In this document: in pieces, positions 1 through 35,866 of the stretch | How the letters are laid out: each line of letters opens with the position of its first letter | Numbering within the stretch: position 1 is the stretch's first letter | Notes under the pieces: model-generated | Told to the model about the DNA's origin: nothing | What the model saw: the letters and a program-made list of their open reading frames with translations, nothing else | Databases searched by the model: none | Translations under genes and position numbers: made by a program | NCBI GenBank assembly: GCA_021805025.1 | Contig: JAJZGF010000019.1 | Coordinates: forward strand, 1-35,866 | Origin: Acidobacteriota bacterium | Lineage (GTDB): Bacteria > Acidobacteriota > Terriglobia > Terriglobales > Acidobacteriaceae | Length of the DNA: 35,866 bases | Direction of reading: 5' to 3'

Positions 1-2347
1 CAAAGCCCTGCGCGCGCGTCTCCGCCAGCGTTCGTTCAATGAACGCCTTCACGCCCTGGTAGCGGGCAAAATATTTGTCGATGTAGGCGCGGGCCTCGTT
101 CTGCGGGATGCCAAGCTGCGCGGCGAGCCCGAAGGCGGAGATGCCGTAGACGATTCCGAAGTTTACGGCCTTGGCGCGGTTGCGCGTCTCCTTGTCCATG
201 GTCTCCGCGGGCACGCCGAAGACCTCGCTGGCGGTCAGCGTGTGAATGTCTTTGCCGGTACGGTAGGCATCCACAAGCAGCGGGTCGCTGCTGAAGTGTG
301 CGAGCAGGCGCAGCTCAATCTGCGAGTAATCCGCTGAGAGCAGTTGGGTGCCGGGCGAGGCGGTGAAGGCGGCCCGAATCTGGCGGCCCAGCTCTGTGCG
401 TGTGGGAATATTCTGCAGATTTGGATTGACGGAGGACAGCCTCCCTGTGGCCGTGGCCGCCGCCTGGAAGGTGGTGTGCACGCGCGAGTCTGCGTCGGCG
501 AGCTGCGGCAGCGCGTCCACATAGTTGGACTTGAGCTTGGTCAATCGCCGGTACTCAAGCACTCTGCGGGCAATTTCATGCTCTTCGGCAAGCCGTTCCA
601 GCACATCCTGCGCGGTGGAGACGGCCTTGGCCTTGCCGCGGCTGGGCGGCGCGGGCAGCGTCATCTCCTTGAAGAGCACTTCGCCCAGTTGCTTAGGCGA
701 GTTGATGTTGAAGCGGCGGCCCGCCAACTCGTAGACGCGTTCAGCGGCCCGCTCCATCTCCGTAGAGAGGTGTCCCGAGAAGTTGCCGAGCATGGCCTTG
801 TCAATGCGCACGCCAGCCTGTTCCATGCGAAAAAGGACGGGCGCGAGGGGCAGGTCAATCTCCCGGTAGACGCGCACGAGGCCTGCTTCTTCCACCTGCT
901 GCAGAAGCTGCGGCGCGAGCGTATGAAGGATCGCCGCGGCTCTTGCAGCGGTCGCGGGCGCAGGCTTCCCTTGACGCGCAGCGACATCGGCCAGCGATTG
1001 GGTGGCGTGGGTCGGATTCAGCGCGTAAGAAAGCAACATGGTGTCATCGATTGGGCCACGCATCTCAACGCCCGCTTGATGCAACGTATGCAGTGTCTGT
1101 TTCCAGTCGTGAACCTGCTTGGGGACCGATGCATCCTCAAGCAGCGCGCGCATGGCGGGCGTCCATGTCACCCGCAGTGCGATTTGGTCCACGGCGCAAA
1201 CACCGGCCTGAAGGTTGTGCTGCCTTTCCGCGGCCTCAGCCGCGTCCAGAAGCGAAAGCGTCTGCGGAATCTCGGAATCCGCTTCATCTTCAGCCACGGG
1301 GTCCGAGGGCACGTACAAGGCAAAGCCGTGCGTTTGTGCCGCCTGCAGGAATGCGGCCATCTCGGCCTCGTCAGGGGTCTCCAGTTCCTGCAGCTCAGAC
1401 GCTGGCGCGGCGGGCGCAAGATCGCGCAGCATCGAGGTGAATTCCAGCTCAGTGAAGAGCTGGCGGCAGGCATCCAGATCGGGAGACTGCGTTTGCATCG
1501 CGTGGAGGTCGAGTTCGAGCGGAACGTGAGTGTCAATGGTGACGAGTTCCCTGGATAGAAGCACCGCATCGCGATTCTGCTGCAGCGACTCGCGGTAGCT
1601 TTTGCGCTTCACCTCCTCGGCCCGATCAAGAACCGCCTCCACGCTGCCGAATTGCTGGATGAGCTCAACGCTGCCCTTATCGCCGATGCCCGGAGCACCG
1701 GGAATGTTGTCGACTGCATCCCCTCGCAGCGCCATCACATCCACAACCTTCTCAGGTGGAACACCGAGCGTCTCTGTCACCTTGGCGGGGTCGAGGATGA
1801 GGTTGTCCTTCTGCGGATTGAGGATGCGGATGTGCGGGGTGACGAGTTGCATCATGTCCTTGTCGCCGGAGACGATGAAGACCTCATGCTGGTGCTCGGC
1901 TGCCTGGCGCGCAAGCGTGCCGATGACATCGTCGGCCTCGAAGCCTTCCGCTGCGAGGATGGGAATGCGCAGCGCCTCAAGCGCCCGGCGAATGTAAGGA
2001 ATCTGGCGGCGCAGATCTTCAGGCATGGCTTCGCGATTGGCCTTGTAGCCTTCATAGGAGACCTCCTCGAAGGCCTGCGCTTTCGCATTCCATTTGCGCA
2101 GGGTGCCCAGGGTGCGCGCGCGCTCATCGCGAAAGACCTCACCGCTCAGGTCAAAGACCGCGGCGAAGTATTGCGGCGCAAAATCCTGCCGCAGTTTCTT
2201 CACCATGTTCACAAACACATAGATCGCCGCGGTGGGCACGCCGGACGCGGTGGACATGGGGCGGCTGCGCTGCATCGCGTGGTAGGCGCGAAAGATGAAC
2301 GACATGGCATCGAGGAGATAAACGGGGGGCTTGGCTGCGCTTTGCAC
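1..2347 (-). CDS. polA: DNA polymerase I, C-terminus beyond the left edge
   Basis: Repair and Okazaki-fragment polymerase; about 782 codons are visible. The GTG at 2347 is chosen because it follows GGAGG closely and leads straight into the 5'-nuclease core (VYLLDAMSFIFRAY). The 5'-nuclease domain (about 1-300) has ADDVIGT, SGDKDMMQLV and a GIGDKG helix-hairpin. It also carries roughly 20 extra residues between FRDE and YK compared with E. coli. The middle domain (about 320-500) occupies the 3'-5' exonuclease position but lacks the catalytic acids: the DTE site reads LYVPS near residue 345, and the later Asp sites read Thr418 and Ala. The polymerase domain shows TGRLSSVNPNLQNIP, motif A (DYSQIELR, Asp about 673) and motif B (RNRAKAVNFGIVYG, about 720). 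The HDE motif C falls outside the window. It starts 41 bases after the polyferredoxin stop, so co-transcription is possible. Identity is certain; loss of proofreading is inferred. Confidence 0.97.
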   Translation of the reverse strand, partial: MQSAAKPPVYLLDAMSFIFRAYHAMQRSRPMSTASGVPTAAIYVFVNMVKKLRQDFAPQYFAAVFDLSGEVFRDERARTLGTLRKWNAKAQAFEEVSYEGYKANREAMPEDLRRQIPYIRRALEALRIPILAAEGFEADDVIGTLARQAAEHQHEVFIVSGDKDMMQLVTPHIRILNPQKDNLILDPAKVTETLGVPPEKVVDVMALRGDAVDNIPGAPGIGDKGSVELIQQFGSVEAVLDRAEEVKRKSYRESLQQNRDAVLLSRELVTIDTHVPLELDLHAMQTQSPDLDACRQLFTELEFTSMLRDLAPAAPASELQELETPDEAEMAAFLQAAQTHGFALYVPSDPVAEDEADSEIPQTLSLLDAAEAAERQHNLQAGVCAVDQIALRVTWTPAMRALLEDASVPKQVHDWKQTLHTLHQAGVEMRGPIDDTMLLSYALNPTHATQSLADVAARQGKPAPATAARAAAILHTLAPQLLQQVEEAGLVRVYREIDLPLAPVLFRMEQAGVRIDKAMLGNFSGHLSTEMERAAERVYELAGRRFNINSPKQLGEVLFKEMTLPAPPSRGKAKAVSTAQDVLERLAEEHEIARRVLEYRRLTKLKSNYVDALPQLADADSRVHTTFQAAATATGRLSSVNPNLQNIPTRTELGRQIRAAFTASPGTQLLSADYSQIELRLLAHFSSDPLLVDAYRTGKDIHTLTASEVFGVPAETMDKETRNRAKAVNFGIVYGISAFGLAAQLGIPQNEARAYIDKYFARYQGVKAFIERTLAETRAQGF

Positions 2348-2388
2348 GCCTCCGAGTCTAACAGCGAACGACGCGGCGGGCTGGCGCC

Positions 2389-3474
2389 TCAGTGCGTGAA
2401 GCTGTCTGCGATGGGGACCAGATGCATATACATGTCACGCGGCATCTGTGTTTGCCAGTGGCTTGTAGCCCTGGCGTATAGGACAAAGGCGAAGAAGATG
2501 TACGCAAGCATTCCGGTGACGGCCAGCGGTCCAAGAGCGCGGCGAGCCCAACGTGTGCGCGGCTCAACGGCGCGGCGCGGAGGCAGGGCAAACTGCAGGG
2601 CATTCTCCGCCGGGCAGGCGGCGACGCAGACCATGCAGGCACTGCACTCGGCAGAGCGAATCTGAACAAGGCTGTCGACGGGCAGACTGGCCGGACAGAC
2701 TTTGGCGCACTTGCCGCAGTCAATGCAGGCCTCCGGATCGCGGCGAATTTTGACCGGGCTGAGGAGCGAGACGAGGCCCATCAGCGCGCCATAGGGGCAG
2801 AGGTAGCGGCACCAGAAGTTCTGGATCAGCATCGACAAGAGCACCAGAAGCCCAAGCACCACAAGCCCGGTGAGGCCGATTTCACGAAAGAAGTTGAGCA
2901 TCTTCACGTCCGCAACAAGGCCGTAAGGCGTGAACATGAAGCTTTGCAAGGCCTCGGCAGACATGGCGCCGATGACAAAGAGAAAGAAGCCAAGCAGAAG
3001 GTATTTGAGCCCGCGCAGAGGGATGTCGGCCCACCGCGGCAGATGCAGATTACGTCCGAAGAAGCGCCGGCCCAGCTTCCAAAGAGCCTCGGAGAGCGTG
3101 CCGACGGGACAGAGCCAGGCGCAGAAGGCCTTTTTGAGCAGCAGGCTCATCAGCACGAAAGCCAGAAAGAGAAACATGGCTGCCGGATGGATCGGTGGAA
3201 CGTGGCCGGTGAGGAACAGATACTTTGAGTTCATGAGACCGGCGATGGGTAGCCAGCCTTCAACTCCTGCCGGGCGAGGAACATAGAGACTCTGTCCGTT
3301 GTGCTCGAAGTACCGCACCCAGAGATAAAACTGGAGGCCCAGCCAGGCGTTGAGAGCCACGAACAGCATTTGGACCGTGCGCCGGATGCGCTGCGAGCGG
3401 TCGGGTGAGGAGCGGCGGACAAGAGGCGGTTTTGTTGGACTTTCGGGCTGCGCAGCGGCGGTCAGGGTACCCAT
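2389..3474 (-). CDS. Membrane-bound polyferredoxin (NapH/CcoG/YccM-type 4Fe-4S protein)
   Basis: A 361-residue inner-membrane iron-sulfur protein that probably passes electrons between a quinol or other membrane donor and an unknown partner. Hydrophobic segments lie at about 34-54, 97-115, 155-173, 200-220 and 315-335. Two membrane-linked CxxxCP motifs, at Cys118/Cys122 and Cys222/Cys226 (CPYGALMG), are typical of NapH, CcoG and NosR C-termini. Two ferredoxin clusters follow: Cys250/253/256/260 and Cys277/280/283/287. No nitrate reductase, cbb3 oxidase or N2O reductase gene is adjacent, so the partner cannot be named from context. It is followed 41 bases later by polA. A weak FNR/Dnr-like box lies about 60 bases upstream. 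The family is clear; the exact role is not. Confidence 0.85.
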   Translation of the reverse strand: MGTLTAAAQPESPTKPPLVRRSSPDRSQRIRRTVQMLFVALNAWLGLQFYLWVRYFEHNGQSLYVPRPAGVEGWLPIAGLMNSKYLFLTGHVPPIHPAAMFLFLAFVLMSLLLKKAFCAWLCPVGTLSEALWKLGRRFFGRNLHLPRWADIPLRGLKYLLLGFFLFVIGAMSAEALQSFMFTPYGLVADVKMLNFFREIGLTGLVVLGLLVLLSMLIQNFWCRYLCPYGALMGLVSLLSPVKIRRDPEACIDCGKCAKVCPASLPVDSLVQIRSAECSACMVCVAACPAENALQFALPPRRAVEPRTRWARRALGPLAVTGMLAYIFFAFVLYARATSHWQTQMPRDMYMHLVPIADSFTH

Positions 3475-3529
3475 CGGATTCTCATCCTCTTCAAATGCAG
3501 GGTAGCGGGTCTCCTCCGTCCGGGCTATG

Positions 3530-3546
3530 ACTTAAATCACTCAAGG
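3530..3546 (-). promoter_or_regulatory. Weak FNR/Dnr-like half-palindrome upstream of the polyferredoxin gene
   Basis: On the minus strand the sequence reads CTTGAGTGATTTAAG, about 60 bases before the polyferredoxin start. The left half matches the TTGA core of CRP/FNR-family sites. The right half (TTAAG) is only a partial match to ATCAA. The position and the nature of the downstream gene make oxygen- or redox-responsive control plausible, but one imperfect site is weak evidence. Confidence 0.18.
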
Positions 3547-3676
3547 CCCGGAGACACCGGGCGGGTTAAGATGCAGGGGTAGGATCCGCGACGCGTACCG
3601 GTCGGCGCGAAAACCTCCCAGCTGCGGGTGAAGACGGGGCAGCCTACTCTGGATTCTGTCGTCTAAAGGGTCAAAG

Positions 3677-4924
3677 GTGTGTCAACAGATGATGATGCGA
3701 ACTGAGATTCATTCCCTCTCCAGATGCCTATTCTTCGTATTGATCAGCGGGGCGATGATGACGCCCGCGCAACAGCCGCCTGCCGCGGCGCAGGCAACAG
3801 CGGCGCCTGCTGCAGCAGCGCCCGCTGCGCAGACAAAGGCCCTTGTTGTTTCCCTGCCGCTGAGCGCGCGGGACAAGCACGGCGCGCTCATCAAGGATCT
3901 GGACCGCAACGACCTCACGCTGACGGATGAGGGCCGTGGGCAGGTCATTCAGGGCCTTACCCGCAACAGTGGCCTGCCGTTTCAGATCGGCTTATTGGAC
4001 GACACGGGCGCAGGCATGAAAAACGCGCTGGATTACGTGCGCAAGGGCGGGGACAAGTTTGTCGACGAGATGCTGGCCGCTGGTCCGGCCGGTGGCGCCC
4101 AGGCTGCAACGGACACGCCCGCGGCGGGCGCCAATGAGCTCTTCCTGCTTCACTTTGACAACGAGGTGGAGTTGCTGCAGGACTTTACTGCATCCGCCGA
4201 CGCGCTGCACAAGGAACTGGATGGGATGGGACCGAGCTCTCAGACCCAGGACGAGCGTCAGGGACCGGAGACGATGGGCGACAACCGGCCATCGGCGCAT
4301 GGAACGCCGGGCGGGTCGAACCTTTATGACGCAATCTTTCTGGCGTCCGATGAACTGATGAAGTCCAAGACCGGGCGGAAGGCCTTGGTCGTCGTGTCCG
4401 ACGGCCTGGACAAAGGCAGTAAGGAGACGATGAACGATGCACTGGACGCGGCTGAGCGCGCGCATGTGATTGTGTACACAATCTGCCTGCCCGCCAACCA
4501 ACCGCGCAGCAACCCCTTCCCGAACCAGGGGCGCCGCGGCGGCATGGGATATCCAGGCGGCGGCTACCCTGGGGGCGGTTATCCCGGTGGCGGATATCCC
4601 GGCGGCGGTTATCCGGGCGGTGGAAATCCGAACGGCGGCCAGCCCGCCCCTCCACCGAGTTCGGGGGTGGATGGTCGCAAAATCATGGAGCAAATCTCAA
4701 AACGCACCGGAGCGTTGTATTTCGATGCGCGCAGAAAAGAAGATATGGAACAGATCTACGGGATTATTGCAGAGGATCTGAAAGGGCTTTACACGCTCAC
4801 CTACACGCCGGACAAGATGGACAACGACGGCGGCTTCCACAAGGTAGTGCTCAAGTCCGATAAAAAAGACATAAGCCTGGTGATGCCGGAAGGCTACTTC
4901 GCGCCGGGAGGCGATGCGCAGTAG
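3677..4924 (+). CDS. Secreted VWFA-related domain protein with GYPGG repeats
   Basis: A 415-residue exported protein resembling the acidobacterial VWFA-related family (TIGR03436 type); function unknown, presumably adhesion or protein interaction outside the inner membrane. A hydrophobic signal segment (about 16-30) leads into an Ala/Pro/Gln-rich linker (30-55). The von Willebrand A fold then runs from about 57 to 400. Its first metal-site motif is degenerate: LLDDTGAGM stands where LLxDxSxS is expected, so both serines are Gly. The later strand VVVSDGLDKG keeps its Asp. Between a core strand (HVIVYTICLP) and the next helix sits a low-complexity insert with five GYPGG units and one GNPNG. Start: GTG 3677 has AAAGGG six bases upstream; ATG 3689, after AAAGG, would be a four-codon shorter alternative. 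The gene stands alone and ends at a strong hairpin. Confidence 0.85.
   Translation: MCQQMMMRTEIHSLSRCLFFVLISGAMMTPAQQPPAAAQATAAPAAAAPAAQTKALVVSLPLSARDKHGALIKDLDRNDLTLTDEGRGQVIQGLTRNSGLPFQIGLLDDTGAGMKNALDYVRKGGDKFVDEMLAAGPAGGAQAATDTPAAGANELFLLHFDNEVELLQDFTASADALHKELDGMGPSSQTQDERQGPETMGDNRPSAHGTPGGSNLYDAIFLASDELMKSKTGRKALVVVSDGLDKGSKETMNDALDAAERAHVIVYTICLPANQPRSNPFPNQGRRGGMGYPGGGYPGGGYPGGGYPGGGYPGGGNPNGGQPAPPPSSGVDGRKIMEQISKRTGALYFDARRKEDMEQIYGIIAEDLKGLYTLTYTPDKMDNDGGFHKVVLKSDKKDISLVMPEGYFAPGGDAQ
4547..4636 (+). repeat. Six tandem 15-bp units encoding GYPGG/GNPNG
   Basis: Six in-frame 15-base units encode GYPGG five times and then GNPNG. The units differ mostly at third codon positions (GGC/GGT/GGA, CCA/CCT/CCC/CCG). 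This suggests an old repeat kept by selection on the protein rather than a recent slippage product. It lies inside the VWFA gene. Confidence 0.9.
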
Positions 4925-4939
4925 CGATTTTGCCGGATG

Positions 4940-4974
4940 CAGCATGGGCGCGGCCAACGGCCGCGCCCATGCTG
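4940..4974. terminator. Bidirectional hairpin between convergent VWFA gene and ppdK
   Basis: A perfect 16-base-pair inverted repeat (cagcatgggcgcggcc and its complement) surrounds the three-base loop AAC. It sits between the stop codons of two convergent genes, 15 bases after one and 17 before the other. The T-run is short (GTTTG on the plus strand), so it may act mainly as an mRNA 3'-end stabiliser and partial terminator. Confidence 0.75.
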
Positions 4975-4991
4975 TTTGCCCGGTTGAACGA

Positions 4992-7730
4992 TCAGTTGGT
5001 GCCGGTGTGCAGGTCTGACCCCGCCTGTTTCTCCTGGAGTGCCGCCTGCGCAGCGGCCAGCCTTGCCGTCAACAACCGGAAGGGCGAGCACGATACGTAG
5101 TTTAGCCCGATCTTGTGGCAGAACTTGACGGACTCCGGATCGCCGCCATGTTCGCCGCAGATGCCAACCTTCAGCGTCGGTCGGGTGTTGCGTCCCTTGG
5201 CCGTGGCCATCTTCACCAGCAGGCCCACGCCCGCCTGATCCAGGGTGGCAAATGGATCCTGCTTGAAGATCCCTGCCTTAAGGTAAGCGGGCAGGAAGTG
5301 GTTGATGTCGTCCCGCGAGATGCCGTAGGTGGTCTGGGTCAGGTCGTTGGTGCCGAAGCTGAAGAACTCAGCCTCCTCGGCGATCTGCTCGGCGGTGAGC
5401 GCCGCGCGCGGCAGTTCGATCATGGTGCCCACCATATAGTCGACGGTCGTGCCCTTTTCCTTGAATACCTGTTCGGCAACGCGGCGAATGATGGCAGACT
5501 GATTGCGCATTTCTTCGATGGAGCCGATGAGCGGAACCATGATTTCAAGGTGCGGATCGGCGCCGTGATTCTTGACGTTGACCGCGGCCTCAAGGATGGC
5601 CCGTACTTGCATTTCGGTGATCTCGGGGAAGGTGATGCCGAGGCGGCAGCCGCGCAGGCCGAGCATCGGGTTGACCTCGTGCAGCTCCTGGACCCGTGCC
5701 AAAAGAATGCGAAGTTCCTTCAGCTTGGTTGAACGAGGCTTGGTGTCTTCAAGGTGGGAGATTTCGACCAGCAGATCTTCTCGCTGAGGCAGGAACTCGT
5801 GCAGCGGAGGATCGAGCAGGCGGATGGTTACCGGCAGCGACTCCATCGCCTTGAAGAGCCCCACAAAGTCAGCCCGCTGCATGGGCAGCAGCTTCTTCAG
5901 AGCGTCGCGGCGATCTGCTTCATTGTCGGCCAGGATCATGGCACGGACATGCTCGATGCGCCCTTCGGCGAAGAACATGTGCTCGGTACGGCATAGGCCG
6001 ATGCCCTCTGCACCGAAGGCCCGTGCCTGCTTGGCGTCGCGAGGAACGTCAGCATTGGCGCGCACCCGCAGCTTGCGAACCGGGTCGACCCAGCTCATGA
6101 ACTTCACCAGATCCGGATCGTTCGGCTGCGCCGGAATGGTCTTGAGCTTGCCATCGATCACGCGACCGGTGGTGCCGTCCAGGGAGAGCCAATCGCCGTG
6201 CTTGAAGGTCTTGCCTTTGACGCGCAGCTCCTTGCGGGTTTCGTCCACGGTGCAGTCGCCGGCTCCTGCCACGCAGCACTTGCCCATGCCGCGGGTGACG
6301 ACGGCAGCGTGCGACGTCATGCCGCCGCGCGATGTGAGAATTCCAGACGCGACTTCCATGCCGCCGATGTCTTCCGGCGTGGTTTCGCCGCGGACGAGGA
6401 TGATGCTGTGCATGTGGCCAAGGGTATGCGCCTTGACTGCATCTTCTGCGGTGAAAACAATCTGCCCGACCGCCGCGCCAGGCGAGGCTGGCAGGCCGGT
6501 AGCAAGCACCTCGATCTTGGCGCCCTTTTCATCCAGGCGCGGTACGAGAAAGTCGTAAAGCTGGTTCGGCTCGACGCGGAAGATGGCCTCTTCCTGGGTG
6601 ATCAGGCCCTCGCGCACCATATCGATGGCAACCCGCACGGCGGCCAGGCCGGTGCGTTTACCGTTGCGCGTCTGCAGCATATAGAGCTTGCCATCCTGGA
6701 TGGTGAACTCAAAGTCCTGCATGTCGCGATAATGCTTTTCCATCTTGCGCGTGATGTCGCGCAACTGTTCATAGACCTTGGGCATGACGCGCTCAAGTTC
6801 GCTGATGTGCAGCGGTGTGCGGATGCCGGAGACAACATCTTCGCCTTGCGCGTTCATCAGGTACTCGCCGAAAAAGGTGCGCTCGCCGGTGGCCGGATTG
6901 CGCGTGAATCCCACGCCTGTGCCGGAGTTCTCTCCCAGGTTTCCAAAGACCATGGCCTGCACGTTGACAGCGGTGCCAAGCCAGTCGTCGATGTGGTTGA
7001 TGCGGCGATAGGTCTTGGCACGATCATTTTCCCAACTGCGAAACACAGCATCGCGGGCCTGCACCAGCTGATCGAGGGGTTTCTGCGGAAAGTCTTTGCC
7101 GGTCTCTTTCTTTACCAGCTTTTTGTACTCGACAATGATGTCCTTAAGCGCCTGGGGCTGGAGTTCGTAGTCAAACTTGACCTTTTCGCGCTCCTTGATG
7201 CTTTCGAAGATATGCTCGAATTTCTTCTTGGGGATATCCAGGACGACGTCGCCGAACATCTGGATGAGGCGACGATAGGAGTCATACGCAAAGCGAGGAT
7301 TATTGCTGCGCTTGGCCAGCGCTTCCACGGCCTGGTCATTCAGGCCGAGGTTAAGAATGGTGTCCATCATGCCCGGCATGGAGAACTTGGCGCCGGAGCG
7401 AACCGAGACCAACAGGGGATTTTCGCCCGTGCCCAGTCTCTGACCCTGAAGCTTCTCCAGCCGCTCTAATGCGGCGTGCATCTCCTGGTCGATCTGGGGG
7501 CTGAGCGCCCCGCGCATATACTCGCGGCAGGCTTCGGTCTGGATGGTGAACCCGGGAGGGACAGGCAGGCCCGCGTTGGTCATCTCAGCCAGGCCGGAGC
7601 CTTTGCCGCCCAGCACATCTTTCATGCGGCCGTTGCCATCGGCCGCGCCGCCGCCAAAGAAATAGACATATTTAGTTGTGGTTGAGCCTGCGTGTTCGGC
7701 AAGCTGCTGATCCAGTACGCCCTGCGTCAT
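4992..7730 (-). CDS. ppdK: Pyruvate, phosphate dikinase
   Basis: Interconverts pyruvate + ATP + phosphate with phosphoenolpyruvate + AMP + pyrophosphate in the cytoplasm, feeding gluconeogenesis or running glycolysis reversibly. The 912 residues match the family length (about 870-910). The N-terminal ATP-grasp region begins YVYFFGGG and continues through GGKGSGLAEMTNAGLPVPPGF. The swivelling phosphohistidine domain has GGMTSHAAVVTRGMGKCCVAG, with catalytic His at about 474. The Thr two residues earlier is the usual target of the PPDK regulatory kinase/phosphatase. The C-terminal PEP/pyruvate barrel shows GLCRTEHMFF (about 578) and the catalytic-Cys loop GICGEHGGDP. GGAGG lies nine bases before the ATG. 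The upstream region holds a repeat cluster near 7885-7918 that could be an operator. Stand-alone transcription unit ending at the hairpin at 4940-4974. Confidence 0.97.
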   Translation of the reverse strand: MTQGVLDQQLAEHAGSTTTKYVYFFGGGAADGNGRMKDVLGGKGSGLAEMTNAGLPVPPGFTIQTEACREYMRGALSPQIDQEMHAALERLEKLQGQRLGTGENPLLVSVRSGAKFSMPGMMDTILNLGLNDQAVEALAKRSNNPRFAYDSYRRLIQMFGDVVLDIPKKKFEHIFESIKEREKVKFDYELQPQALKDIIVEYKKLVKKETGKDFPQKPLDQLVQARDAVFRSWENDRAKTYRRINHIDDWLGTAVNVQAMVFGNLGENSGTGVGFTRNPATGERTFFGEYLMNAQGEDVVSGIRTPLHISELERVMPKVYEQLRDITRKMEKHYRDMQDFEFTIQDGKLYMLQTRNGKRTGLAAVRVAIDMVREGLITQEEAIFRVEPNQLYDFLVPRLDEKGAKIEVLATGLPASPGAAVGQIVFTAEDAVKAHTLGHMHSIILVRGETTPEDIGGMEVASGILTSRGGMTSHAAVVTRGMGKCCVAGAGDCTVDETRKELRVKGKTFKHGDWLSLDGTTGRVIDGKLKTIPAQPNDPDLVKFMSWVDPVRKLRVRANADVPRDAKQARAFGAEGIGLCRTEHMFFAEGRIEHVRAMILADNEADRRDALKKLLPMQRADFVGLFKAMESLPVTIRLLDPPLHEFLPQREDLLVEISHLEDTKPRSTKLKELRILLARVQELHEVNPMLGLRGCRLGITFPEITEMQVRAILEAAVNVKNHGADPHLEIMVPLIGSIEEMRNQSAIIRRVAEQVFKEKGTTVDYMVGTMIELPRAALTAEQIAEEAEFFSFGTNDLTQTTYGISRDDINHFLPAYLKAGIFKQDPFATLDQAGVGLLVKMATAKGRNTRPTLKVGICGEHGGDPESVKFCHKIGLNYVSCSPFRLLTARLAAAQAALQEKQAGSDLHTGTN

Positions 7731-8034
7731 GGAATAAAGCCTCCGCGGTAGGATTTCCGCAAGGCGGCACCCATGCGAGGGTGGCGGGACGTTGGCTTAG
7801 CCCGGCAGCGGGAAGCGCGAACAACGGGCCAAGCGCGTTCAGTCATCCAGACACTTCGACTGCGCCTTACGGCGTGCGCGATTCGCAAGTACAAATAGCG
7901 CCGCAAGTATACACTTGCCTGTGCTGTTCGTCACAGAGCCTTCAAGTGCCGGTCGTTGCAGAAGATCCACGGGCAGCAATTTGCGCACTTCTACATGAAT
8001 TGCTGAGTCCTGCAGCGTCCGCGCCGTCGCGCCC
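7731..8034. other. Intergenic region between ppdK start and the STAS gene stop
   Basis: No convincing coding frame. It holds the ppdK Shine-Dalgarno sequence immediately before 7730 and the repeated GCAAGT elements at 7884-7918. No clear terminator for the STAS gene was seen. Confidence 0.6.
7884..7918. promoter_or_regulatory. Repeated GCAAGT elements upstream of ppdK (possible operator)
   Basis: Two direct copies of CGCAAGTA start at 7884 and 7902, 18 bases apart. The second is followed by ACTTGC, making a near-palindrome GCAAGT-ATAC-ACTTGC (7903-7918). The spacing puts copies on nearby helical faces about 155-185 bases upstream of ppdK. No known regulator motif is recognised. Confidence 0.3.
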
Positions 8035-8382
8035 TCAGGCGGCTGCGGGTTGGCGCGCAGCCTGTTCGTCCTGAGCCGGGTGATGTGATTGCAGAATGGC
8101 ATCCAGACCAACCAGCGCAAGGATGGCCGCCACCCGCTCCGTTGCATGGATGATGGCAAACTCGTGCCCGGCGTTTTGAGCGGTGCGATAGAGCGAAATC
8201 AGCGCAGCGATCCCCGCGGCATCGATGCGGGCTATGTGCCGCAGATCGAGTGTTACATTCTGGACCTTCAGCACGGGAGTCACCCGCTCCAACAAGCACT
8301 GCTCCTGCCCCCGAACCAGATCGTGCGGTTCGCAGGGTGTCATCAATACTGTTTCCTGCGTATTGGCAATGTTGCAGTTCAT
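8035..8382 (-). CDS. Small STAS-domain (anti-anti-sigma-like) protein lacking the phosphorylatable Ser
   Basis: A 115-residue cytoplasmic STAS-fold protein. The start is ATG 8382, chosen because GGGGAGG lies seven bases upstream; an in-frame ATG at 8412 lacks this. The core runs from a beta strand (VTLDLRHIARID) into the helix-start loop DAAGIAALISL and the strand FAIIHA. It ends with a helix (ERVAAILALVGLD) and a Gln/Ala/Pro-rich tail. SpoIIAA-type switch proteins carry DSSGLG at the loop; here the Ser is replaced by Ala, so kinase-based switching is unlikely. It may be a constitutive binder or part of another signalling complex. No anti-sigma kinase or sigma gene is adjacent. Confidence 0.7.
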   Translation of the reverse strand: MNCNIANTQETVLMTPCEPHDLVRGQEQCLLERVTPVLKVQNVTLDLRHIARIDAAGIAALISLYRTAQNAGHEFAIIHATERVAAILALVGLDAILQSHHPAQDEQAARQPAAA

Positions 8383-8585
8383 AGCCAAACCTCCCCTGGA
8401 TTCGAGTTGCATCCGCCTGCCGCAAAAGTTATGCGGGAAAGCAGACCATCGCCACGTATTCTGAAGGACGAACTCCTCTGCTCCGCGGTTCTGTGAACTT
8501 GAAAAGATCCAGAACCGGGAACCATCCGAAGGCTTGAACGAATCCGTTCAGGTTGAAGTACGCAGAAGGCAGGTAGAAAAGTTCC

Positions 8586-9746
8586 ATGTCGATGGCCGAA
8601 ACCAGTCCCCTATCCAGCGGCGATACGCCTTGTCTCGATTCGGATGTGGTGCGCAAGCTTGCACAGGAAGCGGGCTTTGATGATGCCGGCTCACTTGCCC
8701 TGCCGCAGGCAAGTGAAACGCGGGATGCACAGAGGTTTACGCAGTGGGTAGAGGCCGGACGCGCCGGCACAATGCACTACTTGGGGCGCAAAGCGGAAGA
8801 TGGCCGGATGGTGCGCGCTCGCGCTCAAACGCCGTTTCCCTGGGCGCGTTCCGCCGTTATATGCTTTGCTACGTATAACCCGGCGCAGCCCCGCTCGACC
8901 GACCCCGCGTCCGCCGGGCTCGCGTGGATCGCGCGCTATGCGTGGACCAGCCGCATCGACGAGCAGGGAGTCAGGCGGCCAAGCGATTATCACAAGATCC
9001 TCCTGAAACGTCTGCGCGGACTGAAAGCGCAGTTGCACGTTCGCTATGGAGACTTTGAGTCGCGGGCCTACGTGGATACGGGTCCGGTGGTGGAGCGCAC
9101 ACTCGCAGTGGCAGCCGGGCTCGGCTGGACGGGCAAGAATACCTGCCTGATTCATCCGCGCCTCGGCTCCTACGGATTCCTCGCCGTGCTGGTCACATCC
9201 CTTGGCGTCAAGGAAGCTGCGGCGCGGCTGAGCGTGCCTGACCGTTGCGGGAGTTGCCGCCGTTGTCTGGATGCATGTCCGACAGACGCATTGATCGAGC
9301 CCTACCAGATGGATGCCACGCGCTGTATTTCCTACCTCACCATCGAGTACAAAGGTGCAATTGCTCCTCACCTGATGGGGGGTATGGGACGGCAGATTTT
9401 TGGCTGTGATATCTGCCAGGATGTATGCCCATGGAATCGCAAAGCTGCTGTGAGCGCCGATGCTGAACTGGAAGCGCGCACCGAGCTTGTGAACCCCGCG
9501 CTGGAGTGGCTCGCCGCAATGGATGAACCTGCGTTTGAGCGCACGTTCAACGGTTCCCCTGTGCGGCGCGCAGGCTTCGTGGGCTTCCGACGTAACCTGG
9601 CAATCGCGATGGGCAATACCGGCATCGCTGCCTTCGGGTCGCAATTGCATACCTGGGCCTCGTCGGCAGACGATGGCCTGCGTTCTGCAGCGCAATGGGC
9701 GCTCAGCAAGTTGCGGCCTACGCAGAAGCCGCCGCGCAACGAATGA
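8586..9746 (+). CDS. queG: Epoxyqueuosine reductase
   Basis: Cobalamin-dependent, iron-sulfur enzyme that reduces epoxyqueuosine to queuosine in the wobble base of GUN tRNAs, the last step of queuosine synthesis. 386 residues, the usual length. The N-terminal cobalamin-binding region contains AYVDTGPVVER, with the conserved Asp proposed as proton donor, and GLGWTGKNTCLI. Two 4Fe-4S motifs follow: CGSCRRCLDACPTDAL and CDICQDVCPWNRK. The C-terminus looks like the short HEAT-like extension of the family (FRRNLAIAMGN). Start ATG 8586; a second in-frame ATG lies two codons later. Single gene, convergent with cspA; no other queuosine gene is visible. Confidence 0.95.
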   Translation: MSMAETSPLSSGDTPCLDSDVVRKLAQEAGFDDAGSLALPQASETRDAQRFTQWVEAGRAGTMHYLGRKAEDGRMVRARAQTPFPWARSAVICFATYNPAQPRSTDPASAGLAWIARYAWTSRIDEQGVRRPSDYHKILLKRLRGLKAQLHVRYGDFESRAYVDTGPVVERTLAVAAGLGWTGKNTCLIHPRLGSYGFLAVLVTSLGVKEAAARLSVPDRCGSCRRCLDACPTDALIEPYQMDATRCISYLTIEYKGAIAPHLMGGMGRQIFGCDICQDVCPWNRKAAVSADAELEARTELVNPALEWLAAMDEPAFERTFNGSPVRRAGFVGFRRNLAIAMGNTGIAAFGSQLHTWASSADDGLRSAAQWALSKLRPTQKPPRNE

Positions 9747-9799
9747 CTCTGCGACCCGGTTAGCGCCTGCACTCCCTCGGCACGGCATGCATTAAAGGA

Positions 9800-10006
9800 T
9801 CAGACGGCGCGCATGACATTGGCCGCGCTCAGGCCCTTGGGGCCTTGCTGGCACTCGAATTCAACAGCCTCACCTTCGTTGAGCGTCTTGTATCCACTCT
9901 CCTGGATCGCGGAAAAATGCACAAAGACATCTTCCCCGTTCGAGCGCTGAATAAATCCGTACCCCTTGGCTCCATTGAACCACTTGACGATGCCTTGTTC
10001 CTTCAT
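9800..10006 (-). CDS. cspA: Cold-shock (CspA-family) RNA chaperone
   Basis: A 68-residue single-domain nucleic-acid-binding protein that melts RNA secondary structure. It has the RNP1 motif KGYGFI and the RNP2 motif VFVHF, with the aromatic residues (W10, F/Y around 17-20, F at RNP2) expected to stack on bases. ATG 10006 is chosen because AAGGAG lies seven bases before it; the reading frame is open further upstream without a start signal. A hairpin followed by T-rich RNA in the leader (10117-10152) may control expression. Confidence 0.95.
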
Positions 10007-10492
10007 GCGACGTCTCCTTACTTTGTCGTCTGCGGCAAACTCCGGCCCCTTTTGGCAATGGTTGTGAATCTGGCGCCGCAAACCGTCGGCGTGATGCCAG
10101 GGGCGCCCAAAACACTAAAAGCCGCCCCGGTGCGCGCATTGCGCACTGCGGCAGCTCGATGTCGCAGCCAGATTGAGTCCGCACTTCCACAAAAACAGCA
10201 CATCCAATACAAACGGCCTTCCCGTTAAGAACGACCAGCCTCCCAGGCGGGCCTTGATTCTTTATGGCAGGAAATGGATAAGGATGCAATAAGAAATCGC
10301 CATTCCGAGCGTGCCATGGAAGGTGCGCAGCGGCGGCAACAGCACAGCGAAGGCAGGCTCGAAGGGATATTCTTAAGATGAGCGCAAAGGGATGCCGGGC
10401 AATCGATCAGGACGCTTCTTCCTTTTCTAAGCCGGAAGCAGATGCGGTGTATCCCGTCGAGTGTCTCAAAATCCGGTATCTATGAGGCGCCG
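10007..10492. other. Divergent intergenic region, cspA / yihY
   Basis: About 490 bases with no convincing gene on either strand. The right part should hold the yihY promoter and the left part the cspA leader. The only structure recognised is the hairpin plus T-run at 10117-10152, with a GGGCGCCC palindrome at 10101-10108. No clear sigma-70 promoter was seen. Confidence 0.6.
10117..10152 (-). promoter_or_regulatory. Terminator-like hairpin in the cspA leader
   Basis: On the minus strand GCCGC...GCGGC encloses an inner stem GTGCGC/GCGCAC and is followed by TTTTAGTGTTTT. It lies about 110 bases before the cspA start codon. It could be an attenuator in a structured cold-shock leader, or the terminator of upstream transcription. 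Confidence 0.35.
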
Positions 10493-11362
10493 ATGACCGA
10501 CAGCACAGAGAGTTCGGAAGCCATCCCGAAGGCAGTGGATTCCAAGTGGTACCGATGGCGCAAGGATGGCACCGCGCTCGTACAGTATCTCCTGGATAGC
10601 GAGGTGCACACCTATGCATTCAGTGTGGCTGCCAACGCGATTTTGTCCTTCATCCCCTTCATCGTCCTGCTTTACACGATTGCGCTCTCTCTGTTTCACT
10701 CAGCCGCGATGGCCGATGCGGTAAGCCAGATGGTGTATTACTTCTTCCCTTCCAATCAGGACTGGATTGCCAAGAACTTGGTGCTGGCAGCGCCGCGGCA
10801 CGGCATCCAGGTCTTCTCTCTGCTCATGATTCTGATCTCCTGCACCGGCATTTTTCTGCCGTTGGAAGTCGCGCTCAATCAGGCCTGGGGCGTTGCCAAG
10901 AGCCGCAACTATCTCTTCAATCAGGTGGTAGCCTTCGGCCTTGCAATTCTGATGGTTCTTCTGGGTATGGCCAGCGTCATCCTCAGCGCATGGCAGCGTG
11001 AATTGCTGACCTTTGTGTTTTTTCATCACACGGATAACTTTGTCTTCAACGGCATCAGCTATCTGTGGATGGCGCTCTGCACAGGCGTTGCCTGCATCTT
11101 ATTTTTCTTCTCCATCTACTGGCTGCTGCCCAACCGCAGGGTGCCGGCACTGAGCGTTATGCGCACAGCGGTGATTACCGGCGTGATCTGGCTCTCGGCA
11201 AAATACATCTTTGTGGCCGTGCTGCCGCACCTTGACTTGAAAGCGCTCTACGGGCCATTTTATGTTTCGGTAGGTCTTCTGTTCTGGGCCTACATCTCCG
11301 GGCTGATCCTCTTCGCCGGAGCGCAGTTCAGCGTGGCCAGGCTGGGCAACGGGAAACATTAG
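10493..11362 (+). CDS. YihY/BrkB-family inner-membrane protein
   Basis: A 289-residue integral membrane protein of the YihY/UPF0761 (formerly RNase BN/BrkB) family; molecular function unknown. ATG 10493 is chosen because TGAGG precedes it by five bases and the conserved region starts soon after. There are about six hydrophobic helices: around residues 45-65 (NAILSFIPFIVLLYTIALSL), 105-125, 140-165, 180-205, 220-240 and 255-280. The last ends with the family-typical GLLFWAYISGLILFAGAQF. It stands alone and converges on the propeller lipoprotein gene. Family assignment is firm. Confidence 0.88.
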   Translation: MTDSTESSEAIPKAVDSKWYRWRKDGTALVQYLLDSEVHTYAFSVAANAILSFIPFIVLLYTIALSLFHSAAMADAVSQMVYYFFPSNQDWIAKNLVLAAPRHGIQVFSLLMILISCTGIFLPLEVALNQAWGVAKSRNYLFNQVVAFGLAILMVLLGMASVILSAWQRELLTFVFFHHTDNFVFNGISYLWMALCTGVACILFFFSIYWLLPNRRVPALSVMRTAVITGVIWLSAKYIFVAVLPHLDLKALYGPFYVSVGLLFWAYISGLILFAGAQFSVARLGNGKH

Positions 11363-11402
11363 CGGGTCCGGCGCAAACGCGGAGCAGTGCGTTCAGCCTT
11401 GC

Positions 11403-11419
11403 TCGCCTGGAACAGGCGA
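11403..11419. terminator. Short hairpin between convergent yihY-type gene and propeller gene
   Basis: TCGCCTG-GAA-CAGGCGA, a perfect seven-base-pair stem with a three-base loop, lies in the 81-base gap between two convergent stop codons. There is no T-run, so termination is only suggested. Confidence 0.35.
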
Positions 11420-11443
11420 ACAGTTCCACTTGTCCCCGTAACG

Positions 11444-12631
11444 CTACTGCACCTTGAAGGCTTTGTCAGCGATCGCGTTGGGGGCGCGGCCGGCGGGCAG
11501 CAGGGTGAAGAGGGAATGATCGACGGTGCGCACAACGGCGACGTCGTTGGAGCGGGCGTCGACGACGAACAGGAGGTGGCCGTCGGCGCAGAAGGCAAGC
11601 GCCGCGGGGCCGTCGCCGACGTGCACTTCGCCCTCCCGTTTGCCGTCATCGATGGCGTAGATGGTGACCCACTGGGAGCGCAGGTTGCCGACATAGAGCA
11701 GCGCATTATTCGCTGAAACAATGCCCTGAACCGGATCGGCTCCCATCATGTAGGCTCCCCCCACGTCGTCCGTGCCTGTAACCACCTCAGAGATCGAGTC
11801 AGAGAGTGAGTTCATGGTGAAGAGTTCACCACCATCCGGCTTCAGAGCCAATTGCACGGGACCCCGGCCCACATCCAGCAGGGATTCAATACGATCAGGT
11901 TGGGCGGATTGGGCATCTGCGTGCGCCAGCGCAATGGCCATGATCTGGTGACCGGCAGAGCAGGCCACAAAAGCCTTCGAGGAGTCCGGCAGGATGACAA
12001 CATCGTTTGCGCCAGGGCAGCCCGCGAAGACTGCGCGCACCGTTCGTGAAACGGGGTCAATGATGCTGACTGAACTGCTGTTCCGGTTGGCAACCACAAG
12101 CGCCTTGCCATCCGGCGAGACACGAAGCGCTGCAGGCTCTTCGCCCGCGCCAATCACAGCGATCTCCCGGCGGGCCTTCAAATCGATGACCGAGATGCTG
12201 TTGGAGCCGGAGTTGGCTATATACGCCAGCGCATCTTCAGGGTCCAGCGCAATCGCCTCCGGCTGTTTGCGCACCTGGATGGCTGCAACGACGACATTGT
12301 GCTCCGCATCAACCACGGAAACCGCACCCTGTCCGCCCGGCGCGCCCTCATTCACCACATACACTTCATTGCGCGTCGTGCTGGAGACGACTGCCACCGG
12401 GTGCCTGCCCACGGCAAGCTCGCGGTCAAGTCGCAAATTGACGACATCGTAAACAGATACGGTGCCGCTGTCGCCGTTGGTCACATACACATACTCGCGA
12501 TAGTTGGGCGGGTACTGCGGAAAGTCATGCGGGCGGCAACCGGTCAACCCGATGGCGAGGGCGACTGCGGCAGGCAGAAGGCGCGCTGCGCTCAAACTCA
12601 TCGAAGCGCCGCACCGCATGCTCATCGGCAT
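11444..12631 (-). CDS. YVTN/YncE-type beta-propeller lipoprotein
   Basis: A 395-residue predicted lipoprotein. ATG 12631 is chosen because AGGGAT lies just upstream and it begins 28 bases after the aroF stop; earlier starts would overlap aroF. The signal segment LLPAAVALAIGLTGC ends in a lipobox with Cys in position. The mature part consists of about seven repeats of roughly 42 residues, with blade motifs such as YVYVTNGDSGTVSVYD, VYVVNEG, AYIANSGSNSISVID and LVVANRNSSSVSIID. These are typical of YVTN seven-bladed propellers. Such proteins bind partners or ligands at the envelope; no catalytic residues are evident. Last gene of the likely ccmC-ccmD-aroF operon. Confidence 0.85.
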   Translation of the reverse strand: MPMSMRCGASMSLSAARLLPAAVALAIGLTGCRPHDFPQYPPNYREYVYVTNGDSGTVSVYDVVNLRLDRELAVGRHPVAVVSSTTRNEVYVVNEGAPGGQGAVSVVDAEHNVVVAAIQVRKQPEAIALDPEDALAYIANSGSNSISVIDLKARREIAVIGAGEEPAALRVSPDGKALVVANRNSSSVSIIDPVSRTVRAVFAGCPGANDVVILPDSSKAFVACSAGHQIMAIALAHADAQSAQPDRIESLLDVGRGPVQLALKPDGGELFTMNSLSDSISEVVTGTDDVGGAYMMGADPVQGIVSANNALLYVGNLRSQWVTIYAIDDGKREGEVHVGDGPAALAFCADGHLLFVVDARSNDVAVVRTVDHSLFTLLPAGRAPNAIADKAFKVQ

Positions 12632-12659
12632 GATTATCCCTGATCGCGCCTTCATCGGC

Positions 12660-13712
12660 TTATGCAGCGCCAGTCTCCACACGGATGCCACGCGGCAATG
12701 TGCGATGGACCACAGGAGCGATCTGCTCAATCTCGTCCATCATGACGGCAAACTGGCTGGGATAGATCGACTGCGGGCCGTCCGACAGCGCCTTATCCGG
12801 CTGATGATGCACCTCAACCAGCACCCCGTCCGCGCCGACTGCTACCGCCGCACGAGCCATGGGCAGCACCTTGTCACGCTTGCCGGTGCCATGGCTTGGA
12901 TCGACCAAAATCGGCAGATGGCTGAGCTTCTGCACCGCTGGAACGATGCTGAGGTCGAGCGTGTTCCGAGTATGATCCGCAAAGGTGCGCACGCCCCGCT
13001 CGCAGAGGATCACCTGGTAGTTGCCCTCACTCATGATGTATTCGGCGGCCATCAGAAACTCATCGAGCGTGGCGCTCATGCCGCGCTTGAGCAGCACAGG
13101 CTTGCGCAGCCGGCCGGCATGTTTAAGCAGAGAAAAGTTCTGCATGTTGCGCGCGCCAATCTGAATGACATCCGCCCAGTCGGCCACCAGTTCCAGGGTC
13201 TCGTTGTCGATGGCCTCAGTGATGATACGCAGACCAAACTGATCGCGGATCTCCGCCATGATCTTCAGGGCATCCACGCCGAGCCCCTGAAAGGCATAGG
13301 GCGAGGTACGCGGCTTGTAAGCCCCGCCGCGGAAGAATTGCGCGCCAGAGGCGGCAACCTGCTCGGCAATGGCAAAGGCCTGCTCCCGGCTCTCAATGGA
13401 GCACGGGCCTGCGACGATAGCGAGATTCTGTCCCCCAATCGCAGCATCCGTTCCGGGGAAACGGATGATCGTGTCTTCTTCCTTCACGTCGCGACTGGCC
13501 AGCTTATAAGGCTTGCTGACGCGGATTACATCGGCCACTCCGGAGAGATCTTCAAAACTGCCTCGATCGATTTCTCCAGGGTTACCGGTGATGCCGATGG
13601 CGGTGCGCTGGGCTCCCGGAAGCGGATGGGCACGGAACCCCATTTGTTCGATCTGGTCACAAACAGCCTGAATTTCTTCCTGCGTGGCCTGTGCCTTCAT
13701 GACGACTAGCAT
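12660..13712 (-). CDS. aroF: 3-deoxy-7-phosphoheptulonate synthase (DAHP synthase, AroF/AroA-beta type)
   Basis: Condenses phosphoenolpyruvate and erythrose-4-phosphate, the first step of the shikimate pathway. 350 residues from ATG 13712, which has GAGGGG seven bases upstream. Residues 1-70 form the ferredoxin-like regulatory domain known from Thermotoga-type enzymes, where aromatic amino acids bind. The TIM barrel carries AGPCSIES with metal-binding Cys104. It also carries [17 protein letters not shown] (substrate loop), [27 protein letters not shown] (metal His) and [11 protein letters not shown] near the end. Feedback inhibition through the N-terminal domain is inferred from the family. 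It lies between ccmD (53 bases upstream) and the propeller lipoprotein gene. Confidence 0.95.
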
Positions 13713-13765
13713 CTCGGTCCCCTCAATTCCACAGTGTATGGCAATACAGCCTTGAAACTCCCTGC

Positions 13766-13906
13766 TCAGCGAGCGCGGCGGGCAGCGGTACGCTTTTCGC
13801 CACGCCATCTAAAGCCCAGCCAAGCCAGATAGCTCAGTTGGATCACCCAGGTTACCGTGTAGGCGGCAACCATAAATTTATGGTCGAGAACTGCAGCTGT
13901 ATCCAT
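13766..13906 (-). CDS. ccmD: CcmD-family small membrane protein (46 aa)
   Basis: A 46-residue protein read directly from the sequence: ATG 13906, AGGAG four bases upstream, TGA at 13766. It begins [20 protein letters not shown], has one transmembrane helix (about 11-31, ending LSYLAWLGF) and ends in a basic tail ([14 protein letters not shown]). This is the CcmD pattern: one helix with a positively charged C-terminus. CcmD helps release haem-loaded CcmE from the CcmABC complex during cytochrome c maturation. Its place 33 bases after ccmC supports the call. Confidence 0.8.
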
Positions 13907-13939
13907 ATTTCTCCTGACTCCGGAGCGCCTCTCAGCGGG

Positions 13940-14647
13940 TCAAATGTTTGCTTCGAGCGCTTCCTGGGCCTCCAGGGCATCATTGTGCTGGTGCCTGCGC
14001 TCTACGTTATAGCGAAGGATGAGGATGAACACGCCCCATGCAAACCAGGCCAGCATATTCCACATGAATGGGGCCAGCATGGACTTGTCCATCCCGGAGC
14101 CTTGCGCGCCGCCAAACACCGGCGCAGGATGCTGCGTGCGCCACCAGCGGTTTGACATGTAGACAATGGGCACATCGAGGGCTCCAAAAATGCCGAGCAC
14201 GGCGGCCAGGGTTTGCACCTGCGGCCCTGCGGCAAACCGCCGCAGCAACAGGTAACTGACGTAGATGAGCCAGAGCACGAGCGTGGTAGTCAGGCGCGCG
14301 TCCCATGTCCACCAGATGCCCCAGGCACGGCGGCCCCAGAGTGGACCGGTCGTGAGCACCACCGTACAAAAAACCACACCCACCTCAGCGCCGGCCAGCG
14401 CCCATGCGTCAGAGGCCTGCGCCCATTCCGGCTTGCTGCGACGCCAGCTTAGAAATCCAATGGAGCCGAGGAGCGAAACAGCGAAGAAGAAGAAAGCGAC
14501 GATTGCCGAAGGCACGTGGTAGAAGATGATGCGGAAAATCTCACCCTGCATCGCATCGGTGGGCGCGACATAAATCGCCTGGTAAAACCCCCATATCATG
14601 AGCGCAATCGTGATGGCTCCGTAGAGGCCAATGACAAGTCTCTTCAT
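13940..14647 (-). CDS. ccmC: Haem exporter/chaperone CcmC (CcsA-type)
   Basis: A 235-residue, six-helix inner-membrane protein that presents haem to CcmE on the periplasmic side in system I cytochrome c maturation. The tryptophan-rich haem loop WGIWWTWDARLT (about 110-121) is diagnostic. Flanking conserved histidines lie in IFYHVPSA and WWRTQHP. The helices fit the CcmC topology and the length is typical. Followed by ccmD, aroF and the propeller lipoprotein. ccmA, ccmB, ccmE and ccmF are not in the window, so the rest of the pathway must be encoded elsewhere. No strong Shine-Dalgarno sequence precedes the ATG. Confidence 0.93.
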   Translation of the reverse strand: MKRLVIGLYGAITIALMIWGFYQAIYVAPTDAMQGEIFRIIFYHVPSAIVAFFFFAVSLLGSIGFLSWRRSKPEWAQASDAWALAGAEVGVVFCTVVLTTGPLWGRRAWGIWWTWDARLTTTLVLWLIYVSYLLLRRFAAGPQVQTLAAVLGIFGALDVPIVYMSNRWWRTQHPAPVFGGAQGSGMDKSMLAPFMWNMLAWFAWGVFILILRYNVERRHQHNDALEAQEALEANI

Positions 14648-14897
14648 TTCGAAAGATTCCGATTCCTAACTCCTTTAGTGTACGACTTTTTGCACGATCT
14701 GTGCCTCAACCAAATTGCGGAGCGGGAGATCGCGGCTGGCCGGGATGGCTCAATGGGCAAGCGACTGCACGCGGCGCGCAGGAGCGCGGGATCGGCAAAG
14801 CAGATTTGCCAGGGATGCAGTCTCTGCGCGGAACGGTCCCGCCCAACCGGACAAGAGACCGTGAACAAGCCCGTCAGACTCTCCCTTGAGGGATCCT

Positions 14898-16235
14898 TTA
14901 TTGCGAATCGACCGGGCCTTCAGCCGCTCCAGGTTGACATTGCCGGAGGTAGGTTCTCGACAGGCGGTTATGCCAGCAAAGGTGGTCCTCGTCGAACACA
15001 GCCCATACCGCACCCAGACCAAGGGGCAGTAAGGAGAGCAGCATGGCTCCGAGGCGCCTATGCAATTGAGCGCGCGTGGGATGCTCGCCCTCAAAGGTAC
15101 ACGGCGCAATTCCCGCAAATTTCATGCCGGGCGTCACGCCGAGAAGCGAAAAACTTGCCCAGTGATACACCACGCCCATAAGAAGTGCTGCTCCCATCGC
15201 CGCCAACTCCGAGACCCTGATGCCGGGCAGATGAGAAAGCATCCCGGCGACCGTAGCCGCCAGCGCGGTGACCATCCCGACAATCAACGCGGTATCGACC
15301 AGATTGGCAATCAGGCGGAACTGCAGCGGGGCCAGTTCCAGTCGCGGGACCAGCGTCGCGCCATCTTCAAAGGCTGCATCCGGCTCCTGCGGCGTGTCTT
15401 CTAATTCGATTCCGGACCATTCGGGAGCCCTCCAGACATCTGCGGCCTGCTCCGTTTGCGGCTCGGCCTGGGGGGGATCAATCGAGATCGTGCTGGGATC
15501 CACTTCAAAGATGCTGAGTTGGCCAAACATCTCGCCCAAAGCGTCGCGGCGATTGCCGGTCATGCGAGGACGCATGCGGCGCGTGGCGACCAGCTCCGGG
15601 GGAAACTGAATGAGATTGGCCGGTATTGGTTGTGCCGCTTCTACTTCGCGGATAACCTCTTCATCCGCAAATGAGCTGGACTGCGCAGTAAGATCAGGCA
15701 TGGCGCTTCGGACCGCCTCAATCCCCTGCCTGCTGGTCCCATAACGCTCCGCGCCGGAAGCAGTGGCGCGCCGCGCCGGCAGATCCGGCTCCCAGCGCAC
15801 CTCAAGGGCCTGGGAAGCGGTCCATTCAGACTCGGCAGGCGGCTCAAGGGTGGAGGCCTGCTCCTGGCCTGTTATCCACGGCTCCTCAGGTTGGACACAG
15901 AGGGATGGCTGGCGCTCGCGCAGCTCAAGACTGGCAACGACGGCCTGCGCGGCTGCCTGCGCCTCCAGCGCGGCATGTGTCACAGCCTCGGCGGCGCGCA
16001 GTGCGGCGCGGGCCTCGGCGGCCTGCATCTCGCTGTAGCTGGGAGCCTTTGCATAGCGGGCAGCCACACGGGCCGCGGCCGCGGCAGCGCGGGCGCTCGC
16101 TGCGGTGTGCTCGGCTGCCGGCAACTCCGGGGCTACCACCGCAAGACCCTTGCGGCGCTGATGAGCCGCAAGACGCCGGTTTACTTCTTCTTTCCAAGAC
16201 GGTAGCGGGACGTGCTGGCTCGCCAGTGTGCTCAA
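14898..16235 (-). CDS. RDD-family membrane protein with long Ala-rich N-terminal region
   Basis: A 445-residue protein. Residues about 1-310 are soluble. They include a strongly Ala-rich, helical stretch (about 45-110), probably coiled, then an acidic, low-complexity region with many Glu and Pro. Residues about 315-430 form an RDD domain of two or three membrane helices, starting RLIANLVDTALIVG and continuing through LLMGVVYHWASFSLLGVTPGMKFAGI and a final helix LLSLLPLGLGAVWAVF. RDD proteins are poorly characterised; some act in ion transport. The predicted start is TTG 16235 with GGAG very close, so the true N-terminus is uncertain. Divergent from lptD; 250 bases without a clear gene follow it. 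Confidence 0.7.
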   Translation of the reverse strand: MSTLASQHVPLPSWKEEVNRRLAAHQRRKGLAVVAPELPAAEHTAASARAAAAAARVAARYAKAPSYSEMQAAEARAALRAAEAVTHAALEAQAAAQAVVASLELRERQPSLCVQPEEPWITGQEQASTLEPPAESEWTASQALEVRWEPDLPARRATASGAERYGTSRQGIEAVRSAMPDLTAQSSSFADEEVIREVEAAQPIPANLIQFPPELVATRRMRPRMTGNRRDALGEMFGQLSIFEVDPSTISIDPPQAEPQTEQAADVWRAPEWSGIELEDTPQEPDAAFEDGATLVPRLELAPLQFRLIANLVDTALIVGMVTALAATVAGMLSHLPGIRVSELAAMGAALLMGVVYHWASFSLLGVTPGMKFAGIAPCTFEGEHPTRAQLHRRLGAMLLSLLPLGLGAVWAVFDEDHLCWHNRLSRTYLRQCQPGAAEGPVDSQ

Positions 16236-16488
16236 TTCTCCAGTTTCCCTTCCTACGCTTGAACGGGCTTGTTGCGTTCACCCGGCAAATTCTTCCAGCT
16301 CCGCCGCGGCCGCCCCATGAGCCAAAACGGAAGGCGCTCATCTTCAGAGCAAGGACGTTGCAGCAAACCTCGCTGGAGAAGTCGAGCAATCTCCAACTCG
16401 CCCGAATCTTCCTCACTGCAGCGATCGCCACGCAAAGCGCTTACCCTAGGACCACGCCTGCATTTGCTATGCTGGCCTTGGTCCTGGG

Positions 16489-19011
16489 ATGCACTCTCGT
16501 AATTTTGTGTTTATCACGCTGCTGGCCCTCTGTCATCTGCAACTTGCAGGGCAGGTGTTGACCAATGCGTTACCTGCGGCCGATCGTACACTAAAAGAAA
16601 ATCCCCCCAGCGGGCCGCAGCAGAGCCCGGCGTCGCTTCCTGACGACCCGGACCAGTACATCCTGCCCGTTGCGCGCCCGGAGCCGGGTGCAGCCACGGG
16701 AGTGCCGGTCCGTTGGGAGGCGCGGGAGCAATCGCGCACCGGAGACGCCTGGACGCTCAGCGGCGAGGTCGTCGTCTTCTATCGCGACTACATTCTGCGC
16801 GCGGACAAGGTTGTGTATCACCAATCCACCACCGAGTTGGATGCGGACGGTCATCTGCAATTGACCGGAGGGCCCCAGGACGCCTACATCAACGCGACCC
16901 ACGGCACCATCCTCCTCGATACGCACACCGCTAGGTTCTTTGACGTGGACGGCTCGCTGGGCGTGCGGCGGAGCGGAACCACGGTTGTGTACTCTACGCC
17001 GAATCCTTTCCTCTTCCATGGGCGCGTGCTGATGCAGGATGGCGATGGAAATTATCGGATCGTGGACGGCTCCATGACGAACTGCCGTTTGCCGCATCCG
17101 GATTGGCAGATCTTCGCGCACTCCATTCGCCTGGCCAATGACAAGGCATCTACATCCAATGCCCTGTTCAAGCTGCTGGGCATCCCCGTCTTTTACCTGC
17201 CCTATCTGAGCCATCCAACAAGCGCGAACAGTCGCGTGAGCGGGCTCCTGATCCCTGTCCTCAGCAGCGGTTCTTCGATTCGGGGCTATACCTTCGGTGA
17301 GCAGGTCTATTGGGCCATCAACCGCAGCATGGATATGGTGGTAGGCGCGGAATACTTCAGCAAGCGCGGCTACGCACCGAATGGCGACTTCCGCTACAAG
17401 GGCGCTGGCCTGAACAGTTTGACGGTGCGATGGAATGCGCTTCTTGACCGGGGAATCGAACAAGAGGTTTTGACCGGGCCCCAGGCAGGCACCTATGTTC
17501 TGATGAATCAAGGCGGTGTCGACATCCTGGGGCAGGGTCGCAAGGATCTGTCGGATGAGACACGCCTTGCCGGAAACGTTGAGTACCTTTCCAGCTACGT
17601 CTACCGCCTGGTCTTCGCCGACGTCTACTCTCAGGCAGTCAACTCGCAGGTGCTCAGCGACGTTGCCATTACGCACGCCCATCACGGCTTTGTTCCATCG
17701 GCCTCCATTGATCGGTTCCAGACCTTCGCAAGCACCACCACCGGAGATGAAGTAAGGATCCTGCACCTGCCAAATGTCAGGTACGACGTGCTGGATGAGC
17801 CCATCGGAAACTCCCGCGCATACTGGAGCGTGGGCTCCGGCCTGGACTACCTCAGCCGCTCTGAACCGGACTTTCACGCGCGGAACATCGGCCGTGTCGA
17901 TCTGTATCCGAGCATGTCGCTGCCGATCGATGCTGGAGGGTGGAGCCTCGTCCCGCAGGTGGCGCTGCGGGATACCTTTTACACCGCCAGGCAATCGCCT
18001 GACCTGACCGGAGCCCACTCAGGGATACCCACCATCAGCCATGACCCGCTGAATCGATTTGACGCGGAAGCCTCCCTCGACGTCCGTGCTCCCGCCGTTG
18101 AGAAGGATTTCGAGCTGTCGAGATGGAATCGCCAGCTGCGTCACGTGATTGAGCCTGAGTTCACGTACCGGTTCGTCGGCGGCATTGGATCGCAGGCGCA
18201 GAATGTGCCGCTCATCGACACCGCCGATATAGCCACGGACACAAACGAGATGGGCTACTCGGTCACGCAGAGGCTCTATCTACGCCCGATAAACAGCGCG
18301 CCATGCGCGGCAACAGCGAGCAAGGATTGTGCAAGCTCGCCGCGCGAATGGGCCAGTTGGCGCATCTCGCAGGAGTACTTCCTCGATCCGACGTTCGGCG
18401 GCGCCTTGATTCCGAACCGGCGCAACGTCTTCGACTCGACACTGGACTTGTCTGGCGTTGCCTTCCTCACCACGCCCCGCAATCTTTCCCCTGTCATTTC
18501 GCGCATGAGGTTTGAGGCAATCGATAATCTCCGCATCGAATGGGATCTGGACTACGATCCGCGCCTCGGCAGAATTGAAGCGGACAATGTCTACGCCGGC
18601 TATTCTTGGGGCAGCACAACCGTTGGGCTCGGGCACGCCATGCTGAATGCCGTAGATGAGCGTAGCGGGAACGCATCCACCATCCAGAGCCAGCAGGTGC
18701 AGCCGTTTCTTTATATCGGCGCCCAGAGTCATGTGGGGTTTAACCTCGCGGCCAATGGCGGCTACGATTTCGTTCAGAACTCGCTACAATATGCAGCCGT
18801 ACAGGCCGTGTACAACTGGGACTGCTGCGGTCTGACCGTCGGCTATCGACGGTTCCAACTCGGCACGCTTGGCTCCGGCACGCTTGGCTCCGTAAGCCGC
18901 GATGAGACGGAGTGGCTTTACAGCTTTACCCTGGCCAATTTTGGCTCGATGGGAGACATTCGCCGCGCCAACACTGTCTTCCGTGACCCCACACAGCCTC
19001 CAGTCTATTAG
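16489..19011 (+). CDS. lptD: LPS-assembly outer-membrane protein LptD
   Basis: Outer-membrane beta-barrel that inserts lipopolysaccharide into the outer leaflet, with LptE. 840 residues: a signal peptide (1-21), a linker, an OstA/LptA-like beta-jellyroll (about 75-230; WTLSGEVVVFYRDYILRADKVVY) and the barrel (about 235-840), beginning after LLGIPVFYLPYLSHP. Mature cysteines occur at about 199, at 606 and 614, and as an adjacent pair at 779-780 (WDCCGLTVGYRR). The C-terminal CC pair matches the conserved disulfide partner of E. coli LptD, so redox-assisted folding is likely. Start ATG 16489; no strong Shine-Dalgarno sequence. A DsbA-like and a SurA-like gene follow on the same strand. It implies an LPS-bearing outer membrane. 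Confidence 0.92.
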   Translation: MHSRNFVFITLLALCHLQLAGQVLTNALPAADRTLKENPPSGPQQSPASLPDDPDQYILPVARPEPGAATGVPVRWEAREQSRTGDAWTLSGEVVVFYRDYILRADKVVYHQSTTELDADGHLQLTGGPQDAYINATHGTILLDTHTARFFDVDGSLGVRRSGTTVVYSTPNPFLFHGRVLMQDGDGNYRIVDGSMTNCRLPHPDWQIFAHSIRLANDKASTSNALFKLLGIPVFYLPYLSHPTSANSRVSGLLIPVLSSGSSIRGYTFGEQVYWAINRSMDMVVGAEYFSKRGYAPNGDFRYKGAGLNSLTVRWNALLDRGIEQEVLTGPQAGTYVLMNQGGVDILGQGRKDLSDETRLAGNVEYLSSYVYRLVFADVYSQAVNSQVLSDVAITHAHHGFVPSASIDRFQTFASTTTGDEVRILHLPNVRYDVLDEPIGNSRAYWSVGSGLDYLSRSEPDFHARNIGRVDLYPSMSLPIDAGGWSLVPQVALRDTFYTARQSPDLTGAHSGIPTISHDPLNRFDAEASLDVRAPAVEKDFELSRWNRQLRHVIEPEFTYRFVGGIGSQAQNVPLIDTADIATDTNEMGYSVTQRLYLRPINSAPCAATASKDCASSPREWASWRISQEYFLDPTFGGALIPNRRNVFDSTLDLSGVAFLTTPRNLSPVISRMRFEAIDNLRIEWDLDYDPRLGRIEADNVYAGYSWGSTTVGLGHAMLNAVDERSGNASTIQSQQVQPFLYIGAQSHVGFNLAANGGYDFVQNSLQYAAVQAVYNWDCCGLTVGYRRFQLGTLGSGTLGSVSRDETEWLYSFTLANFGSMGDIRRANTVFRDPTQPPVY

Positions 19012-19115
19012 GTCTCAGTCTGCTTCGCCTGCGCCTTTTTTTGCGCAAGGGAGCGCGGTGACGCTGCCGCAATTGGCCGGATTGCTGGAGTATCCTTGCA
19101 GAAGGAGATGCCCTC

Positions 19116-20060
19116 TTGTCCCGTTTCCGCAGATTCTCATGGATGTTATTGCTCGGGCTTGCGGCTGGCTGCAAGGCCCAGCCTGCCGCGCAAGGTAAAC
19201 TCGACCCGGCTGTCAGCCGCAGCATTGAAGTTCTGGTTCGTTCACAGTTCAATGTCCCGCTGGATTACGACGTAGTCATTGGCGCACGCACTGCGAGCAA
19301 AATTACAGGATATGACACGATTCCTGTCACAATCGTTCACGCCGGGAAATCTACTATCGTGGATTTTCTGCTCTCGACGGACGGGAAAACCCTCGCACGG
19401 CTCGATACCTTTTCCCTCACGCTCAATCCTTCCATGCATATTGACGTAGCCGGCCGGCCTATTCGCGGCAATCCCGCCGCAAAAGTGACTGTCATCAACT
19501 TTGATGATCTGGAATGCCCTTTCTGCGCGCGCATGCATCAGTCTCTCTTCCCGTCCACCATGGATAGATACAAGGACAAAGTGCGATTCATTTACAAGGA
19601 TGACCCGCTCACTGAGTTGCATCCCTGGGCGATGCATGCGGCAGTCGATGCTAACTGTATTGCTTCACAGAGTGACAGTGCATATTGGACCTATGTGGAT
19701 TATCTGCACTCACACGGGCAGGAGATCACCGGCTCGGATCGAAACGTAACCAAGAGCTTTGAAGCGCTCGACCGGATTGCGCGCCAGGAGGCAACACTGG
19801 CGAAGCTGGATGCGCCAAAGCTGGACGCCTGCATTGCAAAGCAGGATGAAACACAGGTGAGAGCCTCTGCCAAAGAGGCGGACAGCCTCGGCGTGGATGG
19901 CACCCCCGCGCTCTTCGTGGAGGGAGAGCGGATCAACGGCGCGGTACCGGAAGAGCAGCTTTGGCTGGTGATTGACAGAGCTCTGCGCGCGGCAGGCGAG
20001 CAACCGCCACCCTCCCCCACGCAACCGGCTCCAGCCAAGGAAGCGCCCGCCGCCCAATAG
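19116..20060 (+). CDS. DsbA/thioredoxin-fold lipoprotein (CPFC active site)
   Basis: A 314-residue predicted periplasmic thiol-disulfide oxidoreductase anchored as a lipoprotein. TTG 19116 is the start because AAGGAG precedes it by eight bases and it opens a signal segment (WMLLLGLAAGC) ending at lipobox Cys19. A roughly 85-residue N-terminal region precedes the thioredoxin fold. The active site is Cys134-Pro-Phe-Cys137 in NFDDLECPFCARMHQ, with the cis-Pro loop in VDGTPALFV. A Pro-rich tail ends the protein. Family members oxidise or isomerise envelope disulfides. Its position between lptD and a SurA-like gene suggests LptD as a client (inference). Confidence 0.85.
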   Translation: MSRFRRFSWMLLLGLAAGCKAQPAAQGKLDPAVSRSIEVLVRSQFNVPLDYDVVIGARTASKITGYDTIPVTIVHAGKSTIVDFLLSTDGKTLARLDTFSLTLNPSMHIDVAGRPIRGNPAAKVTVINFDDLECPFCARMHQSLFPSTMDRYKDKVRFIYKDDPLTELHPWAMHAAVDANCIASQSDSAYWTYVDYLHSHGQEITGSDRNVTKSFEALDRIARQEATLAKLDAPKLDACIAKQDETQVRASAKEADSLGVDGTPALFVEGERINGAVPEEQLWLVIDRALRAAGEQPPPSPTQPAPAKEAPAAQ

Positions 20061-20111
20061 GGCGGGCATCCTCTCCTGAGGAGCCGGAGCAACCGGGCAA
20101 AATCTCCGGCT
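20045..20111 (+). promoter_or_regulatory. Two consecutive hairpins between the dsb and surA-like genes
   Basis: Hairpin 1: GCCCGCC (20045-20051) pairs with GGCGGGC (20061-20067) across the stop codon. Hairpin 2: AGCCGGAG (20082-20089) pairs with CTCCGGCT (20104-20111) and is followed by GTTCTCT. They could reduce read-through into, or protect the 3' end of, the upstream message. Neither has a proper T-run. Confidence 0.35.
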
Positions 20112-20186
20112 GTTCTCTATCAGGCCGTCGGCCTTGGGATTTATCCTTAAATACAGAGCTCGATCTGGCTTGCAGGAGTCATTCGT

Positions 20187-21257
20187 TTGCACGACGTAGG
20201 CTATTTTTCTCACCGCACTCGTTCCACGGCACTCTCACTTAGCTGCGGGTTGCTCCTGCTGGCGTCTGCTGGCTGCCATCGCCCCCCCTCGCCGGACGTC
20301 ATGGCGACGGTGAATGGGAAAGAGATCATGCGTGCGGACCTGGACAAGTACTACCAGGCCAGTCTGGGAGACAGCTCTCAGCAGCCCACCCCGGAGCAAG
20401 CTGAAATCGTGCGTCTCAACGTCCTGAAGCAAATGATTGAAGATGAAATCCTCCAGCAGCGCGCGGCCAAGCTGAGTCTTGCGGCCAGCGACGAGGACGT
20501 GAACGCCAAGCTGACTGAGTTCAAGGCGCCGTTCACACAAGAGGAATTCGACAAGCAACTCAAGCAGAGGAACATCACACTGGACGACCTGAGGCGCGAT
20601 ATTCGTCGCTCTCTGACGAACGACAAGCTGATGAATAAGGAGATCTACTCCAAGATCAACATCACGGACGCGGACATCAGCAATTACTACAGCGCCCACA
20701 AAGCCGAGTTCAACTTTATCGAGCCTCAGTACCATCTCGCAGAGATTGCCGTCACCACAACCCCGCCTCAGCAGCCCGGGTCAATACCCGCCAAACCCAA
20801 TGAAGCGGAGGCGCGCAAAAGAATTCAAGCTCTTCTGAACCGGCTTCAAAGCGGTGAAGATTTTGGCGCTGTGGCCATGACATCGTCAGACTACGCAAGC
20901 AACGCATCGAACGGCGGAGATATGGGGTTCGTGGGTGAAACCGCGCTGCACAGCGACCCGACAGCCTACGACGCCATCAGCAATCTCAAGCCCGGACAGA
21001 TGACCGAGATCCTGCCTATCTATGACGGAACAGGACCAGGGCGACACGTCGTCGCTTTCGCGATTTTCAAGCTCATTTCCAAGGAACCCGCGGGCCAGCG
21101 CGAGATGAACGATCCCCGCGTGCAACAGGCAATCCGCCAGCAACTGCGCGAAGCGCACGCCCAGCTCTTGAAGAACGCCTATTTTGAGGTCCTTCACGAT
21201 CAGGCCACAGTGCGCAATTATTACGCTGAGCAGATCCTGAAGAATGGTAGTCGTTAG
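20187..21257 (+). CDS. SurA/PpiC-type peptidyl-prolyl isomerase lipoprotein
   Basis: A 356-residue predicted periplasmic chaperone/isomerase. TTG 20187 is the start: CAGGAG lies eight bases upstream and a signal segment (ALSLSCGLLLLASAGC) ends at lipobox Cys30. Residues about 35-175 form a SurA N-terminal-like helical domain (MATVNGKEIMRADLDKYY... EFDKQLKQRNITLDDLR). A parvulin (PpiC) domain follows from about 180 to 300 (YHLAEIAV; QSGEDFGAVA; GGDMGFV). A helical tail ends the protein. SurA-class proteins carry beta-barrel precursors, LptD among them, across the periplasm. Gene order after lptD recalls the E. coli lptD-surA pair. Confidence 0.88.
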   Translation: MHDVGYFSHRTRSTALSLSCGLLLLASAGCHRPPSPDVMATVNGKEIMRADLDKYYQASLGDSSQQPTPEQAEIVRLNVLKQMIEDEILQQRAAKLSLAASDEDVNAKLTEFKAPFTQEEFDKQLKQRNITLDDLRRDIRRSLTNDKLMNKEIYSKINITDADISNYYSAHKAEFNFIEPQYHLAEIAVTTTPPQQPGSIPAKPNEAEARKRIQALLNRLQSGEDFGAVAMTSSDYASNASNGGDMGFVGETALHSDPTAYDAISNLKPGQMTEILPIYDGTGPGRHVVAFAIFKLISKEPAGQREMNDPRVQQAIRQQLREAHAQLLKNAYFEVLHDQATVRNYYAEQILKNGSR

Positions 21258-21462
21258 TCCGGCACAGGGTACTCCTTCAGGCTCGAAAAGTTGAAGGAAG
21301 GGCATAGGCACTCCCAAATTCCTCAGCTACCTGATTGCCGAAGGATCATACACCGCAGCGATATACCTCAGTGACGCCGTGCCAATCATAAGGCCCGCGG
21401 CGGCGGATGTGGCTTCCGGCCTACTACCCAGGCAATCCAGCAAAGCATTCCGGTCCAAAGAA

Positions 21463-21503
21463 AAGAGCCAGTGCCCACAAGTTTCTGGGTGGCACTGGCT
21501 CTT
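21463..21503 (-). terminator. Intrinsic terminator of the tonB-exb-TPR operon
   Basis: AAGAGCCAGTGCC (21463-21475) and GGCACTGGCTCTT (21491-21503) form a perfect 13-base-pair stem with a 15-base loop. On the minus strand it is followed by TTCTTTGG, directly after the CTCTT arm, giving a T-rich tail. It lies 23 bases after the TPR gene stop codon. Confidence 0.85.
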
Positions 21504-21526
21504 CCGGATAAGAAGTACGTGTTCGA

Positions 21527-22363
21527 TTACTTCAGGTTACCGCTGGAATCCATCGTGATCCCGCCTGGGCCCTTGTTCTTTTTCTCTTCGTTCGCCTTGC
21601 GAGTGCCCATCGCCTTAGATGCCCAATCCTTGGCGGCCGCGAGATCCGCAGCAACCGCAGTAGGATTCCCGTAGTCCATATCGGCCTTATTGCGGTAAAT
21701 CAGGTTGAGGTACTGCATGGCATCATCGTAATTTGGACGGTTTGCAACCGCCTGATTCAGGTACTGCAGCCCCTCTTCCACCAGGGCGCTGTTCTCAGTC
21801 TTCAGCTCTTCCATGATCTTCTTCGGAGCCTTGACGTTACCCTCGCCGTCGTCATTAATTCCAGCGGGAAGCAGGGCTTTCAGTTTGTTCTCATGCGCCT
21901 GTGTCCAGTCAATGACGCCGACCGTATAGGCGGCCTCAGGATCCTTGGGGTCCACAGCCAGAACTTTCTTCTGCCAGGCCTTGGCATCATCAAACTTCTT
22001 GATGTTGAAATAAATTCCCGCGATCTGCTTCAGGCTGTTCACATCCGTTGGATCCTTGGCGAGAATCTGCTGGAAAATACTGACCGCCTGGTCCGCAGTC
22101 TTCAGATTATCAGCGGTCGTCAGGCCAGGAACGATGTTTTGCGAAAGCGCCGTTGCCAGATAGCTCTTAGCCATGGGAAGAGACGGATCCAACTCAGTAG
22201 CCTTTTGGAAGTGATTGATCGCCTCTTCGTACTTTCCGGCTTTATAGGCGTCGACTCCCTTATTCAGCTGGTCGCGCGCTGCCAGGCGGTCGCACCCGCT
22301 CATGGAAAGCACCATGCCGACCAAAGCAACCGCAAACATCGAAATACGTGCGGGTCGAATCAT
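21527..22363 (-). CDS. TPR-repeat lipoprotein of the tonB-exbBD cluster
   Basis: A 278-residue predicted lipoprotein: signal segment ISMFAVALVGMVLSMSGC with lipobox Cys about 24. Three or four tetratricopeptide repeats follow, for example YKAGKYEEAINHFQKATELDPSLPMAKSYLATAL and KFDDAKAWQKKVLAVDPKDPEAAYTVGVIDW, then LVEEGLQYLNQAVANRPNYDDAMQYLNLIY. TPRs build protein-binding surfaces; a scaffold role for the TonB-ExbBD complex is inferred from gene order only. GAGGAT lies just before the ATG. Last gene before the operon terminator. Confidence 0.85.
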   Translation of the reverse strand: MIRPARISMFAVALVGMVLSMSGCDRLAARDQLNKGVDAYKAGKYEEAINHFQKATELDPSLPMAKSYLATALSQNIVPGLTTADNLKTADQAVSIFQQILAKDPTDVNSLKQIAGIYFNIKKFDDAKAWQKKVLAVDPKDPEAAYTVGVIDWTQAHENKLKALLPAGINDDGEGNVKAPKKIMEELKTENSALVEEGLQYLNQAVANRPNYDDAMQYLNLIYRNKADMDYGNPTAVAADLAAAKDWASKAMGTRKANEEKKNKGPGGITMDSSGNLK

Positions 22364-22501
22364 GTTATCCTCTTCTCCTTCAGGCCGAACCTCTCCGCTC
22401 CGGACCTGGAAATTTTCCGATTGCTGACCGTGAACGGGTTGCGTCTAGGGTCGTCACCAAACCGTGCAGACTGGTATCGCGTCTGCTCTACGGCGCTTTG
22501 C

Positions 22502-22516
22502 GGTCAGATACTGACC
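22502..22516 (-). promoter_or_regulatory. Small inverted repeat just after the second exbD stop
   Basis: GGTCAG-TAT-CTGACC on the minus strand, a perfect six-base-pair stem, begins two bases after the stop codon of the second exbD. It may mark a processing or weak termination site before the TPR gene. Confidence 0.3.
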
Positions 22517-22518
22517 CT

Positions 22519-22956
22519 TTACTGCCCCGCCAGAATCTTGGGCGTCATCAAGCCGATGTGGTCAACGTTGGCTGCGTGACCAATGTCGATCACGTCTGCG
22601 ACATAACGCCAGTCAACATCGTCGTCGCCCTTCACAAACATTACCCGCTCGGCACGGTTCGCGTAGATGTCGGTCAGCTTCGACAAAAGCTCTGCGTGGC
22701 TGACATCCGTCTCATTGATCTTGTATGCCGGCGCCTGACCTGCACGATACAACACTTGAACCACGATCGTCCGATCATTGGGCTGCTGTTGCTGCTGGGG
22801 ATTCTTCGGAGGCTGCGGCACCAGAGCATCCAGACCCTTGGGCGTCACCGGCACGATCACCATGAAGATGATCAGCAGCACCAGCAGAATGTCGATCATG
22901 GGCGTCACATTGATGTCGGACGAGAAACCTCCCCCGCCTCCGGTAGTCATTGCCAT
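22519..22956 (-). CDS. exbD: ExbD/TolR biopolymer-transport protein (second copy)
   Basis: 145 residues. One N-terminal membrane helix contains the proton-carrying Asp: INVTPMIDILLVLLIIFMVIV (Asp at about 22). After a Pro/Gln-rich linker (NPQQQQQPND) comes the periplasmic ExbD/TolR fold ending VIDIGHAANVDHIGLMTP. With ExbB it forms a proton-driven motor that energises TonB (or a Tol-like partner). It differs clearly from the first exbD copy (23014-23454), so the two may form a mixed dimer or serve distinct systems. Confidence 0.93.
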   Translation of the reverse strand: MAMTTGGGGGFSSDINVTPMIDILLVLLIIFMVIVPVTPKGLDALVPQPPKNPQQQQQPNDRTIVVQVLYRAGQAPAYKINETDVSHAELLSKLTDIYANRAERVMFVKGDDDVDWRYVADVIDIGHAANVDHIGLMTPKILAGQ

Positions 22957-23013
22957 GGCTTCAAACTCCTCGTTTCCTCGAAATCGTTAAATAGACAGCG
23001 CAAGGACAAAAGA

Positions 23014-23454
23014 TTACTGGCCGCCCGAAAGATTTCCTTCTTTCTTCTGGGTCAGCATGCCCACTTCGTCCACGCCAGCTGTGCGAACCGCATCGATTGC
23101 ATCTTCAACAGCCCGGTATTGAGCGCGCGCGTCAGCCCGAAAGAAGATCGTCTTACCAGGAGTGTCGGCGAGTTTGTCGCGCACTTTGACGCCCAGTTCG
23201 CTCGTTGCAATCTTATCCTGCCCGAGAAATACGCCTCCATCCCGAGTGATCGCCACAACAATTGCGTCTTCTTTGTCGGCGTCCGGCATGGACGTCGGAT
23301 TATCCACCTTGGCCATGTCCACGGCCACCTTTTGCTGCAGCATCGGGGTGATGACCATGAAGATGATCAACAGCACCAACATTACGTCGACCATGGGGGT
23401 GACGTTGATGTTGGAGTTGATCTTACTGCCTTCGTTGCGAACTGAGATTGCCAT
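23014..23454 (-). CDS. exbD: ExbD/TolR biopolymer-transport protein (first copy)
   Basis: 146 residues with the same layout: helix INVTPMVDVMLVLLIIFMVIT with the functional Asp (about 23), then a periplasmic domain. In that domain IVVAITRDGGVFLG and KTIFFRADARAQYRAVEDAIDAVR follow the ExbD/TolR pattern. It lies downstream of exbB and upstream of the second exbD. The 157-base gap separating it from exbB contains a strong hairpin. Confidence 0.93.
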   Translation of the reverse strand: MAISVRNEGSKINSNINVTPMVDVMLVLLIIFMVITPMLQQKVAVDMAKVDNPTSMPDADKEDAIVVAITRDGGVFLGQDKIATSELGVKVRDKLADTPGKTIFFRADARAQYRAVEDAIDAVRTAGVDEVGMLTQKKEGNLSGGQ

Positions 23455-23545
23455 TGGCGAGGCTCCATGCCCTTTTTTGATTTTTTAGTCCGGATGGCTT
23501 CCGGCATGCCTGGTGAAGAATGGGACCAGTTTGTCGTTGGAACCG

Positions 23546-23580
23546 GGTGGACGGGGAAGATTCAGCTTCCGCCGTCCACC
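23546..23580 (-). promoter_or_regulatory. Strong RNA hairpin between exbB and exbD
   Basis: GGTGGACGG+GGAAG pairs with CTTCC+G+CCGTCCACC: 14 base pairs, one bulged base and a six-base loop. It starts 32 bases after the exbB stop codon. There is no T-run, so it looks more like an mRNA 3'-end stabiliser or processing site than a terminator. It could help make more ExbB than ExbD. Confidence 0.55.
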
Positions 23581-23611
23581 TTGAATTCCCGCTCCTGCTA
23601 ATCGATACCTG

Positions 23612-24355
23612 CTAGCGCTTGTTGCTCTGCTTGATGAAATAGTCGATGAGCTCGCTTGAGGAGTTGTCCATCTCCACATCGAACGCCTCGACGCGACCCG
23701 TAAAGTAGTTGAACGCCATAACGGCCGGAATTGCGACCAGAAGGCCGAAGGCGGTCGTAACCAGAGCTTCAGAAATACCGCCGGCAACCGCGCCGATACC
23801 CGAGGTCTTCTGCGTGGCGATCGCGTCGAACGCATGCAGGATGCCTACGACGGTTCCAAACAGTCCAACGAACGGGGCTGTGGAGCCGATGGTGGCCAGG
23901 ACGCTGAGGCCTCTCTTCAGCTTGGCATGAACGATGGCTTCCGCCCGTTCCAGCGCGCGCTGCGAGCTCGCGATCGTGTTTTCTGTTGCGGCGCCGCCCG
24001 ATGCCCGAAATTCCTGCAATCCGGCGGTGACTACTTCCGCAAGGTGCGACTTCTTATTGCGATCTGCAATCTTGATCGCTTCCTCAAGCTTGCTGTCCTT
24101 CAGCGCGCCGGCCACCTTGGGGGCGAACTCACGGGACTGCTTGCGAGCGGCAGAGAAGTAGAGGTAACGGTCGATCATGACAGCCAGCGACCAGATGGAC
24201 TCAATAAAGAGGACAATGGCCACACTGCGTGCCATCCAGGCCATATGTTCCCACAGCCCCATTGGGCTGAAGCTGACCGTTTGCTGATCTTCTTGAAGAA
24301 AAGCAAGGCTACTGACCGTGTGCGAAGCGAAATGTGCGAGCTGAGCGAGAATCAC
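23612..24355 (-). CDS. exbB: ExbB/TolQ/MotA-type proton-channel protein
   Basis: 247 residues from GTG 24355, chosen because TAGGAGG lies nine bases upstream; longer frames to 24403 lack this signal. Three membrane helices: about 44-62 (SVAIVLFIESIWSLAVMIDRY), about 150-175 (ATIGSTAPFVGLFGTVVGILHAF) and about 188-212 (GISEALVTTAFGLLVAIPAVMAFN). A cytoplasmic helical stretch lies between the first two. The second and third helices match the TolQ/ExbB/MotA channel signature. ExbB pentamers surround an ExbD dimer and use the proton gradient to energise TonB. Between tonB and the two exbD genes. Confidence 0.95.
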   Translation of the reverse strand: MILAQLAHFASHTVSSLAFLQEDQQTVSFSPMGLWEHMAWMARSVAIVLFIESIWSLAVMIDRYLYFSAARKQSREFAPKVAGALKDSKLEEAIKIADRNKKSHLAEVVTAGLQEFRASGGAATENTIASSQRALERAEAIVHAKLKRGLSVLATIGSTAPFVGLFGTVVGILHAFDAIATQKTSGIGAVAGGISEALVTTAFGLLVAIPAVMAFNYFTGRVEAFDVEMDNSSSELIDYFIKQSNKR

Positions 24356-24490
24356 TGAATCGTTCCTCCTAAGGAGTTTCTTGTGCACTGCAGTTTGGTG
24401 CAATTGCTGGGAATGCGGTTCTTGCCGGATCGCATTCGGGTCGAAAGTTTAGCCCTCTGCTTGGACAGGAGAAGAGGACCAGTGTGAGCC

Positions 24491-25207
24491 TCACCCACCC
24501 AGGCTGAAGATCACGTTGATCGTGGTTTCCACCTCTACAGGTTCATTGTTAAGGAGGTAGGGCCGGTAGCGCCATGACTTCACCGCGTCCAGAGCAGCCT
24601 GTTGCAACATTGCAGGGCCGGATATGACGCGAAGATTTTCAATGGTTCCAGCTTTGGAGATGGTTGCTTGCAGGATAACCGTACCGGAGACACGTGCCGC
24701 TTTGGCGATAGGCGGATAGATCGGCTGCGTCTTCTGAATCAACATACCGACGGCAACGCCTGCTGAAATATTGACTTTCTTGGGAGGAGCCGCCTGGACC
24801 TTGGGGGCGCCACTGCCGAATACGCTACCCATCACGCCGTTTGCGCTGCCACCCAGGCCTTCCATGCCGGCTACGCCAAAGCTCGATGGCGGAGCTTCCT
24901 TCTCAGACACCATCTTGATGTCGTGGGGAATCTTGGTGGGCGCCAACAGCTGATTGTTCATCATCTGCTGCTGCACATGCACCACATGCACCTCAGGAGG
25001 CGGAGGCGGCGGAGGTGGCGGCGGGGGCGGCGGGGGGGCAACCAGCAGGGTCTGCATCATTGCCTTTGGCAGAGCCTCGGGGTAAATCAAGGGAAGAAGG
25101 ATCAGAACCAGCAGGATGCTACCGTTCGTGATGAACGTCACGATCATCCAATACTTGCTCTTGCTCTTGATCCTGTTTCCTGATTCAAACGTGGAATCTT
25201 CAAACAT
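24491..25207 (-). CDS. tonB: Energy transducer TonB
   Basis: 238 residues. A cytoplasmic N-terminus (1-19) is followed by one helix (WMIVTFITNGSILLVLILLPLIY, about 20-42). A run of 14 prolines (58-71) spans into the periplasm, then a Gly/Ser linker. The TonB C-terminal domain covers about 150-238: QPIYPPIAKAARVSGTVILQATI, AALDAVKSWRYRPYLLNNEPVEVET. It transfers ExbBD motor energy to outer-membrane TonB-dependent transporters; none is encoded in this window. First gene of the operon, with a plausible promoter at 25306-25335. Confidence 0.95.
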   Translation of the reverse strand: MFEDSTFESGNRIKSKSKYWMIVTFITNGSILLVLILLPLIYPEALPKAMMQTLLVAPPPPPPPPPPPPPPEVHVVHVQQQMMNNQLLAPTKIPHDIKMVSEKEAPPSSFGVAGMEGLGGSANGVMGSVFGSGAPKVQAAPPKKVNISAGVAVGMLIQKTQPIYPPIAKAARVSGTVILQATISKAGTIENLRVISGPAMLQQAALDAVKSWRYRPYLLNNEPVEVETTINVIFSLGG

Positions 25208-25305
25208 GGCCAGCCTCGAATCGGGTGTTGGTTACCTCTACTTAGACACCGGGTGAAATTGAATTGTTCCCGGGCACCGAAACAGTACCACAAAAGTGTG
25301 TTCAA

Positions 25306-25335
25306 CCTATATCAGAAGTGCAGTAGACTTGCCAA
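25306..25335 (-). promoter_or_regulatory. Candidate sigma-70 promoter for tonB-exbB-exbD-exbD-TPR
   Basis: On the minus strand TTGGCA (25335-25330, five of six to TTGACA), an 18-base spacer and TATAGG (25311-25306, four of six to TATAAT). It lies about 100 bases before the tonB ATG, in the gap after which the operon begins. Confidence 0.4.
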
Positions 25336-25374
25336 ACGTGTCGTGAAATCGGTGCATTCCTGTTCCCCATCCGG

Positions 25375-26337
25375 CTAGGCTTTGGAGCGCTTTGCAGCCG
25401 GTAAAGCAACGCCCTTGCCGCTTCCTGAGCGCCATTCCTGCCAGGCCACCAGCATCGGCGCGGCCACTGCGATGGACGAGTAAGTTCCGATCAGAATCCC
25501 CACCACCAAAGCGAACGAAAAACCATTCAACACCTGTCCGCCGAAGATGTAAAGCGAAAGGACGGTCAGGAAAGTCAAACCCGAGGTCAAAACCGTTCGG
25601 CTCAGCGTCTGATTGATGCTGCGATTGACAAGGTCAGGCAGCGGCTCCCGGCGACTGAGACGCAGGTTCTCGCGGATGCGGTCGAAGACGACGATGGTAT
25701 CGTTCATCGAATAACCTACCAGGGTCAGGATCGCCGCAATCACCGTGAGGCTGATCTCCTTGTCGAGAAGCGCGAAGATGCCAACCGTAATCAGGGTGTC
25801 GTGGAAGACCGCCACCACGGCCGCCACGCCGTAGATGAGCTGGAAGCGAAACCATAGATAGATCAGCATGCCCAGCAGCGAATAAAGCGTGGCCAGGCCC
25901 GCCTGCCGCTCCAGCTGATGGCCCACGGTCGGGCCCACAACCTGTACGTTCCGCACCGTGAATGGGTTGTTGTAGTGGGTCCGCAGGGCGTTCTCAATCT
26001 GCGTTCGGCCGGCGTCCAGCGCCGCCTCGTTGGTCTGCTCAGGCAGGCTGATGAGCATTTCGTTCGTGCCGCCCCCGCCGTAGGTCTGAATCTTGGCATC
26101 CCTGACGCCTGCAGCCTCGGTCGCCTGGCGGATCAGGTTGGCATCGGGCGTCTGCTGAAACTGCACCTGAATCTGCGTACCGCCGCGAAAGTCCACACCC
26201 AGCGGAACCGGGCTGCCAATTTTCGCCCAGTGCACGCCCATCGAGACAATGCCCGCGATGCTAAAGATCAACGAGAAGCCCAGGAAATACCACTTCTTCC
26301 CCAGCCAATCCACATTTACGCCGTGAAACAGTTCCAC
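25375..26337 (-). CDS. secF: Protein translocase subunit SecF
   Basis: 320 residues. With SecD it forms a proton-driven inner-membrane machine that pulls Sec-translocated proteins into the periplasm. Helix 1 (about 17-36) precedes a periplasmic P1-like domain starting VDFRGGTQIQVQF. Five further helices follow from about 138, including VAVFHDTLITVGIFALL and a GYSMNDTIVVFDRIRENLR loop characteristic of SecF. The tail is basic. Start GTG 26337. Follows secD after 87 bases; likely co-transcribed. Confidence 0.97.
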   Translation of the reverse strand: MELFHGVNVDWLGKKWYFLGFSLIFSIAGIVSMGVHWAKIGSPVPLGVDFRGGTQIQVQFQQTPDANLIRQATEAAGVRDAKIQTYGGGGTNEMLISLPEQTNEAALDAGRTQIENALRTHYNNPFTVRNVQVVGPTVGHQLERQAGLATLYSLLGMLIYLWFRFQLIYGVAAVVAVFHDTLITVGIFALLDKEISLTVIAAILTLVGYSMNDTIVVFDRIRENLRLSRREPLPDLVNRSINQTLSRTVLTSGLTFLTVLSLYIFGGQVLNGFSFALVVGILIGTYSSIAVAAPMLVAWQEWRSGSGKGVALPAAKRSKA

Positions 26338-26424
26338 TGGTTCTCTGCCTTCCTCAATACCGGGCCCAACGGTCCCGGCGTTTCCTGTTGCTTCCTGCCG
26401 CGCCTGCCGTGTGGCGGCGCGAGC

Positions 26425-28041
26425 CTAAATTGAAACCATCTGCCCCGGCTTCATCCGGTTCAGGTGCGCCTCGAAGATTACTCGCGAGACATAGACCGCC
26501 GTGAACAGGTTGGCCGCCAGACCGAACGTGAGCGTGACGGCAAATCCCTTGACCGGCCCGGTACCGAAGAGGAACAGAATTCCGGCCGAGACGATCGTTG
26601 TCACGTGCGTATCAAAAATTGTCGTCCAGGCATGTGCAAACCCCTGGTCAACCGCAGCAGAGGCCGCCTTGCCCGCCCGAATCTCTTCCCGGATGCGCTC
26701 GAAGATCAGCACATTGGAGTCCACGCCCATACCGATGGTCAGGATGACTCCGGCGATGCCCGGCAGTGTCAGAGTGGCGCCTGAAAAGCCCATGAAGCCC
26801 AGCAGGATCACTAGGTTCAGAAACAGCGCCAGGTCGGCGTTGATGCCCGAGCTCTTGTAATAGACCAGCATGAAGGCCATCACCACCAGCACGCCGACAA
26901 CGGCCGCCGTCACGCCTTCCTTGATCGAGTCCGCGCCAAGTGAAGCGCCAACGGTGCGGTCTTCCAGATAGTTCAGCGAAGCAGGCAAAGCGCCTGTGCG
27001 CAGCATCTTCGACAGAATCTCAACCTCGTCCGCCGAAAAGCTGCCCGTGATCTCGCCCGAGTCGCGAATGGCGCTCTTGATGTTGGCCACTTCCTTCACG
27101 CGACCGCCCAGCACCACGGCCATGCTGTGGCCCACATTGGCACTAGTGTAGTCGTAGAACTTGTCGCCGGCCTCGTTGGTCAGGGTAAAGCGCACATTGC
27201 GCAAGCCGTTCTGGTCCGTGCCGGGGTCGGCGGAGCGGAAGTCGCTGCCGGCCACAATCGACACCCGCTGCAGCACGTAGACGCTGTCTGCATCCGAACC
27301 GGTCGCGAGCGCTCCGGAGCCATGTACCAGCTCTTCATCGGGCGGAAGCGTTCCGCCCACGCTGCCCAGCGCCGCCTGCTCATCCTGGTAAGGGCCCCCC
27401 ACCACAGCATGAATCTCAAGCCGCGCAGTGGACTGGATGATCGCCTTTACGCGGTCCAGGTCGCTGATGCCCGGCAACTCAACGAGAATCTCGTCCTTGC
27501 CCAGGCCGTATTCTTGAATCACAGGCTCGCTCACGCCCAGCGTATCCACACGATCTCGAATCGTCTCGATCGCCTGCTGCACCGTCTTCTCTTCGAGGGC
27601 AGTCTCGACCAGAGGCTTCATGGTCACCGCGAAACTGCCGTCTCCGCCCCCGCCCGTAACGTCGTATTCGCCCGAGTACTTGTTGTCCAGCAGCGACCGG
27701 ACAGCGCTGGCCTGAGCCGGATTTGTCCCCTCGATGCGGATCACCTCCGGCTTGGCCGGGTCGGGCTTGTAGATCTGCGAGAAGGTCAGGTTTGCCGCCT
27801 TCAGATCCTGCTGAATCCGCGCCACAGTGTTGTCTGTCTCCGCGCTCACCGCCTCGGAAACGACCACCTGGAGGATCAGGTGGGCGCCGCCGCGCAGGTC
27901 CAGACCGAGGTGGATGTGCCTGGTCATGCTCTCCAGCAGAGCCTTGCCGGAAAGCCCCGAAGGCACGCCAAAGATGCCGTAGACAAAAATCACCAGCACT
28001 GCCACAATTGCCGCAATTTTGCTATTGAGATTCTTCTTCAT
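26425..28041 (-). CDS. secD: Protein translocase subunit SecD
   Basis: 538 residues. Helix 1 (about 9-28) is followed by LGLDLRGGAHL (about 45-55), the SecD signature. Large periplasmic P1 domains follow (to about 370), including VDTLGVSEPVIQEYG and LVELPGISDLDRVKAII. Five C-terminal helices contain GVILTIGMGVDSNVLIFERIREE, with the conserved Asp implicated in proton coupling, and end near 530. Start ATG 28041 with GGAGA just upstream. Follows yajC after 153 bases and precedes secF. Confidence 0.97.
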   Translation of the reverse strand: MKKNLNSKIAAIVAVLVIFVYGIFGVPSGLSGKALLESMTRHIHLGLDLRGGAHLILQVVVSEAVSAETDNTVARIQQDLKAANLTFSQIYKPDPAKPEVIRIEGTNPAQASAVRSLLDNKYSGEYDVTGGGGDGSFAVTMKPLVETALEEKTVQQAIETIRDRVDTLGVSEPVIQEYGLGKDEILVELPGISDLDRVKAIIQSTARLEIHAVVGGPYQDEQAALGSVGGTLPPDEELVHGSGALATGSDADSVYVLQRVSIVAGSDFRSADPGTDQNGLRNVRFTLTNEAGDKFYDYTSANVGHSMAVVLGGRVKEVANIKSAIRDSGEITGSFSADEVEILSKMLRTGALPASLNYLEDRTVGASLGADSIKEGVTAAVVGVLVVMAFMLVYYKSSGINADLALFLNLVILLGFMGFSGATLTLPGIAGVILTIGMGVDSNVLIFERIREEIRAGKAASAAVDQGFAHAWTTIFDTHVTTIVSAGILFLFGTGPVKGFAVTLTFGLAANLFTAVYVSRVIFEAHLNRMKPGQMVSI

Positions 28042-28194
28042 TTCTCCGCTTCTCTAGCGCAAAACGCCATCGAACTCTCTGCATTGCCCCAATCCATTGC
28101 CTGCCGTGCCATCCCAGTCATTTCCGTGGCAAACATGAAGGAGCGGGACAGTCCATCGTATTTCCGCACAGGCCCGTCGGGCCAGACGAAAAAA

Positions 28195-28524
28195 TCAGGG
28201 CTTGCCCGTGTCCTCAGTCGTCACCGACGCAATGGAATTTTTTGCCACTTCCAGTTTCAGGTTGTCAGGCGCCACGCGGATGATGATCACATCGTCCTTG
28301 ATGGAGAGAATAATGCCGCGAATGCCGCCCGCGGTCGTCACCCGATCACCGGCCTTGATGCTGGCCAGCATCTCCTGCCACTGCTTCTGCCGCTTCTGCT
28401 GCGGCCGGATCATCACCAGGTAAAGGACCGGAATCAGGAGCAGCGGCAATAGCATGGTGATGCTACTGGCGCCGGCTCCGGCAGGCGCTGCTGCTAACAA
28501 TGCAATGCTTGTTGCCACACTCAT
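28195..28524 (-). CDS. yajC: Preprotein translocase accessory subunit YajC
   Basis: 109 residues. One helix (about 22-42, SITMLLPLLLIPVLYLVMIRP) is followed by QQKRQKQWQEMLASIKAGDRVTTAGGIRGII and a small beta domain. These are the YajC family hallmarks. It associates with SecDF and YidC at the translocon. The ATG overlaps the stop of a 25-codon reading frame (ATGA), and its own Shine-Dalgarno (AAAGG) abuts the start, so translation may depend on coupling. Confidence 0.95.
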   Translation of the reverse strand: MSVATSIALLAAAPAGAGASSITMLLPLLLIPVLYLVMIRPQQKRQKQWQEMLASIKAGDRVTTAGGIRGIILSIKDDVIIIRVAPDNLKLEVAKNSIASVTTEDTGKP

Positions 28525-28598
28525 CCTTTGTTCGCCCTGCGGCGCATGAACTCTGCGGAGGGCGAAGGTGCAGCCGGCCTGAAGCCGTATGCCCTCAT
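28521..28598 (-). CDS. Possible 25-aa leader peptide overlapping the yajC start
   Basis: ATG 28598, preceded by GGAGA at nine bases, opens a 25-codon frame. It begins MRAYGFRPAAPSPS and ends RRRANKG. Its TGA overlaps the yajC ATG as ATGA. Its own ATG overlaps the stop of the preceding frame as TAATG. There is no hydrophobic segment, so it is not an obvious SecM/VemP-type arrest peptide. The coding call rests on start signal and overlap geometry only. Confidence 0.3.
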   Translation of the reverse strand: MRAYGFRPAAPSPSAEFMRRRANKG

Positions 28599-28750
28599 TA
28601 AATTTGTCTCCGGGAACTTTCCTGGCCTCCAGATGCTTCCGGCTCAGGCTTTGGAAGGAGGGTCCGGTTCAAGCGCGCCCTGGTAAACACTTTCAACCCT
28701 TCCGCGCTTGAGTCCGGCAGCCCTGCTGCCGTCTGCTTCCTGTTCGACAC
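28598..28750 (-). CDS. Possible 50-aa upstream reading frame in the yajC leader
   Basis: A GTG-started frame of 50 codons (begins with VSNRKQTAAG, ends SSRRQI) whose TAA overlaps the next ATG as TAATG. The frame stays open further upstream, so the start is a guess; GGGGAAGG lies close before the GTG. It is hydrophilic and no family is recognised. It may be chance. Confidence 0.2.
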   Translation of the reverse strand: MSNRKQTAAGLPDSSAEGLKVFTRARLNRTLLPKPEPEASGGQESSRRQI

Positions 28751-28837
28751 GGCCTTCCCCCGATGCCTGGCTCCCGCTTGCCGCGCGGCTTTGCCGCCGC
28801 ATGCTTCTGCCGGGTTCTCGAAAGAGTACCTATTGAG

Positions 28838-28867
28838 ATAAGAAACGCGCAGCCCTTGGCGTGTCAA
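28838..28867 (-). promoter_or_regulatory. Candidate sigma-70 promoter for yajC-secD-secF
   Basis: On the minus strand a perfect TTGACA (28867-28862), an 18-base spacer and TCTTAT (28843-28838, four of six). Transcription from here would give a leader of about 300 bases before yajC. Confidence 0.45.
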
Positions 28868-28943
28868 GGTGAGACCCGCGCCGTGAGCGGCTCGCAGGGG
28901 TTCTCCTGGCCGGCGCAAACCCTCGACGCCATTCGATCCACGC

Positions 28944-29528
28944 TTACGGCTCCCAGTAACGCAGCTCCGGCCGGGCGCAACTGAGGCAGATCCGCTCTCC
29001 GTCCACCTCCGCAAACCGGCCAAAGTTCACACCCTCGCCGCAGCGCGGGCACAGGAAGCGCTCCCCGCGCTGGCCAGGCAGCTCTGCCGGGTCTACATGC
29101 ACGCGCACCCAATCGGCACGGAAGAGCTGCTCCTCGGCCAGCTCGCGGTAGGCCTTCATCTGCTGCAGGCCCTTGCTTTCAATCTCCGGGTAGAGCTGCC
29201 GCGCCAGATCGCGCGAGTTTTCAAGCGCCACCACGCGGATTGCGCGGTCTGTGGTCAGGTCGACGAAGGTGGCAGCCATCTTGCCCCAGTCGCGAAACTT
29301 GAGCGTGCGCTTGCCCAGGCGGCAGCCGGTCACAAGCCCGATGGCGTCTGTGGCGCAGCGGTCGATTTCAACATAGGTGGCCAGCCGCTTCCGGTCGGCG
29401 CCCCGCGGATCGTCAATTCCCAGCCGCGTAAGGGCCAGCAGCGCCATCCGCACGCCAAGAATCTGCCCGGCGCAGAGATGCCCATGCGCTGCCTCGGCTT
29501 TGACCAGTAGTTCATCGAGTGATTCCAT
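28944..29528 (-). CDS. FmdE-family protein with C-terminal zinc ribbon
   Basis: 194 residues resembling FmdE (formylmethanofuran dehydrogenase-associated protein) of non-methanogens. The N-terminal domain has HGHLCAGQILGVRMALLAL and YVEIDRCATDAIGLVTGCRLGKRTLKFRDWGKMAATFVD, which carry the conserved His/Cys metal-binding residues. After a helical linker, a zinc ribbon CPRCGEG...CLSC occupies about 160-185. Members are linked to molybdopterin/formate dehydrogenase or metal handling, but the function is unproven. GGAGGG lies a few bases before the ATG. It follows the secreted hypothetical protein by 27 bases and may share the gatC-gatA transcript. Confidence 0.8.
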   Translation of the reverse strand: MESLDELLVKAEAAHGHLCAGQILGVRMALLALTRLGIDDPRGADRKRLATYVEIDRCATDAIGLVTGCRLGKRTLKFRDWGKMAATFVDLTTDRAIRVVALENSRDLARQLYPEIESKGLQQMKAYRELAEEQLFRADWVRVHVDPAELPGQRGERFLCPRCGEGVNFGRFAEVDGERICLSCARPELRYWEP

Positions 29529-29555
29529 AAGCCCTCCCGCCAGGTTGCCGCCAGG

Positions 29556-30287
29556 CTACTTCGGTTGGGCGGACTGCGCGGTCTCCGGCTCGTCGCCCTC
29601 ATCTTCCACCAGCGCCGCTGACCCTGGCACAATGTCAAAGCTCGCCGCGTCCTTGCCCGCCGGGTGAAAGGTCACCCGCAGCGGCTCCCGCTGCCACTCC
29701 ACGGGGCCGCACATTCCATTCGCATGGCTGGCAGCATCCATCGCTTCCAGCTTCTTTGCCAGGACGGGCTTGCGCACTGCCAGCTGCGCCACCACGGCGT
29801 AGAGACTTTTGCCGCTGGCCGTCACGCCGCAATAAGCGGCATAGTCGCGGAACCAGCTCACCTGGCTCACGCCGGGGTCGTAATGCGGCAGTTTCAACGC
29901 CGCAATGTGCCCCGTCGCGCGGTCTACCAGCAGCCACGGCCCGCGCTGCCAAACCCAGTGTCCCTGCTTGTCCGCGGGAAGCGCATCGTTGATCTTGAGC
30001 ACGCGCCGCACCACAAAGCTGCGGTCCGTCACGTCATGACTGTCGCCGGTGGTCCACTCCTTCACCTGCCCATCCACGATGAGCGCGCGAATCTTCAACG
30101 CAGTCTCATCCGCGGCCGCGCCCGCCGGGTCACCCGCCTTGGCGTAGGGCACGCTCTTGACGGAACCCAGATACACTGCGTGCGCCTTGTGAGATGCGCC
30201 CTGGGCCATTGGGACAACGACCAACAACGCCGCCACCGCCCATATCGCTCCGGGGGCTCGACTGAACCTGTGCAAGGAGGATTGCAT
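29556..30287 (-). CDS. Secreted protein of unknown function
   Basis: 243 residues with a signal peptide (about 1-30, AIWAVAALLVVVPMAQGA). No family is recognised. Visible features: a mixed beta-rich mature part with many Trp (HWVWQRGPWLLVDR), a pattern SWFRDYAAYCGVTASGKSLYAVVAQL, a second Cys near NGMCGPVEW, and an acidic tail (EDEGDEPETAQ). The two cysteines could form a disulfide. The ATG lies two bases after the gatA stop, so translational coupling is likely. The biological link to GatA is unclear. Confidence 0.75.
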   Translation of the reverse strand: MQSSLHRFSRAPGAIWAVAALLVVVPMAQGASHKAHAVYLGSVKSVPYAKAGDPAGAAADETALKIRALIVDGQVKEWTTGDSHDVTDRSFVVRRVLKINDALPADKQGHWVWQRGPWLLVDRATGHIAALKLPHYDPGVSQVSWFRDYAAYCGVTASGKSLYAVVAQLAVRKPVLAKKLEAMDAASHANGMCGPVEWQREPLRVTFHPAGKDAASFDIVPGSAALVEDEGDEPETAQSAQPK

Positions 30288-30289
30288 CG

Positions 30290-31756
30290 CTATCTCTGCG
30301 CCGCTTCCACCGCGCGCGCCACGCGGAACGCCGTTCCCTCATTCAAATGCGCGGCCAGCACCTGCATCCCCACCGGCAAGCCCGCATTTGTCTTCCCGCA
30401 CGGCACCGTCACGCCGCAGATGCCCGCCAGACTCGCAGTGACCGTGTAGATGTCAGCCAGGTACATGGCCAGCGGGTCGCCCGTCTTCTCGCCCAGCTTG
30501 AAGGCCGGCATGGGCGCGGTCGGCGTCACAATCGTATCGACCTCGGCGAAGGCGCGCAGGAACTCCTCGGCCAGCAGCCGCCGCACCTGCTGGGCTTTCA
30601 AGTAGTAGGCGTCATAATAGCCCGCGCTCAGCGCATACGTTCCCAGCAGAATGCGCCGTTTGACCTCCGCGCCAAAACCCTCGTCGCGCGAGTGACGGTA
30701 CATGTCGGCCAGATTTGCCGACGAGGGCGAGCGATAGCCGTAGCGCACGCCGTCAAAGCGAGCCAGGTTCGCGCTGGCCTCGGCCGTGGCCACCAGGTAG
30801 TAAGTGGGGATGGCGTACTTTGTCGTCGGCAGCGAGACCGTCTTGACCGCACAGCCTGCGGCTTTAAGCGACTCAATGCCCTTCTCGATGGCCGCTCGAA
30901 CCTCGGGGTCGAGACCCTCACCGAAATACTCCGCGGGCACGCCAATGCGCAGTCCTTCCACTGGCCTGTCGCTTTCGGCCGCGTAATCGGGGACCGGCGC
31001 CGGGGAACTGGTCGCGTCCTTGGGGTCGTAGCCCGCAATCACCCCCAGCAGCGTAGCCGCATCGCGCACGTTGGCGGCAAACGGGCCAACACGGTCCAGC
31101 GAGGAGGCAAACGCAATCAGTCCGTAGCGCGAGACGCGCCCGTAAGTGGGCAGCACGCCCACCACCCCGCAAAAACTGGCCGGCTGGCGAATCGAGCCAC
31201 CCGTGTCCGTGCCCAGGGTAGCCACCGCCATGTTGGCTGCCACCGCCGCCGCGGAGCCTCCGCTCGACCCGCCCGGCACCCGGCCGGTGTCCACCGGGTT
31301 GCGCACCGGCCCATAGGCGGAGTTTTCATTCGACGAGCCCATGGCGAACTCGTCGCAATTGATCTTGCCCAGCAGCACGGCTCCGGCAGCCTCCAGTTTT
31401 GAAACCGGCGTGGCGTCATAGGGCGGCCGGTAGCCCTCCAGAATCTTCGATCCCGCCGTTGCCGGCGCTCCCTTCATCACCAGCACATCCTTGATGCCCA
31501 CCGGCACACCAGCCAGCGAGCCAAGGGGATCGCCCTTGGCTGCCGCCGCATCCACGCGCGCTGCCTGCTCCATGGCGCGCTCTTTGGACAGGCCGAGGTA
31601 GACATTCAGCCGCGGATTCACCGCGGCAATGCGGTCGTAGTAGCTTGCGGCCAGATCCGCGGCCTTGGTGCGGCCTGCTGCGATCTCCGCATGAAGCTCC
31701 GTCAGAGTTTTCGGCGTCTCAACGTAGTTCTCGGCCGTATTCGCGTCGCTCGGCAA
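30290..31756 (-). CDS. gatA: Asp-tRNA(Asn)/Glu-tRNA(Gln) amidotransferase subunit A
   Basis: Releases ammonia from glutamine for the GatB subunit, which converts Glu-tRNA(Gln) or Asp-tRNA(Asn) to the amidated form. 488 residues with the amidase-signature catalytic triad: Lys89 (VGIKDVLV), cis-Ser164 (GGSSGGSAA) and nucleophile Ser188 (DTGGSIRQPASFCG). The spacings of 75 and 24 residues agree with the known Lys79/Ser154/Ser178 arrangement. The TTG start at 31756 has AGGAAAG nearby. gatC lies 83 bases upstream; gatB is not in the window, as in many split gatCA operons. Confidence 0.97.
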   Translation of the reverse strand: MPSDANTAENYVETPKTLTELHAEIAAGRTKAADLAASYYDRIAAVNPRLNVYLGLSKERAMEQAARVDAAAAKGDPLGSLAGVPVGIKDVLVMKGAPATAGSKILEGYRPPYDATPVSKLEAAGAVLLGKINCDEFAMGSSNENSAYGPVRNPVDTGRVPGGSSGGSAAAVAANMAVATLGTDTGGSIRQPASFCGVVGVLPTYGRVSRYGLIAFASSLDRVGPFAANVRDAATLLGVIAGYDPKDATSSPAPVPDYAAESDRPVEGLRIGVPAEYFGEGLDPEVRAAIEKGIESLKAAGCAVKTVSLPTTKYAIPTYYLVATAEASANLARFDGVRYGYRSPSSANLADMYRHSRDEGFGAEVKRRILLGTYALSAGYYDAYYLKAQQVRRLLAEEFLRAFAEVDTIVTPTAPMPAFKLGEKTGDPLAMYLADIYTVTASLAGICGVTVPCGKTNAGLPVGMQVLAAHLNEGTAFRVARAVEAAQR

Positions 31757-31839
31757 TCCAGCTTTCCTCTCTGGGGCCTGCCCGCAGCCTCGTTCCTGCC
31801 GGGGTGCGGCTTTGTCCGCCGCTGGCCATATTTCTGTCT

Positions 31840-32151
31840 CTACCGCTCAATCACCTTGGGCACCTTGAAGAAGACCTGATCGGTCTCCGGCGCCTGCGCC
31901 ATCACGGCGGCGCGGTCCAGGGAGGGCTCCTTCACATCGGGCCGCAGCAAGCTCACGCCGCCCGCGCCCTTCAGCTCGCCGATCTGGGCCAACGGCTTCA
32001 CCCCGCCGGTATGCAGCTCGCTCAGCTGGGCCACGTAGTCCAGGATGGCGTTCAGGTCATGCACCATGTGCCCGGACTCGTCCGGCGTCAGTTCCAGGTT
32101 TGCCAGCTCTGCCACGCGCTGCACATCGTCTACCGTTACTTTGGCGCTCAT
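31840..32151 (-). CDS. gatC: Asp/Glu-tRNA amidotransferase subunit C
   Basis: 103-residue small belt subunit that wraps GatA and GatB and stabilises the amidotransferase. Characteristic pattern: VDDVQRVAELANLELTPDE, then a helix HDLNAILDYVAQLSELHTGGV, then VSLLRPDVKEPSLDRAAVMAQAPETDQVFFKVPKVI, the usual GatC C-terminus. Start ATG 32151 with AAGGAAG upstream. First gene of a gatC-gatA-hypothetical-fmdE group. Confidence 0.96.
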   Translation of the reverse strand: MSAKVTVDDVQRVAELANLELTPDESGHMVHDLNAILDYVAQLSELHTGGVKPLAQIGELKGAGGVSLLRPDVKEPSLDRAAVMAQAPETDQVFFKVPKVIER

Positions 32152-32273
32152 TCCCCGGTCTTCCTTGCGAATTTCTGTTGATGGACACTCCCTGCGGAGC
32201 CCCGAAGCTCAAGTATAGCCCGGCGCTGCCTGGGTCTTTTGGCACTGCGCCGCCTCCCAACAAACCGTCGCAA

Positions 32274-35200
32274 TCAGTCCACAGTCAGCGACAATGTCAC
32301 GTTGTGCGAGAGGCCATTCGCCGTTGCCGTCACCACACCACCGAGTACGTCCCAGCGGGCGTGGCGCCGGGCGCGGGCGAGCTTGGCGCTAAACCCGTGC
32401 CACCGCCCGCGCCGGCACAACTCGACAGCCCGCCTGCCAGGACAAGCCCGGCGATTCCCATCAGCCACTTCCGGCGGCGTCGCCAGGCCAGCGGCAGCAA
32501 CACCAGTCCGCAGGCCACGGGCCACTCACTCCAACCGTAAGGGTGCCGGACCTGCGCCGCGACCGCCGCCTGCCCGGTGGCAATCTGCACGGTCACATGG
32601 GAAGTCGCGTTGGCCGGCACCGCGTCACTGGCCGGGTTGAAGGTGCAGGACGCGTTCGCGGGCAAAGTGCCGCACTGAAACGTGAAGGTCGCGGTTGTGC
32701 CCCCCTGCGGCGCAAGGTTCAGCGTAAAGCTGGCTGTCTGACCGCTGGCCACGGTCTGGCCGGACTGCCCTCCAACCGCCGCCGTAAAGTCGAAGCCGGT
32801 GCCCGAAAGCGACACCTGCGCGCCGGCTGCCATTGCAGAGCTGGCCACCGTCAGGCTGCCGGATTGCTGACCGGTTTGCGCAGGGGCAAAGGTCACGCCG
32901 GTCGTGCAACTCGCGCCGGGAGAAAGGCTGGCGGGGCAGGCGTTATTCGCGATCTGGAATCCGGTGGAGGCAGCCAGCGTAAGGCTGGTCAACGTCACGC
33001 CGCCCGAATTCGTAACTGTCACCGTCTGTGCGCTGCTGGTTGCTCCTACGCCGGTCGCCGGGAAGGTCAGAAGGCCGGGCATCATCTGCACTGACCCCGC
33101 CAGCCCGCCCGCGCCGCTAAGGGTCACCGTAGCCGGCATAAAGACCGGCGAACTCACCGTGAGTGTTCCCGCCGCCGTGCCGTTGGCCGTGGGCGTAAAC
33201 ACCACGCCTGCCGTGCAGCTTGCCCCCGCGGCGAGCGTTGCTCCGCAGCCGTTCTGCACCAGGCTGAAGGGTGTGCCGTGCTGAACGTAAGTCCGGTGGC
33301 AGCCGTAGCGCCTGAGTTGGTCACCGTGACGGCTTGAGCTGCGCTGGTCTGGCCCAGCGTCGTGACCGCAAAGCTCATCTGCGCTGGACTCACGTTCAAA
33401 CCCGAAACCGCCTGCCCCGTTCCGCTCAAGACAACCGTCGCCGCCTTCACGCCGAGGGTCGACGAAGTCACCGTGAGCGTGGCCGTGTTGCCGCCTGCAG
33501 AGGCGGGCGTAAAGATCGCCTGGACCGTGCAACTGCTTCCGTTGGCAAGCGTTGCGCCGCAGGTGCTGGCGCCGGTAGAAAAGCTGTTCGCCCAGGGGCC
33601 TGTGATCTGGAAGCCGACATTGGCCATGGGCGCCCCGCCGGTGTTGCTGATCGTCAGCGTCTGGGGCGAAGAGGCCACGCCTGTCTGCTGCGTCGGGAAA
33701 CTCAGGCTCGGCGGGCTCACGGCAAAGGCTGGAGGCAGCAGCCCGGTTCCCGCAAGGGCGATGGTCTGCTTCTTCAAGATGTCTGTGACCGTCAGGACGC
33801 CGGGCTGCGATCCGGCCGCGGTGGGCGCAAAGGTCACGCTCAGCGAGCAGCTTGAGTTGGCCGCCAGTTGCGTACCGCAGGTGCTCGCCACCTGATAAGG
33901 TCCGCTTGCGACCGCGGCAATCGAGGTCAGCGGCACGCCCCCGCTGTTGGCCAGTTGCACAGTCTGCGCGGCGGAAGCCTGCCCGATGATGGTGCCGGCG
34001 AAGGTGAGGGACACGGGTGAAAGCGTGTCGGTGGGCGGAGCCGCACCGGTTCCGCTCAGCGCCACAGTCTGGCTTCCGCTGCTCGTCGCAAGCGTCAGGG
34101 TCCCGCTCGCCGCGCCAGCCTGCGCAGGCGCAAACTCAACCGTCAACTGACAGTCGCTGCCAGCTGCCAGGGAGCTGCCGCAGGCGTTGCTGGCCAGCAC
34201 GAACGGCGCGGTCGCGGCGATGCTCGAAACGGGTACCGCGCTGGTGCTGCTGTTTTGCACCGTCACCTGCAGCGCGGTCGAGGTTGTGCCCACCTCGACG
34301 TCGCCGAAGCTCAGAGAGACGGGAGCCAGTTGCACCGGCCCGGCGCTCGTCCCCGTTCCGCTCAGCAATACCGTAAGTTGTCCGCCGGCAATATTCGCGC
34401 CGATGGTCAACAGCCCGGACCGCGTGCCGGTCTGCGTGGGCGTAAACGTGACCTGGATCGTACAGCTCGCTCCGCCATTCACCGTTGCGTTCAGGCAGTT
34501 GTCCGTCTCGCTGAAGTCACCGCTGGCTGCAATTGCCGAGGGCACAAGAGCAATGCTGCCGGTGTTGGCCAGGGTGACGGTCTGTGTCGCGCTGGTGCTG
34601 CCGTAAGTCTGGCTGGCAAAGGTTAGCGTCGTGGACGTCGCCGTCGCAGTGGTCAGTTGCGTTCCCGCCGTCCACAGCGGAATCTGCCAGACTCCACGCC
34701 CGTATGTCCCGGCGGCCAGGACCGTGGGCGAGACAGATGAAGGCGCCGCGCTGAGGGCTACGACCGGCGACTGGGGCAATCCCGCTCCGAACGGTGTCCA
34801 GCAGTTGGAAGCCCCGGCCGCGCAGGTGGCAATCTGCCGGGTTGAAAAAACGCCCGCATCTGTCGCCAGATAAACTGTGTTCGCGTCCTGCGGGTCCACC
34901 ACAACGCCGCTGACAGGCGTCTCGGGCAGGTTGGATGAGATCGTGGCCCAGTGCGCTCCGCCATCCGTCGAGCGATAGATCGTGCGCACGGCCAGTTGCG
35001 GATTGCCCATGCCCTCCACGGTCACCTACACGGTGTTGCCGGTCGTATCGTGCGGGTCAATGTAGATGCTCGAAATATCGAAGCCGTTGACGTTGAAGCC
35101 CATGGTGTCATTCGTGACCGGGCTCAACGTCAGGTCCTGCCACGCAGGGATCGATGCGCTCGACGGATTGTAGAGGGCGCTCAACGCATGGCCTGCTTTG

Positions 35201-35722
35201 GTTGCACCGCCATCCAGCGATCCATACATGCCTGCATAGATCACCTCACTGCCGCCCGGCAACGCCATGGCCGCCAGGGTACGAATCAGCGCATTGCCGT
35301 TGCAGTAGGCCTGCCCCGCGACGCCATCCAGAAACGGGCTGATGGCGTTCGACCCGGTCCATCCGCTGCCGTCGGCCGGGCCGCGCCACAAGCGGCAGGT
35401 GCCTACGATCAGTTGCGACGCGTCCAGCGGATCTAGAACAAACGGCGCCGGCGTGGTCATCGTCTGCCCATCGCCGCTCACGTCTGCATCGTTCACCACC
35501 GGGATCACGCCAAAGGCCGCGGGAGTGCATGCGCCGGACTGCGCGCACAGATGGATGGAGACGCCTGCCTCGTTGTTCACGTACCAGTTCGAGCTGTTGG
35601 TCGGGTCGATCGCCACAGGGCCGCCCTGGCCGCCAAGGATCTGCGGCCAGTCCGCGGTTGCGCCCGACGTGCTCTTCACGCCGGCCGTACCGTTCACTCC
35701 AAGGCCGGCCATCATGGTGTAA
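32274..35722 (-). pseudogene. Giant secreted propeller / choice-of-anchor-D repeat protein, broken and IS-interrupted
   Basis: Remnant of an exported giant protein typical of Acidobacteria. From its cut end: about 350 codons of BNR/sortilin-like propeller (YRSTDGGAHWATISSN, YLATDAGVFSTR, TYGRGVWQIPLW). Six Ig-like repeats of about 105 residues (ASPM-SPD-2-Hydin type) follow, each with a Cys pair about ten residues apart. After a spacer comes a membrane-like stretch (VACGLVLLPLAWRRRRKW; IAGLVLAGGLSSCAG) and a final beta segment ending SHNVTLSLTVD. Lesions: a TAG at 35028-35026 where YVTVEG context predicts Tyr; a one-base loss near 33278-33283; a TG gain (or one-base loss) at 32331-32341; and an IS boundary at about 35722. 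Not functional as one chain. Confidence 0.85.
32795..34653 (-). repeat. Six Ig-like (choice-of-anchor-D) protein repeats
   Basis: Six tandem units of roughly 105-110 codons share a pattern: P..L.F....G..S..Q.V.L.N.G, then a Cys, xxxLAAGSxC, V.F.P...G...G.L.V..., ending LSGTG. Units diverge at DNA level, so recombination hot-spot behaviour is limited. The fifth unit holds the frameshift near 33280. Confidence 0.85.
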
Positions 35723-35866
35723 GAGCCTGTTTACGATCTATGGTCCTGTTGCGGCGAGGGTATCCGGAGAGCCATATGCGTCCGCATTTCCGGTGCGGTA
35801 ATCGAGGAGGATGAAGCCAAGAAAGCCGTATCCAAGCGATGTGAGCCGGGAGCAGTTCGAATCGAT
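35723..35866 (+). mobile_element. Left end of an insertion sequence (IS5/IS4-type)
   Basis: The giant gene's sequence stops at about 35722 and a new sequence begins GAGCCTGTTTACGATC, a plausible terminal inverted repeat. It is preceded by TAA (35720-35722), a possible three-base target duplication of TNA type. A transposase gene starts 88 bases inside. The other end lies beyond the window, so the target duplication and family subgroup cannot be confirmed here. Confidence 0.7.
35811..35866 (+). CDS. Transposase N-terminus (IS5/IS4-like), continues past the right edge
   Basis: ATG 35811 opens the frame MKPRKPYPSDVSREQFESI, the characteristic start of IS5-family (DUF4096-type) transposases, which usually continue into a Trp-containing CQWRMLP region. 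GAGGAGG abuts the ATG, and a stop lies in frame just upstream. Only 18 codons are visible, so the DDE catalytic domain cannot be assessed. Confidence 0.78.
   Translation, partial: MKPRKPYPSDVSREQFES

Follow-up and report, generated by a model that had tools for sequence, protein, structure and literature searches.

The LPS-assembly outer membrane protein LptD folds as a barrel of 26 strands, and in E. coli its initial disulfide, C1-C2, is rearranged ahead of translocon activation. Among the parvulin chaperones, E. coli SurA has two parvulin domains and PrsA has a lipoprotein layout, resembling that of the SurA-like protein described below. In E. coli K-12 surA adjoins lptD, as the original prediction for the present locus had stated; the order is lptD-surA-pdxA-rsmA. 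Oxidative maturation of E. coli LptD involves DsbA, DsbC, LptE and LptM (PMC10567701). In a literature search, mostly of abstracts and including PMC7074687, PMC10567701 and PMC4555120, no description of an lptD-dsb-surA arrangement was found.

Such an arrangement is present in the window, the whole stretch of 35,866 nucleotides analysed here (Table 1). Open reading frames and Pfam matches bear out the predicted order, on one strand, of lptD, a gene for a CPFC Dsb-like lipoprotein (dsb) and a gene for a SurA/PpiC-like lipoprotein, with intergenic gaps of 104 bp and 126 bp, respectively. The trio is flanked on the 5' side by a divergent minus-strand gene encoding an RDD domain and on the 3' side by a convergent minus-strand gene for a TPR protein with, as judged by eye, a lipoprotein-like start. 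What it shares with the E. coli locus is a SurA-type gene after lptD on the same strand, directly so in E. coli; it differs in having a dsb gene between the two, in encoding as its SurA-like protein a predicted lipoprotein that has a single parvulin domain, and in the -10-like elements that dsb and surA have of their own. The window's family, which we infer to be the Acidobacteriaceae, consists of soil bacteria.

Table 1. Features of the lptD-dsb-surA locus, with positions in the window
Feature	Position	Strand	Remarks
lptD, LPS-assembly outer membrane protein	16489..19011	+	840 aa, ATG start
LptD C199 codon, beta-taco domain	17083..17085	+	aligned with the Cys of 'GSFTSC' or 'GSFTSC'-like stretches in solved LptD chains
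LptD C606 codon, family-specific Cys	18304..18306	+	36/36 LptDs of the window's family, 0/107 other LptDs
LptD C614 codon, family-specific Cys	18328..18330	+	in a loop with C606 between model strands 16 and 17
LptD C779-C780 codons, E. coli C724-C725 equivalents	18823..18828	+	turn between model strands 24 and 25
TATCCT (-10-like element) before dsb	19091..19096	+	motif match
dsb, Dsb-like thiol-disulfide oxidoreductase lipoprotein with extra N-terminal domain	19116..20060	+	314 aa, TTG start
Dsb C19 codon, predicted lipid-modified Cys	19170..19172	+	invariant in a 45-row alignment; lipobox-like pattern in 80/80 members
Dsb active site CPFC, residues 134-137	19515..19526	+	CPYC or CPFC in 73/80 relatives
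Dsb Thr263-Pro264, presumed cis-proline loop	19902..19907	+	both invariant in a 16-row alignment; P264 invariant in 45 rows
Weak terminator-like site between dsb and surA	20093..20109	+	8 sites in the scan, 4.6 in shuffles
TATCCT (-10-like element) before surA-like gene	20142..20147	+	motif match
surA-like, single-parvulin SurA-like lipoprotein chaperone	20187..21257	+	356 aa, TTG start

LptD is the only match to its family in its own genome at E <= 0.001. It is recognized by PF04453 (E 1.1e-17; 64.9 bits against a cut-off of 22.4) and PF19838 (E 7.9e-9) and falls below the cut-off of the NCBIfam equivalog PRK03761 (85.1 against 683 bits), which membership of the wider family does not require. 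Its structural model (pLDDT 72.3) has 26 strands of at least 8 residues after the taco region. Besides C15 in the apparent signal peptide, the translated ORF contains exactly the cysteines named by the prediction, the 779-780 pair and residues 199, 606 and 614. By strand counting in the model all five lie on the periplasmic side, C606/C614 in a predicted periplasmic turn, and they would be within reach of an anchored Dsb. The cysteine with which C199 aligns is C173 (C2) in E. coli, and C199 is its equivalent; the CC motif is also paired in a second, non-significant stretch of the alignment to solved LptD chains. The candidate taco-to-barrel partners C199 and C779/C780 match C2 and C3/C4 of E. 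coli. In contrast to E. coli LptD, the window's protein has no counterpart of C31 (C1), there being no cysteine between residues 15 and 199, so that the E. coli C1-C2 intermediate cannot form, and it carries C606/C614 as an additional pair in the loop that joins strands 16 and 17.

These features differ in how widely they are shared. C199 and C779 are conserved in all 143 aligned LptDs of the phylum, and C780 is at the exact column in 115 of them. The C606/C614 pair is confined to the family (36/36, against 0/107 of the other LptDs of the phylum) and is retained even in members whose dsb gene lies far from lptD. The alignment leaves out L110 and L116, which come from the same genomes as L007 and L021; L001, itself a part of the window, and LptD matches below 300 bits were dropped as well. 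In 21 of 24 rows of the family there is no cysteine between residue 24 and C199. Absence of C1 throughout the phylum was rejected, as 40 of 77 LptDs outside the class have a candidate cysteine between residue 24 and the equivalent of C199.

Dsb matches Thioredoxin_4 (PF13462, E 1.1e-26) and DSBA (PF01323, 8.6e-8), and is under the cut-off of its only NCBIfam match, Rcas_1661 (55.5 against 190 bits). Its model (pLDDT 89.6) matches BdbD (3eu3) with Z 22.4, and it shares the fold of the catalytic domain, a thioredoxin domain with CXXC and a proline loop, with the BdbD/DsbA-type proteins (3eu3, 4pwo, 3gyk). It differs from them in its lipobox-like motif at C19, in an extra N-terminal domain of roughly 70-90 residues to which no Pfam family matched, and in a second invariant cysteine pair, C181/C239, besides the active site. 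The lipobox pattern, which we take to mark lipid anchors in both Dsb and the SurA-like protein, supports the predicted lipoprotein-type anchoring of the two. An orthologue scoring at least 288 bits is present in 41/41 genomes of the family. Among the matches listed for 159 genomes of the class outside it, none exceeds 202 bits except in G408 and G401; G408 is a metagenome-assembled genome with 6 percent contamination that carries an LptD of the family's type and a SurA-like gene on the same contig. Apart from these two exceptions, the Dsb orthologue and the C606/C614 pair thus have a common family limit. The window's own genome has four further PF13462 matches.

The third protein combines a SurA-type N-terminal domain (SurA_N_3, PF13624, 4.4e-17) with a parvulin domain (Rotamase, PF00639, 2.9e-13), as SurA/PrsA parvulin chaperones do, and hhalign aligns it to E. 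coli SurA with a probability of 98.3 over the N domain and first parvulin domain. Unlike in E. coli SurA, no second parvulin domain was found by Pfam; because of this single Rotamase stretch we call the protein SurA-like. It remains under the NCBIfam cut-offs, with 58.7 bits where SurA requires 394 and 108.9 where PRK00059 requires 303. Of its cysteines, C20 and C30, the latter is lipobox-like, and 66 of 76 relatives have such a pattern. Close homologues (E <= 1e-40) occur in 192 of 200 genomes of the class, and a protein so widespread is not tied to the window's LptD. Three further PF00639 matches are found in its own genome.

Many genomes of the family repeat this gene order, which is therefore beyond chance. 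In 38 of the 41 family genomes dsb and surA stand next to each other, and lptD lies within 2.2 kb upstream of dsb in 27, which span several genera (hit-to-hit gap at most 1 kb in 22 and 1-2.2 kb in 5); LptD identity to the window's protein drops to 44 percent within this set. A second sample, the best 80 of 388 dsb loci, biased towards close relatives, has surA directly 3' of dsb in 77 (two of the others are contig ends and in one surA was not seen). Of the same 80, 53 have lptD no more than 500 bp upstream (the script scored 52, and L159 was read by eye), 15 show no lptD upstream and 4 are cut off by a contig end. Four surA genes, like the lptD of L159, were judged adjacent by eye because stop-to-stop ORFs overlap. 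At 9 of 15 unlinked named loci the place of lptD is taken by one and the same divergent gene, which in the single case tested encodes a prolyl oligopeptidase. On the Dsb tree, where lptD up to about 2 kb away counts as linked (80 rows, against 28 unlinked and 10 left unscored), the linkage changes at least 15 times; three Dsb proteins are duplicated in the tree and in the promoter sets, being from two copies of the same genome. The early branches are mixed, with L022, L023 and L233 linked at about 1 kb and L113, L114 and L115 unlinked, and forks there are weakly supported, so that gain and loss of the linkage are indistinguishable.

The original prediction had named gene-order conservation across Acidobacteriota as a check. 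The order is conserved inside the family, and this did not extend to the phylum: the trio was seen neither at the 76 LptD loci outside the class (of 100 fetched), by which a phylum-wide trio was rejected, nor at the 30 in the class but outside the family, several of these stretches ending at contig ends. Among the loci examined it is restricted to the window's family. At L073, in family f38, a Dsb-like ORF that is truncated at the contig start lies just upstream of lptD.

A -10-like hexamer occurs in 84 of 97 regions upstream of dsb (shuffle mean 3.2) and in 59 of 94 upstream of surA (shuffle mean 2.2), counts that come from a pattern picked after reading the sequences, from mononucleotide shuffles and from related sequences. 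It precedes dsb at 50 of the 52 loci where lptD is no more than 500 bp away and at 9 of 15 loci without lptD, and the same pattern is found before lptD in 57 of 79 cases. A generic sigma-70 scan did no better than chance (2 sites against 1.9 in shuffles). The promoter-like elements, as motif matches, suggest that dsb and surA may be transcribed separately, with read-through from lptD possible. Given dsb-surA adjacency in 38/41 genomes against 27/41 for lptD, the 15 or more linkage changes and these promoter-like elements, the stable unit is dsb-surA, and the proposal of a self-contained unit dedicated to LptD is not supported.

We lean, by a narrow measure, towards dsb-surA as a stable module, often placed behind lptD, that helps exported proteins in general to fold, chiefly those of the outer membrane. 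The pair has been joined to and separated from lptD many times in the Acidobacteriaceae, and, judging from the sequences, LptD is probably one of its clients. Two observations pull the other way: in two thirds of the genomes lptD and dsb are close together, far more often than by chance, so the tie may be closer than a general module implies, and the family limit that the Dsb orthologue has in common with the cysteine pair of LptD weighs against such a module. Both speak for a unit in which Dsb and the SurA-like protein mainly serve LptD and Dsb makes the family-specific disulfide or disulfides. We nevertheless hold this to be unlikely, since lptD is often split off while dsb-surA is kept, promoter-like elements precede both dsb and surA, the SurA-like protein occurs across the class, the cysteine pair persists where dsb is far from lptD, and the shared branch amounts to one unreplicated coincidence. 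It is similarly doubtful that history alone placed lptD next to dsb-surA and that nothing special connects them in function. The many changes in linkage, the recurrent divergent gene at unlinked loci and the retention of C199 and C779 equivalents in LptDs outside the family, which do without this Dsb orthologue, fit that view; an order kept across several genera with LptD identity down to 44 percent does not, nor does the fact that surA next to lptD is the E. coli order too.

Dsb could be an isomerase or reductase of the DsbC/DsbG type, correcting mispairings such as C199-C606, and not an oxidase. The Foldseek alignments to DsbC (about 280 columns, best E 3.0e-7) and DsbG (best E 3.3e-6) take in the whole model with its N domain, DsbG rows have a Z of about 14.7 in the structural comparison that gave the BdbD match, one of them spanning residues 52-288, hhalign to E. 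coli DsbC gives E 4e-4 and a probability of 34.8 with an alignment that begins in the N domain, a threonine precedes the proline, and the CPYC or CPFC active site is replaced by CGYC in 3 of 80 relatives (4 of 80 fall outside the search pattern). The full-length superpositions on DsbC and DsbG, however, have an rmsd of about 12-14, the N domain is without a Pfam match, and the top matches of the catalytic domain are BdbD, ScsC and DsbA-type proteins (Z about 19-22), which makes an isomerase improbable. A net oxidase with VKOR as its partner is the candidate role.

Beyond the gene order, domains, lipobox-like motifs, cysteine conservation, linkage counts and promoter-like elements, which are observed directly, a course of LptD maturation by the general dsb-surA module can be outlined. 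The SurA-like protein would hold unfolded LptD in the periplasm; Dsb would oxidise the local pair C606-C614 and help to form a link from taco to barrel, C199-C780 (or C779); and a VKOR protein would reoxidise Dsb. More speculatively, and with little confidence, the Acidobacteriaceae may have gained the C606-C614 disulfide together with an anchored Dsb, paired with the SurA-like protein, that makes it, and have lost C1, so that their translocon would be activated without a C1-C2 intermediate, by a route unlike that of E. coli. An LptD without C1 and with an extra internal pair offers a natural test of which disulfides matter, and some members of the family have been cultured. The locus also offers a chaperone and an oxidoreductase whose genes are kept together while their neighbour changes.

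Searches of the window's own draft genome (96 percent complete, 320 contigs) recovered no VKOR and no DsbB, and VKOR is likewise missing in G023, rated 100 percent complete. That the lineage has no electron acceptor was rejected, as a VKOR gene is present in 24 of 26 genomes of the family; the gap in the draft may accordingly stem from its incompleteness. VKOR is the likely reoxidant of Dsb; the occurrence of a VKOR-Dsb fusion in a relative, on the other hand, points to a possible different main partner for VKOR.

The window carries lptD, the gene of a CPFC Dsb-like lipoprotein (dsb) and the gene of a SurA/PpiC-like lipoprotein (surA) on one strand, as predicted, and Pfam backs all three identities. 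The gaps are 104 bp (lptD-dsb) and 126 bp (dsb-surA). The trio is flanked by opposite-strand genes, the upstream one for an RDD-domain protein and the downstream one for a TPR protein. lptD has a single match in the window's own genome. A lipobox-like pattern, which we take to mark lipoproteins, is found in 80/80 Dsb relatives and 66/76 SurA-like relatives. The original prediction made this trio a self-contained, dedicated LptD folding unit. The trio exists and its order is conserved in one family, but "self-contained" is overstated: the data are best read as an anchored Dsb-SurA pair with a general role, often encoded beside lptD and probably counting LptD among its clients.

Coordinates of the trio and of other features of the window
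Feature	Position	Strand	Basis
lptD	16489-19011	+	ORF; Pfam-supported
CPFC Dsb-like lipoprotein (dsb)	19116-20060	+	ORF; Pfam-supported
SurA/PpiC-like lipoprotein (surA)	20187-21257	+	ORF; Pfam-supported
Envelope-rich stretch after the trio: exbB/tolQ-like, tonB-like, secF and secD genes	23612-28041	-	
623 aa protein	33154-35025	-	Matches to several Ig-domain families of ASH/HYDIN-like type, which are known chiefly from ciliary and centrosomal proteins of eukaryotes

It is dsb-surA, rather than the trio, that forms the stable unit. In 41 genomes of the window's family (f1, inferred to be Acidobacteriaceae), scored from match coordinates, dsb and surA adjoin in 38. Upstream of dsb, the hit-to-hit distance to lptD is 1 kb or less in 22/41 and 1-2.2 kb in 5/41; in 14/41 lptD is farther off, inverted or on a separate contig. 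Among the best 80 of 388 named dsb loci, surA directly follows dsb in 77 (two others are contig ends and in one it was not seen), and lptD is no more than 500 bp away in 53, 0.7-2 kb away in five and 5-6 kb away in two; one locus has it inverted, none was found in 15, and four are truncated by a contig end. On a Dsb tree of 118 rows built by a quick method, in which three proteins occur twice, lptD linkage switches 15 times or more. The early branches include both states (L022, L023 and L233 linked at ~1 kb; L113, L114 and L115 unlinked), and lptD therefore may or may not have stood beside dsb originally. Nine of 15 unlinked dsb loci share a homologous divergent gene upstream; the one copy tested encodes a prolyl oligopeptidase. 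A Dsb paralogue at G000:C68:23966-24880 (L107; 367 bits) has no surA neighbour within the stretch fetched, and genomes G061 and G094 have similar paralogues.

Transcription signals were sought as -10-like hexamers (TATCCT or GATAAT types, 10-50 nt before the start). With this pattern, chosen after the sequences were read, one precedes dsb in 84/97 cases (shuffle mean 3.2), surA in 59/94 (2.2) and lptD in 57/79 (2.2); for dsb the counts are 50/52 with lptD within 500 bp and 9/15 without lptD upstream. Together with the median gaps in named loci of 134 bp for lptD-dsb (n=51) and 97 bp for dsb-surA (n=76), these hexamers argue for separate promoters of dsb and surA, with read-through from upstream a possibility. 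A generic sigma-70 scan gave no excess of sites, and a single weak terminator-like site was seen in the dsb-surA gap.

Among the Acidobacteriota loci examined, the gene order was found within f1 only. LptD matched in 227 of 247 genomes of the phylum and 196 of 200 of the class. Among 100 phylum-set neighbourhoods (23 from f1, one from another family of the class and 76 from outside the class), the trio occurs in f1 loci only, and among 40 further class-set neighbourhoods (11 from f1), dsb or surA is near lptD in 0/29 outside f1; several of these stretches end at contig ends. The closest named relative is MAG DBS1-2.bin51 (Dsb identity 98 percent). A single locus of a distant family, f38 (L073:1-2890, genome G064), may be an independent Dsb-lptD neighbourhood: lptD is preceded there, at ~150 bp and in the same orientation, by a Dsb-like ORF that the contig start truncates. 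Genome G005 has two lptD genes in tandem (L094:7817-12562).

The Dsb orthologue is present in 41/41 f1 genomes with at least 288 bits. Among the matches listed for 159 class genomes outside f1, scores are at most 202 bits except in G408, a contaminated MAG, and G401; the top match outside f1 in the phylum set has 172 bits. Four other proteins in the window's genome match PF13462. The Dsb model (pLDDT 89.6) resembles BdbD (Z 22.4, rmsd 2.5, 180 residues), ScsC and DsbA-type proteins. Its N-terminal domain has no match in Pfam; Foldseek nevertheless aligned the model over its full length, this domain included, with DsbC and DsbG, and in a profile-to-profile alignment the match to E. coli DsbC starts in the same domain (E 4e-4, probability 34.8). 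Because of these two kinds of match, the protein may be either an oxidase or an isomerase. As for redox partners, VKOR occurs in 24/26 f1 genomes and DsbB as a weak match (E 2e-4) in one of the 26; neither was found in the window's own draft genome. At G073:C78:2510-3634, Dsb and VKOR matches adjoin on one strand, each within a 534 aa open frame, probably one VKOR-Dsb fusion, and thus VKOR's main partner may be another protein. The VKOR match at G121:C11 lies in an equally long frame.

The SurA-like protein has one parvulin domain, and its alignment with E. coli SurA (probability 98.3) takes in the N domain and the first of SurA's parvulins; PF00639 has three other matches in the window's genome. 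Of 200 genomes of the class, 192 have a close homologue, in nearly every case a single match at E <= 1e-40, so the protein is more widespread than the trio. Among the matches listed outside f1, cases picked by eye are separated from lptD by ~20-35 kb within one contig (G257, G282, G294, G314) or by ~0.4-2.3 Mb (G264, G300, G336, G345, G373).

The finding worth following is a family-specific cysteine pair in LptD. The window's LptD has cysteines at 15 (within the apparent signal peptide), 199, 606, 614, 779 and 780, including all those predicted. Across 143 aligned sequences (36 from f1, 30 from other class members, 77 from elsewhere in the phylum), equivalents of C199 and C779 are present in 143/143 and C780 at the exact column in 115/143. 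C606 and C614 occur in 36/36 f1 sequences, also where dsb is far from lptD, and in 0/107 others; L099, outside f1, has two cysteines in this region at other columns. In an alignment with solved LptDs, C199 pairs with their taco cysteine, C173 (C2) in E. coli, and a counterpart of C31 (C1) is absent from the window's LptD. No cysteine lies between residue 24 and C199 in 21/24 f1 rows versus 37/77 outside the class. In E. coli, as described in PMC10567701, DsbA first joins C1-C2, the bond is isomerised to C2-C4, and C1 and C3 are then oxidised. Unlike E. coli LptD, the window's protein lacks C1, and therefore the C1-C2 intermediate cannot form. Its model (pLDDT 72.3) has 26 long barrel strands, the number in known LptD; C606/C614 fall in the loop joining strands 16 and 17, and C779/C780 in the turn from strand 24 to strand 25. 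Since both sites share strand-number parity, both would face the periplasmic side. If two intramolecular disulfides form, one of the five mature cysteines would be left unpaired. In the LptDs of L038, L046, L048 and L054 the doublet is N-terminal (about 194-204) and the C-terminal cysteine stands alone, a mirror of the usual pattern.
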